Assembly (NCBI RefSeq): GCF_007971385.1
Contig: NZ_CP042434.1
Location: 4,278,001 to 4,342,000, forward strand
Source of the DNA: Arachidicoccus ginsenosidivorans
GTDB taxonomy: Bacteria > Bacteroidota > Bacteroidia > Chitinophagales > Chitinophagaceae
DNA: 64,000 nucleotides
Direction of reading: 5' to 3'
A program made the position numbers and the translations under genes. The notes beneath the pieces were generated by a model that did no database searches, was not told the DNA's origin, and saw only the letters and a list, made by a program, of their open reading frames with translations. Of this stretch, positions 1 through 64,000 are shown in pieces (positions within the stretch are counted from its first letter, which is position 1; the number at the start of each line of letters is the position of its first letter).

Positions 1-15
1 TTGCATTTATTAGTA

Positions 16-2073
16 TTAATTAGTATAAGTAAGCCAACCTGGATTTTGTGTCATGCGACTATCACGCCTTAATTCTTCGATTGAAATGGGCCAAAAATAC
101 ATTTTTGGAGCAAAAGTGCTTTGCAGTGCAAATGCTTCAACTGGCTGATGGAATAAATCCCTTTGGTTGGCCGTCATAAGAACATTGTAGCCATAGATTG
201 GAAGAGTAAGTTCTTTCGTTGCATCTTCCCATCTGCGTAAATCATAATAACGTTCCTGTTCTCCCATGAGTTCAATTTGCCGCTCACGTTTGATTGCGGT
301 GCGCAGCGCTGTATTACTTGAATACACAGCGTCTGTGAAATCAGGCAAACCGGCTCTGATTCGAATAGGTTTGACTGCTGATTTCATTTCTGGAATACTT
401 CTGGCAATGGTATACACTTCAGAACTGTCCCAGCTAGGTATATTATATGAACCATTTAATTCATTTAAAGACTCTGCGTATGCAAGTAATATATCTGCAT
501 AACGGATGGCTGGCTCATATTTGGGTACAACATTAGCTAGATTATTATTTTCATAAGTATCCATCGGATTTACATATTTTTTGATGCCAATACCCGTTCT
601 TAACCAAAACATCGTATTGGTATATCCATTACCTGAACCGCGATAATAGAAAACCTGTTGCTCTCTGTTTTTTACCTCTGTTTCATTGGTCAGATCCCAC
701 ACACTGCCATTATAACCCACTGATGCGTAAAACCTGGGCTCCCTATTGGCAAATTGCAAAGAAACACCCGCTTCTAACGGTTTGTATTTTCCCTCAGCAA
801 CATCTTCATCAGTTACAAAACCTTGAACACGCTGACTGCCATTGCCCTTTCCATACTCGGCGTCTTTGCCTGGAACATCCTTGCCATCATTCATATAATA
901 GGCATCACATTGTTTTAAAGTCATACCGTGTGTGTTCCAACCGGATGCTATACGTGGTAATTGATGGACAACCATAACATTGATACCTTCGGATGACTGA
1001 TTCTGACCACGCGTGAATATTAGCTCTGGATTTTCGGCGGCGGATAATTCACCATCAAAAAGTGCACGATAAGACTGGAATGGATCGATATTTGACCAGC
1101 CGTCAGGCCATGGTTTATCGGAGAACTCAGCATTATAGGGAGGCACTATTGTGGCCGGATGCGTAACTGTTCCAGAATTTGTAAAAGGAGCTACATAAAG
1201 AGAATAGGCACCTAGACGCATTACGTCTTTAGCAGCGGCTGCTGCTCTGGCCCATTTGGACTCATCATAAGTAATAGAAAGCAGCGGATTACCTTTGTCG
1301 TCAACCAGCTTTTCTTTGTAGTCCATACTCACTTTACCGCCATTCATTAATGGACTAGCTGCATACAAAAATACTTTTGCTCTTGTGGCAAGTGCTGCTC
1401 CTTTAGTGGGGCGCGCGATTGCCAATTGACCTCTGCTTTGTGGTAAATCTTTTGCCGCCAAAACCATTTCTTTTCCTATATATTCTGCACACTGCTCATA
1501 GGTGTTTCTGGGAAGTGCCAGTTCATCATAGCTATCAGTATAATCTGCTCCATCCTCTGGCATAATGGGAACCGGACCGTATTTTCTAAGTAACAACCAG
1601 TAATAATAGGCCCTGACAAACCTGGCCTGCGCCTTGTAATCTGCTTTGTCCTCGTCACTTATGACCGTGGAATTGTCTATATTTTGGATAAAAATGGAGG
1701 CGCTACGGATACCTTGATAGCACTGAGTCCAGGATCCCTGCTTTTCGTCTTCATGATAATTACCTAAACTAAATCTGTTATATGATAATGCGCCGGCATT
1801 GGTGACATCATAATTGACGTCGCGGTCGCCGTAATATATATCATCTGAGAAGTTAAATGGCTCAAAGCCCTTGCTGGCGACGTCAGCATTTGCCCCTGTT
1901 AGATAAGAATAGGAGTTGGCTAGCCACTCTTCAATATATTCAACATTATTGAAGGATTTGTCTAAATCCATCCGGTCTTTAAAATATTCATCTGTCTTAA
2001 GGTATTTTTTGCAGGAGAATAGTAGCGTCACCATTAAACAAAAAATGGAGATTGCTTTTATTTTTTTCAACAT
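16..2073 (-). CDS. SusD/RagB family outer-membrane glycan-binding lipoprotein
   Basis: A 685-residue protein with a lipoprotein signal peptide (hydrophobic stretch then LFSC, lipid-bearing Cys21), followed by a SusD-like helical N-terminal region and the family's C-terminal segment with RIRAGLPDF and KRERQIELMGEQERYYDLRRW. These motifs are typical of RagB/SusD. Such proteins sit on the cell surface over the SusC channel and hand it a glycan or peptide ligand. The stop of the SusC gene is 17 bases upstream, so the two are co-transcribed as the last genes of a three-gene operon. The reading frame is intact. The ligand cannot be told from sequence; no glycosidase is in the operon itself. Confidence 0.93.
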   Translation of the reverse strand: MLKKIKAISIFCLMVTLLFSCKKYLKTDEYFKDRMDLDKSFNNVEYIEEWLANSYSYLTGANADVASKGFEPFNFSDDIYYGDRDVNYDVTNAGALSYNRFSLGNYHEDEKQGSWTQCYQGIRSASIFIQNIDNSTVISDEDKADYKAQARFVRAYYYWLLLRKYGPVPIMPEDGADYTDSYDELALPRNTYEQCAEYIGKEMVLAAKDLPQSRGQLAIARPTKGAALATRAKVFLYAASPLMNGGKVSMDYKEKLVDDKGNPLLSITYDESKWARAAAAAKDVMRLGAYSLYVAPFTNSGTVTHPATIVPPYNAEFSDKPWPDGWSNIDPFQSYRALFDGELSAAENPELIFTRGQNQSSEGINVMVVHQLPRIASGWNTHGMTLKQCDAYYMNDGKDVPGKDAEYGKGNGSQRVQGFVTDEDVAEGKYKPLEAGVSLQFANREPRFYASVGYNGSVWDLTNETEVKNREQQVFYYRGSGNGYTNTMFWLRTGIGIKKYVNPMDTYENNNLANVVPKYEPAIRYADILLAYAESLNELNGSYNIPSWDSSEVYTIARSIPEMKSAVKPIRIRAGLPDFTDAVYSSNTALRTAIKRERQIELMGEQERYYDLRRWEDATKELTLPIYGYNVLMTANQRDLFHQPVEAFALQSTFAPKMYFWPISIEELRRDSRMTQNPGWLTYTN

Positions 2074-2090
2074 AATATATGTTTTTTATA

Positions 2091-5000
2091 TTATAAACTG
2101 ATTTGTAGGCCGAGCGTCACTGATTTGATTAGAGGGTAAGTTTCTCCTCTAGGATCAGTTGTCTCTGGATCCCACAATTTAAAGGGTGCCCATGTAAATA
2201 AATTAGTGCCAATACAGTAAATGCGGACGCTGTTCATGTGTATTTTATGGAGCATTTCTTTTGGCAAGGTATAACCGATATCCAGATTTCTAAGCCTTAA
2301 GTACCGACCATTGCGTAACCAGAAGGTAGAATTCCTATAGTTATTGCCATCTCTGTCGCTATAGCTTAATCTGGGATATGGCGCATTGGGGTTTTCAGTG
2401 GCAGGGTCTCCGGAGATATCAGCGGATACCCATCTGTTTTCTAACAGCCCTTTGAGAATATTTCCCCATTCTCCCTCAGTGAATGCATATACGGTTTTTC
2501 CGTAGATGAAAAAGCTGGAACTGCCCGCACCCTGGAAAAGTACATTCACATCAAAGCCTTTCCAGGTAACGGACGCCCCAAATCCGTATACTAAATTAGG
2601 TGTGCTGGTAGAGCCGACGGCTACGACATCGTCATTATTAATTACTCCATCACCATTCACATCTTTATACTTAATGTCACCAGGTTGATAAGCGCCAAAT
2701 GTTTGGGTCGGACTATTACGGATATCATCATAGTCTTTAAACAGTCCCAATGCGATTAACCCTCTGGTTTGGTTAACTCTGTAACCTTTTTGCATCTGAT
2801 AGGGGTAGACGCTTTGTTCTTCGTCTCTGTCCAAGACCTCATTCTTGCTCAGTGTAATATTGCCACGCACCGTCACATGAACCTTATTGAATTGTCGTTG
2901 CACCGTAAAATTACCATCAATACCTTTAGAGCGAACTGCACCAACGTTTGCACTAGGGATACTGGTTAAACCAACATAACTGGGCAAGAAATTTCTGTCC
3001 ATATAAATGCCGGTACGTTCATCTTTAAAGGCATCTACTGTCATGGAAAATTGATTGTTCCAAAGCGATAAATCCAAACCTAAATCCTGTTTAGTAGCCA
3101 TTTCCCAGGTAACATAAGGGGAGGCGACTTGTGAAAATCCTAATCCAGGATAGTTTTTATCATTCCCGAATTCTGCCCATTGATAACCTCCTTTATTATT
3201 TCCATCTATAGTATACAAATATGGGAATCTATTGCCGCCCAGATTATCATTACCTACTTTTCCATAAGAATATCTGATTTTAAACATATTGATCCACTTC
3301 ATATTTTCTTTTATGAAATTCTCTTCTGCGATATTCCATGCACCTGAAACGGCCGGGAAAAAACCGAACTGATGGCCTGGGCTAAAGTTTTCTGATCCGG
3401 TATACCCAAAATTAAAATCAGCATAATATCTGTTTTTCCAGTTATAAGCCGCGCGCCCGGCAAGTCCTTGATTTTTCTTGGCGATGCCGTTTTTGATATC
3501 AGTGCCCAGATTTTGGGTAAATGTGTTGGACTCCTGATTATAGCGTAAATCGATGCCGATATGGTGGTCTTTAATACTATGGTTATAGTTCAACATGGCA
3601 ATCAAAAATTCCCTGCGGCTGCCATCATTGCTGCTAGCCTGAGTCAGTACACTGGGGCCGGATATATTGGTAAAAATTAAATTGCCATCCTGGTCTCTAT
3701 GACGCTCTGCTCTCCATTGTTCGGGCCATTTATGTCGTTCGATGTTACTGGAGTTGTAAGTGTCATAACCGAAGCTGCCTTCAAAGGTTAATCCATTTAC
3801 AAGAAAGTTTAAATCCTGATCCAGCGTGACATTGGTTTGGATATTATTAGTCCAGTTTTCATTATAACCGGTTTGCGTAGCTGCCACCCAGGGATTTGTT
3901 TGGTTGCCTGTACCCACGGCAGGTATATAACCATTGGAATAAGTAATCGGTGTACGGATTGCGGAATAGCCAAAGAGCTCGCCCCATACGTCATTGTCTC
4001 CAAGGCCCGGACTGTTCCTTTTGGTAAGGGAGCCGGAGACGCCTAATTTAACAACGGTTGTTTTGGTTACATTGACGTCTGTATTAAGTCTATAGGTCCA
4101 TTTTTGGTAATCAGCATTTGTATTGTAATCCTTTGCCAGTTCATCATCTGTTTTGTACATCCCTTTTCATCCAGGTAACTTCCAGAAACAAAATACCTGG
4201 CGGTTGTTCCGCCACCGCTTAAACTAAGGTTGGCATGATTGGTAAACGCACCGTCTTTTAGTAACTTTTCTGACCAATCAACATTGGGATATAGATCGGG
4301 ATCCAGACCCATTCGTAGGATTTCCAGTTCAACTGGACTGTAAATGGCTGGTTGGTCTCTGGTAATGCGCGATTCATTAAGGAGGCTGGCATAGGTTGGC
4401 CCGTCGACAAACTCTGGTGTAATGGTCCTTGTATTATAAGAGGATTCTGCTTTGGCATTAATATTTGTTTTACCGATAGTGCCATGTTTGGTGGTAATTA
4501 ATAATACCCCATTGGCGCCTTTGGAACCATATAAGGCGGTGGCAGAGGCGTCTTTAAGGACAGAAAATGATTTAATATCATCAATATTGACTTCATTGAT
4601 GTCCCGTTCAAATCCGTCCACGAGCACCAGGGCGCCACTACTGGCTCCAAAGGTAGAAATACCGCGGACCCAGAAATTCGAAATGTCTTTTCCTGGTTGA
4701 CCGGAGGTTTGCATGGCAAGGATCCCAGGCACATTACCCGCCAGTGTATTTACAATACTCGCGGTGGGTGCAGATTTTCTGAGCTCATCCATATCCACAG
4801 TTGTAATGGCACCTGTGACATTGAGTCTTTTTGGGTGCCAAGTGCAGTAACCACTACTTCATCCATGGCCTGGATATTAGATTTTTTCATCGATACATTC
4901 ACCGTGTCATTTTCCTTAATTTGGACTTGCACTGTATCATAACCGATATAAGAAAATAGCAGTTTATGATAGACTTCCACTTTTAAGGAGAAAATACCCT

Positions 5001-5187
5001 CTTTATTTGAAAAGGTTCCTAAACCTGCGGTGTTGATGACGGAGACACTTACTCCAGATAGTGATTCTCCAGTCTCCTGATCTGTTACCTTACCATGGAC
5101 GGTAATCCTTTTTTGCGCGATGGAGGTCATCACGGTTAAAAGAAACAGAACGAAAATGGAAGTTCTTCGTATGAACGATTTGGTCAT
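2091..5187 (-). CDS. SusC/RagA TonB-linked outer-membrane transporter, two frameshifts
   Basis: Read as one gene of about 1032 residues, the normal SusC size, split in the given sequence into three frames. Order: signal peptide; CarboxypepD_reg-like domain (GKVTDQETGESLSG); TonB-box/plug (EVVVTALGTQK, then LVDGFERD and SVLKDASATALYGSKGANG); beta-barrel ending in GLQISL. Break 1 is at the T5 run 4828-4832: one extra base restores TQKRLNVTGAITTVDMDEL. Break 2 is at 4161-4167 (C3 or T4): one extra base restores SYLDEKGMYKTDDELAKDY. With both repaired the length is a multiple of three. It imports the ligand captured by the SusD partner using TonB energy. Both breaks are single missing bases, so sequencing error is more likely than decay. 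Confidence 0.9.
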
Positions 5188-5199
5188 AGCAATAATATT

Positions 5200-6614
5200 T
5201 TAGTTTTCTAATGAAATTTTTCTGATACAGCGATTCATCCAATCGCCCACATAAAATACATGGTTGACAGAGTCATAAGCCAAGCCTTGAGGGCGATCAA
5301 ACCTTGCCTCAGTGCGAAGTGCGCCGTCTATATGGCCGTATGGGTTGGCGTCAATACTGGAACTGCCTCTACCTGCAAAAGTGGTGACTTTGCCTTCTGG
5401 CGTAAGAATCCGAATGTCATGATTGCTTTGCTCGGTAAAGTAAAAATCATATTCATCGGCCTTCCCTGCATAATCAGGATTTCTAACAAAAACCCCTTGG
5501 TATGGATTGTTAAGCCTTGCCTGGGTACCTACACCATCAACCCAACCTGTAGAATGTGGTTCTCCGCAAACAACATAGGGTTGCATAAAGGTCTCAGTGT
5601 CCCAATTGTAATCTGTTCTTAGAATATAATGCTGATTGATAACAACGATATAAGCATAATCTCCAGAGGGAGCGATATCAATCTGGAATTCCCAGTTATT
5701 GTCCTGGATTTTAAACAGTTCCTGATAATCTTTGATGCCAATATTGTTTTCAAAATAATCATTTAAATCGAATCTGTAAAACTGGCCTTTTTCATAGCTG
5801 TTAAAGTATAACTCACCTGTTTTAGGATGAACAGAGGCTCCGTTACATTGTTTATAGGAGGTCAATACTTTAGGATCTTTAAAGCCACTGGCTCTTGACA
5901 AAATAGAGGTACTGATGCCATTGACGTCCCCCTGATCATTGGCGATAATCATATGGTCACCGTCATTTGTAAAAGCGATTGTCCTGATTCTACTCCAGTT
6001 GCCCATCCCTCTGGTAATGGGTGTTGTAACCGTACTGTCTTTAAAATTTAGCAACCTAACGTCGCTTCCATCCTGACCAACATATAAGAGGTCTGGATTT
6101 TTAGGATCAAATACCAGCCAGGTTGGATCATAAAATCCGCCGCAATCATCAAAAGTGCCGTCCTTGATGTCATAATTATCGCGTTCATCCTTTTTGCCTG
6201 CCAGGGTTGTGACAACCATTCTCCTTTGATAACCAAATGTATCAACAGCCATGGCAAGCTGTTTTTCAGAGGCAGCGCCAACATTGACTTCTATTTCTCC
6301 TGAGTATGCCCGATCAGGTACTATACAGTAAATCCCGTCATTATGAACATTTATGACGGTGGCGGGTTTGCCTCCAATATTGACAGACACGATGGATTTA
6401 TCGTTGCCAAAATTTTTACCGTAAATGACCAATTGCTGTCCGCCGCCCCTGATTTGGGAAAGAAGTCCGTTACAACAACATCTTCACCGGGTTTATAGGC
6501 GCCTGACCCCGAGGTGTCAATAGATCCGCTTTTCTTACAACTGATAAAACAACCAGTAAGTAAGACCAGTACAATACACAGATGAGATATCCGTATTTTT
6601 TTTATACAATTCAT
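5200..6614 (-). CDS. IPT/TIG and NHL-repeat surface lipoprotein of the SusCD operon, one frameshift
   Basis: About 471 residues after repair. N-terminal lipoprotein signal (LLTGC or FISC, Cys22 or Cys26), then an IPT/TIG immunoglobulin-like domain (VIYGKNFGNDKSIVSVNIGG) and NHL-type beta-propeller repeats (WLVFDPKNPDLLYVG; PQGLAYDSVNHVFYVGDW near the C-terminus). The frame breaks at 6440-6441: one more C on the + strand joins FFPKSGAAG to QQLVIYGKNF. Proteins of this build accompany SusCD pairs as additional surface glycan-binding lipoproteins. Its stop lies 12 bases before the SusC start, so it is the first gene of the operon; such a lipoprotein more often follows SusD. The precise ligand is unknown. 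Confidence 0.82.
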
Positions 6615-6654
6615 AGTTTAAACCTTAAAAATGTACAATGATTAAAATTTTGTT

Positions 6655-7031
6655 CACCAGTCGTTTGGATTTCAATTCAGCGGCACAATAATGATAGGCC
6701 TAATATAATTTACCCCTAAGCAAATCTGTTAGCAAATGTGTGTCAAACACAAAGACGCATTATCCAAATTTTGGCCAAAAAATTTGCAGTTTGGATTCAG
6801 TGCAAACGTTTGACTAAAATAGGTGAATAATTGCTTATTTATCAATACTTTGGATTTCATTACAGTAGAATTATCATTAAAAGCTTACTTAAATTTGGTC
6901 CCGTAAACATTTCATTAGCAAAAATGCGTTAAAGAAAAACAAATGATATCCAAATATTGTTCAAAAATTTGCAGATTTGATTCAAATGGGAAACGACAAA
7001 GGTTAAAATGAATTGGTTGTTTTTAGGAATT
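6655..7031. repeat. Diverged ~186-bp tandem duplication upstream of the SusCD operon
   Basis: Non-coding stretch. Landmarks recur about 186 bases apart in the same order: TTTGGATTTCA-T-CAG at 6663 and 6849; TTAGCAAA at 6729 and 6915; ATCCAAAT at 6762 and 6948, each followed by CAAAAA(A)TTTGCAG and GATTCA. The copies differ clearly, so the duplication is old. It lies directly upstream of the IPT-SusC-SusD operon and may hold duplicated regulator sites; that role is inference. Confidence 0.65.
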
Positions 7032-7213
7032 GACAACAAAACTGATAATCTATAATTGGAAGTGATTATATATGTTGTTGGCAATCAAGATTAGCGATAG
7101 TTTAGAATGCGTTAAGCGTTTTACAGGTAGGTGCCCATCTAATAAACAATGATATGAAATTGATTATTTATCCCTTCTTCGTATTAACATAGTTGAGATA
7201 AAAATGCCGATAC

Positions 7214-7258
7214 ACATTAAAGGCTATAGGATCCTTAAGAAACTATAGCCTTTAATGT
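7214..7258. terminator. Perfect 16-bp stem hairpin between the tpx gene and the SusCD operon
   Basis: 7214-7229 (ACATTAAAGGCTATAG) is the exact reverse complement of 7243-7258, with a 13-base loop; weaker pairing continues outward. It lies about 90 bases downstream of the thiol peroxidase stop on the minus strand. It lacks a clear U-tract, so a regulatory role is also possible. Confidence 0.5.
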
Positions 7259-7350
7259 ATACCGGCGTTTGCCTTTCAGTCACTTACAAATATAAGTGGC
7301 AGGATTAGGTATATGTAGTAATTATTAGTCTGTGCTAACGAGTAAGTTAA

Positions 7351-8097
7351 TTATTTAATGGCTGCCAATGCCTTTTCATAATTAGGTTCTTCGGTAATTT
7401 CAGGTACCTGTTGTTCATAAATAATCTTTCCTTCAGGGTTAATCACAACTACTGCCCTGCTGAGTAATCCTTGTAAAGGACCGTCCGCCATTTGAACGCC
7501 GTATTGGTGGCCAAAATCAGTCCTGAAATCAGAAAGCATGACGACATTTTTAATGCCTTCAGCACCGCAAAACTGCGCTTGTGCAAAAGGTAAATCCTTA
7601 GATATACAAAGCACAACTGCATTAGGAACCGCGGCTGCGTCTTTATTAAACTGTCTGACTGAAGCAGCGCAAACCCCAGTATTGACACTTGGGAAGATAT
7701 TTAAAATAACGAACTTGCCTTTATATTGGGAAAGAGATTTATCGCCTAGTTCTGTGTCAACCAGTGTAAAATCTGGTGCCTCGGTGCCGTTTTGGGGAAG
7801 TGCTCCCACTGTATGTATGGGGTTGCCTTTCAATTGAATCGTTGTCATAAAAGATTTATTTTTTTGTGATAATTGTGTATTGCCATTTTGAGTGGCATCG
7901 TTATTCTTTTGGCCGCTATCCGTTTTTGCTGTAGCGTTTGTCTGGTCATTTTCTTTAACGGCACTGGTATTCTGGCAGCTGCCTAAAAGTAGTAAGCCAC
8001 TTAAAAACATAGGCACCACTGCCCATCTGGTAAAATGATTTATGTTACTGTTTATTTTTAAACAATTTGAATGTTTAAAGGCGGATAGCTGATGCAT
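7351..8097 (-). CDS. tpx: Thiol peroxidase (Tpx), lipoprotein form
   Basis: A 248-residue protein with an N-terminal hydrophobic segment ending in LLLGSC (Cys41), then a polar low-complexity linker to about residue 80 and a Tpx peroxiredoxin domain. Peroxidatic Cys143 lies in SVNTGVCAASVRQF and resolving Cys177 in AQAQFCGAEG. The 34-residue spacing equals that of E. coli Tpx Cys61/Cys95, so it is an atypical two-Cys peroxiredoxin that reduces hydroperoxides with thioredoxin-like donors. The lipobox and linker are unusual for Tpx, which normally has no lipid anchor; they suggest a periplasmic or membrane-tethered form. The first Met is kept because the next one (Met30) leaves too short a signal peptide. 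Confidence 0.88.
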   Translation of the reverse strand: MHQLSAFKHSNCLKINSNINHFTRWAVVPMFLSGLLLLGSCQNTSAVKENDQTNATAKTDSGQKNNDATQNGNTQLSQKNKSFMTTIQLKGNPIHTVGALPQNGTEAPDFTLVDTELGDKSLSQYKGKFVILNIFPSVNTGVCAASVRQFNKDAAAVPNAVVLCISKDLPFAQAQFCGAEGIKNVVMLSDFRTDFGHQYGVQMADGPLQGLLSRAVVVINPEGKIIYEQQVPEITEEPNYEKALAAIK

Positions 8098-8216
8098 AAT
8101 ATTATTTTGTGCGTTATAAACAACTGGATTTACTTACAAATTTAAGGATTTTATCTGGCCTGTAATTATTTGTGTTTCAATATTTAACGTTGTATGAACC
8201 TTTTAACTTATTGATG

Positions 8217-9191
8217 TTATCCACGAAGTATTTGATCAATTTTATCCAGCTCTACCTGTTCAAATTCCAGATTTTTTAAACATTTTAAGGAGTCTAACAA
8301 CTGCTCGCTGCTACTGGCACCTACTAAAACGGAGGTGATCCTGGGATCTTTCAGTATCCAACTAAGGGCCATTTGTGCCAGGGATTGTCCACGGGTGATC
8401 GCCAGGTCATTGAGTGCTCGGATCTGTTTGAGTTTCTCTTCGGTCAGGGCTTCTTTTTTCAAAAATCCGTGGGATTTGGCGGCTCTGGAATCTTCAGGGA
8501 TACCATTTAGGTACTTGCCTGTCAGCATGCCTTGGGCCAAGGGGGAAAAGGGAATGCAGCCAACACCATTTGCTTCAAGCGTATCTAACAAGCCATCCTC
8601 AACCCATCTTTCAAACATAGAATATTTAGGTTGATGGATAAGACAAGGCGTGCCTAATTCACGAAGTATCTTAAAGGCTTTTGCAGCCAGTTCGGGTGGA
8701 TAGTTGGATATACCCACATAAAGCGCTTTTCCTTGGCGAACCACTAAATCGAGTGTCCGCATGGTTTCTTCCAGCGGTGTTTCGGGATCTGGACGGTGGT
8801 GATAGAATATGTCCACATATTCCAGTCCCATTCTTTTTAGGCTTTGATCCAGTGAAGCAACCAGGTATTTTTTTGAACCCCAGTCTCCATAAGGACCTTC
8901 CCACATGGTATACCCTGCCTTGGTGGAAATGATCAGCTCGTCCCGATGCTGCTTAAAGTCAGCATGTAATAATTTGCCGAAATTTTCCTCTGCAGATCCT
9001 GGAGGCGGACCGTAATTATTGGCTAAGTCAAAATGAGTGATTCCTTGGTCAAATGCAGTATGCAATGTGGTTCTGAACTGGGCATACTTGTCCACAAACC
9101 CGAAATTATGCCATAGGCCTAAAGAGACGGCCGGAAGTTTTAATCCTGATTTGCCGCATCTTCTGTAGGTCATTTCATCATATTTACTCAT
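8217..9191 (-). CDS. Aldo/keto reductase, YghZ / L-glyceraldehyde-3-phosphate reductase type
   Basis: A 324-residue NADPH-dependent aldo/keto reductase. The catalytic tetrad is visible: Asp and Tyr in HFDLANNYGPPPG, Lys in ISTKAGY and His in DIFYHHRPDPETP. The GPYGDWGSKKYL segment and the length match the YghZ/Kv-beta-like subgroup (AKR14), which reduces aldehydes such as L-glyceraldehyde 3-phosphate and methylglyoxal. The C-terminal VGASSSEQL motif binds the cofactor phosphate. It is a lone gene between tpx and an IS; the frame is intact. Confidence 0.9.
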   Translation of the reverse strand: MSKYDEMTYRRCGKSGLKLPAVSLGLWHNFGFVDKYAQFRTTLHTAFDQGITHFDLANNYGPPPGSAEENFGKLLHADFKQHRDELIISTKAGYTMWEGPYGDWGSKKYLVASLDQSLKRMGLEYVDIFYHHRPDPETPLEETMRTLDLVVRQGKALYVGISNYPPELAAKAFKILRELGTPCLIHQPKYSMFERWVEDGLLDTLEANGVGCIPFSPLAQGMLTGKYLNGIPEDSRAAKSHGFLKKEALTEEKLKQIRALNDLAITRGQSLAQMALSWILKDPRITSVLVGASSSEQLLDSLKCLKNLEFEQVELDKIDQILRG

Positions 9192-9347
9192 GGAAATCTA
9201 TATTGTTTATTTTAATGTCAGTTTGTAAAAAAATAATGATAAGTATTGATACTAAATTGATTGTCCCTTTCAAGGGGGTGATATTGGCCATTAAAAGAAA
9301 TGACAGGCTAAGTTAAGGGTTATTTCTGAAAATAGGTCTTGCTGTTT

Positions 9348-9375
9348 AAGTATGGCAGCAATTCAGAGTCAATTT
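9348..9375. repeat. Left target duplication and left terminal inverted repeat of the IS
   Basis: The 8-base target duplication AAGTATGG occupies 9348-9355 and is repeated exactly at 11252-11259. The inverted end CAGCAATTCAGAGTC starts at 9356 and is matched in reverse complement at the right end. Confidence 0.9.
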
Positions 9376-9491
9376 AAGTAAAATTTCCGTTACTGTGCTA
9401 ATTTCCAAGACTAGGCATAGCTCCGCCAGCCCAGCAAGCTGAGTCAATTTAGTAGCGTAGTTAATAGGTTTAGGTTTGGTTTTAGTTGGAG

Positions 9492-10856
9492 TTAAGAAAT
9501 TGGTTTCGTAAGGTTTATGGGCTTATCCTCCCGCCTCTTTATCTTTTCCAGGCGGATTTGGCACCGTTGCCTGTTTTGCATGATCGTTTCTTTGCATAAG
9601 ACCCGTTCCAATAAAACAGATTTAAGCCGGTCCCACAGCATTTTTATGGTAACCTTTGACTGTTTGACAAGCTTAACCACCGCCTTTGACTTTATAGTTA
9701 ATTGATGAATTATATGGGCTATTTGCAGCAGTATATAGTATTTATACAGGTTCATGATGCTTTTGCGAACAAATTTGTGCTCCATATTGAACCCGTTATT
9801 CTTCTGATCATTGAATCCTTTGTTTTCTATTAGCCATCTGCTGCGGCCAGAAGACATAAAACGTCTGACAATTGATTGAAGCAGTGGGCTATCTAAATTA
9901 ATGTTTAGGTTGGTAATATAGGCGAACTTGGTCACTGCTTGACTGTTATGCTTTGGGAATCTCCCCTCCATATAGTTTAACTGGTGGTTTTGGTGTTGGA
10001 GGTTAGCAGCCCATAGATATTGAACATCTCCTAGGTTTGCTTCCTTTTGCCCTGGATTCAGCACTTCCGGGTACACAAAACTAACTTTTTCTAGGGTGTC
10101 CTTAATCTGCTCGTCCAGTTTTGGAAGGTTACCGTCTTTACGAGTAATTATATATTTCCAGCCATATTGCTCGCATTTTTTCATAACCGTTGCATTGGCA
10201 TAGAGCCCATCTAAATGCAAACAGATAGGCAGCCGGGGAAACAGTTTGTGTAACTGGTCTGCGAGCCTGGAGAAGGCAGCCAGTTCACAGTCCTGCTTGT
10301 CATAAAACCCTTTTCCTTCATTACTAAGTAATTCACTGGCCACAGACAGGCAAAGGCCATTATCCGTTATGATTTTAGCTTCTAGTACACTGGCATAATA
10401 AGTAGTTGTATTATTTTTTTTCTTGGAAAGCGCTCCATCCAATGGTGGGGTGTGATAACTCGCAACTCCAGTAGCATCCATTACAATATGATAATAACCT
10501 TCTGCCGGATTAATCACTTTGGATCGGATTAAAGCGTTAATCATCTTGCCTAATACCAATATCAGGTCTCCAGCATCTACTGTTTTAATTACATTGTTCA
10601 CCGTGTCAAAGTGCGCTAATTGCATGTCGCCGTGTAATGCTTCAAAATTATCCTTAAAATAGCTCCCATTTTTCCTTAGTTGGTTCATGTTATTACGGGT
10701 TGAACCCTGAACCTGAAACATGTGAATGACCTGGGTCAATAGGTTAGACATGCTATATTTACAACAGTTATCAATCCGGTGGTCCTTCACCTCGCCAAGC
10801 CAGTCCGACAACTCAGGAAAGAAATGATGGCTCACTTTATTTAGCTGATAAATCAA
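9492..10856 (-). CDS. IS4-superfamily DDE transposase
   Basis: Protein of 454 residues from a TTG start. A DDE layout is visible: first Asp in IVMDATGVASYH, second in LHLDGLYANATV, and the Glu in SRWLIENKGFNDQKNNGF, where the Y/W-(2)-E-(6)-K-like spacing is an IS4-type hallmark. The C-terminus is basic (EKIKRREDKP). No ATG lies in frame at the front; an ATG at 10890 would give MENFQDLSTADL if one G of the G3 at 10886-10888 were removed, so the true start may be there (465 residues). The exact IS family assignment is uncertain. Confidence 0.88.
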   Translation of the reverse strand: MIYQLNKVSHHFFPELSDWLGEVKDHRIDNCCKYSMSNLLTQVIHMFQVQGSTRNNMNQLRKNGSYFKDNFEALHGDMQLAHFDTVNNVIKTVDAGDLILVLGKMINALIRSKVINPAEGYYHIVMDATGVASYHTPPLDGALSKKKNNTTTYYASVLEAKIITDNGLCLSVASELLSNEGKGFYDKQDCELAAFSRLADQLHKLFPRLPICLHLDGLYANATVMKKCEQYGWKYIITRKDGNLPKLDEQIKDTLEKVSFVYPEVLNPGQKEANLGDVQYLWAANLQHQNHQLNYMEGRFPKHNSQAVTKFAYITNLNINLDSPLLQSIVRRFMSSGRSRWLIENKGFNDQKNNGFNMEHKFVRKSIMNLYKYYILLQIAHIIHQLTIKSKAVVKLVKQSKVTIKMLWDRLKSVLLERVLCKETIMQNRQRCQIRLEKIKRREDKPINLTKPIS

Positions 10857-10990
10857 ATCAGCGGTGCTTAAATCTTGAAAATTCTCCCATGCAAAAAAAG
10901 TGCCAAAAACAGTGAAGAAAAATTGTAATTAAATGATTATTATTTGTTTATAATTTATATATATTGTATATTTGTAGCAGCTCTTAACGT

Positions 10991-11017
10991 AAAAAAAGCC
11001 CGTCTAGGGAACGGGCT
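10991..11017 (-). terminator. Intrinsic terminator inside the IS, upstream of the transposase
   Basis: AGCCCGT (10998-11004) pairs with ACGGGCT (11011-11017), and on the minus strand the hairpin is followed by seven U (A7 at 10991-10997). It would stop transcription entering from the right before it reaches the transposase, a known way for IS elements to limit expression from outside promoters. Confidence 0.7.
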
Positions 11018-11063
11018 GTCAACTGAATGTTGATAAACAATAAAAATTATGGAGAATATTGAG

Positions 11064-11081
11064 GCATCGCCTAGGCGATGC
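11064..11081. other. 18-bp perfect palindrome inside the IS
   Basis: GCATCGCCTAGGCGATGC reads the same on both strands. It lies in the non-coding right arm of the IS, between the internal terminator and the right end; it could be a protein-binding site. No function is established. Confidence 0.5.
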
Positions 11082-11230
11082 TGTGTCTATTATATAATAT
11101 TTTATTTTAATGCATAATTTACACGCCTAGCCCTGCCATTGCGATTTGCTGACCATACAAAGAAACAAAATAAAATTAGTGCGAAAAATATTTTTTACCG
11201 ACCTCTGAAAGCTACGCTACCAGTAAAAAG

Positions 11231-11259
11231 AAATTTGACTCTGAATTGCTGAAGTATGG
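11231..11259. repeat. Right terminal inverted repeat and right target duplication of the IS
   Basis: GACTCTGAATTGCTG ends at 11251 as the reverse complement of the left end, followed at once by AAGTATGG (11252-11259), the second copy of the target duplication. Confidence 0.9.
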
Positions 11260-11336
11260 GCAATTTCCTAAGGGAAATGGCGACTACTAAACTAAATCTC
11301 CTATTTCAATACTAGGCTAATGCCTTGTTTTATAAA

Positions 11337-11392
11337 AGTGTCCCATAGGCGCTGCTTAATATTTAAAACAAAGCAACTTCCAATGGGACACT
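11337..11392. terminator. Hairpin downstream of the GH2 gene
   Basis: AGTGTCCCAT (11337-11346) pairs perfectly with ATGGGACACT (11383-11392), with further internal pairing GCTT/AAGC. It lies about 70 bases beyond the minus-strand GH2 stop and may end that transcript. There is no strong U-tract. Confidence 0.45.
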
Positions 11393-11463
11393 GAAAAATA
11401 CAAAAACCGGGTGATTATTATGTAACCCTATTTTCGGACCGGCTTTAAATTAGCTCGAAAAAC

Positions 11464-13346
11464 TTATTTTTCCTCCTGGTATAATGGTGCATGCAAGGCG
11501 TGTAGTTTTTCTGCTGGCATTTTAATGACCTTTCTGTCATAGGTCATAATACCATTGGTTTCTACCTCTACGTCCGTTGTTTGTGTATAAACAGCAGCGG
11601 AGAGTCCCAGTGGAATTAATCTTTTCAGATCATCGACCAATTGACTGTAGCGCTTCAGTAAATCGTCCTGGTTTTTGAACGTCTGATAGCCCCAGTTATC
11701 CTTTTGCTGCCATGTATGCCCCTTAACTGGTAATCCAAGCCCCCCGAATTCGCCTAAAACAAGTGCCATGCCTGTTTTACCGAAGACCTCTGGATCCGGC
11801 ATGGCAGGTTCTGGATAGTTGTGCAAATCCAGGATATCCCCTGTCCAGAAAAAATTACCGCCACTGGCGCTGTTAACCAGTCTGGAAGGATCATAATTTT
11901 TGGTCCATTTAGTAATGTCCACTGTTTTAAACTGTCCCCATGCTTCATTAAATGGCGTCCAGACAACGATACATGGGAAATTGTAGGTCGCATCGATCAT
12001 TGCCTTCCATTCCTTTCTGTAATAGCCTTCTGACTCAGCAGAGCGTTGTTTGTCTTTATTGTGACCATTTATGATGCCTGGACGGTTATCCCAGGTATTG
12101 CCACCCAGATCACCGCTGGGCATATCCTGCCATACCAGCATACCTAGGCTATCGCAGTAATAATACCAGCGGGCAGGTTCAATCTTAATATGTTTACGGA
12201 TCATATTAAAGCCCATTTTTTTGGTTTCAGCAATATCAAATAATAAAGCCTCATCCGTAGGTGCTGTATATAAGCCGTCCGGCCACCAGCCCTGATCAAG
12301 TGGACCGTACTGGAAAATGGGTTTATTGTTCAGGCCTAATCTCGTATGCCCTTCGCTGTCTTTGACCAGGGAGGATTTGCGCATGGCAAAATAGCTGCTC
12401 GCTTCGTCCAGCAGTTTGCCTTTTCTTTGAACGGAGATCTGTAACTGATATAAATGCGGATTATTTGGAGACCAGGTTTGCGGATTGGAAATCGCTATGC
12501 TACCCTCGGTTTTAGCGGCTGCATCTATAGTTGTCTGCCCTACTACCTTCCCTTTATCGCTGGCAACAAAGACGACCTGATCGCCAGGCTGTGCACCCAC
12601 AACATCTGCAGACACTTTTAAGCTGGAGGCGTCCAGATTCGGCGTCTGTTTGGTAGACGCAATATAAGTCCCCGGAACCTGTTCTGTCCAGACAGTTTGC
12701 CAAATGCCCGTGACAGGGGTATACCAGATACCGTTTGGACTACTGACTTGTTTACCTCTGGGTTGAGGGCCTTTATCAGTAGGGTCCCAGACGCGCAGTG
12801 TTAGTTGCTGGGTTTTTCCTTTATCTAGATAGTCTGTAATATCAAAACTAAAAGGATCATAGCCGCCTTCATGACGGCCTATTTTTTTGCCGTTAATATA
12901 TACATCAGTTCTCCAATCTACGGCTCCAAAATGCAAAATTAACCGGTCTTTACCTTTGAGCTTTTTTGATTAATAGTGGTATTATACCATAAAGCATGGT
13001 CCTCCCCTACGGTTTTACCCACGCCGGAAAGTGCTGATTCAACTGGGTAAGGTACAAGAATTTTACCGTCAAAACTCGTTGGAATGGCCTCGATGCTGGC
13101 ATCTGTTATAGCATACTGCCATAAGCCGTTCAGGTTTTGCCACTCGGCTCTTTTGAGTTGTGGGCGTGGATATTCTGGTAAGGGTGCTTTGGGATTGACA
13201 TCCTTTGCCCATTTGGTCATAATTTTTCCCTCCACCGGTTTGTAATCCTGCGCAAACCCTGCACTACCTGCCATGAGAAGCCCTGCCAGGATGAGTGAGG
13301 AGGCGATTTGACGCATTTGTCTGCCTTGCTTACTTGTTTGAATCAT
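11464..13346 (-). CDS. Glycoside hydrolase family 2 (beta-galactosidase/glucuronidase type), one frameshift
   Basis: About 627 residues after repair. Sec signal peptide (ILAGLLMAGSAGFAQ), GH2 sugar-binding jelly roll (LNGLWQYAI; LHFGAVDWRTDVYING; HEGGYDPFSFDITDYL), an immunoglobulin-like domain and a TIM barrel. The acid/base Glu is in WTPFNEAWGQF and the nucleophile Glu in LVLGEFGGLG. The frame breaks in the T6 run 12962-12967; one extra base restores NQKKLKGKDRLILHFGAVDW. GH2 enzymes cut beta-linked galactose, glucuronic acid or mannose from glycans, here probably in the periplasm. The exact sugar is not predictable. No SusCD pair adjoins it. Confidence 0.88.
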
Positions 13347-13572
13347 AGAAATGTTTTTGTGGTTTGATTAGTCTGCTTTGGCTGTCAAATTACAAAAGAT
13401 TTTTAAATCCTATGAATAAATTGGTGGGTCTTTAATATTCGTTAGGAATCTAGGCGGGCAAAGGATTACAGCGAAATCAGATCATGCAAAATGTGCATGA
13501 GTTTTTAGGTGATTTTATGGCAAAATGTTCTATGATTTGCAGCATACTTCTAACAGTTTCCAAGGGAAAAAC

Positions 13573-14685
13573 TCAACGTCCTTCTCTGACTTTGATCATT
13601 TTCATGTATTCTTTCCCTAAAACCTGGTCAGCATCCATAAGCGCCTTTCTGGTATCAGCCAACTGTCGAAGGTTTTTTCGAGGTTGGTAAGCAGCCGCCT
13701 CTGCCTGCTGTAAAGCTAGGTAGCATTGCAACGCATCTTGATGTTGCTGATCAGAAAAATGAAGGTCGGACGGTAGTTCAATTAATTTAAAAATACCCTT
13801 GATGACGCCCAAAGTAACCGCTTTTGCAGGCTGCGGTTGTTTTTTTATCAGCGCCACGATTTCTTTTGGGAACTGGAAAAGCGCTTTGTCCTCGTTGAAA
13901 CTTAGTGTCAACTCTGGATAGTATAATAAACTGTAGGCAAATTGTTGGTTGGCCTGCTCCTTTTTGCGGTTCTTATAATAGCAGTGAGCAAGTAAATAAG
14001 AGTACCTGCCGTCCATATGAAATGCCTTAAAGGCCAGCTTTAATAAATCGTTCGCCTGTCCAAGGGTTTTAGTCGTTGCGTGCTTGGAGAGTAAGTGTCC
14101 GGTGATTTTGGTTATGACGGGATATAATAAATTTGCTTCCTTTGCCGCCTGCTTGAACGCCTTATTATTTTGGTTGTTCTTTTGTGTGCCTGATTTTTTT
14201 GTTTTAGCAGGGGTTGGCTCCTTATTTGGCTGATCAGTCAAAGTCTTCTGCCCTTCGTTTACAGACGGATTATGGATCCTTATAAGATCTTGGCTCATCC
14301 TTAAAAACAACTGCAATAGATTTTGGGAAAATAACTTCAACCATTTGCCAAAATCATAGTTTTGATATTGGATAAGTAAATTGTCCAATTGAAGGGCATT
14401 CATTGGCAATAGCTGTTTACCTGTATTGATCCATTCTGAGAGCAACGGCCCCCAATCTTTTGCTGCGCGAATAGCCGCGAAAGCAGCGGGTTCCTTTTGC
14501 TCAATTGAAGGGTCCATCGATGCCTGGGGGATCCAGTTATTAAAGGCCGACTGCGCACCCTCAAAATCAAGGGCGGCAAGAAGTTGTATGGCAAGTTCTG
14601 CAGAATTTTCCTGCCAGAGGCTGGGAGGCGCCTGATGGCGGGCTCTGTTGTTTTTGGAACTGCTGTTTTTTTGTCTACTTCTCAT
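13573..14685 (-). CDS. Hypothetical protein with TPR-like helical region
   Basis: A 370-residue soluble protein with no signal peptide. The first 20 residues are basic and polar (RSRQKNSSSKNNRARH). The rest looks helical, with a Lys/Asn/Gln-rich linker around residues 155-180 and a TPR-like stretch (YSYLLAHCYYKNRKKEQANQ). I do not recognise the family. It stands alone between the GH2 gene and the divergent C1 peptidase. The codon use and intact frame support a real gene; a regulatory or scaffolding role is possible but unproven. Confidence 0.65.
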   Translation of the reverse strand: MRSRQKNSSSKNNRARHQAPPSLWQENSAELAIQLLAALDFEGAQSAFNNWIPQASMDPSIEQKEPAAFAAIRAAKDWGPLLSEWINTGKQLLPMNALQLDNLLIQYQNYDFGKWLKLFSQNLLQLFLRMSQDLIRIHNPSVNEGQKTLTDQPNKEPTPAKTKKSGTQKNNQNNKAFKQAAKEANLLYPVITKITGHLLSKHATTKTLGQANDLLKLAFKAFHMDGRYSYLLAHCYYKNRKKEQANQQFAYSLLYYPELTLSFNEDKALFQFPKEIVALIKKQPQPAKAVTLGVIKGIFKLIELPSDLHFSDQQHQDALQCYLALQQAEAAAYQPRKNLRQLADTRKALMDADQVLGKEYMKMIKVREGR

Positions 14686-15182
14686 TTGTGTCCTTTAAAA
14701 TAACGCGTTAAATTGATAATGAACGGTATAGCGTCTGGATCAACTATAACGTTGCTATAAGCAAATATAAGGCTTGACTTTTAAAATACCCAGTGGTTTT
14801 TCAGATAAGTGAATGATTTTCACTTATATAAATGGCAGACTTTATTTTAAGGATGCCGCGTCATGTTTCAAATTTTAGTCATTGCACCCAGCAGCTGCCT
14901 CTCTAAAACTAACTAAGTGCAGCCAAAATAGAACTGCACCGGCAGCAAGCGTATTTCCAACGCCCAATATTAGGTGGTGTAGTATTACAGGCAATAATTA
15001 CAGTTTCTAATTGAGCTGAGATAAGGAATTACTGGCTATTTTGTAGCAATCCCCTATCTTTGAAAATAGCCAGTAAGCGATTTTCAGGCCACTATCTTGT
15101 TTAGATGAGCCAGGCAAAGTACTGACTATGAAGATGTAGTAACGAACAATAACTAAAGTAAGCATAAAAAAAATTGTATTAA
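14686..15182. other. Divergent intergenic region with a perfect inverted repeat
   Basis: About 500 bases between divergent genes and so expected to hold both promoters. TTACTGGCTATTTT (15029-15042) is the exact reverse complement of 15063-15076, separated by 20 bases; it lies about 110 bases before the peptidase start and could be an operator or leader hairpin. No RNA gene or further ORF is seen. Confidence 0.5.
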
Positions 15183-16396
15183 ATGTATACAACTAAATTG
15201 AAACAGGCGGCCAGTTTGGCAATAGCGGCTGTTTGTATGGGGCTATTCGTGCAAGCCAGTGCACAGGAGGGGCTGATTAGTAAAGTCAATAAGAACCAAA
15301 CGATCCTGGATAAACAGGGGTATCATTTTACAGACTTGATTAATTTGACCTATACGCCAGTGGAAAACCAGGGTAAGTCCGGAACCTGCTGGAGTTATTC
15401 GACAAATTCCTTTTTAGAAAGTGAGATGATCAAAAGGGAAAAGCGCCCGTTCATCTTTCCAAAATATTTACAGCCCGTAATGTGTATTTAGAAAAGGCCG
15501 AAAACTATTTGCGCATGGATGGCAATGTCAATTATGGAGATGGTGGCCAGGCACATGACGTAACCAATATGCTGGCTAAATATGGTACTATGCCTGAATC
15601 CGTATATACGGGTCTTATTAACGGGGATACGATTAATAATTTTGGTCCCATGCAAAAAGAAATCCTAAGTAAGCTGAAAGGCTGGCTGGAGGCACATCAT
15701 ATCCCTGCTAATTGGAAAGATACTATCAATCAGATTTTGGATCAGCATTTAGGAAAAGTGCCTGCTGAGTTTACCTACAATGGCAAGTCTTATACACCTA
15801 AAAGCTTCGCAAGTGAATATACTGGCCTAAAGGCGGATGATTATGTAGAAATCATGAGCCAAACCAATACGCCTTATTGGCAAACAGGGATGCTGATGGT
15901 GCCCGATAACTGGGCCTTCATGGAAAATTATATAAATGTACCACTGTCTGATCTGACAGAAATCATTGACGGTGCGCTAAAAAAAGGCTATACCGTTGAA
16001 TGGGATACGGATTGCTCTGAACCCTATTTTAGCTGGTTGAACAGTGCGGCTGTAGTTCCTCAGGGAGCCGATACGCTTAATGCTAAAAACCTGGACAAGG
16101 CAACTATTGCAGGCTGGTTTACCCATCCTGCCCCGGAAATGAAAATTACCCCTGAAAACAGGCAGGCCGCCTATAATAATAAAAGGACCACAGATGATCA
16201 CCTGATGCATATTGTTGGACTAGCCAAAGATCAAAACGGGGATGAATTTTATATAGTGAAAAACTCCTGGGGTACGGGTAATATCTATAAAGGATTTCTG
16301 TATGCTTCCAAAGCTTTTATCAATTATAAGACAGTTGCCATTATGGTGAACAAAAATGCCATTGACGGCAAATTGCGCAAGAAGATGAAGTTATAA
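15183..16396 (+). CDS. C1-family cysteine peptidase (bleomycin hydrolase/PepC-like), exported, one frameshift
   Basis: About 404 residues after repair. A signal peptide (LAIAAVCMGLFVQASAQ) precedes a papain-fold aminopeptidase C/bleomycin-hydrolase-like domain. Catalytic Cys69 is in NQGKSGTCWSYS, His in HLMHIVGLAKD and Asn in VKNSWGTG. The frame breaks near 15446-15451 (C3 or T2 run); one extra base restores HLSKIFTARNVYLEKAENY. Secreted members of this family are common in Bacteroidota and trim peptides. A strong terminator follows. Confidence 0.88.
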
Positions 16397-16450
16397 CGAT
16401 AGAGCGTATCTTTTTTATTGTTACAATACTTGAAAACAAGTAAAAAACTA

Positions 16451-16496
16451 CCGCAAATTACCTGGTCTTGACCGGTAATTTGCGGCAGTTTTTTTG
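16451..16496. terminator. Strong bidirectional intrinsic terminator
   Basis: CCGCAAATTACC (16451-16462) pairs perfectly with GGTAATTTGCGG (16474-16485). A T-tract follows on the plus strand (16489-16495) and an A-tract precedes it, so it can end both the C1 peptidase (+) and the convergent MFS (-) transcripts. Confidence 0.88.
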
Positions 16497-16539
16497 TTCT
16501 TCCAGCCCGCTGGGGGTTTAATGTTATAAGGCCTGATCA

Positions 16540-17790
16540 TCAGGCGTCTACTGGCCCAGACAAATGGCGACTGCCGATTATGTGGAGTACCAGCATCATA
16601 AGCGATAAAATTACCCCACTAAGTGCGGTGCCCAACCAACCCGTATAAAACCAGATGGCCCCTCCTACCAGTGTCCCTAGTGAGCCACCGATAAAATACC
16701 AAACCATATAAACGGTATTGATTCTATTTCTGGCAGTAGGATTGCCCTGAAAAATAATGGCCTGATTGGTAATATGAACCGATTGGACGCCCCAATCTAA
16801 TAAGAACGCTCCAATAATAAGTCCCACCATGCTTTTGCCAGAAAATCCGAGTACCACCCAGGATAGTAGCACGATCAATATGCCCATCATAATGAGCTTG
16901 TTTTTGCTGCCCCTGTCGCTTAGTTTACCTACATAAGAGGCGACAATAGCCCCGGCAATACCTACAAGGCCCATAGCGCCGGCAACATCACTACCCATAT
17001 GGAATGGCGCTCCTTCCAGCAAAAACACAATGGTTGTCCAAAAAACGCTGAAACAGGCAAAATCAAATGCGCCCCTGAAGGAAGCTAGCCTTAAACCAGG
17101 CTGCGTACGAAACTGTGTAATAATGGATTTTAACAGTGCCGGATAGGTCCCTTTAAAATCCGGATTGATTTCCGGCAGTAATCTGACCAGACAGAAAAAA
17201 AGCAAAAAAATCAAACCTGCCGCTATATAATAAATGGCTTGCCATCCGAAGTGAGCACCAATATAACCGCTGAGTGTTCTGGAGGCTAGAATGCCCATTA
17301 ATAGCCCTGACATGACAGTGCCGATGGCACTGCCTCTTTTATCATCGGTGGATAATTGCGCTGCCATGGGGACCAGTAACTGAGCAATGACGGCGCTAAA
17401 GCCAATTAAAAAACTAAACAACTTTAATTGGAAAGGTGTGGTGGAAAGTGCCATGCCAACTAAAGCAATAATAATAAAGGCAAAATCTGCAAGGATTAGT
17501 TTTTTACGTTTTAGCTTATCCCCCAGTGGTACGATAAAAAACAGGCCAAATGCATAACCGATTTGTGTCAGCATGGGGATACTGCTGATTTGTAGTTCTG
17601 AGACGCCAAAGTCTTTTGCCATTAGTCCAAGTAAAGGCTGGTTGTAGTAATTGTTTGCCACGACTACCCCTGTTGTAATGGACATGAGCAGTAGTAGGCG
17701 CTTACTTAGTCCCTGGCCATCTTTTGCATAGTGCTGTTGCCTCCTTGTTATTTTGTGACTTTTTTTAATCAGTGACTTTGTCATGCGCAA
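16540..17790 (-). CDS. MFS transporter
   Basis: A 416-residue protein with about 12 predicted membrane helices, a basic N-terminus and the MFS motif A-like loop GDKLKRKKLILADF between helices 2 and 3. The second half repeats the pattern (GKLSDRGSKNKLIMMG). The overall look is that of DHA1-type drug/metabolite exporters of the inner membrane. The substrate is not predictable. The gene is convergent with the C1 peptidase and shares its terminator. Confidence 0.85.
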   Translation of the reverse strand: MRMTKSLIKKSHKITRRQQHYAKDGQGLSKRLLLLMSITTGVVVANNYYNQPLLGLMAKDFGVSELQISSIPMLTQIGYAFGLFFIVPLGDKLKRKKLILADFAFIIIALVGMALSTTPFQLKLFSFLIGFSAVIAQLLVPMAAQLSTDDKRGSAIGTVMSGLLMGILASRTLSGYIGAHFGWQAIYYIAAGLIFLLFFCLVRLLPEINPDFKGTYPALLKSIITQFRTQPGLRLASFRGAFDFACFSVFWTTIVFLLEGAPFHMGSDVAGAMGLVGIAGAIVASYVGKLSDRGSKNKLIMMGILIVLLSWVVLGFSGKSMVGLIIGAFLLDWGVQSVHITNQAIIFQGNPTARNRINTVYMVWYFIGGSLGTLVGGAIWFYTGWLGTALSGVILSLMMLVLHIIGSRHLSGPVDA

Positions 17791-17994
17791 AAGTAAAAAA
17801 GTTGTCTTGAATAAAACCGGACTTATATAGTATTGTAAGGATAGACTTTAGGAAAGGGACTGTCTCGTATCAGCAGCAGTTATCCCGAAGATGAGTGTCT
17901 TAGCTTACAGCTGACAATAGACATCCGATCAATTATAAGAATGCTAAAATTGCCAAAATTGCCAAGATGGTATAAAAGGAGCTATTTCAAACAA

Positions 17995-18036
17995 AAGACA
18001 GCATTAAATAGCGCGCTTGCTGTTTAGTGCTGTCTT
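17995..18036 (-). terminator. Terminator of the hexosaminidase gene
   Basis: An 18-bp stem (17995-18012 with 18019-18036, two G-U type mismatches) and a 6-base loop, followed on the minus strand by a U-rich run (CTTTTGTTT). It lies about 45 bases beyond the GH20 stop. Confidence 0.7.
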
Positions 18037-18081
18037 AAGGGCTTTTGGACTTGAATTAAACCAGGGTTTCGTTGTAAGTGA

Positions 18082-20471
18082 TTACCGCAGCATATCTGCT
18101 GTTACGAGCTGGGGTGTATTTTCACCGGGACCGGCATATTTCAGCTGGAGTTTATAACCGCCACCACCTTCAATAAAATCGAGTTTAAAAAAATGGTGCC
18201 CTTTTTCCAGGGCAATCTGGCCATTTTTCTCTACTGCGGAATGTAGGCCGTCATTGTCGACGACAGTTTTATTATCTATGGTAAGCACGGCTCCATCATC
18301 TGCTGTCAGATAAAAAGTGTAAATGCCAGAAGTCGGAACGGTAATAAGGCCGCTGTAACGTAGACCAAAAGCGCCTGCTGTGGCTTTTTGGGCATCTACG
18401 CTTAAGTCTGGCTGGTTCCATTTTTGGGTCACCGCCTTCTGATCCATTCCTTTGACTGTTTTAAATTGACCTGCATAATAACTGACATTCATGCCTGTAT
18501 AATTTCTTTTGACCATCACGGCAGGACTTAAGGTGGTTTTGGTATAATGGCAGGTATAGATATCGCCTCTAATGCCCGCAGGGGTAAATGCGGCCAGTTT
18601 AATCACTTTATCTGACTTAATGACCAATGGATGGTCTAATACGGGATCTGTTAATTCAGGTGTCTTTTCGTCTGTGGTATAATGAATAACCAGGTCTTCT
18701 TTAGGCGGATAGACATTTAATACGGCACTGTCTAAAAAGGCATTGTTTTGTAAAGTCCCTTCAATATCGGGCAAACGGTAATGAATATGCATTTTGTCCA
18801 TTCTTACGTACTGCTTGTTCAAGCGGTGCATAAAGGAACTGTCGTTTGTTTTAGCCGTCCACAAGACTTCTGCTAAGGCCAGCATTCTGGGATATTCCAT
18901 ATATTCCAGTCGATTGGTGGTAGGAATATACTCTGTCCAGGAATTGGCCTGTGCACCCAGAATATTGGCGGCCTGCTCTTTATTCAGCCCTGCCGGTATC
19001 GGGTTAAAATGATAGACGTTCATCAATGAATTTTTATCAGGAATGGCATCGAAATATAAAGGATTGCCAGGTGTCATGATGACTTTATTGCCTTTCTTTG
19101 CCGCTATAATGGGTGCTTTAGGCACCCAGGAACGCCAATACATGATGTTGGCCGTAGGGGTTACCCTCCTTCCAGTATCTCATCCCATCCAATGAGCTTT
19201 TTGCCATGTTTATTAAAAAACTGTTCCATGCGGCGGACAAAATAGCTTTGCAATTCATTGACGTTTTTAAGACCTTCTTTATTTAAGGTAACGGCGCATT
19301 CAGCGGAGTTTTCCCAGCTTTCTTTATTGACCTCATCGGCGCCTAAATGCACATACTCATAGGGGAAAATAGCAAAGATTTCTTTATAGACGTTTTCGGC
19401 AAAAGTATAAGTAGCCTCATTGCAGGGGCACATCGGGACTGAAAAGCCTTGACCGGTTTCCTTGGCTGCGGAGCAGGCTAGGAATGGATAAAGCCGGATG
19501 GCTGTTCTGGAGTGCCCTGGCATATCGATTTCTGGAATAATATCAATATGGCGGGCAGCGGCATACGCCACCAATGCTTTCATTTCTTTTTGGGTGTAAA
19601 AGCCGCCATACATCATTTTCCCATGGATCATTTTAAGGTGGCTGCTGTCCAGATACATATCCGGGTTGCCGGTCTGTTCTGCCCTTTTGATACAGGCTGA
19701 GTCGTGACTATCCAGGGTGCGCCAGGCGCCCTCGCTGGTTAGTTTAGGGTATTTTTTGATTTCAATGCGCCAGCCCTCATCATCTGTCAGGTGTAAATGG
19801 AATTTATTGAATTTATAGAGTGCTAGCCTGTCCACAAATTTATACAGGTAATCTATGGAGAAAAAATGGCGGGCGACATCCAGATGCATCCCTCTATAGG
19901 CATAGGCAGGATAATCGGTGATAGTAGCTGCTGGTATGGCTTGATTATCCGCCCCCTTTGCTCCTTCCAAAGATGGTGGCAGTAACTGGCGGATCGTTTC
20001 TATTGCTCTGAAAATGCCAGCCTTGTCTTTGGCAATAATCTTGACGGATGCCGGCGTAATGGTTAATGAATAGCCCTCTGGGTGTGTAAGTGATCCGTCC
20101 AGTTCCAGGGAGATGAAATTTGCCTCAGGTAGGTTACTTACCGGCTTAAGTGGTAATTGTAATAGTTCCTTTAAGTCCTGGATTTCTATACCAAGTGTTT
20201 TGCTATCGGCTATTAGATGGGTATTTTGGTTAAAAATGAACTGACCGGCCGCGGGTATTAAAGACTGCGGGTAAGGGATCAAAGGATACCGGTTATCGGT
20301 CTTACTGGATTGCACGGATATAGCTGAACTATTGGTGGTGGTCTGTGCGATCGCTGGTTGTGTTATGACTACCAGCGATAACAGTGATAACCCGGCCATG
20401 AATGATTTTGTTTTCAGCAATGACTTGATTGTACGGGCTTGGGACCTGCCCTTTCTTGCTATGATTTGCAT
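18082..20471 (-). CDS. Beta-N-acetylhexosaminidase GH20 with C-terminal PA14 domain, one frameshift
   Basis: About 796 residues after repair. Signal peptide, GH20b domain, then the TIM barrel with the catalytic pair Asp379-Glu380 in HLGADEVNKESW and substrate motifs HLHLTDDEGWRIEIKKYP and IIPEIDMPGHS. After the barrel comes a chitobiase C-terminal segment (HYTTDEKTPE) and a PA14 domain (GIYTFYLTADDGAVLTIDN). The break is at 19163: one extra A on the + strand joins WDEILEGG to LTPTANIMYWRSW. GH20 enzymes remove terminal GlcNAc/GalNAc from chitin fragments or glycoproteins, probably in the periplasm or on the surface. PA14 is a carbohydrate-binding module. Confidence 0.92.
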
Positions 20472-20793
20472 TTTGTGTAGATTTTCTTACCAGTTAATGA
20501 TGTATTAGAACGATTTATTGTACTATTTTTATGTATTACATATACTAAATGCAAGATAGGCCGTAAATCCTAAAAATAGGCCTGGGTCATCCAATAATTC
20601 TGGATTATTTTAATGTAATCTTGTTTTGACTGGCAGATTTTGCTTTTAAAGGTAAGTGCATTACCTGGCTAATAGATTAAACGCGACGTTGCTTTATTCA
20701 ATGCTGATTGGAATCAGGTTCAGGGTAGATCTGTCCTGATTAACCCTTATTTTACCCTGATCTTACCCTGGTTTCACCTTTGTAAGTGTCGCG
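20472..20793. other. Intergenic region upstream of the GH20 gene
   Basis: About 320 bases between two minus-strand genes. A short tract around 20720-20775 repeats TTACCCTG/ACCCTT-like words. No ORF, RNA gene or clear promoter is seen. Confidence 0.4.
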
Positions 20794-21420
20794 CTAATCA
20801 CTGGAGCCGCCTTCTTTCAGGGAACGAACAAAGTCTCGCCATGCCAGTGGGTTAAAAATACCAGAGGTGGGTACCATGCCTCTACCGGCGCCTCTTTGGA
20901 ACTGTTCTCTGCTGTGCATATTATAAATGGCATCTCCGTCAAGGGGCATGCGGCGCATTTCCCTTAACAGGTTTTTAATATTGAGATTTTCCCTGGCGAT
21001 ATCTGCATTGGTACGTACAATAGGGGAATTTAAAAACATGTATTTAAACTGTGCAGGGGTTGGCAGTGGGCTGACAATGGCCGTAGGTAAAAATGCGGTG
21101 TCTTCGGCCAGCCTGGGAGAACTGTATAATTGACTATTGGTCGTTTCCTGTGGTATATGGACAATGGCTGATTTAAAGCCGATATAAGAGAACTCAATGG
21201 AGTCTCCCGGTGAAACGGCAATAGAATAGATACCCGCATCATTGGAGATCGTACCTCTTTTAGTGCCTTTGACAAAGACGCTGGCTCCAGGCAGTATCGT
21301 GCTATCAGTCGTTTGGATAATACCAGAGAGTTGAATGACCTTTTGCTGTTGGGCCTCAGCCTTTTGGCCTATGGCCAATGCTAACAGTAAAATCAGTATA
21401 AAATATATGCGTCTTTTCAT
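20794..21420 (-). CDS. CarboxypepD_reg-like domain protein
   Basis: About 208 residues from the ATG at 21420; a Met seven codons upstream is possible. Signal peptide (FILILLLALAIGQKAEAQ), then a CarboxypepD_reg-like beta-sandwich (LPGASVFVKGTKRGTISNDAGIYSI and FSYIGFKS). The rest (RENLNIKNLLREMRRMPLDG) is a family-specific tail. Such small periplasmic proteins are widespread in Bacteroidota; their role is unknown. It is divergent from mrp. Confidence 0.75.
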   Translation of the reverse strand: MKRRIYFILILLLALAIGQKAEAQQQKVIQLSGIIQTTDSTILPGASVFVKGTKRGTISNDAGIYSIAVSPGDSIEFSYIGFKSAIVHIPQETTNSQLYSSPRLAEDTAFLPTAIVSPLPTPAQFKYMFLNSPIVRTNADIARENLNIKNLLREMRRMPLDGDAIYNMHSREQFQRGAGRGMVPTSGIFNPLAWRDFVRSLKEGGSSD

Positions 21421-21647
21421 TCGTTTTCTTTGCAATGGCACTAGAGGGATTACTTTGTTTTATTTAAAATGGATTTTATCCACCAGTGGTACGTTTCAAA
21501 ATTAATGAAAATACATTAATTGCCACCGGTTTAACGTAATATTAAACGGGGGCTTTGGGCTTTTGGTGCCATTTATTCGGGAAGTCCCTTGTAATGGGTT
21601 ATTTTTGCAACCAGAAAAATTACCCATTACTAAAATTTTATATAAAG

Positions 21648-22721
21648 ATGACGGAAGCAGAAATTGTAAAGGCGCTCACTAATGTGATAGATCCTGAGCA
21701 GAAAAAGGATATCATCTCATTACATATGGTGTCTGATATTAAAATCCATGATAAGAACATCTCGCTGACCGTGGGCGTACCCATGAGCTCGGCTCCCCAT
21801 AAAGGTAGTATCAATGAACAATGTGAAACCCAGATTAAAAAGCTGGACCCTGAAGTAAATGTAAACGTTACATTTACCGCTAAAACCAGCAAAATCGCTG
21901 CCGTTCATGAAAAAGTATTACCTGGCGTGAAAAATATTATTGCAGTTGTCAGCGGAAAAGGCGGTGTAGGCAAAAGCACGGTTTCTGCCAACCTGGCCCT
22001 GGCCCTGGCTCAGGATGGTTTCAGTGTTGGTTTTATGGATGCCGACATATATGGTCCAAGTGGCCCGATTATGTTTGGTGTGCGCGGTGATCGTCCCATG
22101 ATGATGGAAGTGGAGGGCAAGGCCAAGATTGCGCCGCTGGAAAAATATGGAATAAAAATTATCAGTATTGGTCTGTTAGTAGATGAAAGACAAGCTGTTG
22201 TTTGGAGAGGGCCTATGGTTAGTAGCGCCGTTCGCCAGTTTGTAACAGATGTATATTGGGGTGATCTGGACTACCTGATCATTGATATGCCTCCAGGAAC
22301 AGGAGATATTCATCTGACTCTCATGCAGTTAGTTCCCGTAACCGGTGTGGTGATCGTGACCACCCCGCAGGATGTAGCCTTGGCAGATGCCAAAAAAGGT
22401 ATCGCCATGTTCAGTCAGGCGCAGATTAATGTTCCCATTTTGGGTATTATAGAGAATATGGCCTATTTCACGCCGGCGGAACTGCCAGATAATAAGTACT
22501 ACATTTTTGGTAAAGAAGGTGGCAAGCACCTGGCCGATGAATATGATATCCAGTTTTTGGGCCAGATCCCACTTGTACAAAGTATCCGGGAAGGTGGCGA
22601 TCAGGGTGCGCCTGCTATGATGGGTGAAGATGAGATTTCAAAGAAGGCATTCAGGGATTTTGCGGATAATACAGTAAAACAGGTGGCCGCCTATAGGGCC
22701 GAACATATTGTAAGTAGATAA
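21648..22721 (+). CDS. mrp: Mrp/NBP35-type iron-sulfur cluster carrier ATPase
   Basis: About 357 residues from the ATG at 21648, where MIP18-family homology begins. N-terminal MIP18/DUF59-like domain (about 1-85), then a ParA-like P-loop ATPase with the deviant Walker A VSGKGGVGKSTVSANLALAL. Further motifs are DADIYGPSGP, IDMPPGTGDIHL and TTPQDVALADAKKG. The family moves Fe-S clusters to apoproteins in the cytoplasm. The usual CXXC near the C-terminus is replaced by FTPAELPDNKYY, a variant I know from other Bacteroidota. Upstream sequence could be read in frame but has no homology. Confidence 0.93.
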   Translation: MTEAEIVKALTNVIDPEQKKDIISLHMVSDIKIHDKNISLTVGVPMSSAPHKGSINEQCETQIKKLDPEVNVNVTFTAKTSKIAAVHEKVLPGVKNIIAVVSGKGGVGKSTVSANLALALAQDGFSVGFMDADIYGPSGPIMFGVRGDRPMMMEVEGKAKIAPLEKYGIKIISIGLLVDERQAVVWRGPMVSSAVRQFVTDVYWGDLDYLIIDMPPGTGDIHLTLMQLVPVTGVVIVTTPQDVALADAKKGIAMFSQAQINVPILGIIENMAYFTPAELPDNKYYIFGKEGGKHLADEYDIQFLGQIPLVQSIREGGDQGAPAMMGEDEISKKAFRDFADNTVKQVAAYRAEHIVSR

Positions 22722-22813
22722 TTCAATAGAAAGCAAGGTGAAACATTGATCAGAATAAACCAAGCCCATCATTAGGAAGTCATACATGGGAAAACCCTAA
22801 ATCATTTAATAGT

Positions 22814-23275
22814 ATGCGCCAGTTCAGATCATTACTTTTTATTTCCCTATGCTCGTTTGGACTTATTGTATGTGTCTCGGCTCAAAGCAGAGGCCAGTTC
22901 CAACGTGAAATTTTAAAATATACGAATCAATACAGGCACCGGCAAGGATTGCCGGCGCTTGTACTTGATGGTACAGCCTCCCGACTGGCCCAGCAGCATA
23001 GTAGTGACATGGCCGCCGGAAGAGCTGGGTTTGGCCATGGCGGCTTTCAAAGCAGGACCAACAAACTAAGGGCTAAATACGGTAGATATATTGCCACCGG
23101 TGAAAATGTTGCTTTTGGCAAACTCTCTGCCAGGCAGGTCGTAAATATCTGGATTCATAGTGCACCACATAGAAAGAATCTAAGGGGAAAGTTCAACAAG
23201 GTTGGCATTGGGATTGCTTACAACCGTCAGGGAGTCGCTTATTTTACCCAATTATTTGTCCGAACCCGTGAATAA
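22814..23275 (+). CDS. Secreted CAP-domain (SCP/PR-1-like) protein
   Basis: A 153-residue protein with a signal peptide (LFISLCSFGLIVCVSAQ) and a single CAP domain: YTNQYRHRQGLPALVLD, AQQHSSDMAA, GENVAFGKLS, and WIHSAPHRKNL, which contains the domain's conserved His. The two CAP histidines and GEN motif are present. Function in bacteria is unclear (possible lipid or peptide binding, or protease). It follows mrp by 92 bases and may be read with it. Confidence 0.85.
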   Translation: MRQFRSLLFISLCSFGLIVCVSAQSRGQFQREILKYTNQYRHRQGLPALVLDGTASRLAQQHSSDMAAGRAGFGHGGFQSRTNKLRAKYGRYIATGENVAFGKLSARQVVNIWIHSAPHRKNLRGKFNKVGIGIAYNRQGVAYFTQLFVRTRE

Positions 23276-23313
23276 AAGCATAATATTATATGAATTGAAA
23301 CGTTAATATCAGG

Positions 23314-23340
23314 TTGTGATCATTAATTTTCGTAATTTTG
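23314..23340 (+). promoter_or_regulatory. Candidate Bacteroidota-type promoter for queA
   Basis: TAATTTTG (23333-23340) matches the Bacteroidota -7 element TAnnTTTG exactly; GTTG at 23313-23316 could be the -33 element, with a spacing (16) one or two bases short. It would give a leader of about 150 bases before queA. A GC-rich hairpin (CGCC..GGCG around 23375) lies in the leader. Confidence 0.4.
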
Positions 23341-23496
23341 CGCACTTATAATGATGCCGTAACATCATCCAGTCGCCCCGTAAGGCGTCGACAGTATGTA
23401 TGTGGGCTATTAAATAATATTAATTAATAGACACAGGATACTCCCCAAAAAGGCCCGCTTTTTTAGGGAAACATCTGTAAAATTTGAACCAAGCAC

Positions 23497-24546
23497 ATGA
23501 AATTATCTCAGTTTCGCTTCGATTTACCCCTTAATTTAATTGCCCAGAATCCCCCAAAACGTCGTGAAGATTCGCGTTTGATGGTCGTAGAAAGAAATAC
23601 CGGCCGTATTGAGCACAAACAGTTTAAGGATGTTTTGGACTATTTTGATGACAAGGATGTCTTTGTTGTTAACAATACAAAAGTTTTCCCGGCCAGAATG
23701 TATGGCAGAAAGGAAAAGACCGGTGCTAAAATTGAAGTCTTTTTGCTACGTGAACTCAACAAACAAAACCGACTTTGGGATGTCATCGTGGATCCTGCCC
23801 GTAAGATTCGTGTCGGAAACAAGCTTTATTTTGGGGAAAATGATGAACTGGTGGCTGAGGTAATCGACAATACGACCAGCCGAGGCAGAACCATCCGCTT
23901 TCTTTGGGACAGCGATGAGGCCAGTTTTAGAAAAATGCTGGAATTTATGGGTGAAACGCCTCTACCAAAATATATTAAACGTAAACCAACTGAAGAGGAT
24001 AAGGAACGCTATCAAACCGTATATGCTAAATATGAAGGCGCGGTAGCAGCGCCCACAGCGGGCATGCACTTTAGCAAGGAATTGATCAAACGCCTGGAGA
24101 TCCAGGGGATCAAGTTTGCAGAATTAACGTTGCATACCAGTCTTGGCACTTTCCGTCCAATTGAAGTAGAGGATTTAAGCAAACATAAAATGGATGCTGA
24201 GTATTTTCGCATAGAGGATGAAACCTGCAAAATTGTCAATGCGGCTAAAACCACTGGTCACCGGGTTTGTTCTATCGGTACCACCACTATGCGTGCCTTG
24301 GAAAGTAGTTTTACTGCCCAGGGATTATTGAAACCAAATGAAGGCTGGACAAATGTGTTTGTACACCCGCCACATAAATTCAGTATTGCTGACAGTTTGA
24401 TTACAAACTTTCACCTGCCTAAGACTAGTTTACTTATCATGGTTTGCGCATTTACAGGTTATGATCTGGCAATGGAAGCTTATCAGGTCGCAATTAAGGA
24501 AAAATACAATTTCTTCACCTATGGCGATGCCATGCTGGTGATCTAA
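23497..24546 (+). CDS. queA: S-adenosylmethionine:tRNA ribosyltransferase-isomerase
   Basis: A 349-residue protein covering the full QueA family length. It opens with [20 protein letters not shown] and contains [37 protein letters not shown] and the C-terminal [16 protein letters not shown], all family hallmarks. The enzyme transfers the ribosyl moiety of SAM to preQ1 at the tRNA wobble base, forming epoxyqueuosine, the penultimate step of queuosine synthesis in the cytoplasm. The frame is intact. A hairpin follows. Confidence 0.96.
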
Positions 24547-24560
24547 TAAATTTTAATTTA

Positions 24561-24586
24561 GAAGATAGGGCTACTGCCCTATCTTC
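24561..24586. terminator. Hairpin downstream of queA
   Basis: GAAGATAGGGC (24561-24571) pairs perfectly with GCCCTATCTTC (24576-24586) around a TACT loop, 15 bases after the queA stop. The trailing U-tract is weak. Confidence 0.65.
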
Positions 24587-24647
24587 ATTTACATCTTAGC
24601 CGGTTTTGCCGGAACTAAATAGCTGCTTTAATCTGAAAATCTGTAGG

Positions 24648-25397
24648 ATGTTCAATTTGTTTAAAAAATCTAGTGTTGCTGCGACAAAGAGCCGTGACTG
24701 GGGATTTGTCAAAACGGATATACACAGTCATATTCTACCTGGTATAGATGATGGTGCTCAGTCAATTGAGGACAGTCTGGCACTCGTGGAGAGTATGTAT
24801 CGTCATGGATACCGTAAAATGGTCGCTACACCCCACTCTAGTGAAGATATCTATCCTAACGACTCGAAGACGATTTTGGAGAGAAGAGACTTACTTAGAG
24901 AAGCTGTCCAGAAAAATGGCATAGAAATGCAAATTGAGGCGGCTGCAGAATACATGATTGATGAAAGGTTTGTAAAGATGGTTGAAAGTGGTGAAAAGAT
25001 GCTGACCATTCATGATAACCGGGTTTTGGTTGAGATGTCTTATCTACTGGAATCACCTTATCTCCATAATGGCCTTTTTGCCTTACAGACCCACGGGTAT
25101 CAACCTATATTAGCCCATCCGGAGCGTTATAATTTCTATCACAATACTCTGGATAAATATGATGAACTGAAGGAAAAGGGTTGTTTATTTCAATTGAATC
25201 TGATCGCATTTTCTGGATATTACGGAAAGCATGTTAAAAAAGTGGCTACTTATCTTTTTGAAAAAGGCATGTACGACTACGTGGGCTCTGATATCCACCA
25301 TACCAGACATACTAATGCACTGCACAGTGTTTTACAGTCTAAAATAATGCCTGAATTAATGGAATATCCTTTTGTGAATGGGAGTCTGAGTGTCTGA
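24648..25397 (+). CDS. CpsB/CapC-like PHP-domain tyrosine phosphatase
   Basis: About 249 residues from the ATG at 24648. PHP metal-site motifs: DIHSHILPGIDDGAQ, ATPHSSEDIYPN, LAHPERYNFYH and GSDIHHTRHTN. This family dephosphorylates bacterial tyrosine kinases that drive capsule or exopolysaccharide export, or acts as a Mn-dependent phosphatase. The partner kinase is not in the window. A TTG-started extension upstream is not conserved-looking, so the ATG is preferred. Confidence 0.9.
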   Translation: MFNLFKKSSVAATKSRDWGFVKTDIHSHILPGIDDGAQSIEDSLALVESMYRHGYRKMVATPHSSEDIYPNDSKTILERRDLLREAVQKNGIEMQIEAAAEYMIDERFVKMVESGEKMLTIHDNRVLVEMSYLLESPYLHNGLFALQTHGYQPILAHPERYNFYHNTLDKYDELKEKGCLFQLNLIAFSGYYGKHVKKVATYLFEKGMYDYVGSDIHHTRHTNALHSVLQSKIMPELMEYPFVNGSLSV

Positions 25398-25714
25398 ACG
25401 CGGCCCTCTTAAATTAGAAATCAATTGTGATAAAACGGGCGGACGAATAACTTTTAAGCCATAAACACCGGTCATTGGCCAAACTGCTTGTTGGCAGCAG
25501 GTGTTTGATTAGATGTTATTTATTTGATTGATTTTGTTTCTCACATTATTCAAATTGTCAAAGAACTTTACCAATTCGGTATGTATAAAATAGCTGATTA
25601 TCAATAAACTTATAACAATACTGGTGTAAATTAGGTGTAAAAGCATTTGCCGGCGATTTAGTATTATCTGGTAATATGCCAATAACAATAAACTAAATTC
25701 AACTCAATCATCTT
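25398..25714. other. Intergenic region
   Basis: AT-rich DNA between the CpsB-like gene and a transposase remnant. No ORF, RNA gene or repeat could be supported. It may hold lost parts of the ISAs1 element. Confidence 0.5.
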
Positions 25715-25999
25715 TCAGGATATCCATTCTCTAAAACAATTCTCCAGGGCGGCGCTATCTGCCATTGAAAAGAAGCGGTTAAATGTATCGTGGGAAGGAA
25801 CGCCGCCAGAAAGGTCTAAAAAGCGACTCAACCAGTCTTTTTTCTGTTTGCCAAATTCCGCTATATCATACCAGCTCTCAGCTCCACATATTATTGCAGC
25901 CAATGTAATAGCTATTATCGTATCCAATTTATGCACCTGCTTACGTTTCATCCTATGGTCTTTGTAACTGCGAAAATAGTTCAAGGGAGTACATTCCAT
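25715..25999 (-). pseudogene. ISAs1-family transposase, N-terminal remnant
   Basis: 94 residues match only the N-terminal DDE_Tnp_1-associated domain of ISAs1/H-repeat transposases (ICGAESWYDIAEFGKQKKDW; GGVPSHDTFNRFFS; ENCFREWI). Full members have about 370 residues; the catalytic part is missing and the homology stops at REWIS. No element ends are visible. It is a remnant. Confidence 0.85.
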
Positions 26000-26106
26000 G
26001 TTATTCTTTTACGCAATGAAAAGGAATCCAAAGAACCAAAACAATACATGTGGATAAATATCGTAATATCTATTTGTTAGGCCACATAGGTGAAATGCGG
26101 AACAAA

Positions 26107-26455
26107 TTATTTTAATGCGTCAGCCCGTGCAACCAAAAAAGCATTATAATTCACTCCTTTTTTAAATTGTTGCCATTTGCCACCAACGAATCCATAAATA
26201 TTTAAAATTTTGGTAATTTTGTGCAATTGTCGCTAATATTTTGTCTCGATCACCGTTGTTCGATTTAGATAAATCATCAATATTGCCTGTTTCCGGATTT
26301 ACATCGCCAAAACCAAGATTAAAGTATGTAATCCCATTCGCATTTTGCGGACTGAAACGGACTACTTTTTTTATCTTGCCTTTTGGCCCTTCACTTTGAA
26401 ATTCAAAATCAAGATAACTGCTATTGGAATTGAATGTATAACGGTCTAAGTTCAT
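26107..26455 (-). CDS. DUF6934-family small protein, probable frameshift near the end
   Basis: The N-terminal 75 residues (MNLDRYTFNSNSSYLDFEF; EGPKGKIKKVVRF; YFNLGFGD; NNGDRDKILATIAQ) resemble DUF6934 proteins common in Bacteroidota, function unknown. The literal frame ends at 26162 with an unlikely tail. Removing one A in the A4 run near 26223, or adding two bases, continues into IYGFVGGKWQQFKKGVNY and ends at 26107, which looks more protein-like (about 115 residues). Such small proteins often sit among mobile or defence genes; here it adjoins a transposase remnant. Confidence 0.6.
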
Positions 26456-26618
26456 ATAACTCTTTTTGGATAATTTTACTTTCCTTTTTCTTTCATTGAA
26501 TTGTCAATCTGCAAATGAAGGAATATAATCTCTGAAATTCAGCAATAACCTTTTTGAATGGGGTGAATTTGTGTAAAATAATTCCAGCATTGATGGTGAT
26601 GTAGATTTTTATAAATGG

Positions 26619-27737
26619 CTATTTCCATTTACGTTTGAGCCACGCCCTGACGGGTTCATCGTAATATTTTAAACAAAGATAAGCCACCAAAATAGAACCA
26701 ATTACTGTTAGTGCGCCATAACCAATCGCTAGAGGCATATTTGTTAAATGGTGGTCACTGGCCCAGCCAGTGTAAATATATATGAAGGCGTAATGGGTGA
26801 TATATAGAGGATAAGAAATATCGCCCAAAAATTTACAAATTTTCTTTTCTGCCTTAGCTATCGTAAAGCCGCTAGCACCTACATAGACAACTAATGGAAA
26901 AATAATAATGATTATAAATGCCTCATAAAGGCCATTTAGCCAACGATGAGCATCTCCACCTAATCTAGGCATTGCCAGTGCTACACAGATAAGCAGGCTG
27001 CAAATGAGAAAAGCACGTTTAATGCGACCTGGTTTGCATACTCTGGACAGCAAAAGCCCTGCAAAGAATGGATAAAATAGCCTGGTAAAACCGATCCGTA
27101 ATTGTTCAGGCGTAACACTCCAGCCTCCAATCACATCACCATTTTTAGAAGTGAGCAGGTAATGGACCAATAGTGCTGCAGATAAGATAACTAAAACCGA
27201 CAATGCCTTTTTGGATAGTTTTCTGAGTCCTACTGCATAGAGAATATTAGCAATGTATTCAAAAAATAATGACCAACCTGGGCCATTCAGTGGATGCATC
27301 TCCTGCCATCCGCGAATATCCATGCTCGGTGTAACTGGTATCAAGGTAAAGCCTATTAACATCGTCAGTATCACCTTCCAAACTGGGATGGTATGAATCG
27401 CTGGCCATAAGGAGGAATCACCGAAATAGAAGCATATGGCACCTATCACCATACCCATGATCACCATTGGTTGTAACCTTTGTAGCCTTCTTTTAAAAAA
27501 GCTGCCTAATGTCAATTTATGCCAGCGGTCATCATAGGCATACCCTATTACAAAACCTGATAATACAAAAAAGAAATCCACTGCCAGGTAACCATGATTG
27601 ATTATTTGGGTGAGCGAGCTCTCCGCATGGGCTTCAAAGGTGTGGAATAATACAACGATTACGGCTGCTACCCCTCTTAAACCATCCAAAATGGCATAGT
27701 GAGGTTTGGTCGGTAATACCCCTGCATTTTCTGTCAT
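26619..27737 (-). CDS. Acyltransferase family 3 (OafA/YrhL-like) membrane protein
   Basis: A 372-residue protein with about ten predicted helices. It has the family's front motif LDGLRGVAAVIVVLFHTFEA, including the catalytic-type His, and YLAVDFFFVLSGFVIGYAYDDRW with SFFKRRLQRLQP. Members O-acylate (often acetylate) surface glycans or exopolysaccharide units in the inner membrane. A rml sugar operon lies 2 kb away, but no other glycan gene is adjacent. The frame is intact. Confidence 0.9.
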   Translation of the reverse strand: MTENAGVLPTKPHYAILDGLRGVAAVIVVLFHTFEAHAESSLTQIINHGYLAVDFFFVLSGFVIGYAYDDRWHKLTLGSFFKRRLQRLQPMVIMGMVIGAICFYFGDSSLWPAIHTIPVWKVILTMLIGFTLIPVTPSMDIRGWQEMHPLNGPGWSLFFEYIANILYAVGLRKLSKKALSVLVILSAALLVHYLLTSKNGDVIGGWSVTPEQLRIGFTRLFYPFFAGLLLSRVCKPGRIKRAFLICSLLICVALAMPRLGGDAHRWLNGLYEAFIIIIIFPLVVYVGASGFTIAKAEKKICKFLGDISYPLYITHYAFIYIYTGWASDHHLTNMPLAIGYGALTVIGSILVAYLCLKYYDEPVRAWLKRKWK

Positions 27738-28516
27738 TCGTACAATTTTGATTTTAGCGTTTAATGATGCAAAATGTTAATTGTAAATATAATGAACAAA
27801 AATGGAATTTGAGAAGATGGCTCCTTTGATTTTTTGATTTAGTGAATTAAAGGTTATACGCTCTTGGCTGTAGCCTGATGGCTCAATTGTTTACTGAGGA
27901 TTAATCAAGATTGCCAAACGATGATTTAGTGGACAGATTTATTATCAGGGATAAATTTGCTATATATTTTTGTTGTTGATAGATATTCTCAAAGAGGGGG
28001 TTATTTAAGGTTGTTCCATCTTGATGAAGAAATAACAAACGTCCCGTCATTTTGTAAATTTAAATAAATTATGATACTACTTATTATTGACCTGCCGTTT
28101 TGAAGTTCGGGAGCCCAACCACTACCAATTTCTAGCAATTGATTTTTTATGAAATTAGAAAATGGTTTTGGGAAGTATTATAGAATTCAATTTTGCTTAT
28201 TGCACCTGTTTTTTGATAATCACAGAAAATCATACGGTGGAATCCTTATTTCCTAATTACCGGAATGGTACTTTTTACCTACCAAAGTGGTACATGCAAT
28301 ACCGAAGTGATACATCCTGATTACCGAAATTGATCAATTCTCCTTACCGAAATAGTTTTTCGTTACTGAAATGGTACTTTTTACTTACCGAAGTGGTACA
28401 TGGTAATTACTGAAATGGATCAATGCTGATTACCGAGGTGGTATGCCTTATTTGTGATAAAGTGGTACATTGCTGCTTACTTATCAAAAATGTATATTAT
28501 ATTTCAATAATTTGAA
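27738..28516. other. Long non-coding region with a repeat array
   Basis: About 780 bases. The left half is AT-rich with no feature; the right half carries the degenerate repeats described at 28251-28480. No ORF with family resemblance and no RNA gene was found. Confidence 0.5.
28251..28480 (+). repeat. Degenerate 18-25 bp tandem repeats, unit like TTACCGAAATGGTAC
   Basis: About ten imperfect units in a row begin TTACCGAAATGGTAC or close variants (TTACCGAAGTGGTACATG, TTACTGAAATGGTACTTT, TTACCGAGGTGGTATG). Unit length varies and there are no regular spacers, so it is not CRISPR. Arrays of similar words occur at IS21-type ends as transposase-binding sites; a remnant of such an end is a guess. 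Confidence 0.7.
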
Positions 28517-29364
28517 TCAAGGTGTACTTTTATGATTTATTGGGGCATAGAGGGTTTTAATGCCCAAGCTTCTTTTGTATGCATCCAGTCTTGTGGATAA
28601 GGTGATTTTATTATTATGCAATTTAATATATATCAGCATCTTGGATCTTAGAAGCTTACCTCCTGAAACTGTTAATGGAGACCACCCCGTATTATTTCTT
28701 TCAAGCTCCTTTTTTATAAATTTAGTATATTGAGTACTTTTATTTGTATATAACTGGACTTCGCTTATTGTCCCATTCCTTTCTACAGCGCCATAAAATA
28801 AAACGACTGAATCACTGGGGACAGTGATGATTTTTTGATTGATAAAATCTATCTGAAAAATTTTTGCTAAACTATCAATATCTTCCTTATAACCCGCTGA
28901 AAATCGAAGTCGATTTATATAATAATAATAATAATAATTTTTGTTGAGGCAATATGCCTTGTGTATTTCATACTATCTCTGAAAACGTCGGTATTTGTTT
29001 TGTATTTAATGCCCAGCTCTTTATTCGCTGGGAATACTTTGAGATCTAAAGATGGTAATTTGTCTAGTTTTAAATGTGGGTATTTTAAGTCGAAAATATA
29101 TTTATCACCTTCAAATTCTAAATAGTAACCTTCTATAATATTTGTTTTGCCCTTGGATGAGTTTAAGCTTACGTAATATTGGTTTTTATTTTTTGATTCA
29201 AAATGCACGCTTTTAATTTGGGGATTCTTTTTAAAAAATGTTGTGAATATGGAATAAGGCAAGGAGATATTATATATTTCCTCACAACTCTGTGCACTGA
29301 TTTTGGAATAAATCAGAAAAGATAGTGATAAAACTAGACAAGCGCTATATTTTATTCTTGACAT
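28517..29364 (-). CDS. Exported protein with TonB C-terminal-like domain, one frameshift
   Basis: About 282 residues after repair. Signal peptide (LVLSLSFLIYSKISAQ), an unrecognised middle, then a run of six or seven Ile encoded by an ATT repeat. The literal frame stops at 28915 right after it. One extra base near 28919-28921 continues into RLRFSAGYKEDIDSLAKIFQ and a C-terminal part (VERNGTISEVQLY; NNTGWSPLTVSGGKLLRSKM) that resembles the TonB C-terminal fold. Without a membrane anchor or Pro-rich linker it is unlikely to be a working TonB. It may be a periplasmic protein of unknown role. Confidence 0.55.
28919..28940. repeat. (AAT)n microsatellite inside the TonB-C-like gene
   Basis: Six to seven AAT units, read as ATT (Ile) codons on the minus strand. 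The frame of the host gene changes at its edge. Confidence 0.8.
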
Positions 29365-29495
29365 AAAATATGGTTATTTTGATTTAAAGTATTTCTGTGG
29401 TGGGTCATTCCAGTTTTGTTATATAATTTTAGAGCCTATATTGATCATGATTAATGACACCACTTTTCCAAAGAAATAAGCCGCTCAAAATTAAT

Positions 29496-30524
29496 TTATC
29501 TATTTTGATAAATCTGCTCAATAATCTCAATTACTTCAGTTGCCTCCTGGACGGTTGGTAAGGCGTGCGACTGACCTTTATAGAACTTTTCCATTTCGTC
29601 CCAAAACTGATAATGCCCACCGGCTGCACCATATTTTTCCTTATATATGTCCATAGAGAGTTCCTCCTGCAGCGCTACTTCATTTGGCAGGCCGTCTCCG
29701 ATAGCGTATTGCAGTTTTTCCATATACTGCCCTGCTATTTTGATGGACCCTTTCTCGGCAATTATGGTAAGTGAACTTTCCGCATTTTGACTCCAGGCAG
29801 CGGTACTAAAGGTCATGGTCGTCAGGGCGTCCTTGGCGATTCCCTTTGTGAACCCAAATTGGATAAGTCCTGAATCTTCAAAATTAGAAAGCGCCTGATG
29901 ATTAAAATCTAATAAGGTTGCAGATTTGACACTGGGTTTGCCAAATAACCAATACAGCATATCAATAAAATGCAGAAACTGTGTATATAGACTGCCACCA
30001 TCCAGTTGCAGATCGCCATGCCAGCTCTCTTTTTGATAATAACGTTCGTCGCGGTTCCAAAGACAATTTACTTGTATAATATAAATCTGACCAAGCAGTT
30101 CTTTTTGTAACAATTGCTGTAGCCAGGTAGCTATTTTTGCATATCTGTTTTGAACGACAGGGAATAATTGAAGTCCGGCATTAATAGCCTTATGATGGAG
30201 CGCTGTTAGCTCGGTGCTACTTAATACAATGGGCTTTTCTGCAACAACATTCAATCCATTATCTAAACACTGCTTGATTTGCTGACCATGCAAACCGTTG
30301 GGGGTTGCAATAATCGCTAATCCTGCTTTTTTTTCTGCAGCCAGAAAATCATTGAGCGTCGCGAAAAAACTAACTGATTCTGGTAAGTTTTCTGGTCGCT
30401 TTTCGTGATGGGTATCTACCAGCGCGACCAATTCAAAATATTTACTGCCCATTATTACCGCAGCGTGTCTTTTGCCAATATGGCCATAACCAATCAGGAC
30501 TACTTTTGTTGTCTTTTCGCTCAC
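29496..30524 (-). CDS. Gfo/Idh/MocA-family oxidoreductase
   Basis: A 342-residue protein with an N-terminal Rossmann fold (VVLIGYGHIGKRHAAVI), the cofactor/active-site motif VVAEKPIVLSS with the usual Lys, and the C-terminal alpha/beta domain (WHGDLQLDGGSLYTQFLHFID, with the conserved His). The family uses NAD(P) to oxidise or reduce sugars. It is the last gene of the rmlB-rmlC-rmlA operon (48-base gap) and the operon lacks rmlD, so it probably modifies a nucleotide sugar made here; the exact reaction is inferred only. Confidence 0.85.
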   Translation of the reverse strand: MSEKTTKVVLIGYGHIGKRHAAVIMGSKYFELVALVDTHHEKRPENLPESVSFFATLNDFLAAEKKAGLAIIATPNGLHGQQIKQCLDNGLNVVAEKPIVLSSTELTALHHKAINAGLQLFPVVQNRYAKIATWLQQLLQKELLGQIYIIQVNCLWNRDERYYQKESWHGDLQLDGGSLYTQFLHFIDMLYWLFGKPSVKSATLLDFNHQALSNFEDSGLIQFGFTKGIAKDALTTMTFSTAAWSQNAESSLTIIAEKGSIKIAGQYMEKLQYAIGDGLPNEVALQEELSMDIYKEKYGAAGGHYQFWDEMEKFYKGQSHALPTVQEATEVIEIIEQIYQNR

Positions 30525-30572
30525 TTTTATGTTTAATATTTGGTTGGAATAAAAAATAGCTGCCCTTGATGC

Positions 30573-31427
30573 TTAGAGCTTCAGCAGGTATTCCCCATAG
30601 CCACTTTTCTTTAATGGTTCTGCAACTTTTTGTAATTGCGCTCGGTCTATAAAGCCCATTCTGAAGGCAATTTCTTCCGGACAGCCTATTTTTAACCCTT
30701 GTCTGTTTTCAATGACCTGTACAAATTGAGAGGCTTCCATCATGGAATCATGTGTACCCGTATCCAGCCAGGCTGTTCCCCGACTTAAAACACCTACATT
30801 TAATTTGCCCTGCTCTAAATAATACCGGTTAACATCCGTAATTTCATATTCTCCCCTGGCGGACGGCTGAATATTTTTAGCCACTTCTACAACGGAGTTA
30901 TCATAAAAATAAAGGCCAGGAACGGCATAATTTGATTTTGGTTGTACAGGCTTCTCTTCAATAGATATTGCCTGGTTGTGCTCGTCAAATGCTACAACGC
31001 CATACCGCTCAGGATCACTTACCTGATAGGCATATATAACGCCACCAACCGGATCATTATTTTGCTGTAATAATTTAGCCAGACCGCTACCATAAAAAAT
31101 ATTATCCCCCAGTATCAAGGCCACCTTATCCAGGCCGATAAAGTCCGCGCCCAATACAAATGCCTGCGCCAGGCCATTGGGCACCGGCTGGACAATATAT
31201 TCAAAACGGCAACCCCATTTACTGCCATCTCCAAGTAAGCGGATAAACCCCTGCTGATCTTCAGGGGTGGTTATGATCAGTATTTCCCGTATACCGGCCA
31301 TCATCAGCACGGATAAAGGGTAATAGATCATCGGTTTATCGTAGATTGGCATTAGTTGTTTACTGATGCCCAGCGTAATGGGATAAAGCCTCGTGCCGGA
31401 TCCTCCGGCCAGTATAATTCCTTTCAT
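30573..31427 (-). CDS. rmlA: Glucose-1-phosphate thymidylyltransferase
   Basis: A 284-residue RmlA. Opens with the nucleotidyltransferase signature [20 protein letters not shown], then [17 protein letters not shown] and the [10 protein letters not shown] metal site. It makes dTDP-glucose from dTTP and glucose 1-phosphate in the cytoplasm, the entry step to dTDP-sugars such as dTDP-L-rhamnose. The gene follows rmlC by 62 bases. The frame is complete. Confidence 0.96.
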
Positions 31428-31489
31428 GGGTAATAGATTATGAAAAAATGATTAGACCCTAGCTTAATCTCTTTAGATTTACCTGTAGC

Positions 31490-32038
31490 TTAACCTTTAG
31501 ATAGGTCGTTAAAAAAAGGCAATAACAGGTCCTTTTCGGATAAGATCATTTTGTCTTTAGGAATCTGCCAGTCAATGCCCAGGGTTGGGTCATCATAGCG
31601 AATACCTCCTTCAGAAGCCTTATGGTAAAAATTATCGCATTTATAACTGAATAGCGCTGTTTCGCTTAGAACGGAAAAGCCGTGTGCAAATCCTCTGGGG
31701 ATAAATAACTGAAGGTTATTTTCACCGGAGAGTTCCACACCGAACCACTTTCCATAAGTACTGGAGTCCCTTCTGAGATCGACAGCAACATCATACACGC
31801 TACCTTCAATAACCCTAACTAATTTTGCCTGTGCGTGCGCACCACTTTGAAAATGTATGCCTCTGACGGTGCCATAGGTAGACAAAGACTGATTATCCTG
31901 GACAAATTCCGCACTATAGCCGGTCAGCTCCGTAAAGGCTTTTTGGTTATAACTTTCAAAAAAGTAACCTCTGTCGTCTTTAAAGACCCAAGGACGCATC
32001 GTAAAACAACCCTTTAAATGTGTTTCTTTAATTTCCAT
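31490..32038 (-). CDS. rmlC: dTDP-4-dehydrorhamnose 3,5-epimerase
   Basis: A 182-residue cupin of the RmlC family. Recognised by VRGIHFQSGAHAQAKLVRV (catalytic His), VYDVAVDLRRDSSTYGKW (Asp) and IPRGFAHGFSVLS. It epimerises dTDP-4-keto-6-deoxyglucose at C3 and C5. It lies 20 bases after rmlB. Complete. Confidence 0.95.
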   Translation of the reverse strand: MEIKETHLKGCFTMRPWVFKDDRGYFFESYNQKAFTELTGYSAEFVQDNQSLSTYGTVRGIHFQSGAHAQAKLVRVIEGSVYDVAVDLRRDSSTYGKWFGVELSGENNLQLFIPRGFAHGFSVLSETALFSYKCDNFYHKASEGGIRYDDPTLGIDWQIPKDKMILSEKDLLLPFFNDLSKG

Positions 32039-32058
32039 AAATGATTTTCTTCAGTAGC

Positions 32059-33117
32059 TTATCTGCCACTGTATTGCTTTTCATAATATTTTTGATAATC
32101 ACCACTGGTTACATTTTGCAGCCAGTCTTCGTTGGCTAAATACCAGTCAACGGTTTTCTCCAACCCTTCTTCCAATCGCAGGCTGGGCTTCCAGCCCAGG
32201 TCTTTTTCCAGTTTATCCGCATTGATCGCATAGCGCAGGTCATGCCCGGCTCTGTCAGTCACAAAGGTGATTAGTTTTTCTGAACTACCTGGTGCTCTGT
32301 TTAGGCGATCATCCATGATCTTGCATAAAAGCCTAATAAGGTCCAGATTGGTCCATTCATTATGTCCACCGATATTGTAGGTCGATCCGGAGGCTGCCTT
32401 GTGATAGATCATATCAATGGCCCTGGCATGGTCCTCCACAAATAACCAATCTCTGACGTTTTCTCCTTTACCGTAAATAGGAACGGGTTTGTTATGCTGG
32501 ATATTGTGGATGGCTAGTGGAATCAGTTTTTCTGGAAAATGATGCGAACCGTAATTATTGCTACAGTTAGAGATCACCGTATTCATACCATAGGTGTCGT
32601 GATAAGCTCTGACAAAATGATCTGAGCTGGCTTTGGAGGCAGAATACGGGCTATGTGGATCATAAGGCGTATTTTCTGTAAACATACCTTCTTTGCCAAG
32701 TGCACCGTAAACCTCATCAGTAGATACATGATAAAACCGGTGCTGATCATAATTATCCTTCCAGGTGCTGCGGGCTGCATTAAGCAAATTTACCGTTCCC
32801 ACCACATTGGTTAATACAAATTCCAGGGGACTGGTAATGGATCTGTCCACATGGCTTTCAGCTGCCAGATGAATAATGCCATCAGGCTTGTCTTTGGTAA
32901 AAATATCCAGCATTTGCTGGCTATCTGTAATATCTGCCTTTATAAACTGATAATTGGGCTTATCTTCAATGTCTGTTAAATTGTTTAGGTTACCTGCATA
33001 GGTTAATTTGTCCAGATTAATAATCCGGTCGTTCGGATACTGATGAACGAATCTGCGAACTACATGTGAGCCGATAAATCCGGCTCCGCCGGTTATAATA
33101 ATGGTTTTGTCTGCCAT
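32059..33117 (-). CDS. rmlB: dTDP-glucose 4,6-dehydratase
   Basis: A 352-residue extended short-chain dehydrogenase. NAD-binding GGAGFIGSHVVRRF, the catalytic segment YHVSTDEVYG (Thr-Asp-Glu) and YSASKASSDHFVRAY (Tyr-x3-Lys) are all present. It converts dTDP-glucose into dTDP-4-keto-6-deoxyglucose. First gene of the operon rmlB-rmlC-rmlA-Gfo/Idh. A terminator stands between it and fbaA. Confidence 0.96.
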   Translation of the reverse strand: MADKTIIITGGAGFIGSHVVRRFVHQYPNDRIINLDKLTYAGNLNNLTDIEDKPNYQFIKADITDSQQMLDIFTKDKPDGIIHLAAESHVDRSITSPLEFVLTNVVGTVNLLNAARSTWKDNYDQHRFYHVSTDEVYGALGKEGMFTENTPYDPHSPYSASKASSDHFVRAYHDTYGMNTVISNCSNNYGSHHFPEKLIPLAIHNIQHNKPVPIYGKGENVRDWLFVEDHARAIDMIYHKAASGSTYNIGGHNEWTNLDLIRLLCKIMDDRLNRAPGSSEKLITFVTDRAGHDLRYAINADKLEKDLGWKPSLRLEEGLEKTVDWYLANEDWLQNVTSGDYQKYYEKQYSGR

Positions 33118-33194
33118 AGATATAAAAAATTACTATTTCAAACAAATATAGTCCGCTTTAGCGGAAAAATGCCAAATACAATTGTAAAAAAACA

Positions 33195-33230
33195 AAAAGT
33201 TCAAACGATCCTAAAATCGTTTGAACTTTT
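33195..33230. terminator. Intrinsic terminator between fbaA and the rml operon
   Basis: A perfect 15-bp stem: AAAAGTTCAAACGAT (33195-33209) with its exact reverse complement at 33216-33230 and a 6-base loop. On the minus strand it is followed by a U-rich run. It ends the fbaA transcript. Confidence 0.88.
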
Positions 33231-33258
33231 GATAAAAACGTATGTAAACGCTTATTTT

Positions 33259-34332
33259 TTATGCGTTTTTGCCCAGACAATTTAAGTCGCCGAAGGCTTC
33301 CTCCAAACGTTTTACAAAGGATTCTTCTCCCTTGCGCAACCAAACGCGTGGATCATAGTATTTCTTATTGGGGGCATCTTCTCCGGTTGGGTTCCCGAGC
33401 TGGCCCTGAAGATATGCTTCGTTTTGTTTGTAATAACTAAACACGCCATCGGCAAATGCCCACTGCATATCGGTATCCAGATTCATTTTTACCACGCCAT
33501 AACCCAAGGTTTCGGTGATCTGGGATTTTTCAGAACCACTACCGCCATGGAATACAAAAGAAACTGGTTTGGCATCTTTATCCAGCCCTAATTTTTCAGC
33601 AACATATACCTGGCTGTTTTTAAGAATTGCGGGGGTGAGTTCTACATTCCCTGGTTTGTAAACACCGTGTACATTACCAAAAGCTGCGGCAATGGTAAAT
33701 AAATCACCTACTTTAGCCAGCGCCTGATAAGCTTCATACACTTCTTCAGGTTGGGTGTATAATTTGGAATTGTCTACATGGGAGTTGTCGACACCATCTT
33801 CTTCCCCACCGGTTACACCCAGCTCAATTTCAAGGCACATGCCTAAGGGAGCCATTCTCTTGAAGAATTCAACTGAAGTGGCAATGTTTTCTTCCAAAGG
33901 TTCTTCGCTCAAATCCAGCATGTGGGAGCTGAACAGCGGCTGACCTTTTTCTTTATTGAACTGTTCACCTGCAGTAATCAGGCCATCAATCCAGGGCAAC
34001 CATTTTTTAGCAGCATGGTCGGTGTGCAGGATAACCGGAACACCATAGTATTTTGCTACATTATGTATATGCAGCGCTCCACTGATTGCACCGCTGATAT
34101 TTGCCTGTAGCTTATCATTGGGCATGCCTTTACCGGCAAAAAATTGCGCACCACCGTTGCTGAACTGAATAATAACGGGAGAATTAACTTTTGCAGCTGT
34201 TTCCAGTACTGCATTAATGGTATTTGTACCGGTTACGTTAACTGCAGGGAGGGCGAAGTTACCTGCCTTTGCATCGCTGAATACGGCAGCTACTTCTTCG
34301 CCATATAAGACGCCTGCTCTGTACTTTGCCAT
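33259..34332 (-). CDS. fbaA: Class II fructose-bisphosphate aldolase
   Basis: A 357-residue class IIA aldolase. Zinc-binding and catalytic motifs: VILHTDHAAKKWLPW, SSHMLDLSEEPLEEN, GNVHGVYKPGN, FHGGSGS and MNLDTDMQWA. It splits fructose 1,6-bisphosphate into dihydroxyacetone phosphate and glyceraldehyde 3-phosphate in glycolysis and acts in reverse in gluconeogenesis. It stands alone, divergent from the VWA gene, with its own terminator. Confidence 0.96.
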   Translation of the reverse strand: MAKYRAGVLYGEEVAAVFSDAKAGNFALPAVNVTGTNTINAVLETAAKVNSPVIIQFSNGGAQFFAGKGMPNDKLQANISGAISGALHIHNVAKYYGVPVILHTDHAAKKWLPWIDGLITAGEQFNKEKGQPLFSSHMLDLSEEPLEENIATSVEFFKRMAPLGMCLEIELGVTGGEEDGVDNSHVDNSKLYTQPEEVYEAYQALAKVGDLFTIAAAFGNVHGVYKPGNVELTPAILKNSQVYVAEKLGLDKDAKPVSFVFHGGSGSEKSQITETLGYGVVKMNLDTDMQWAFADGVFSYYKQNEAYLQGQLGNPTGEDAPNKKYYDPRVWLRKGEESFVKRLEEAFGDLNCLGKNA

Positions 34333-34639
34333 TGTAAAATTTTAATTTGTAATGAATAATGTTTTGAAACCCCGGCAATTTACTGATGTTTTGGCATATG
34401 ACCAACCTAACTTGTGTTAGGAGCTTGATGTTCAATTAGTCAGATCCAAGGGGCTGTAGCTACCTTAAATTGAAGCTGTCGGGGATTTGGAGCTGGGATG
34501 AGCTCGTATTTTATTAATTTTCATGTGTTTAATTTTTACCAAAAATTGCTATCTGCCGCGTAATTTTCTGGCAAGTAGCTAAAAACAGTGTAACTTACTG
34601 CTGATTTAAAAAAAATGGCCTAAGGCCAAAAAACGTTTT
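34333..34639. other. Divergent intergenic region between fbaA and the VWA gene
   Basis: About 307 bases that must contain both promoters. No TAnnTTTG element with good spacing could be assigned and no RNA or repeat was seen. Confidence 0.45.
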
Positions 34640-35736
34640 ATGGAAGGCTTTAACTTTTCAAAATATGAACCCCAACCTGGCAAAACCAAGTTTGAGCAAT
34701 TGCTGGATCTTTTTATGCAACTGCTCCCCTATACGAGTGGTGACGCCGAGGAGACGCTGCGCTGGATGATGGAACTCGATAAGCAGTTTCACCTCACAGA
34801 TGAAAACTACGGGATGGGTGACTTTATTCAGGATCTCAAGGACAATGGCTATCTAAAAGAAGATCCCGCCATGGGAACTTTTGCCCTGACCGCCAAATCA
34901 GAGCAGACGCTTAGACAAAAAAGCCTGGAAGAGATTTTCAGCAAACTAAAAAAATCGAAAAACGGGGATCATCCCACCAAAAAACCGGGGCTGGGCGATG
35001 AAATCAGCCCGGATACCCGTAGTTATCAATTCGGAGATAAACTGGAGCAAATAGATTTTACCCAAAGTATCCGAACGGCCCAGATTAATCACGGATTAGA
35101 CCATTTTGAGCTGCAGGAAAATGATTTGCAGATCAGAGAAACGGATTATAAGGCCCAGACCTCCACCGTGTTGATGATTGACATCTCCCACTCTATGATA
35201 TTATATGGGGAGGATAGAATAACCCCGGCCAAAAAGTGGCCATGGCGCTTAGCGAACTGATTACCACCAAATATCCTAAAGACACACTGGATATTGTTGT
35301 TTTTGGCAATGACGCCTGGACCGTAGAGATTAAGGATTTGCCCTATTTGCAGGTAGGCCCTTATCATACCAATACGGTCGCCGGTATGGAGCTGGCCATG
35401 GATATATTACGCAGAAGAAAAAATGCCAATAAAAAGATCTTTATGATTACCGATGGAAAGCCTACCTGTCTGAAAATAGGTGGCAGGTATTATAAAAATG
35501 CCTTTGGGTTAGATCGAAAAATCACCAATCGTTGCATCAACCTGGCCGTACAATGCAAAAAACTAAAAATTGATATCACCACTTTTATGATTGCCTCAGA
35601 TCCCTATTTGCAGCAGTTTATCACAGAATTTACCGAGGCCAATCACGGCAAGGCCTATTTTGCCAGCCTGGATAACCTGGGGGCTTTTATCTTTAAAGAT
35701 TTTGAAAGCGGCAAAAAACGACGCATTTATGATTAA
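34640..35736 (+). CDS. VWA-domain (CoxE-like) protein, one frameshift
   Basis: About 365 residues after repair. The N-terminal 170 residues are helical; the C-terminal half is a von Willebrand A domain with the MIDAS motif DISHS (DxSxS) and the later FMITDGKPT. The frame breaks in the A5 run 35231-35235; one more A joins RITPAKK to VAMALSELITT. No signal peptide, so it is cytoplasmic. Such proteins often pair with MoxR-type AAA ATPases, but none lies in the window. Function otherwise unknown. Confidence 0.82.
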
Positions 35737-35889
35737 AACGGTTTAATTAATTAGGCCCATAAAAGTCGTAAAATCCACGCAACTAAATGCATCGCAGTGT
35801 TGTGGATAAAATAAAAATAAAAATAAGTTATCTTTATACCTGGACCAGGTGTTCTGGTCTGACATCATTAAATCTGAGCAGCTTTCTAC

Positions 35890-36939
35890 ATGTTTTCATT
35901 TATACTTAAAAAGATGGGTTATGGTGTCCTGGTTCTGGTGGGCGTGGTCATTGTCGTCTTTTTTCTGTTCCAGGGTTTTGGTGACCCGGCAAGGCTTGTT
36001 TTAGGTCAGACAGGCGACAGCGCCACACTTGCCAATGTCCGCAAAGAACTGGCCCTGGATCAGCCTAAATGGAAACAGTTTTTGCTGTATGTAAATGATG
36101 TCTCCCCTATTGGTGTTGCCACTAAAGAAGATATTAAGGAAAAGGGCCTCAAAGGTATTTTCGTAGGTGGTGACCTGAAGGTGGGCATCAAAGTGCCTTA
36201 TCTGAGAAGATCTTATCAAAACAGAAGACCAGTAATGGATATATTGATGGAAGCTTTGCCGGGTACCATGATACTGGCCTTCTCGGCCATGATCTTTGCG
36301 ACCCTTATCGGTATCCTTTTGGGCGTCTTATCGGCTGTCAAACAAAATACCTGGATGGATAGCTCGGCGGTATTTGCCAGTGTCCTTGGGATTTCAGCAC
36401 CTTCTTTTTTTATGGGCATCGTCATCGCCTACGTTTTTGGCTTCTTGCTGCATCAATATACCGGTCTTTTTATGACCGGAAGTCTTTTTGATTATGACGT
36501 TGTTACAGGTAGACATCTTGCCCTGCGCAATCTTTGGCTGCCGGCATTAACCCTGGGTATCCGGCCGCTGGCCATCATTACCCAGCTGACCCGAAGTGCC
36601 ATGCTGGATGTACTGGGCAAAGACTACATCCGGACTGCCTATGCCAAAGGCCTTACCAAAAAAAGGGTTGTCTTTAAACATGCCCTGCCCAATGCTTTAA
36701 ATCCAGTGGCCACCGCCATTACCGGTTGGTTTGCGGAGCTGCTGGCCGGTTCTTTTTTTGTCGAGTATATCTTTGGCTGGAAAGGCATCGGTAAAACAAC
36801 TGTAGACGCCCTGGAAAATCTGGATTTTCCGGTAGTAATGGGCAGCGTGCTGATTACGGCTACTTTCTTTGTGGTCGTTAATATACTGGCCGATATTTTA
36901 TATACGGTGCTGGATCCACGCGTCAAACTGCACGGATAG
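35890..36939 (+). CDS. ABC transporter permease, DppB/OppB type
   Basis: A 349-residue inner-membrane permease with six or so helices and the EAA-type motif DYIRTAYAKGLTKKRVVFKHALPN, followed by EYIFGWKGIGKTTVDALENLDFPVV. This is the DppB-like subunit of peptide/nickel importers. Unlike the usual operons, no DppC, ATPase or binding-protein gene follows. A soluble insert (about residues 55-110) lies between helices 1 and 2. A small hairpin (GACCAG..CTGGTC, 35843-35859) lies upstream. Confidence 0.9.
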   Translation: MFSFILKKMGYGVLVLVGVVIVVFFLFQGFGDPARLVLGQTGDSATLANVRKELALDQPKWKQFLLYVNDVSPIGVATKEDIKEKGLKGIFVGGDLKVGIKVPYLRRSYQNRRPVMDILMEALPGTMILAFSAMIFATLIGILLGVLSAVKQNTWMDSSAVFASVLGISAPSFFMGIVIAYVFGFLLHQYTGLFMTGSLFDYDVVTGRHLALRNLWLPALTLGIRPLAIITQLTRSAMLDVLGKDYIRTAYAKGLTKKRVVFKHALPNALNPVATAITGWFAELLAGSFFVEYIFGWKGIGKTTVDALENLDFPVVMGSVLITATFFVVVNILADILYTVLDPRVKLHG

Positions 36940-37007
36940 GCTGCCTTTTATACACTTTAACCTTAGGGATGCCACAAAAGTCTACCATTCATTGCCTAAG
37001 GCGCGTT

Positions 37008-38702
37008 TTATGACTTTCGCTTGGTTTTGTATTTGATATATACCAGTCGGTAACCAATAACTAGCAGCGTGATTACAATGATCACGCCAAGTACTGTACT
37101 GGCATCCTTGGCTGATTTGCCGGCCCATGCCATAAACTCATGCTTATGGAAAAATGCAAAAATTAGCGCATCTGCCTGTTTGAAAGGGTCAGCTTTTTTA
37201 ACCAATGATCCTGTGGAAGCGTCAATAAATATTGGGTTATTTGCTGAGGTTGCCCCCTGCTGTATTGCTGCAGAAGTGCTCGTGCTTATTTGCCAGACCG
37301 GTAGTACTTTGTCGGAAAAATTATATGCTTCGGTAAAATGAGTCAAATAAGTGGCCTGGAGCCTAGCTGTGTCTGTTTTGCTAATCTGGTGATCTAATTG
37401 CTTGTTCCCAATAGATGAATTGGCTTCTTTTCTTAAAACCAATGCGGCCATCAGCCTGGCTATTTGATTTTCTGTATAAGGCGTCCAAGCGCTAAGATTG
37501 TTGCTTTGTATACTGTTTTTCCTGTATTCATAACCGTAGTAATGCTTAGTTGTGGCGTTTACGCCACCAGTCAACATCAAGTCTTTGGAACCCTCTGCTG
37601 TATCGTAAGGACTGCTCTCCATAAAGAGTTTGCCGTTCAATTGCATCAGGCCAATTGAAGATAAATGCGACGACTCAGCCAACTGGGTAAAAGTTTGGTC
37701 AAGGCTGTCTGGTAATAAGTTTGTCTTAATTCGCTCATTAGAAACAGGCTGGATATAAAAAGGCGTTCTTCCGTTTTGAATGGCGTGAACCAGCCCGCTG
37801 AAGGCCCAGCATATCAAAAATATGGAACCGATAATAGCGGAAGTTCTGTGTAATTTTCGGGCTTTGGTCAAGGTCGTCGAAGTTGTTTTATTTGCACGGT
37901 TCCGGGTGCTCGTTTTGGGTCTCGTCTTGACTGCCAAATAAATGCCAAGCCCTGCCGTAAATAAGGCCACGAGTAAAATGAGTGCAATTATCGCTGCTTT
38001 AAGTTTAGGCAAGCTGTCCATCCAGGACCAGGTATGGAACCATCCAAAAAACTGATTAAAATTTTGTCGGTGCTGATCCAGTGCGAAGGCAAACTGGCTA
38101 TTATGGGTATCTACATAAATAGTGATATGGTCTGCTCTTTCAAAACGAACCTTTTCCACGGGTAATAACCGGTTAACATACGTGTAGGAAGCGGTGAAAT
38201 CTCTGACACGTTGAATGGACTTAATCCGGGGACTCGTGCTGTTTACCTGGCTTTGCTTTCCACTAAGAAAATGGCGTGCCAGACTGGCTGCGTATAATTT
38301 ATCGCCCTGTGCAAGCTCTCTGCCTGTTTGCAGGTTAAAATACCTGGCCTGCAATAAAGATAAGTAAGCGTTTTGCGTGCCGGTGATGCGGGATCTCTTG
38401 TTGACTTGATTGGATGGACTTTGTCGTGATAGCACCTGGTAATACCAGGTGCTATCCATATGAACAATCCGGCTTCTGAAACTTTGGTGAATGCCTGCGT
38501 TTTGAAGAACCTTTTTAAGCGGTATGGCTGTTTTTAAAATGTCACTGGACAGCAAATATTCTGGACTTTCCTGCGTGGCAATGGCTGGCCGTACATTTGT
38601 CATTAAAGGGTGCATCAGGCCACTGATGGCCCAGAGAAAAATGGGGATGCCGATAATGATACTGAGTGCCCTGTGCAGACGATATAAAGATTTTATGCGC
38701 AT
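37008..38702 (-). CDS. PepSY-domain membrane protein
   Basis: A 564-residue protein with a helix at the N-terminus (LSIIIGIPIFLWAISGLMHP), a second pair near 240-320 (HRTSAIIGSIFLICWAFSGLVHA) and one at the end, with periplasmic PepSY-like stretches between. This is the PepSY-associated TM family; members next to TonB receptors are thought to reduce or release metals from imported chelates. It starts 18 bases after the TonB receptor stop, so the pair is an operon. Confidence 0.82.
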   Translation of the reverse strand: MRIKSLYRLHRALSIIIGIPIFLWAISGLMHPLMTNVRPAIATQESPEYLLSSDILKTAIPLKKVLQNAGIHQSFRSRIVHMDSTWYYQVLSRQSPSNQVNKRSRITGTQNAYLSLLQARYFNLQTGRELAQGDKLYAASLARHFLSGKQSQVNSTSPRIKSIQRVRDFTASYTYVNRLLPVEKVRFERADHITIYVDTHNSQFAFALDQHRQNFNQFFGWFHTWSWMDSLPKLKAAIIALILLVALFTAGLGIYLAVKTRPKTSTRNRANKTTSTTLTKARKLHRTSAIIGSIFLICWAFSGLVHAIQNGRTPFYIQPVSNERIKTNLLPDSLDQTFTQLAESSHLSSIGLMQLNGKLFMESSPYDTAEGSKDLMLTGGVNATTKHYYGYEYRKNSIQSNNLSAWTPYTENQIARLMAALVLRKEANSSIGNKQLDHQISKTDTARLQATYLTHFTEAYNFSDKVLPVWQISTSTSAAIQQGATSANNPIFIDASTGSLVKKADPFKQADALIFAFFHKHEFMAWAGKSAKDASTVLGVIIVITLLVIGYRLVYIKYKTKRKS

Positions 38703-38720
38703 AAGGTGACTTTTTGCATT

Positions 38721-41174
38721 TTAAAAGTGAAAGGCCAATCCGACCACCAGGGTAAAAGGATTGCCCAGATTATAGCTATATCCATAGGCTGATTTGGTAG
38801 CTACATCGGCGTAATACGAATCCAGCAGATTCAAGGCATTCGCCCAGATCTCTACTTTATGATACTGGTAGCCTGCCCTGAAATTCAAGACCTCAAATCC
38901 TTTATATTTTGTCGTGTTGGCATCGTCCATGTAATAACTACCTACTTGTTGGTATTCAACGCTGGCGTGGAATCCTTTAAGGAAATCCGGCTGGAAGGTT
39001 AGCGTGCCATTACCAATAAAACTAGGGGCCGCCTGCATCTGGTTGCCATCAAGGGTGACACCGCTTTGTGTCTCCTTTTGGAATTTATGCCTGGCTATCG
39101 TGCCGCCCAGACGGATTTGCCACTGATGATCCGGATGATAGTTCAATCCCAGTTCGAGACCTGTGTGGGTCGTTTTTCCAGCATTTTTATTTTCCGAGGA
39201 GCCGTCAGTGTTACGCACCGAAATAATTTCTCCTGTTCCGTTCATACGGTAAAGGCTCCAGTCGATGCCCAGGGTGGATTTTAACAGGTGTAACCAGCCT
39301 CCTACTTCGTAATTACGAAATACCTGCGGTTTTAAAAACGGCACTTTGACATTATTAAACAGCTCTGTCACCTGGGGCGGAACATAACCCTGCCCATAGC
39401 TGGCATAAAACCCTGCATATTTTAGGTTATAGTTCAGCCCGACTTTGGGTGTCCAGTGATTAAAATTAACATTGGAGGAAGGTGCCCCACTGACTGCAGT
39501 TACTGGTAAATGATTTTTAAAATCATAATCAAAACGGTCGTATCTGCCGGCAAGCGTTAGCCTGAGACCTGGGTGTAAATCCATCTGCCATTGTAAGAAT
39601 GCCGCGTAGTTGTTAATATGTGTATTATAATCCGTCATAACGGAATCAGGATCGTTATAACTGGTATAATCGCCGGCGGTATTTTTATCGACCTGAATAA
39701 AACGGGCATCATAATTACTGGGACTGATGTCTGCACTTAGGCCCATGATCAGCGAACTGTTTTGCCAATTAAAATGCTGGTGGTGCTGCAATAAGCCCAC
39801 ATAGCTGGTGAATGCATTCATATTGATCTCGCCTGTAGCCTTTAAAGGATCCGTTTTATTGTCTTTGATTCTATAGGCTGGATTTTGTCCTGTCTGGTTA
39901 TTACGGTACATTAAGGACAGTTTCGTCTCGGATTGGGGATTCCATGTTTTAGTTAGTATGGAACTGCCCCTGAAGGCTTTTACCTTTCTGTAGGTGAATT
40001 GATAATGACTGGTAAAATTCTTATGGGCGAAAGCCAGGCTATCCAGTGAACCGGACATATCCGCATAATAATCCACATAAGTAGCCTTGTTTTGCCAGCT
40101 CAGCGAAGGGCTGATTTGATACACCGTATTCAGGGTAAAGGCCGTTTTGTGATAGTTACTATAATCAATCGGACCGTTATTTCTGTTGGCATAATAACCG
40201 CTCAGTACAGCAGCGAATTTGCCAAAAGTATTGCCAATAGAAAGCGATGTCTTTTTGTAGCCGTTGTTATCTGCTTCGGCCGTTATTTTTCCTGAAAGAT
40301 TTTGCGGGGGTGCCAGAGAGATAATATTAACGGCACCTCCTACTGCCTCCGGTCCATATTGGGCAGAAGCAGGCCCTTTTAGTACTTCAATTCTGCCAGT
40401 AGCCGCCAGATTCATTTCTAAAAGTGCATTGTGATTGTATAATCCGGAAGTTCTGATGGGTAGCCCATCTTCTAAATATAAAAACAGACTTTTGGTCGTA
40501 ATGGGCTGACGGATACTCATTTCATGCTGCTCACTACCCAGATCCGCCATAAAAACACCCGGCACCTGATTGACCAATTGATCAATTTGTGTGGCCTTTG
40601 TAAGCGCCAGCTGCAGGCTGTCCACTACGCCAATGGAGGCCGCAATATCGGCCCGGGTCTGCTTAAACCGGGAAGCAGTGACCAGTACTTCGGACAGGTC
40701 ATTGGTCAGTGGTTGCAGGTAGGCAGTAAAAGGTTGGTTTACCTGATCATGATTTCTGATAAGTGTGGACGGCTGGTAGTTGACAGCTGTGATAAGCAAA
40801 GTATCCATTTGCTTTTCAGCAGTGTTGACCTCTGCTGCTGTCATATTGTTACAAAGACCGCTGCAATTATATTGCATATTAAACTGTCCTTTTGCATCAG
40901 AAATACACTGACAGGTCGCCCCGTGATCGGCGAGGCAGCAACTTGTCTGAAATCTAATGGTTACACCAGCGATAGGCTGGCCTGTTTGCTGATCCAGTAC
41001 CTTACCTTTAATTTGTTGAATTGTTTGTTGTGCAACTATTGGCGTCAGAAATAATAGTAGTATGGACAAGGTGAATAAGGAGGATAAAACCCGGTGCCAG
41101 CCAGTTTTGGTATGATACAACTTTTTACAGGAAATTGTTTTATTGTATACTTCATATTTATCTAGGTAAATCAT
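38721..41174 (-). CDS. TonB-dependent receptor with Cys-rich N-terminal domain, probable metal uptake
   Basis: About 817 residues from the ATG at 41174. Signal/helix near residue 30, then a CarboxypepD_reg-like domain (IKGKVLDQQTGQPIAGVTI) with an unusual run of cysteines (SCCLADHGATCQC and YNCSGLC). Plug motifs LSEVLVTAS, GLYNHNALLEMN and GRIEVLKGPASAQYGPEAVGGAVNI precede a full barrel ending in VVGLAFHF. It moves a metal or metal chelate across the outer membrane. The PepSY partner and an upstream CNGQC protein support metal transport; which metal is not certain. Confidence 0.88.
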   Translation of the reverse strand: MIYLDKYEVYNKTISCKKLYHTKTGWHRVLSSLFTLSILLLFLTPIVAQQTIQQIKGKVLDQQTGQPIAGVTIRFQTSCCLADHGATCQCISDAKGQFNMQYNCSGLCNNMTAAEVNTAEKQMDTLLITAVNYQPSTLIRNHDQVNQPFTAYLQPLTNDLSEVLVTASRFKQTRADIAASIGVVDSLQLALTKATQIDQLVNQVPGVFMADLGSEQHEMSIRQPITTKSLFLYLEDGLPIRTSGLYNHNALLEMNLAATGRIEVLKGPASAQYGPEAVGGAVNIISLAPPQNLSGKITAEADNNGYKKTSLSIGNTFGKFAAVLSGYYANRNNGPIDYSNYHKTAFTLNTVYQISPSLSWQNKATYVDYYADMSGSLDSLAFAHKNFTSHYQFTYRKVKAFRGSSILTKTWNPQSETKLSLMYRNNQTGQNPAYRIKDNKTDPLKATGEINMNAFTSYVGLLQHHQHFNWQNSSLIMGLSADISPSNYDARFIQVDKNTAGDYTSYNDPDSVMTDYNTHINNYAAFLQWQMDLHPGLRLTLAGRYDRFDYDFKNHLPVTAVSGAPSSNVNFNHWTPKVGLNYNLKYAGFYASYGQGYVPPQVTELFNNVKVPFLKPQVFRNYEVGGWLHLLKSTLGIDWSLYRMNGTGEIISVRNTDGSSENKNAGKTTHTGLELGLNYHPDHQWQIRLGGTIARHKFQKETQSGVTLDGNQMQAAPSFIGNGTLTFQPDFLKGFHASVEYQQVGSYYMDDANTTKYKGFEVLNFRAGYQYHKVEIWANALNLLDSYYADVATKSAYGYSYNLGNPFTLVVGLAFHF

Positions 41175-41698
41175 TGTCGTGTTTTTATTGATTCGGTCTT
41201 GTGTTGGGGCTACTCTCCGATTTGATATTTGGCAGGGCATACCCCTGCCAGTACCCTAAAAGGAGCCCCATGTACCGTAGCACATTTTTACTGATGGGGC
41301 ATATCCCTAAATGGTTGATTGCAGTGGCATAGGCCGGACTCAATATGTACTTTTATTAAAACTAAGAGGGAGCATTTATTGAATCAGTCCGCACTTGTTA
41401 AGCCAACATGCCATACGATGCAAAATCAAAAAATAGCATCTTAATATTCCTAAAAAAAATCAAGGGTGGATGAGGCGAGCGTTTAGCAGGCACTTAAGCA
41501 GAACACCTTTTGAAATATCCCATGAATTGCCTATTGAATGTTGGGGTCACCCTAGGTGACTGAACATTCTACAAGGGGGCATAACAACTACACAACGTCC
41601 ATCAAATAGACCATGGACCTAATGTACTCTAGCTTTGTATAGCTGCGTATACACGGAATAACCGGCTTAAATTGTACTAACGTTGCCTGGAATTAGAA
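41175..41698. other. Leader region upstream of the TonB receptor with hairpins
   Basis: About 520 bases. Two hairpins: TGGCAGGG (41230-41237) with CCCTGCCA (41243-41250), and GAATGTT..GTCACC (41536-41551) with GGTGAC..AACATTC (41555-41569). They could form a regulated leader for the receptor. A GCCACTG word occurs on the minus strand but no other cobalamin-riboswitch element does. Confidence 0.4.
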
Positions 41699-42052
41699 TT
41701 AACAGGCAGCAGGTGGATGAATGGGTTTGGCATAGTAGGCCTGCTCAGTGAATAAAACAGGAATGCCATTTTGGGGTGTAGCAGTGGTGTCTGGTGTCAA
41801 ATGAGCAAGTGGATTTGCCTCATTGAATAAAAAGACAGTCGCCTCAAAGCTGACGCGCTTATCGGATGAATTAGGTTGATTTTGTTTGTTGTCTTCGTTA
41901 AGTTTTTTATCTAACTGGCACTGACCGTTACAGTGCATTTCAGGATTGTCCTTATTGACGCAGAGATTAGCCGCTATATAATCTTGATTGACAAAAAAAG
42001 TAGCCATTACCAGAAAGTTATTAAAGATCTGGCAATTAAGCAGTAGGATCAA
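41699..42052 (-). CDS. Small exported protein with CNGQC motif
   Basis: About 117 residues from a TTG start. A hydrophobic N-terminus is followed by DYIAANLCVNKDNPEMHCNGQCQLDKKL and, at the end, HPPAAC. This is a pattern I recall from small Bacteroidota proteins near metal-related TonB receptors, where the Cx3C pair (His-Cys-x3-Cys) may bind metal. No in-frame ATG precedes the hydrophobic part, so the true start or an upstream frame error is open. It lies upstream of, and on the same strand as, the Cys-rich TonB receptor. Confidence 0.65.
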   Translation of the reverse strand: MILLLNCQIFNNFLVMATFFVNQDYIAANLCVNKDNPEMHCNGQCQLDKKLNEDNKQNQPNSSDKRVSFEATVFLFNEANPLAHLTPDTTATPQNGIPVLFTEQAYYAKPIHPPAAC

Positions 42053-42158
42053 AAATATGGTAACGCCTGTTTTAATAATTGCTAATTTGACCGCAAAGTT
42101 ACTACATAGTGCGTTGCCTGCAAAAAAACCGCTGATTTTATTTGGGTAAATTAATTAC

Positions 42159-42941
42159 TTAATTGTTCGTGCTTGTGTTTGTATTTGTTGGTAGCTGGGT
42201 CGAGTCTTTTTGTGTGCTCTGTTGCACTTTGAATACTTTGTAACAGTCCAAAATGTATTGACCTAAGGTTAAATCCACCATGCCTTTTAACTGTTCAAAG
42301 GAGGGTCGGTATTTTTTCATGAATACCCGAATCTGTTCATCGTCCTGCATACCGGTTAAACTGGCCACCAAAGCAGCTGTAAAACGAGAATCAATGTACC
42401 CATCTTTTTCACTGCTAACAGCAAATTGTTGATAGCGTTTTTGCCGGTTCAGATAAGGTTGTCTAAACAGGTTGATCGCGGAAGTAACCGGATGGAAAGG
42501 GTTGAATTTGGGTTTTGAATAATTGAATATATCTCCATATAATCTTCTTTTTTCCAAGGAGTCTGTGTGATAATTGCGTGCATGCACCTGAACATCCTCC
42601 AGCTCATTGTAATAGCTGTTGTCGTAAAAACCGGGATTCTGCAAATAAATATCAAACTTTTCGGGGGTGGTGATTTTACCGATCGGATAAGCCATGATAA
42701 ACCTGCCTTTATAAGAAACATACAAGGTGTCATTACTTGGATTACTGCTACTGATTTGATAGTAACCTTCGTTATCTGAAAAGGTTACTTGTCCCCGATA
42801 GGTACGCAGTTGCATTGAATCAACCGGGGAAGTGGTTGTTCGGGCGCCATATACATGACCACGGATGAGACGCTGCGCTACAGCTCCTCCAGCAAACACT
42901 AATATTAATATAAAAACACATATAATACGCTTTGGATGCAT
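42159..42941 (-). CDS. CarboxypepD_reg-like domain protein
   Basis: A 260-residue exported protein. Signal peptide (CVFILILVFAGGAVAQ), then a CarboxypepD_reg-like domain (RLIRGHVYGARTTTSP; FSDNEGYYQIS; LYVSYKGRF) and a helical tail with KPKFNPFHPVTSAINLF. The family occurs in many copies in Bacteroidota; the role is unknown. The C-terminus is Thr/Asn-rich (TNTNTSTNN). Confidence 0.72.
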   Translation of the reverse strand: MHPKRIICVFILILVFAGGAVAQRLIRGHVYGARTTTSPVDSMQLRTYRGQVTFSDNEGYYQISSSNPSNDTLYVSYKGRFIMAYPIGKITTPEKFDIYLQNPGFYDNSYYNELEDVQVHARNYHTDSLEKRRLYGDIFNYSKPKFNPFHPVTSAINLFRQPYLNRQKRYQQFAVSSEKDGYIDSRFTAALVASLTGMQDDEQIRVFMKKYRPSFEQLKGMVDLTLGQYILDCYKVFKVQQSTQKDSTQLPTNTNTSTNN

Positions 42942-43163
42942 AGATTTTCTTAAGTTTACAAATATGCCTCCAATTTAATAGATTATCTGCAAGCGGATGT
43001 TAAAAATTTGCAGCATTCAACGGCGGTGGTTTTTTACGGTTGACCCGCACCTAAAATGCCCTCCCGCAAAAATAAAAAATGACAGAAATTGACAAAAAGC
43101 GCACCTATCCACTTTTGAATTATAAGCGGACTACGACAAATCCCGTATCTTTATTAACACAAT

Positions 43164-44147
43164 ATGGCGATACGAAACATTTTTCTGGTGCTATTAGGTG
43201 GCTGCAGCTTTGGGATTCTGTCCACCTTTGTCAAACTTGCCTATGGCTATGGATTTTCTCTGGCAGATGTCACGAGTGCCCAGGCTTATTTTGGTGCCGT
43301 GCTATTGTGGATGTTGCTGATGATTTACCGGTTGTGCAGGCCTAAATCAAGGCAGGGACATGCGGTAGCGTCAAAAGACACCACTCCCACCAGTACCGCT
43401 TTAAGACTTATTCTGACAGGCATGGCTTCCGGTTGCATCAGTATCAGCTATTATAAATGTGTGGAAGTAATGCCAGCCTCCATTGCGATTATTTTGCTCA
43501 TGCAATACACATGGATCTCCATTGTATTGGAGCGCCTCCTTTTTAAAATCTCCATTACGCCCCGTAAATGGTTATTTGTCTCAATCGTTCTAGTCGGGAC
43601 AATTCTGGGTTCGGGACTGATTGGCAACAATGGGCATATTCAGTTTTCTATTGCCAGCATTGGATTTGGACTGATGGCCGGTTTTTTCTATGCCGTCTTT
43701 GTTTTGGCCAGTGGTTATGTGGGCAATGCACTGCCAGCCATTGTAAAAAGTTCCTGGATAATTTTAGGGGTCGTGCTGATTATCATGGCTGTTTTTCCGC
43801 CCTTTGCCAAAATACGGGAATTAATAGACACGCGAACATTAAGTATTTATTTGATGGATTTACTGCCCATCGGCCTTTTATTGGCTTTTTTTGGGATGGT
43901 TCTGCCACCGCTACTGTTTGCCTATGCCATCCCAAAAGTAGGCGTGGCCCTAAGCAGTATTTTAGGCAGCGTTGAATTGCCTACAGCAGCCCTCTGTGCT
44001 TATTTGATTCTAAATGAGCCAATTAGTGTATGGCAATTACTGGGGATTTTAATCATTTTATGCGCTATTATATTGATTCATATTCGACCGGAACCTAAAT
44101 ATAAAACAGGTGAGATACGGCGCAAAGCAACCCCCACTCAGTTTTAA
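43164..44147 (+). CDS. EamA/DMT-family transporter
   Basis: A 327-residue protein with about ten predicted helices in two EamA repeats. The end of repeat 1 (MPASIAIILLMQYTWISIVLERLLF) and of repeat 2 (SSILGSVELPTAALCAYLILNEPISVWQLLGI) show the classic EamA signature. Such inner-membrane proteins export amino acids or metabolites. Substrate unknown. Convergent with priA. Confidence 0.9.
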   Translation: MAIRNIFLVLLGGCSFGILSTFVKLAYGYGFSLADVTSAQAYFGAVLLWMLLMIYRLCRPKSRQGHAVASKDTTPTSTALRLILTGMASGCISISYYKCVEVMPASIAIILLMQYTWISIVLERLLFKISITPRKWLFVSIVLVGTILGSGLIGNNGHIQFSIASIGFGLMAGFFYAVFVLASGYVGNALPAIVKSSWIILGVVLIIMAVFPPFAKIRELIDTRTLSIYLMDLLPIGLLLAFFGMVLPPLLFAYAIPKVGVALSSILGSVELPTAALCAYLILNEPISVWQLLGILIILCAIILIHIRPEPKYKTGEIRRKATPTQF

Positions 44148-44192
44148 TATGATTTTTATTACTTTGCCTATTGCTGGATTAAGCATGTTGGC

Positions 44193-46871
44193 TTATGCCG
44201 GGTCGACGTCCGCTGCAATCTGTACCCGGGCAAATTCTTTAATGGATTGCAAAATAGCCCTCTGGTGATCAATGACTTTTTTGCAACGCTGCAGCTGCCC
44301 CGGTTGTTTGGGCACCTTGATTAGAATTTCCCATAAATACTGTCCCCGAACCCTTTCTATGGGCGCTGTGGCTGGACCCAGTACCTCCAGCGAGGCCAAT
44401 TGCCTTAAAGCCTGCGCCATGCGCTCAGCTGCCTGTCGGGCCGTGTGGGTATCCCGGTGTTTAAAAATCAGCCGAATCAGCCGGGTAAAGGGCGGATATT
44501 TAAAGGCCTTTCTGTGCTGAATCTCTTCCTGATACATGGCCAGATAATCGTGCTGTTGTACATATTGTAACACCGGATGATGGATATTGGATACCTGTAT
44601 CAATACTTTGCCTTTACCATCTTTTCTGCCGGCGCGGCCACTAACTTGTTCCATTAGCTGGAAGGCACGCTCCCCCACCCTGAAATCTGCGAAGTTCAAA
44701 AGGCCGTCTGCATCCAGAATCCCTACCAGACTGACATGCTCAAAATCGAGTCCTTTTACCACCATCTGCGTGCCGATCAAAATATCGATTTTTCTAGATT
44801 CAAACAGCTGTATCATGGCGTCATGGCTGAATTTTCCCTTAACACTGTCATAATCCATTCGGGCTACACGTGCCTTGGGGAATAAAGCAGCGACCGCTTC
44901 TTCAATTTGTTCTGTGCCGAACTTTTTTCTTTGAAAATCGTGACTGCCACAGGCCGCGCAAGTTGTGACCAGCGGATATTCTGTTCCGCAGTAATGACAC
45001 ACCAGTTTATTTCTGCCTTTGTGATAGGTCAGTGAAACGGCGCAGTGCTTGCACTGCGGTATCCAGCCACAGCTATTACAGATCTGATAAGGAGAATAGC
45101 CTCTTCTGTTCTGAAAAAGAATCACTTGCTTTTGCGCCTTAAGTGCCTCCTGAATTTGCGTCTCCAGCTCCGGGGAGATCAGGATCGGTCTTGGGATCTC
45201 TTTGGGGATCATATTGAGGTTATCCAGCTCAATAACGGGCATGGCTACATTCTCAAAGCGTTCCAAAAGAGTGACAAGACCGTATTTGCCTTGCGAGGCA
45301 TTATAGTAAGATTCCAAAGAAGGCGTGGCACTGCCCAGTAACACCGGACATTGTTCAAATAATGCACCGTAATAAATAGCCGCATCCCTTGCATGATAGC
45401 GGGGGGCTGGATCTTGTTGTTTATAAGAGCTATCATGCTCCTCATCTACGATGATCAGTCCCAGGTCCTTAAAGGGTAAAAGTAAGGCGGATCTGGCGCC
45501 AACAATGATCTGTACTTCACCCTGCAGTACTTTTTCCCAGAGCTCTACTCTTTCATTGGGGTTAAACCTGGAATGATAGACCGCCACGTGACCACCAAAA
45601 TGATGCTGCAGCCTTCTGATAATCTGAGCGGTTAAGGCAATTTCCGGTAGCATATACAACACTTGTTTGCCAGCGCTTAGCGCCTGTTCCATCAATTTAA
45701 GGTAGAGATGCGTCTTGCCGCTGGCCGTTACGCCATGCAGCAGATTTACCTTCTTTTGCTGCATTAAATCAACCAACAGGTCGAAGGCGCTTTTTTGTGC
45801 AGCGCTCAATGAAAAATCCATCTCAATAAACGGCGCTAATACGGGTAGCCTGGTAACAGATCTACGCTCTGCGACCAGCATTTTTTTATCCAGCAAGGCT
45901 TTGATAGTGCTTAATGAAGTAGCCGCTTTTTTTAACAGCGCTGATTGCATGACGTCTCCATCTCCCAGCGTCATATGTCTTAGCAGCATCAGGACTTTTA
46001 GCTGGGCCGGGGCACCTTTCCAGTTATTGAGCAAGGGCTCCAGGTTTTCGTCTTTTTGGTAATCTGGATGAAAGCGGATAAAAACGGCTTTTTTCTCCTT
46101 GTATTTTTCTTTAAGCGATTGTTCGATATAACAAAGTCCACGATCAATTAATTTTTTGACTACCGGGTAGATTTTTCTGCCTTCCAGAATTTGCTGGATT
46201 TCCGGGAAGCGGAGCTCTCCTCTAATTTGTAAGGCTTCAGCCAGAAGGAACTCTTCATCACTTAAATCCTGATCCAGTTGTTTGCCGCCAGCTAATACGT
46301 CATCGGCAAATTCGTCTTCTATGCGGATGATACTTTCACTGGAGAGTTTAAAATTAGAGGGGACAGCTGCCTGCATCACATCTCCTTCACTGCACTGGTA
46401 ATAATCCGCTATCCATTCCCAGAATTTGAGTTGTACGGCTGTTACAATGGGCGCTTTATCCAGCAGACTATAAATAGGAAGCGGTGTAAAATCCTTTGGC
46501 GGTACTTTAAATAGGTTTTTAATAATGCCTGTATACTTTTTGTTACGCAGCGAAACTTCGCAGCGCAGACCAATGGCTGCTGCTGCCATTAAATAATCGG
46601 GGATCTCCCAGGTATAGTTGCGGGGCAGGTGCAGCGGTATGATAATTTCTGCATAAAGTCGTTGTTTATGCGCATTGGCTGATTCAAAAAGATCAGCCAA
46701 TGCGCCTGGCGCCTGGGCCTGATCCTGATCCTGATCTTGACCTTGATCTTGAGCTGGCTTATGGCTGTCACCGCTTTGCTGGCCGTGCAATCCTGCCACC
46801 TCAGTTTTGGTCGATGCTGATTGATGTTTTTCCCCGTTTTGTTGCTGCTCCTTATCCTTATTATCCATCAT
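44193..46871 (-). CDS. priA: Primosomal replication protein N', PriA helicase
   Basis: An 892-residue SF2 helicase. 3'-DNA-binding domain from about residue 72 (RLYAEIIIPLHLPRNYTWEIP), Walker A GVTASGKTHLYL, DEEH box, then the zinc region with four Cys pairs (CNSCG, CKHC, CHYCG, CAACGS) and helicase C motifs (GTQMVVKGLDFEHV; QVSGRAGRKDG). It restarts stalled replication forks. The first 70 residues are an unusual extension rich in Gln, Asp and Lys, with QDQDQDQ encoded by a tandem repeat; no later Met lies before the conserved domain. Confidence 0.95.
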   Translation of the reverse strand: MMDNKDKEQQQNGEKHQSASTKTEVAGLHGQQSGDSHKPAQDQGQDQDQDQAQAPGALADLFESANAHKQRLYAEIIIPLHLPRNYTWEIPDYLMAAAAIGLRCEVSLRNKKYTGIIKNLFKVPPKDFTPLPIYSLLDKAPIVTAVQLKFWEWIADYYQCSEGDVMQAAVPSNFKLSSESIIRIEDEFADDVLAGGKQLDQDLSDEEFLLAEALQIRGELRFPEIQQILEGRKIYPVVKKLIDRGLCYIEQSLKEKYKEKKAVFIRFHPDYQKDENLEPLLNNWKGAPAQLKVLMLLRHMTLGDGDVMQSALLKKAATSLSTIKALLDKKMLVAERRSVTRLPVLAPFIEMDFSLSAAQKSAFDLLVDLMQQKKVNLLHGVTASGKTHLYLKLMEQALSAGKQVLYMLPEIALTAQIIRRLQHHFGGHVAVYHSRFNPNERVELWEKVLQGEVQIIVGARSALLLPFKDLGLIIVDEEHDSSYKQQDPAPRYHARDAAIYYGALFEQCPVLLGSATPSLESYYNASQGKYGLVTLLERFENVAMPVIELDNLNMIPKEIPRPILISPELETQIQEALKAQKQVILFQNRRGYSPYQICNSCGWIPQCKHCAVSLTYHKGRNKLVCHYCGTEYPLVTTCAACGSHDFQRKKFGTEQIEEAVAALFPKARVARMDYDSVKGKFSHDAMIQLFESRKIDILIGTQMVVKGLDFEHVSLVGILDADGLLNFADFRVGERAFQLMEQVSGRAGRKDGKGKVLIQVSNIHHPVLQYVQQHDYLAMYQEEIQHRKAFKYPPFTRLIRLIFKHRDTHTARQAAERMAQALRQLASLEVLGPATAPIERVRGQYLWEILIKVPKQPGQLQRCKKVIDHQRAILQSIKEFARVQIAADVDPA
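46718..46753. repeat. Hexanucleotide tandem repeat in the 5' part of priA
   Basis: Six units of CCTGAT/CTTGAT type, 6 bases each, coding for a Gln-Asp run. As a 6-base repeat it changes length without breaking the frame. Confidence 0.8.
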
Positions 46872-47120
46872 ACTTTTTGCCTGTGTCTGCCTTTTTAAAT
46901 AGTCTGTTTTTAAAAACCGCCTTATCTGGCGAAGATAAACAAAGTTGATGCCTCCTTAAAAAAAACGTGTAGCGTTTGCCCAGCAGCCGTTCGTTAAGTA
47001 TTTAGGCATTTTGGATAAGGGTTGTTAAACGAATCTAAAGATTTTTGTCTACCTCCTGAATAAGGTTATATTTGGTAAGTCAATTAAACAATCTGATTAT
47101 ATATTATAAAATAAAATTCT

Positions 47121-47783
47121 ATGAAAAAAGTTTGGGGCCTGCTCGCCATTTGTTTGGTGTTTTTAGGGCCAGTAAATGGCCAGTCCAATCAGTCATTTAA
47201 AGGAGAGATCAACCATTTTTTGCACGCAGACAGCCTTAAAATGCCGCCTAAGGACGCTATTTTATTTGTGGGCAGCTCTTCTTTTAGAAAATGGACAGAT
47301 GTCGATAAGTATTTTCCGGGTTATACCATTATCAACCGTGGCTTTGGCGGTTCTCAGCTTCCCAACCTGATCTACTATGCAGATAAAATTATCTTCCCCT
47401 ATCATCCAAAGCAGGTCATTATCTATTGCGGTGAAAATGACTTTGATTATGATAAATCCATTTCGGCGGACTCGGTTTTTGAACGTTTTCATACCTTATT
47501 TGATCTGATCCGGGAAAAACTGCCTGAGGCCAATATTGGTTATGTGTCCATTAAATTCAGTCCCAGTCGTAAATACGCCTGGCCTAGATTTGAAAAGACC
47601 AACGGTCTGATTGAGGATTTTTTGGAAGAGCAGTCCAATGCAGAATTTATTGATATTACTAAAGTCATGCAAGACGCGTCCGGTCAAGTAGACACCTCGC
47701 TGTTTTTATCTGATCAGTTGCATATGAAACCCGCTGGTTATGCGCGCTGGCAAAAACAAATCCAGCCTTATTTGCTAAAATAA
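47121..47783 (+). CDS. SGNH/GDSL hydrolase, exported
   Basis: A 220-residue protein with a signal peptide (LLAICLVFLGPVNGQ) and an SGNH fold: block I FVGSSSFRKW with the Ser, block II RGFGGSQLP, block III YCGENDFDYD and block V DQLHMKPAGY with Asp and His. Members are esterases that remove acyl groups from glycans or lipids. It acts in the periplasm. The substrate is unknown. Convergent with the MATE gene. Confidence 0.88.
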   Translation: MKKVWGLLAICLVFLGPVNGQSNQSFKGEINHFLHADSLKMPPKDAILFVGSSSFRKWTDVDKYFPGYTIINRGFGGSQLPNLIYYADKIIFPYHPKQVIIYCGENDFDYDKSISADSVFERFHTLFDLIREKLPEANIGYVSIKFSPSRKYAWPRFEKTNGLIEDFLEEQSNAEFIDITKVMQDASGQVDTSLFLSDQLHMKPAGYARWQKQIQPYLLK

Positions 47784-47863
47784 CCTTAGTTCAAGGAAAG
47801 TGCACTTTTTTGCGCTGGCTATTGATTGGGGGACTGGAAAGGCAAAAAATCAGGGCTGTAAAA

Positions 47864-47910
47864 TTTAATAAAATGGTCCGTCACAGATGTTGACGGACCA
47901 TTTTATTAAA
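47864..47910. terminator. Perfect 20-bp stem hairpin overlapping the end of the MATE gene
   Basis: 47864-47883 is the exact reverse complement of 47891-47910, with a 7-base loop. The MATE stop codon (47881-47883) and its last codons lie inside the structure. A/T-rich flanks on both sides allow termination of both convergent transcripts. Confidence 0.82.
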
Positions 47911-49209
47911 TCGTTTATTCAGAAACAAGGCGTTAAAGGAAAGGCCCAGGATAAATCCGATCCAGATGCCGGTGACGCCAAAATGGAACACAAAGGTGAG
48001 TAAGCAACCAATCGGTACCCCAAAGACCCAATAGGCTGTAGCCATGTATATCGTAGGCATTTTAACATCATTAATACCTCTTAGACTGCCCACGCCGATG
48101 GCCTGGGTGGCATCTGAAATCTGAAACACGGCCGCATAGAACATCAGCATGGAGGATAAGGCAATAACCTGGCTGTCATCATTAAAGATCTGCGACAAGG
48201 GTTTGCGTAAGAAAATAAATAGCAAGGCACAGATGACCCCATAAATTAACCCGGTATAAAAAGTGCTTTTGCCGATTAAATGAATTTCTGGCCAGTGTTT
48301 TCTGCCAAAAGCATTACTGATTCTAATGGAACAACCCTGGGCCAGTCCCAAAGAGACCATAAAAGTCAAAGATGCGCATTGCAGGGCAATTTGATGTGCT
48401 GCCAGTTCAATTGCGCCTAGTGTACCAACAATGATACCAGACACGGCAAAAGCCCCTGTCTCTATGCCTGCCTGAAGGCCACTGGGTACACCGATTCTAA
48501 GCAGTTCTCTGATCGACGCCCATTTAAGTTTCCACTGGTTTTTACGCACAGCGACATATCTGCTAAATAATGGATGGGTAAACAGCACGATAATCATGGC
48601 GATCAGGATGATTATACGGGTGATCAGCGTGCCCAGCCCGGCGCCCACCAGTTCTAGTCTGGGCATGCCCCAGTTGCCGAAAATGAGCAGCCAGTTTAAA
48701 AATATATTGAGTGGCATGGCCAGCAGTGATAAGATCATGGCTGTTTTTGTCTTTTCCAGCCCATCGGTAAACTGCTTGATAGACATAAACATAAGGGTCG
48801 GCACCACTGAAAAACCCACCAGCCTTAAAAAAGGAACGGATAGCCGGGCGACCTCAGGATCCTGATCCAGGTGAAACAATATGTTTTTACCCAGTTCTAA
48901 AAGCCCACAGATCATAAGTGCCGCAATGGAGCAAAGGATAAAGCCATTATACAGGTAATGCGACACCTGCTGACCGTCCTTTCTGCCATGGGCGGCGGCT
49001 ACTTTTTGGGATATTGACATGGTCAGCCCGATACCAAATACAAAAGGAATAACCAGTACGCTATTGACCAGTGCTGAGGCGGCTAGTTGTTTATAACTGA
49101 TGGAGCCAACCATGGCGGAGTCGATCAGACCCAGGGACATCTGGGTCAGTTCACCAAAAATAATGGGCGTGGATAATTTCCAGGTTTTTGTGGCCTGTTG
49201 CTTCAGCAT
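47881..49209 (-). CDS. MATE-family efflux transporter
   Basis: A 442-residue protein with about 12 helices. MATE motifs: TPIIFGELTQMSLGLIDSAM at the front, GVPSGLQAGIETGAF in the middle and SLGLAQGCSIRISNAFGRKH. These inner-membrane proteins expel drugs or metabolites with Na+ or H+ antiport. The ORF is intact and monocistronic. Confidence 0.93.
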   Translation of the reverse strand: MLKQQATKTWKLSTPIIFGELTQMSLGLIDSAMVGSISYKQLAASALVNSVLVIPFVFGIGLTMSISQKVAAAHGRKDGQQVSHYLYNGFILCSIAALMICGLLELGKNILFHLDQDPEVARLSVPFLRLVGFSVVPTLMFMSIKQFTDGLEKTKTAMILSLLAMPLNIFLNWLLIFGNWGMPRLELVGAGLGTLITRIIILIAMIIVLFTHPLFSRYVAVRKNQWKLKWASIRELLRIGVPSGLQAGIETGAFAVSGIIVGTLGAIELAAHQIALQCASLTFMVSLGLAQGCSIRISNAFGRKHWPEIHLIGKSTFYTGLIYGVICALLFIFLRKPLSQIFNDDSQVIALSSMLMFYAAVFQISDATQAIGVGSLRGINDVKMPTIYMATAYWVFGVPIGCLLTFVFHFGVTGIWIGFILGLSFNALFLNKRFNKMVRQHL

Positions 49210-49518
49210 AGTTATTACTAAAAGGGCAGCAAAACTAAAGCAATTTTTTGAACTAATGGCTTAAAATTAAAGGTTTATAGAATTTTCGCTCTGCTTTAAT
49301 AATAAAAAAATCATGATTATGGGTGTTCATACAAGATTAGCCTGTGCATTTTTAAGCAAGTAATTTTTTAGCAGAGGGCATTGCATATATGGTGGTCTTG
49401 ACATTGAATCTATATTGTGATTTTGATTAATTAATTAAAATATTGAATAATGATTCAATAGATAACGCCATTGTTATCAGATTTGGAATTTAGCGTGCAG
49501 TTTATGACTTTCGTGGAC
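49210..49518. other. Intergenic region
   Basis: AT-rich DNA between the hip operon and the MATE gene. No ORF, RNA gene, clear terminator or repeat was found. Confidence 0.5.
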
Positions 49519-50462
49519 TTACTGTTTAAACAATCGCTGGAACTTTTGCTGGATAAATTGCGTGTATTCTTCTTTCATATCTGGTGAAAGAAAACTGTGT
49601 TGAATCCAGTTTTGCCAAATTGGCAATAATTTTTGGAAGTGATCAAAGATGTAATTCCTTACTTTGACTGGGATGTCAAGATTGCTACCTAATTGATGGA
49701 AATCTTGGAGTTTTAACTTACTTTTTTTACCATTGATAGTTAGCGCAGATTCTTCGTGATCTTCCGGCATTACAATAGCTGTATTGACCAGGTCATAGGC
49801 TGGCGTAAGCGTATAACCTCCGAATGGACTTTCAATCAAGGAGAAGTTTTTTAGATGCATATCTGCATTGCCTGTTAAATAGCAAAAGATTGCTAGTTCA
49901 AAAAAACGTTGTTTATCGTAGCCTTTATTTTCTGTAAATTGATCGATGAGTTTGCCACATTTTTCTAATGAACCGCGGTATTTATGTTCTGTTAACCGCT
50001 CACTAAGCTGACAAAAATCCTCTACAGCAAGTTTTTTTTTGCCTTCTCTGTCATAGCGGCGAGTCAAGTAAGCGAGTTCTCCAGAGGCCAGGCGAATTAA
50101 AGAGTGCTTGGCGGTATGGATGCCAGCTGTTTCGGCTAAATGCATGGTTAGGTCTTCGTTTTCAGGAAGATCTTTAAATGGATGGTGAGGAGGTTTTAGG
50201 ATGAAATCGCCGTTAACTCCTACAACCGTTAATCTGGATAAAATATTTTTTTGCTTTTCCAGGTGTAAGGAAAGCTTTGGTTGGACCCCAGTCACGGAAA
50301 TATGTTATTAACTATATTTAATGCAATTTCCTCTAGCTGACTAAAACTTATGTCAACTAGTGGAGGGGTGGTTGTGCCAAACAATTTTTTTGAGCAAGAA
50401 GGGTGAAAATCATTATTATGATTATCCTTAATAACTTGGTAACAATATAAACAATTATTCAT
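49519..50462 (-). CDS. HipA/HipT-like serine/threonine kinase toxin, one frameshift
   Basis: About 314 residues after repair. The start ATG (50462) overlaps the stop of the preceding gene. N-terminal CYQVIKDN and SCSKKLFGTTTPP form a short lead, then ISFSQLEEIALNIVNN. The frame breaks near 50300 and one extra base leads into SVTGVQPKLSL, the glycine-rich segment. Catalytic GNADMHLKNFSL (Asp and Asn) and metal-binding AYDLVNT follow. HipA-type kinases inactivate glutamyl- or tryptophanyl-tRNA synthetase and slow growth. The N-subdomain of HipA is a separate gene here, as in HipBST systems. Confidence 0.86.
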
Positions 50463-50787
50463 TATTGATTTCTATTGGTATGATTGAAACAGCCCCTATG
50501 CAATCATTGCATAGAGTGATTAACAGTCCAAATCGATCTCTTGCCGCTATTTTCCAGTTGTTGACTGCTATATTTAATAACCAACCTTCTGGAATTAGAC
50601 CATCAAAGAAAGGGAACAAAATAGGACTATAATATATTTCATGCCGGATAGGTAAGGTTAAACTAATTGGATTAATCTTGCCTGGTGAATTTATATAGGA
50701 ATTATTGTATTGAAATTCATATCCTTCCGTTGTTTCGGTGATAATTCCTGCAATTTTTTCTTTAAAGTAAACATTTGCTTTTCTCAT
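50455..50787 (-). CDS. HipS-like protein (HipA N-terminal subdomain)
   Basis: A 110-residue protein (KANVYFKEKIAGIITETTEG; ISLTLPIRHEIYYSP; PFFDGLIPEGWLL) equal to the N-terminal subdomain 1 of HipA. Its ATG overlaps the hipB stop (ATGA), and its stop overlaps the kinase start, so the three are translationally coupled. In the E. coli HipBST system the equivalent HipS neutralises the kinase; the same role is inferred here. Confidence 0.85.
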   Translation of the reverse strand: MRKANVYFKEKIAGIITETTEGYEFQYNNSYINSPGKINPISLTLPIRHEIYYSPILFPFFDGLIPEGWLLNIAVNNWKIAARDRFGLLITLCNDCIGAVSIIPIEINNE

Positions 50788-50990
50788 AATTCAATTTTTT
50801 TAATAACACCTAATTCGCTGCCGAAAAGTGCTAATACCTGATTAACCTTATCAATCCTTAAAGTTTTCTTTCCTTGCTCCAATTCTCTTATAAAACGGAG
50901 ACCGACACCCGCCCTAATTGAAAGCTCCACCTGATTTATTTTTAATTGCTTCCTTTTTAATTTTACAAAATCTGATAATTTTGATTCCAT
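50784..50990 (-). CDS. HipB-like XRE antitoxin/repressor
   Basis: A 68-residue protein with a single Cro/C1-type helix-turn-helix (LKINQVELSIRAGVGLRFIR; ELEQGKKTLRIDKVNQVLALF). The gene is first in the hip operon and the start codon lies 2 bases from the nearest operator. It is expected to bind the four upstream palindromes and repress the operon, and to take part in controlling the kinase. Confidence 0.9.
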   Translation of the reverse strand: MESKLSDFVKLKRKQLKINQVELSIRAGVGLRFIRELEQGKKTLRIDKVNQVLALFGSELGVIKKIEL

Positions 50991-50992
50991 TA

Positions 50993-51132
50993 TATACCTT
51001 TTAGGGTATAAAGATAATAGTTTTAATTGATATTATACCTTTTAGGGTATAATATGTGATAATTATTTAAATACTATACCTTTTAGGGTATAATAATATT
51101 AAATTAGATAAAATTATACCTTATTGGGTATA
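50993..51132. promoter_or_regulatory. Four phased palindromic operators of the hip operon
   Basis: TATACC-N6-GGTATA occurs at 50993-51010, 51034-51051, 51075-51092 and 51115-51132. The centre is TTTTAG in the first three and TTATTG in the fourth. Starts are 41, 41 and 40 bases apart, close to four helical turns, so bound dimers would line up on one face of the DNA. The form resembles the E. coli HipB site (TATCC-N8-GGATA). The first site is 2 bases upstream of the hipB ATG. Confidence 0.9.
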
Positions 51133-51303
51133 ATTTTATTGAAAATTTAAATGTTAAAAATAAATACACCCAGTTAACATGAAACGCCCTATTCTATTCA
51201 AAGATTCTAATCAATTGCAAATTATAAACTTCCAATAAGAATAACTTGACATCCAATGCTTTTTTGTATTTATATCTGTAAATTGCAAGCGAAACAATCT
51301 TAT

Positions 51304-52047
51304 ATGTTTTCAACTTTTTTAACGGAGTTCGGCAAATATCTGATCATGCTTAAAAGCATGTTTACCAGGCCTGAGAATGTCAAAATGTACTGGAAGGAGT
51401 TTATCGGCCAGTGCTATGAGATCGGGTTCGGAGCATTGCCGATTGTGTTAATTGTCTCTATATTCTTAGGGGCGGTTACTACGGTTCAGACGGCCTATCA
51501 GCTGGTCAGTCCGCTCATACCGCTGACCACCATTGCCCAAATCGTGCGTGATAGTATCTTGCTTGAGCTCTCTCCTACCGTACTTAGCATCGTACTGGCG
51601 GGTGTGATTGGCAGTAAGGTAGCTTCAGAACTGGGCAATATGAGGGTCTCTGAGCAAATTGATGCCTTGGAGATTATGGGAATCAATCCTTATTCCTATC
51701 TGGTCTTTCCTAAAATTGCGGCTTCTTTTATTATGATGCCGATGCTGATTTTGATTTCCTGTATTGTGGGTATCTGGGGTGGCCGGGTAGCGGGTGATTT
51801 TTCCGGCATTATTTCTCCCAGTATTTTTGACAGGGGACTGCGCATGGGCTTTAGTACTTTTAATGTCGTATTTGCGATGATCAAGGCTTATACCTTTGCC
51901 TTTCTAATTAGCAGTATCTCTGCCTATTACGGATACCATGTCAGAGGCGGGTCTCTGGAGATCGGCAGAGCCAGTACCAAAGCGGTGGTCACAAGTTGTA
52001 TTACGATATTGATTGCGGATTATATTCTGGCGGCTGTATTACTCTAA
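51304..52047 (+). CDS. mlaE: MlaE-family lipid ABC transporter permease
   Basis: About 247 residues from the ATG at 51304, with five or six helices and MlaE/YrbE motifs: GFGALPIVLIVSIFLGAVTT, LSPTVLSIVLAGVIGSKVAS and SELGNMRVSEQIDALEIMGI. The permease works in phospholipid transport between the membranes to keep the outer membrane asymmetric. The ATPase gene (mlaF) that usually follows is not seen; the next gene is ypdA. Confidence 0.92.
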   Translation: MFSTFLTEFGKYLIMLKSMFTRPENVKMYWKEFIGQCYEIGFGALPIVLIVSIFLGAVTTVQTAYQLVSPLIPLTTIAQIVRDSILLELSPTVLSIVLAGVIGSKVASELGNMRVSEQIDALEIMGINPYSYLVFPKIAASFIMMPMLILISCIVGIWGGRVAGDFSGIISPSIFDRGLRMGFSTFNVVFAMIKAYTFAFLISSISAYYGYHVRGGSLEIGRASTKAVVTSCITILIADYILAAVLL

Positions 52048-52200
52048 GAGGAATGTATGCTGGACAGATGCTAAATGCCAGTTGGTGTATACTGGCGGCT
52101 AATACAGAAAACAGCAAACAGCAAACTGAGTTCTTAAGGTTGGCGCATGTATTAGCAGCTTATTTGCTGACTGGCTTGGACTTATTAAAAAAACAGACAA

Positions 52201-53265
52201 GTGAAACCATTAGATATTTTAATTGTTGGGGCAGGTCCTATTGGGCTGACCTGCGGTATTGAGGCTAAAAAAGCCGGGTTGGATTACCTGATTATTGAAA
52301 AAGGCGCCCTGGTGAATTCCCTGTTCAACTACCCTATTTTTATGACCTTTTTCTCTACGGCAGATCGCCTGGAGATTGGCGGGCTACCATTTATGTGCCT
52401 GGCGCCTAAGCCAGGACGGCAGGAAGCCTTGGAATATTACCGGCAGGTTACGCAGTATTTTGATCTTCAGATTCACCTTTATGAAACGGTGGATAATATC
52501 AAAAAGGAAACGGAAGATAAAGGCAAAAAGGGCGAAAAGGGAAATAAAGAAAATGAAGTAGATCAGATAAATGAAGGTCTGTTTGTGGTAAATACCTCTA
52601 AAGGTAGTTATACTGCCAAAAAAGTGATCATTGCTACCGGATTTTATGATGTACCCATATATATGGATATTGCGGGAGAAGATTTGCCTAAAGTGCATCA
52701 CTATTACAAAGAGGCCCATCCTTATGTAATGGAGAAAACTTTGGTTGTGGGGGCTAATAATTCAGCGGTGGATGCTGCCCTGGAAATCTGGCGTAAGGGC
52801 GGTGATGTAACCATGCTTATTCGGGGAAATGAAATAGGCAAGCGGGTGAAATACTGGGTAAAACCTGATATTGAAAACCGGATAGCGGAAGGAAGTATCA
52901 AAGCTTATTTTGAATCTGAGCTCCTGGAAATCAAAGAAAAGGAAGTCGTGATCAAAGATAAATTGGGAAAGATAATAACCCTACCCAACGATTATGTACT
53001 GGCTATGACAGGTTTTAGGCCTGATTTTGATATGCTGCAAAGATTTGGGATTCAAATAGACCGGCAAAATGCATGCTTACCCGATCATAATCCGGATAGC
53101 ATGGAAACCAATGTGCCGGGTTTATATCTGGCAGGCGTTGTCTGTGGCGGGCTTAACACCCATAAATGGTTTATTGAAAACTCAAGGGTGCATGCAGAAA
53201 AGATTGTTGGGCAAATTGCTAATAAATTGAAGGGTGGTCGAAGTCTTACACAATCAATGACATAA
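52201..53265 (+). CDS. ypdA: YpdA-type bacillithiol disulfide reductase
   Basis: A 354-residue FAD/NADPH oxidoreductase from a GTG start at the edge of homology. FAD motif ILIVGAGPIGLTCGIEAKKA, NADPH motif VVGANNSAVDAALE, and C-terminal FAD contact NVPGLYLAGVVCGG. This family is named YpdA and reduces bacillithiol disulfide. A Lys/Glu-rich insert (about residues 100-120) lies in a surface loop. The gene order with mlaE is probably incidental. Confidence 0.88.
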   Translation: MKPLDILIVGAGPIGLTCGIEAKKAGLDYLIIEKGALVNSLFNYPIFMTFFSTADRLEIGGLPFMCLAPKPGRQEALEYYRQVTQYFDLQIHLYETVDNIKKETEDKGKKGEKGNKENEVDQINEGLFVVNTSKGSYTAKKVIIATGFYDVPIYMDIAGEDLPKVHHYYKEAHPYVMEKTLVVGANNSAVDAALEIWRKGGDVTMLIRGNEIGKRVKYWVKPDIENRIAEGSIKAYFESELLEIKEKEVVIKDKLGKIITLPNDYVLAMTGFRPDFDMLQRFGIQIDRQNACLPDHNPDSMETNVPGLYLAGVVCGGLNTHKWFIENSRVHAEKIVGQIANKLKGGRSLTQSMT

Positions 53266-53629
53266 TTGCATTGTGTGCGATAAAGGAAGAAGTTGACATC
53301 AGTTCATACGCCGGTTAAGATGGTCGTCTTTATGTTTGAATTAGGATCATTTTTCCGGATTGTCTTTTCGTGTTTTTTGCTACTTGACTCCTTATGATCA
53401 TATTCTTCATTATGATGCACTCCGTTTTTATCATATTGGATATCTGGTCTATTTCTACCTACCTTTATTCCATCCTTATCTACTTGTTGTTGGTTTTCCC
53501 GAATATTCGTTGCCCCTTCAATGTTCTCAAGCTCTTGACGGACTGATTAAATCCGCTAAGCTCCTAGCTCTTTAAAATAACAAAATCCGAATCACTGCGG
53601 CTTTGTTCGTTATTTCAAACTACTTTAAT
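53266..53629. terminator. Intergenic region with a bidirectional hairpin
   Basis: Between convergent genes. AAATAAC (53575-53581) pairs with GTTATTT (53609-53615) with further pairing CCG/CGG inside; it could end transcripts from both sides. A 71-codon open frame at 53360-53575 has no family resemblance and is not called. Confidence 0.5.
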
Positions 53630-53851
53630 TTACTTAGACTTAATATGTTTAAAAAGAGCCTTGATATTTATAATAAGAAACAGCAAGCATATTATAATTG
53701 TTATTATTTCAGGCAAGCCATCTATGAAAAAAGAAGATGAATAATTTGTCTTTGAACTTCTTGTGAGATTATTAAAAATAAAGAATATGAATTGATAGTA
53801 TAAGCTATAAAGACTTGCAATAATTGCTATAAAATTTATTACAGATTTCAT
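53630..53851 (-). CDS. Small membrane protein, candidate immunity to the Rhs lipase-like tip
   Basis: About 73 residues from the ATG at 53851; a TTG two codons earlier is possible. Two predicted helices (INFIAIIASLYSLYYQFIFF and PEIITIIICLLFLIINI) and a basic tail (KHIKSK). It starts 12 bases after the stop of the truncated Rhs gene. Membrane immunity proteins are usual for lipase-type effectors, so an immunity role is inferred. No family is recognised. Confidence 0.55.
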   Translation of the reverse strand: MKSVINFIAIIASLYSLYYQFIFFIFNNLTRSSKTNYSSSFFIDGLPEIITIIICLLFLIINIKALFKHIKSK

Positions 53852-53863
53852 TTTCAAAGATTT

Positions 53864-56800
53864 TTATTGTTGAATTGTAACTTGTATATTGGGATTCTGC
53901 TGTAACCAATTAGTTAGAATATTAGATATTTGTCGATTATTAACTTTTTGATTAATCAACCCATTTAGTTCATTCCAAAAGTTATCATTATCAATAGGTG
54001 TTCTATGTCTGGTACTTAGAGAATTGGGGCTTTGTTCTCTGATTTTTTTTGCATTCTTTATATCTCCTGGACTTGACCTAAACCAATTATTTATTACGGG
54101 GTCGTTTGTGTTTTGATAATCTATAACAAATGTCCCTGCTCCATTAGGGTCAGGCGTATCCGTACCTGGCTTGTTATTTACATTAGTGTTTGCTTTAATG
54201 TCTGCTGCTTGAAATGCGTTTAGATGAACACTCTCTTTTACTTTCCAACCCATCATTTTAAGATAATCTATCATGCCTTCGCCAAATGAAGCACCCATAC
54301 TATGAGTTACTACCTCAAATGTGTTATCATCACCATATACGTCCATGCCTTCCGTTAATTCATAATAGTGGTCTCGTGCATAGGCATAACCATCTTCGTG
54401 CCTATCTGCGGCACTTGATAATGCGCTATATTCTACGTTTGTAAAATACGGGGTACTATAGTCATTGAAAAATGCCTTTGCGCCATTAACGAATGCACCA
54501 TTTGCACCATTCCAATATGTTGGTCCACCTGTTGGAGAACCAAATCCTAAATATCCATTTACAAAAATTATTCTTTGCCCGTCAGGGTCTATTGCAATCG
54601 TTGGTCTATCTAAGACATAAGTATATGGGCTGCTGTTTGGGTATTTATCAGACAACTTATCTAATATATGCCATCTTCCTATTTGCGCATCGTAAAAACG
54701 TGCGCCGTAGTCGTATTGGTTTAATCCTAAGTCTTCTTGAAGTTCTTTGCCGTTGTAAAGATATTTGTTTTGCAAGTTGCCTGTTTGTTGCAGGGATATG
54801 CCAGCCATCTGCAGTCCAAACGGATAATAACTATAAGCCTCCAGTATGGGGCTACTTACATTATAATCATCCGTAATCATCATCCGGATATTACCCAGGT
54901 GATCCTTTAAGAAGTAATCATAGAGCCAACCAGTATTGTCTGCGTTAGACCTTACCCTACCTTCAGGTGTGCCAAAGAACTGTAATGTGTCATTTAGATA
55001 AACGGCTCCCCCTATATAAGTGGTGATTGAAGGTGTAGTGAGGCTAACGGTATTATCTAAGGTGCGTTTCTGTAGTTTATTGCCCGCAGCATCATAGTAA
55101 TACCTGATAACCCCTTTGCCGGGTACCCAAATTTGACTGGGTAAATTTAAGATATTGTAGCTGATTTGAGAGATATTTTTGTTCTGATCGCTGACCATAT
55201 TCCCATTTCCATCATATATATAGTCGATGGTAGCACTGGTCTTAGTAACACTGGGATATTTAAAATCCCCCAGTGTGCTGTTTTGGTCGTTGGCTGCGTC
55301 AACGACATACTGCAGTTTATTACTCTGGGGCTTATAATGATAACTCAGCTGATCGATAATAGCAGAATTGCCAGTGGATTTTAACCCGTACTGGTTCATA
55401 GTTAGAATATTGCCATTGTTGTCATAGGTTAAGCCAGTTACATCATATTTTACCAGCTCGTTACTGAAAACGGAGCTGGTAAACTGCCCAAAATGGGCAA
55501 CGGTCAGCCGGCCTGTTTTGTCATAGCCAAAATCATATTTACGGATCTTTTTATCATTAGCTCCCTTCCAGGTCATACCAGTAATATTACCATCATACCT
55601 AGCAGTGTCATAGGGGATGCCATTGATTCTGTCATTTTGCTTTTGGTCATAGCCTAAATCAAAACCAAAATAATGCGAGTCGGGGAATGTAACTGTCTGT
55701 AAGTCAGAGGAGCTTTCTGTAAACATCTCACCACTGATTATGCCTGTAGTGGTAGCTGTATTTAGGCTATCCGTAGTGCTGTTTTGCCTGACATACGCTC
55801 TGTTTACGCCCAGCAGCCAGCCTCTGATATTATAATCATAGTCCTGAGTCTCCAGCGGCGTGGCGGTATAGCTGTTTTCACCGCTAACGACGGTGCTAGA
55901 TCTTCTTTTTCCGATTTTCTTTTCTCTAACCTGTCCCAGTGCATCATAGCCTACTTCACTGATGGTCGCATAGGCAGCAGGCATGGCTCCTGATTTAACA
56001 TGGCTGTTGCTTTGCTTCATCTCGGTCTTTACGACTCTACCTAGGTCATCATAGGTCATTTTGGTCACTACAACGGTAGTTTGGGTGGTACTGCCCTTTT
56101 TCTCTTCTTGCTTCTGAACGGTGACCAGTGGCCAGCCAGCCCAGCTGTACTGGTTGGTGCTGACGTCTACGCCACCCGTAATATTCTGGCTCTGGGTCTG
56201 GATTAGCCTCCCCTTATCGTCATAGATGTTCACTGCTGCCAGGGTAAGGGTGCTGTCCAGGACCTTTACCCTGGTCCAGGTCACCAGGCCCTTGGTGGTA
56301 ATCGTGCTATTCTGCGTAGGCGTCTCTGCAAAGGGGAAGCTGGTGGTACTGGCAGGAACAAAATAGCTGTTCCAGGTAGCTAAATAGCTGCTACTTAGCC
56401 CAGCAGGCAGTTTTGTGTAGTCGTCATAATGGGTCTCTGTTAGTATCGTAGAAGCAGTAGGTGCTGTATATGGGTATTTACTAGTATCTGCTGCTGCGGC
56501 AAGGATACTGGTGAGTGCTGTGGAGCTGCTGTATATCCAGGTGGTATCAGCCCGGTTCAGGTTATCATAATGGGTAGTCAACCATTTATGGCTTACTCTC
56601 ATTAGAGCGTCTTGTGTCATTACCAGCCTGTCTCTGTTATCATAGACCATATAGACAGGTCCCGCACCAGGGACCTGTTTTATAATCATACGGTTTCTGC
56701 CGTCATACTCATAGCGGAAGCACTGTTCTTTTAGGATATTTTGCCCTACGGTGTTCGTAAGGTTCCAGGCGTTCGCTTCCAATAGTCTTACTCCTTCTGG

Positions 56801-57259
56801 CTGGATAACGCAGCGTAAATTGCCAAAATCATCATACAGATAATAAGTGCATAGCCAGCCCGCATGCGGGCTGCCACTGCCGTTATCGGCCGTAGCGGAT
56901 AATTGCACCTTTTTAAGGATAGTATGCCCTTCTTTATCCTTAAACTCAATCACCTGTCTGTTTTGCTCGTCTACCGTAACATTCTTATAAAGACTGCCTG
57001 CAGGGTAAGTGCCAAGGGGGTTAAGAGTATAGGTGCCAAAACCGGAACCGGGTGTAGTTACATAGCTGACATCCCAGATTCTAACCGCATCTGTAGCGGT
57101 ATTGATCCAGTATTTTTGTTTGACAGAGTGGCGACTGGCTTCAGCAGGTTCGCTGGCTGAGCCCAGCCAGCTATCACCTGGTGCAAAGGTCTCTTGTACT
57201 CTGTTTAAATGAGAAAGTTCAAATAAGGTAAGGGTTCTTGCATTTAGCCTGAAAATCAC
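53864..57259 (-). CDS. 5'-truncated Rhs core with lipase-like C-terminal tip
   Basis: 1131 residues. Residues 6 to about 820 match the middle of the neighbouring full Rhs protein almost exactly; the signal peptide and DUF6443 front are missing and the first five residues come from the IS110 edge. The Rhs core (DHLGNIRMM; NQYDYGARFYDAQIGRWH; SPYTYVLDRPTIAIDPDG) ends near 930. The tip is new: FVNGYLGFG, nucleophile elbow VTHSMGASF, later NTNDPVINN and STRHRTPI, a plausible Ser-Asp-His triad of an alpha/beta-hydrolase (lipase-type) toxin. With no secretion signal or native start it may be a silent tip store. Confidence 0.8.
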   Translation of the reverse strand: MIFRLNARTLTLFELSHLNRVQETFAPGDSWLGSASEPAEASRHSVKQKYWINTATDAVRIWDVSYVTTPGSGFGTYTLNPLGTYPAGSLYKNVTVDEQNRQVIEFKDKEGHTILKKVQLSATADNGSGSPHAGWLCTYYLYDDFGNLRCVIQPEGVRLLEANAWNLTNTVGQNILKEQCFRYEYDGRNRMIIKQVPGAGPVYMVYDNRDRLVMTQDALMRVSHKWLTTHYDNLNRADTTWIYSSSTALTSILAAAADTSKYPYTAPTASTILTETHYDDYTKLPAGLSSSYLATWNSYFVPASTTSFPFAETPTQNSTITTKGLVTWTRVKVLDSTLTLAAVNIYDDKGRLIQTQSQNITGGVDVSTNQYSWAGWPLVTVQKQEEKKGSTTQTTVVVTKMTYDDLGRVVKTEMKQSNSHVKSGAMPAAYATISEVGYDALGQVREKKIGKRRSSTVVSGENSYTATPLETQDYDYNIRGWLLGVNRAYVRQNSTTDSLNTATTTGIISGEMFTESSSDLQTVTFPDSHYFGFDLGYDQKQNDRINGIPYDTARYDGNITGMTWKGANDKKIRKYDFGYDKTGRLTVAHFGQFTSSVFSNELVKYDVTGLTYDNNGNILTMNQYGLKSTGNSAIIDQLSYHYKPQSNKLQYVVDAANDQNSTLGDFKYPSVTKTSATIDYIYDGNGNMVSDQNKNISQISYNILNLPSQIWVPGKGVIRYYYDAAGNKLQKRTLDNTVSLTTPSITTYIGGAVYLNDTLQFFGTPEGRVRSNADNTGWLYDYFLKDHLGNIRMMITDDYNVSSPILEAYSYYPFGLQMAGISLQQTGNLQNKYLYNGKELQEDLGLNQYDYGARFYDAQIGRWHILDKLSDKYPNSSPYTYVLDRPTIAIDPDGQRIIFVNGYLGFGSPTGGPTYWNGANGAFVNGAKAFFNDYSTPYFTNVEYSALSSAADRHEDGYAYARDHYYELTEGMDVYGDDNTFEVVTHSMGASFGEGMIDYLKMMGWKVKESVHLNAFQAADIKANTNVNNKPGTDTPDPNGAGTFVIDYQNTNDPVINNWFRSSPGDIKNAKKIREQSPNSLSTRHRTPIDNDNFWNELNGLINQKVNNRQISNILTNWLQQNPNIQVTIQQ
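54810..57246 (-). repeat. Large direct repeat, copy B of the Rhs core
   Basis: Colinear with 60366-62802 at a constant offset of 5556 bases, with no net indel. The ends carry scattered differences; from about 55100 to 56460 I found none. This fits gene conversion or a recent duplication. Confidence 0.9.
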
Positions 57260-57435
57260 TTCTATTATTTGTTTTATTATTTGTAGTTTTATTTGTCAGG
57301 TAAAACGGACCCCGGCTCTGCAGCGGTGCAACCGGTGAAGAGATAGCCTGACCTGATAGAATGGGGCCAGTTTGATGATTTATTGAACTGGCCTTACCAT
57401 TATCATTCTTTCAGTTTATGCCTAAAAAAACCGAA
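57260..57435 (-). ncRNA. Candidate bridge-RNA region of the IS110 element
   Basis: The non-coding flank downstream of the transposase holds a strong hairpin: GGCCAGTT (57365-57372) with AACTGGCC (57386-57393), extended by ATGG (57361-57364) with CCAT (57397-57400), and a 13-base loop. In IS1111-type members the guiding bridge RNA comes from this side. That it is one here is inference. Confidence 0.3.
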
Positions 57436-58552
57436 TTACGGCTTTGGCTTCTGCTGTTGTTGAATTTCTGCACGGGATTGTAAATAATCTGGGTCATAAG
57501 GCTTATTGTTTGTGACCACTCCCTTGGCAATTAAAGCCAACTTTCTGGCGACTTTCATAATTGCGTGCTTGTTGTTTTTTGCTGCGTGTTTCTTATAATA
57601 TAATAACAAGCCAGCATCTTTGCGTATTGCTATCCAAGCAGCTTCTACTAACAGCGGCCGTAAATGCTTATTACAGCGTGGTTGTACGCCAAATGTTCTG
57701 GTACTGTCTCCACTACTGTGGTCCCAGGGGATCATTCCCAAGTAAGAACAATACTCACAAGGCGTTTCAAACCTATTAAAATTACCAATCTCAGCTATTA
57801 ATGCTATTGCTGTGGTTGAACCAATTCCAGGTATTGTCAATAAATTATTGTATGCATCGGGGAATTTCTCTATTATAAAGGTCCTTAAGGATTTTGTTAC
57901 CTCAGTCACCCTTTCCCTCTGCTCTCTGTAGTTGGTAATTTACCGCAGTAAACTCGATTGCCCAGCCGAAGTAGACAATTGTTGCTTTTCAATCCACAAT
58001 AGTTGTTTGTTGGTGAATTTCCCAACAACGACCATATCCTTAGGCAGGCGTATACCAATAAAGTCCAAATAACTTTTAAGCCGGTGATTTGCCCTAGTTT
58101 GGTCACCCACTTGAGATTCACGTAGCCTGAAATACCCTCTTAGCTCTTGTTGCCTGTTCTGTTAAAACGTGTATTGGCTTCAGAAGCCCTTTCTCAAGGT
58201 ATTTAGCGATAGAACGGCTTTCATGGACATCGGTTTTATTTTTCTTCTCCTTGTCTGTATTAGGAATATCACTGGCATGAACTATAATATTCTGAATACC
58301 CAACTTGCAAAGGGCTATATGAGAGGAGGTTTCGCTGAAACCAGCCTCATAAGCGCTATAATAGGTGCCAGATGGAAATTTCTTAGTAAGATAAGAATGC
58401 AATGCTTTCGGATCTGGGGCCTGGTTAAAATGTCCTACTTCAAGATTTGAAGTTCTGACTGTAACGCTCCAGCTTTTTTTGTGTACGTCCAGGCCGATGT
58501 AGAAGTTTTCACCGGTAAAGTCTCTGGAATGGCTTAATTTTGATACAGGCAT
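57436..58552 (-). pseudogene. IS110-family transposase, broken
   Basis: About 371 residues if whole. The N-terminal DEDD RuvC-like domain (FYIGLDVHKKSWSVTV; AYEAGFSET; KKNKTDVHESRSIAKYL) and the C-terminal Transposase_20 domain (TIPGIGSTTAIALIAEIG; SSGDSTRTFGVQPRCNKHLR) are present. One base too many near 58158 shifts the frame before LRGYFRLRESQVGDQTRANH, and an in-frame TAA (57940-57942) replaces what looks like a CAA. Two independent lesions make it a true pseudogene. Confidence 0.88.
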
Positions 58553-58668
58553 GGTTCAAAGTTTTAATTTTTGAATAATGGGTGACCTTAGCGATGATCA
58601 CAATATAATGTTATGCAGAATCTCGCGATTACTGCGGCAACTTGATCCATGCTTTTCTTACATATTTA

Positions 58669-59205
58669 CTGTAATGTGTCATTTAGATAAACGGCTCACC
58701 CTATATAAGTGGTGATTGAAGGAGTAGTGAGGCTAATAGTATTATCTAAGGTGCGTTTCTGTAGTTTATTGCCTGTAGCATCAAAGTAATACCTGATAAC
58801 CCCTTTGCCGGGTTCCCAAATTTGACTAGGTAAATTTAAATTATTATAACTGATTTGAGAGATATTTTTGTTCTGATCGCTGATCATATTACCATTACCG
58901 TCATATGTATAATCTTTCGTATTTTCTGTTTTAGTTATATTGAGATCGTATTTGAAGTCTCCCAAGGTGCTATTTGCGTCATTGGTCTGATGGGCGACAT
59001 ATAACAGCTTATTGCTTTGGGCCATATAATGGTAGCTCAGCTGATCTATTAGACCTGATGTATCGGTAGGTTTTAACGCATGCTGATTAATCGTTAATAT
59101 ATTGCCATTATTATCATATGTCAGGTTGTCAACATTGTAAATGACAGGAGTTTCTTTATCATTATGGGCCTTCCCATGTTGTCCGTCTTTTGTTCCATCA
59201 TCGAA
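58669..59205 (-). pseudogene. Rhs core fragment (copy C)
   Basis: A fragment of the Rhs core in frame with, and directly after, the stop of the Imm53-like gene. It reads NLTYDNNGNILTINQHALKP, LSYHYMAQSNKLLYVA, then SLTTPSITTYIG and a TGA (GGA in the other copies), and ends at NDTLQ where the IS110 element begins. It is more diverged from copies A and B than they are from each other. It has no toxin tip left. Confidence 0.82.
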
Positions 59206-59529
59206 TCAGTTCCCATCATCAAATTGGTTATTTTTTTTACTATGCATCTCAGCAATTTCCTTAAATTTTTCTAACAAAAACAAGAGCTTATTAGGATCGC
59301 CAGCTGCAAAATATTCACTATCTTTTATTCTATAATGAAACCAATCCTCCTCACTTCGCTCCGTATCGTCTACCATTAGTTCAAGATTTTCTAATTCAGT
59401 ATCCTTCAAATTTATTTTTACAATCCACCCTGGATTATCAAGAGTCTCAATATTTATGACATGGTCATGCTCCCAATCTCCATCACATTGAAGTTTATAC
59501 CAATCCTCGAGCCATTTTATTATTTCCAT
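59206..59529 (-). CDS. Immunity 53-like protein
   Basis: A 107-residue acidic protein. WLEDWYKLQCDGDWEHDHVI, ETLDNPGWIVKINL and EEDWFHYRIKDSEYF match what I know of the Imm53 family. The ATG lies 5 bases after the repaired stop of the Rhs toxin gene, the classic toxin-immunity order. It should neutralise the toxin-24-like tip by binding it in the cytoplasm. Confidence 0.85.
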   Translation of the reverse strand: MEIIKWLEDWYKLQCDGDWEHDHVINIETLDNPGWIVKINLKDTELENLELMVDDTERSEEDWFHYRIKDSEYFAAGDPNKLLFLLEKFKEIAEMHSKKNNQFDDGN

Positions 59530-59534
59530 TTTTC

Positions 59535-62500
59535 TTATTTTTCAAATTTGAAACGTTTATTATTTGGAATTTCATCCAGTCTCGCGGGGCGTACCTTCCC
59601 GGGAATCTTTTTTTCATTAATATGGGGGTCGGAATATCTTTCTGAGTTTTATTGTTATAATGCAAGGCGCCTGGCTTGCCATCAAAATCCCCTCCATCGA
59701 ATCGCTTTCCAGCATCAAATTTATTTGGATTTTTGTCATTCTTTTTCCACTCCTGATATTTAAATATATCATCATTTGCATCTCTTATAAAAGTGGTATG
59801 ATCTCCATCAGCATTCTCTTTGTCTGGTTGTAATCTATTAGAACTTCTTACAGATTTATTAGATGACAACGATGGTGAAGTTTCAATTTCGGTTAAAGCT
59901 TCATTATCGGTTTCCCCCTTACCTTTGGAAACAAAGGATCTTATTATCTTCCCTACTGTTCCAGCGCCCAATTCTTCTGCTGCCCCTGCTAATACAAGAC
60001 CAAGCCCCACGGCAACTAAGTCCGAATTGGCTCTAATATTTAATCTTTTATCGAGTTGTTCTGTTGTAACTTTTCCACTTTCGACATCTCTTAAATCCTG
60101 TTCGACTCGATATGCTGCATATGGTTCAAGGCCTTCCAGTTCAACATGACCTGTTACCTTGTTTGCACTAAACGCATAAGTAGAATTATATTCATATTTG
60201 TCCGCTAGTGGATCAATTTTCAAAAACCTCCCAATCTGGGGATCATCCATGCGGTATTTGAACTCATATAGATCCACGCCCAAATCCTCATTGAGCTCCT
60301 GCTTTTGAAAGGTATTTTTAAAGTTGTGTAGAGTGCCTGCTTGTGTGAGCCCTATTCCCTTTTGCTGCAGTCCGAACGGATAGTAACTATAAGCTTCAAG
60401 TATGGGGCTTGCTACATTATAATCATCCGTAATCATCATCCGGGTATTACCCAGGTGATCTTTTAGAAAATAATCATAGAGCCAGCCAGTACTGTCAGCG
60501 TTAGACCTTACCCTGCCCTCCGGTGTGCCAAAGAACTGTAATGTGTCATTTAGATAAACGGCTCCCCCTATATAAGTGGTGATTGAAGGTGTAGTGAGGC
60601 TAACGGTATTATCTAAGGTGCGTTTCTGTAGTTTATTGCCTGTAGCATCATAGTAATACCTGATAACCCCTTTGCCGGGTACCCAAATTTGACTGGGTAA
60701 ATTTAAGATATTGTAGCTGATTTGAGAGATATTTTTGTTCTGATCGCTGACCATATTCCCATTTCCATCATATATATAGTCGATGGTAGCACTGGTCTTA
60801 GTAACACTGGGATATTTAAAATCCCCCAGTGTGCTGTTTTGGTCGTTGGCTGCGTCAACGACATACTGCAGTTTATTACTCTGGGGCTTATAATGATAAC
60901 TCAGCTGATCGATAATAGCAGAATTGCCAGTGGATTTTAACCCGTACTGGTTCATAGTTAGAATATTGCCATTGTTGTCATAGGTTAAGCCAGTTACATC
61001 ATATTTTACCAGCTCGTTACTGAAAACGGAGCTGGTAAACTGCCCAAAATGGGCAACGGTCAGCCGGCCTGTTTTGTCATAGCCAAAATCATATTTACGG
61101 ATCTTTTTATCATTAGCTCCCTTCCAGGTCATACCAGTAATATTACCATCATACCTAGCAGTGTCATAGGGGATGCCATTGATTCTGTCATTTTGCTTTT
61201 GGTCATAGCCTAAATCAAAACCAAAATAATGCGAGTCGGGGAATGTAACTGTCTGTAAGTCAGAGGAGCTTTCTGTAAACATCTCACCACTGATTATGCC
61301 TGTAGTGGTAGCTGTATTTAGGCTATCCGTAGTGCTGTTTTGCCTGACATACGCTCTGTTTACGCCCAGCAGCCAGCCTCTGATATTATAATCATAGTCC
61401 TGAGTCTCCAGCGGCGTGGCGGTATAGCTGTTTTCACCGCTAACGACGGTGCTAGATCTTCTTTTTCCGATTTTCTTTTCTCTAACCTGTCCCAGTGCAT
61501 CATAGCCTACTTCACTGATGGTCGCATAGGCAGCAGGCATGGCTCCTGATTTAACATGGCTGTTGCTTTGCTTCATCTCGGTCTTTACGACTCTACCTAG
61601 GTCATCATAGGTCATTTTGGTCACTACAACGGTAGTTTGGGTGGTACTGCCCTTTTTCTCTTCTTGCTTCTGAACGGTGACCAGTGGCCAGCCAGCCCAG
61701 CTGTACTGGTTGGTGCTGACGTCTACGCCACCCGTAATATTCTGGCTCTGGGTCTGGATTAGCCTCCCCTTATCGTCATAGATGTTCACTGCTGCCAGGG
61801 TAAGGGTGCTGTCCAGGACCTTTACCCTGGTCCAGGTCACCAGGCCCTTGGTGGTAATCGTGCTATTCTGCGTAGGCGTCTCTGCAAAGGGGAAGCTGGT
61901 GGTACTGGCAGGAACAAAATAGCTGTTCCAGGTAGCTAAATAGCTGCTACTTAGCCCAGCAGGCAGTTTTGTGTAGTCGTCATAATGGGTCTCTGTTAGT
62001 ATCGTAGAAGCAGTAGGTGCTGTATATGGGTATATACTGGTATCTGCTGCTGCGGCAAGGATACTGGTGAGTGCTGTGGAGCTGCTGTATATCCAGGTGG
62101 TATCAGCCCGGTTCAGGTTATCATAATGGGTAGTCAACCATTTATGGCTTACTCTCATTAGAGCGTCTTGTGTCATTACCAGCCTGTCTCTGTTATCATA
62201 GACCATATAGACAGGTCCCGCACCAGGGACCTGTTTTATAATCATACGGTTTCTGCCGTCATACTCATAGCGGAAGCACTGTTCTTTTAGGATATTTTGC
62301 CCTACGGTGTTCGTAAGGTTCCAGGCGTTCGCTTCCAATAGTCTTACCCCTTCTGGCTGGATAACGCAGCGTAAATTGCCAAAATCATCATAAAGATAAT
62401 AAGTGCATAGCCAGCCCGCATGCGGGCTGCCACTGCCGTTATCGGCCGTAGCGGATAATTGCACCTTTTTAAGGATAGTATGCCCTTCTTTATCCTTAAA

Positions 62501-63808
62501 CTCAATCACCTGTCTGTTTCGCTCGTCTACCGTAACATTCTTATAAAGACTGCCTGTTGGGTAAGTGTCAAGGGGGTTAAGGGTATAAGTGCCAAAACCA
62601 GAACCTGGTGTTGTTACATAGCTGACATCCCAGACTCTAACCGCATCTGTAGCGGTATTGATCCAGTATTTTTGTTTGACAGAGTGGCGATTGGCTTCAG
62701 CAGGTTCGCCGGCTGAGCCCAGCCAGCTATCACCTGGTGCAAAGGTCTCTTGTACTCTGTTTAAAGGAGAAGGTTCAAATAAGGTAAGGGTTCTTGCATT
62801 TACCCCCTGCCCAGGCTTTGAGATGGTGCTACTGCCGTTATACCAGCTTATCTGGTCAGCTTCAGCATCAGGGCGGAAGTGGCCATCAGCAGCGTCAGTG
62901 GCAGCGTAGGGCAACAGGGTACTGTTCTGTCTACCCATACTGTCATAGAGTGTGGAGGTAATCAGGTCTGCGCTGGTATTGGTAGCTGTTACTAGCGAAC
63001 CTTGTTTTAAAACCGTTTGTATGGGTCTGCCCAGGCCGTCAAAATACTGAACAGAGAGCTTTACGTCTGAAAGAGGGCGGGTAATGAGTAAATCGGGGTC
63101 TGTAATGGGTGCTGTTGTTGTCCAGGTGGCAATATAGTTTTGATTGCTCAATACCGTAGGCGAGCTAGTATCTGCAGGTCTTATTCCGCCTTCAACAAAG
63201 GTCGGGCAGGAGACCATAGCGGAGCCACAGCTGGAACTTACCAAAATAGAATAGCTGTGTGCAGGCATAGATTTAACAACAAAGGTATTGCTGGAGCTCT
63301 GGATTCCGATGGGTGGACCATCATAGAGCTGATAGCCGGTAAATACAGCTCTAGATCCAGAAGCTTTACCTACCGTAAAAACGATGGAGTCATTTTGATA
63401 AAGCACTGCATCACTGGCAGTAATCACTACATCACTTGAAGTAACTGGTGAGGAGGGAGTAATATACGTGGTGGCCACTATAACGATACCAGAACAACCA
63501 CTTTTAGTGGCTGCCACTGCATAACTGGCTCCACCACTAGCCAAACTGACATTACTCCAGCTAATAGCGCTACCAGTGCCGGCAACAACGCTTCCCAGAT
63601 TACCAGAAGTATTTTTTAACTGATAGTTAACGCCCGATTGGGAACCAGACATCGTTATCGTAGTCGTAGTGCCGCAGACATTACCAGAGGGTGCAAGGCT
63701 ATAATTGCTATAGGTACACTGAGAGATTGCCTCTTTACTAAGACTAAAACAAAGGAGTGCCAGGCATAAACTAAGAAACAGTGTTCTGGATTTAATATTG
63801 CTAAGCAT
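59535..63808 (-). CDS. Full-length Rhs polymorphic toxin with toxin-24-like tip, one frameshift
   Basis: About 1424 residues after repair. Signal peptide (LCLALLCFSLSKEAISQ), a Thr/Ser-rich front, DUF6443 (about 225-350: VQYFDGLGRPIQTVLK), Rhs/YD repeats to about 1110, and the Rhs core (DHLGNTRMM at 1117; DDPQIGRFLKIDPLADKYE). The tip after about 1225 ends in a toxin-type-24-like domain: DHTTFIRDANDDIFKYQEW, NPNKFDAGKRFDG, ALHYNN. The frame breaks in the T7 run 59608-59614. One more base gives MKKKIPGKVRPARLDEIPNN and the stop at 59535-59537; unrepaired, the frame runs into the immunity gene to 59495. Confidence 0.88.
60366..62802 (-). repeat. Large direct repeat, copy A of the Rhs core
   Basis: Partner of 54810-57246 at the same offset (5556). 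It lies inside the full-length Rhs gene; sequence 5' of it (signal peptide and DUF6443) is unique in the window. Confidence 0.9.
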
Positions 63809-63923
63809 GAAATAATATTTTGAATTAGTTTAAGGTTGTTGTGATTATCTGTTATTAATGATTTACAAAACATATTAGCCAATAAAATAGCTAGCTGTTC
63901 AGTCGATTGCCAGTTGACTGTGG

Positions 63924-64000
63924 TTATCTTCTAATCACCTTTAGGTCAACACTTCGACCGTCCTCTAACAGCAATTTTAGTATATACATTCCAGAAGTTA
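63924..64000 (-). CDS. C-terminal end of a T9SS cargo protein (partial)
   Basis: The gene runs off the right edge. The last 24 residues, from SGMYILKLLLEDG to SVDLKVIRR and a TAA at 63924-63926, have the pattern of the type A T9SS C-terminal sorting domain (GxYxLK, then K-V/I-I-R/K-R at the end). It shows that the host has type IX secretion. The protein's own function lies outside the window. Confidence 0.7.
   Translation of the reverse strand, partial: TSGMYILKLLLEDGRSVDLKVIRR

Follow-up and report, generated by a model that had tools for sequence, protein, structure and literature searches.

The closest described relative of the operon analysed here is the HipBST system of Legionella pneumophila, HipBST-Lp (mBio 2023, PMC10653801). 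As far as the available parts of that paper go, HipB(Lp) binds in EMSA to its own evenly spaced sites, three 18-nt operators with six-base arms upstream of hipB, which are separated by 53-bp gaps and thus repeat every 71 bp, the first lying 24 nt upstream of the start codon. The gel shifts are read there as possible intermediate occupancy and are contrasted with the cooperativity of E. coli HipB; homologs of HipBST-Lp are reported in the FCB group, its operators are called the first identified for HipBST, and the terms 'helical turn' and 'phased' are absent from the same parts of the text. In the literature searched (one paper library, with papers present in part) these were the only HipBST operators described, and no description of Bacteroidota arrays or of a 40-41 bp pitch was found in it. 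A three-gene layout with a split HipA, as in the present locus, is also known from E. coli O127 HipBST, where HipB represses the promoter (eLife 2023, PMC10627512, available in part); the operator motifs of HipBST-Lp are stated to be absent from that system (PMC10653801, same parts). E. coli hipBA, for its part, is autoregulated by HipB with HipA (PMC8262856, available in part). Its HipA is undivided and its HipB is a different one. With TATCC-N8-GGATA, which we take to be the operator motif of E. coli K-12 hipBA, four 18-bp palindromes were found upstream of hipB in the K-12 sequence, the same number and length as here, but with five-base arms and at spacings of 28, 39 and 28 bp, which do not obey the integral-turn rule considered below.

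The window of this study is a stretch of 64,000 nucleotides from Arachidicoccus ginsenosidivorans (NZ_CP042434.1, positions 4,278,001 to 4,342,000). Its hip operon has neither TATCC-N8-GGATA operators nor an undivided HipA. With HipBST-Lp it shares gene order, protein families and 18-nt operators with six-base arms at even spacing upstream of hipB. Set against the available account of HipBST-Lp, it differs in pitch (41, 41 and 40 bp versus 71 bp), in operator motif and HipB helix, in the place of the first site, which lies at the start codon, in the number of sites (four, and 1-6 in relatives, versus three) and in hipT, which is split in the window strain. We consider it likely, at a probability of about 0.82, that the four palindromes are HipB operators of a Legionella-type hipBST operon, with Op1 and Op2 blocking the polymerase and Op3 and Op4 strengthening repression.

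The operon and its probable operator array

The Pfam domains Couple_hipA and HipA_C sit on separate open reading frames, and the genes follow one another as hipB, hipS and hipT, the last of them divided between two frames. The operon is a three-part hipBST and not a hipBA. The features are as follows.

50784..50990, minus strand: hipB, 68 aa, Cro/CI-type HTH, recognition helix region GVGLRFIREL
50455..50787, minus strand: hipS, 110 aa, with a Couple_hipA domain; overlaps hipB by ATGA
50292..50462, minus strand: 56-aa ORF matching the HipT N-terminal part (CxxC...HxxxC)
49519..50295, minus strand: 258-aa kinase core of hipT (HipA_C), with a GTG start that overlaps the stop of the 56-aa ORF
50993..51010, minus strand: Op1, 18-bp palindrome ending 2 bp before the hipB ATG
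51009..51016, minus strand: TATCTTTA, a putative -7 box (TAnnTTTG consensus) that reaches two bases into Op1
51034..51051, minus strand: Op2, 41 bp from Op1, which would cover the -33 region
51075..51092, minus strand: Op3, 41 bp from Op2
51115..51132, minus strand: Op4, 40 bp from Op3

The best solved relative of the hipB product is HipB(Lp) (8ezt, E 1.6e-4), and the hipS product matches HipS(Lp) (7vkb chain B) at E 1.5e-15. In the search of solved structures the HipT profile matches 7vkb at E 1.8e-79, the HipT of E. coli O127 being more distant (7ab3, 1.9e-32). The 56-aa ORF gave no match in Pfam. In most relatives HipT is a single frame of about 306-340 aa. Its N-terminal part is in frame in 127 of 134 other loci scored and in all 70 scored loci of a later named set, while the core frame of the window lacks it; in the remaining seven of the 134 the anchor motif was not found, yet the frames are open over 310-331 aa. 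A few other hipT matches are damaged as well, by an internal stop (L028, G481, L150, G680) or a short frame. The division at 49519-50462 (minus strand) may be a real split, decay or an assembly error, the listed completeness of this genome being 94.7%. With hipT split, a HipT-containing complex may not form in this strain. Legionella-type HipBST is marked by repression by HipB and by one intact HipT kinase, which HipS neutralises; in place of that kinase gene the window has a 56-aa and a 258-aa ORF. Because hipT is divided, the operon is, as judged from its sequence, a relative of the Legionella type (HipBST-Lp) with a divided toxin gene and not an intact member.

Upstream of hipB, exact copies of TATACC-N6-GGTATA are present at 50993, 51034, 51075 and 51115. 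The four palindromes and the spacings of 41, 41 and 40 bp claimed earlier are thus confirmed, as is their reach towards the hipB start codon, Op1 stopping 2 bp short of the ATG at 50990 (minus strand). The inner six bases of Op4 differ from those of Op1-Op3. Compared pairwise, the spacers of this array have identities of 30, 50 and 55%; between loci the mean is 41%. The genome, a single contig of 5.77 Mb, contains no further exact copy. Sites with up to one mismatch number 26 per strand (22 plus the four exact ones), whereas the reversed pattern, used as a control, gave 30. Elsewhere in the genome they are thus not in surplus, and a regulon of further operators was rejected on the 22 additional sites. 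A consensus-free scan of the window for pairs of 6-6-6 dyads that agree in 10 or more of their 12 arm bases and lie 20-130 bp from each other marked two of 456 tiles of 280 bp, both of them at the hip locus.

Homologous operons and their spacing

HipT relatives were collected by searches at the level of the family (E 1e-20, 48 of 195 genomes), the class (1e-30, 84 of 395) and the phylum (1e-40, 69 of 395), each count including the genome of the window; the loci set excludes four new phylum-search matches and most weaker family- and class-search matches. Among 157 oriented loci 146 were used, the window's own included, 11 having no called hipS or hipB. Sorted by the recognition helix of HipB, they comprise the classes A1 (GVGLR-like, 98 loci, 36 family codes), A2 (GVALT, 31 loci, 19 codes), B (GVGKT, 16 loci, 8 codes) and one other. 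The operators are mostly of the TATACC type in A1, of the TATATG/TATATC type in A2 and TTACYG-N6-CRGTAA in B, whose members include L095, L097, L103 and L164-L176. In the alignment the HipT N-terminus of class A (A1 and A2) has a conserved, zinc-finger-like CxxCY...HxxC, and the aligned Legionella HipT is without this motif.

Of the 241 distances between adjacent operators in class A (129 loci, window included), 216 are 39-42 bp; A1 has 39-42 bp in 165/188 and A2 39-41 bp in 51/53. The comparison of homologous operons suggested earlier therefore bears out the regular spacing. Class B has 70-73 bp in 27/35 spacings (16 loci, from the class and phylum searches), about the 71-bp pitch given for HipBST-Lp in the available parts of PMC10653801; L097 is an exception at 61 bp. 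In the first spacing count, which took 89 of 98 loci with hipS and included the window, there are on average 2.7 sites per locus against 0.62 in shuffles (at most two mismatches, 420 bp upstream of hipB), and 114/154 spacings are 39-41 bp, as compared to 2% of 340 at 39-42 bp in the shuffles. Seven of the 89 loci lack Op1 and 16 have one site. An Op1 near the hipB ATG is common among relatives.

The later named set gave the same picture. It comprised 74 analysed loci of 80, all of which fall in A1 by a rule that counts any helix neither A2 nor B as A1. At a search range of 22-60 bp, 110 of its 111 spacings lie at 40-42 bp (40 bp, n=41; 41 bp, 65; 42 bp, 4), the other being 52 bp. At least two sites were found in 60 of the 74 loci, namely in 51 of 63 from Bacteroidota, 3 of 4 from Ignavibacteriota, all 3 from Chlorobiota and 3 of 4 others; in 11 loci a recognised Op1 was missing from the 30 bp next to the called start, and 3 had a single site. 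The pitch holds across many families and three phyla, with operator letters that differ by HipB lineage. In a distant HipA clade (17 loci fetched, 11 scanned) no dyad pair at 39-42 bp was seen, and one of the 11 has a pair at 61 bp.

The range of permitted distances is narrow. No class A spacing of 30-32 bp was met in the 154, 241 and 111 spacings counted, and those of 50-54 bp are rare (4/154, 1/241 and 1/111), so distance as well as phase seems to be held. The 40-41 bp mode is common to the Op1-Op2 (58/66), Op2-Op3 (43/50) and Op3-Op4 (11/12) steps (search range 22-60 bp), and since Op2-Op3 is not tied to the promoter, the promoter does not account for the pitch.

A candidate -7 box could be placed next to Op1. 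TAnnTTT[GA] stands at exactly the same offset as in the window in 41 of 53 A1 loci counted (53 of 93 A1 loci entered, as some A1 chains start at Op2). Of 19 A2 loci counted, 14 have the box shifted upstream by 9-10 bp and 3 have it near the A1 place; in class B, 6 of 16 loci have it one base away from that place. A -7 box of this kind spans -12 to -5 from the start (PMC9723704, available in part), and the consensus would therefore put the start near 51004, inside Op1. The predicted leader is about 14 nt, with Op2 at about -47 to -30. No clear copy of the -33 TTG was seen in the hipB promoter region of the window. A promoter of its own at Op2 was rejected, the TA of the -7 box not being conserved before Op2 in the A1 profile, which does not extend to Op3 and Op4.

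Some relatives depart from this plan in other ways. HipB has at least 130 aa in 16 of 146 loci, including L006, L007, L008, L013, L019, L049, L055, L060, L065 and L074; the C-terminal extension of about 70-75 aa had no Pfam match above the cut-off in the three tested (L007, L008, L019). The operators upstream of hipB seem to be reduced to the left half-site in L019, L055 and L060. L106, in the genome of the window (G000:C1:678546-680864), and L022, of the same genus, have hipS with a hipT-like match; over 560 bp upstream of this hipS neither a recognisable HTH gene nor an exact operator is present, so these are possibly hipS-hipT pairs without hipB.

Possible sources of the pitch

The spacing had been described as nearly exact four helical turns. 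This stands at about 10.1-10.2 bp per turn and fails at 10.5, where 41 bp is 3.90 turns, 40 bp is 3.81 and the drift over the 122 bp of the array amounts to about 137 degrees.

One explanation of the pitch, which we put at somewhat below even odds, is that neighbouring HipB-HipS-HipT complexes touch through HipT or HipS across the 22-23 bp spacer and bind cooperatively. Such bridging with cooperativity is reported for E. coli HipBA. Contact of this kind would explain why the pitch is fixed and not merely phased, class A being devoid of 30-32 bp spacings and poor in those of 50-54 bp, and why Op2-Op3 and Op3-Op4 hold the same pitch. In the Legionella relative HipB-HipT-DNA complexes do form (PMC10653801, available parts), yet its authors propose intermediate occupancy, and the roughly 71 bp of class B and Legionella is probably beyond equal contact on straight DNA. 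The array of the window is also intact although hipT is split in this strain.

Phased DNA bending appears a less probable source, and we regard it as doubtful. Here the bends made by HipB dimers would add up at integral turns, with no protein contacts between sites. The mean spacings, which are conditional on search ranges of 36-46 and 64-78 bp, are 40.3 bp in class A (4 x 10.08) and 71.2 bp in class B (7 x 10.17), and at about 10.15 bp per turn the phases are -10 and +3 degrees, respectively; the upstream shift of the A2 -7 box by mostly 9-10 bp is again about one turn. At 10.5 bp per turn, however, the phases become -58 and -81 degrees. The repeat was moreover fitted to class A, and class B would then fall within about 22 degrees with an estimated chance of about 1 in 8, so the agreement with four and seven turns is no more than suggestive. 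With phasing alone, distances of 30 or 50-51 bp would be permitted too, yet these occur rarely or not at all.

One can put forward, tentatively and with the odds slightly against it, an integral-turn rule for HipBST, with four turns (40-41 bp) in one HipB lineage and seven (70-73 bp) in the other, each turn taking about 10.15 bp. The pitch would have outlived the change of operator and helix because a HipB-HipT-HipS/DNA superstructure, and not single-site occupancy, represses.

It is very improbable that the spacing has no function and merely dates from the tandem duplication of 40-bp units. That duplication can enlarge an array is seen in L015, which has six sites with two identical spacer pairs, but these two are the only ones above 80% identity among 93 within-locus pairs, and mean spacer identity is 0.42 within loci and 0.41 between them. 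Spacers thus share no extra sequence within a locus and it is the spacing itself that is conserved, which, L015 excepted, rules out ordinary tandem repeats. The pitch is furthermore kept over many families and three phyla, and neither the 146 loci nor the later named set contained a class of close relatives whose spacer lengths vary freely.

The probable binding protein and the proposed repression

Operator and helix were compared in those 78 of 129 class A loci that have at least two sites 38-43 bp apart, the sites being located by a pattern that ignores the bases under test. The residue considered is aligned with Gln29 of 434 repressor, presumably a base-contacting residue under that number. 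Where it is Arg (53 loci), the half-site carries CC in 280/298 cases; where it is another residue (25 loci), CC is found in 0/150. A quick HipT tree of 135 of the 146 loci, with long-branch warnings, gives three changes of class label, A2 forming one group (support 98), B one group (weak, 48) and A1 the rest. Arg and CC change twice each, which makes two independent pairs, both in the same direction, so a sign test cannot reach significance, and the tree lends no support to many independent co-changes. At clade level the data support a joint change of recognition helix and operator, on few evolutionary events.

Legionella HipB carries the class B helix in the alignment and binds sites at the class B pitch, and HipB is therefore likely the ligand of class A arrays. 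That the palindromes belong to another regulator is very improbable, as the exact sites are confined to the hip operon within the genome, sites track the hipB lineage together with its recognition helix, and equivalent sites are bound by HipB in the Legionella relative (PMC10653801, available parts). An autoregulatory HipB operator array with constrained spacing, as envisaged by the sequence-only reading, is supported by the conserved pitch, the unrelated spacers, the joint change of helix and operator and the Legionella EMSA (in the parts available). It is most likely that HipB, extrapolating from the relative, binds the window array and represses hipBST.

In the repression that we infer, a HipB dimer would bind each 18-bp site. 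Op1 overlaps the putative -7 box and the predicted transcription start, so HipB at Op1 would cover box, start and short leader and HipB at Op2 the -33 region, and with both filled RNA polymerase would be blocked. Op3 and Op4 could recruit more HipB(-HipT-HipS) complexes at the fixed pitch of 40-41 bp, which may strengthen or sharpen repression, and a fall in free HipB would release the operon. Cooperativity, binding on a single face and dose-dependent release, all raised earlier, are kept as proposals.

One pitch is thus found in loci of Bacteroidota, Chlorobiota and Ignavibacteriota, and a sister lineage is near the 71-bp Legionella pitch. Arrays of about four and of seven turns make a natural series in which to ask whether cooperativity, DNA bending or the mere number of sites controls repression by HipB. 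The array pitch is also a simple mark by which hipBST operons of this kind, with their promoters, can be found in genomes.

Elsewhere in the window, identical 18-mers lie at 55739-55756 and 61295-61312, inside the large ORFs 53864-57259 and 59495-63808, a hint that these two may be related tandem genes.
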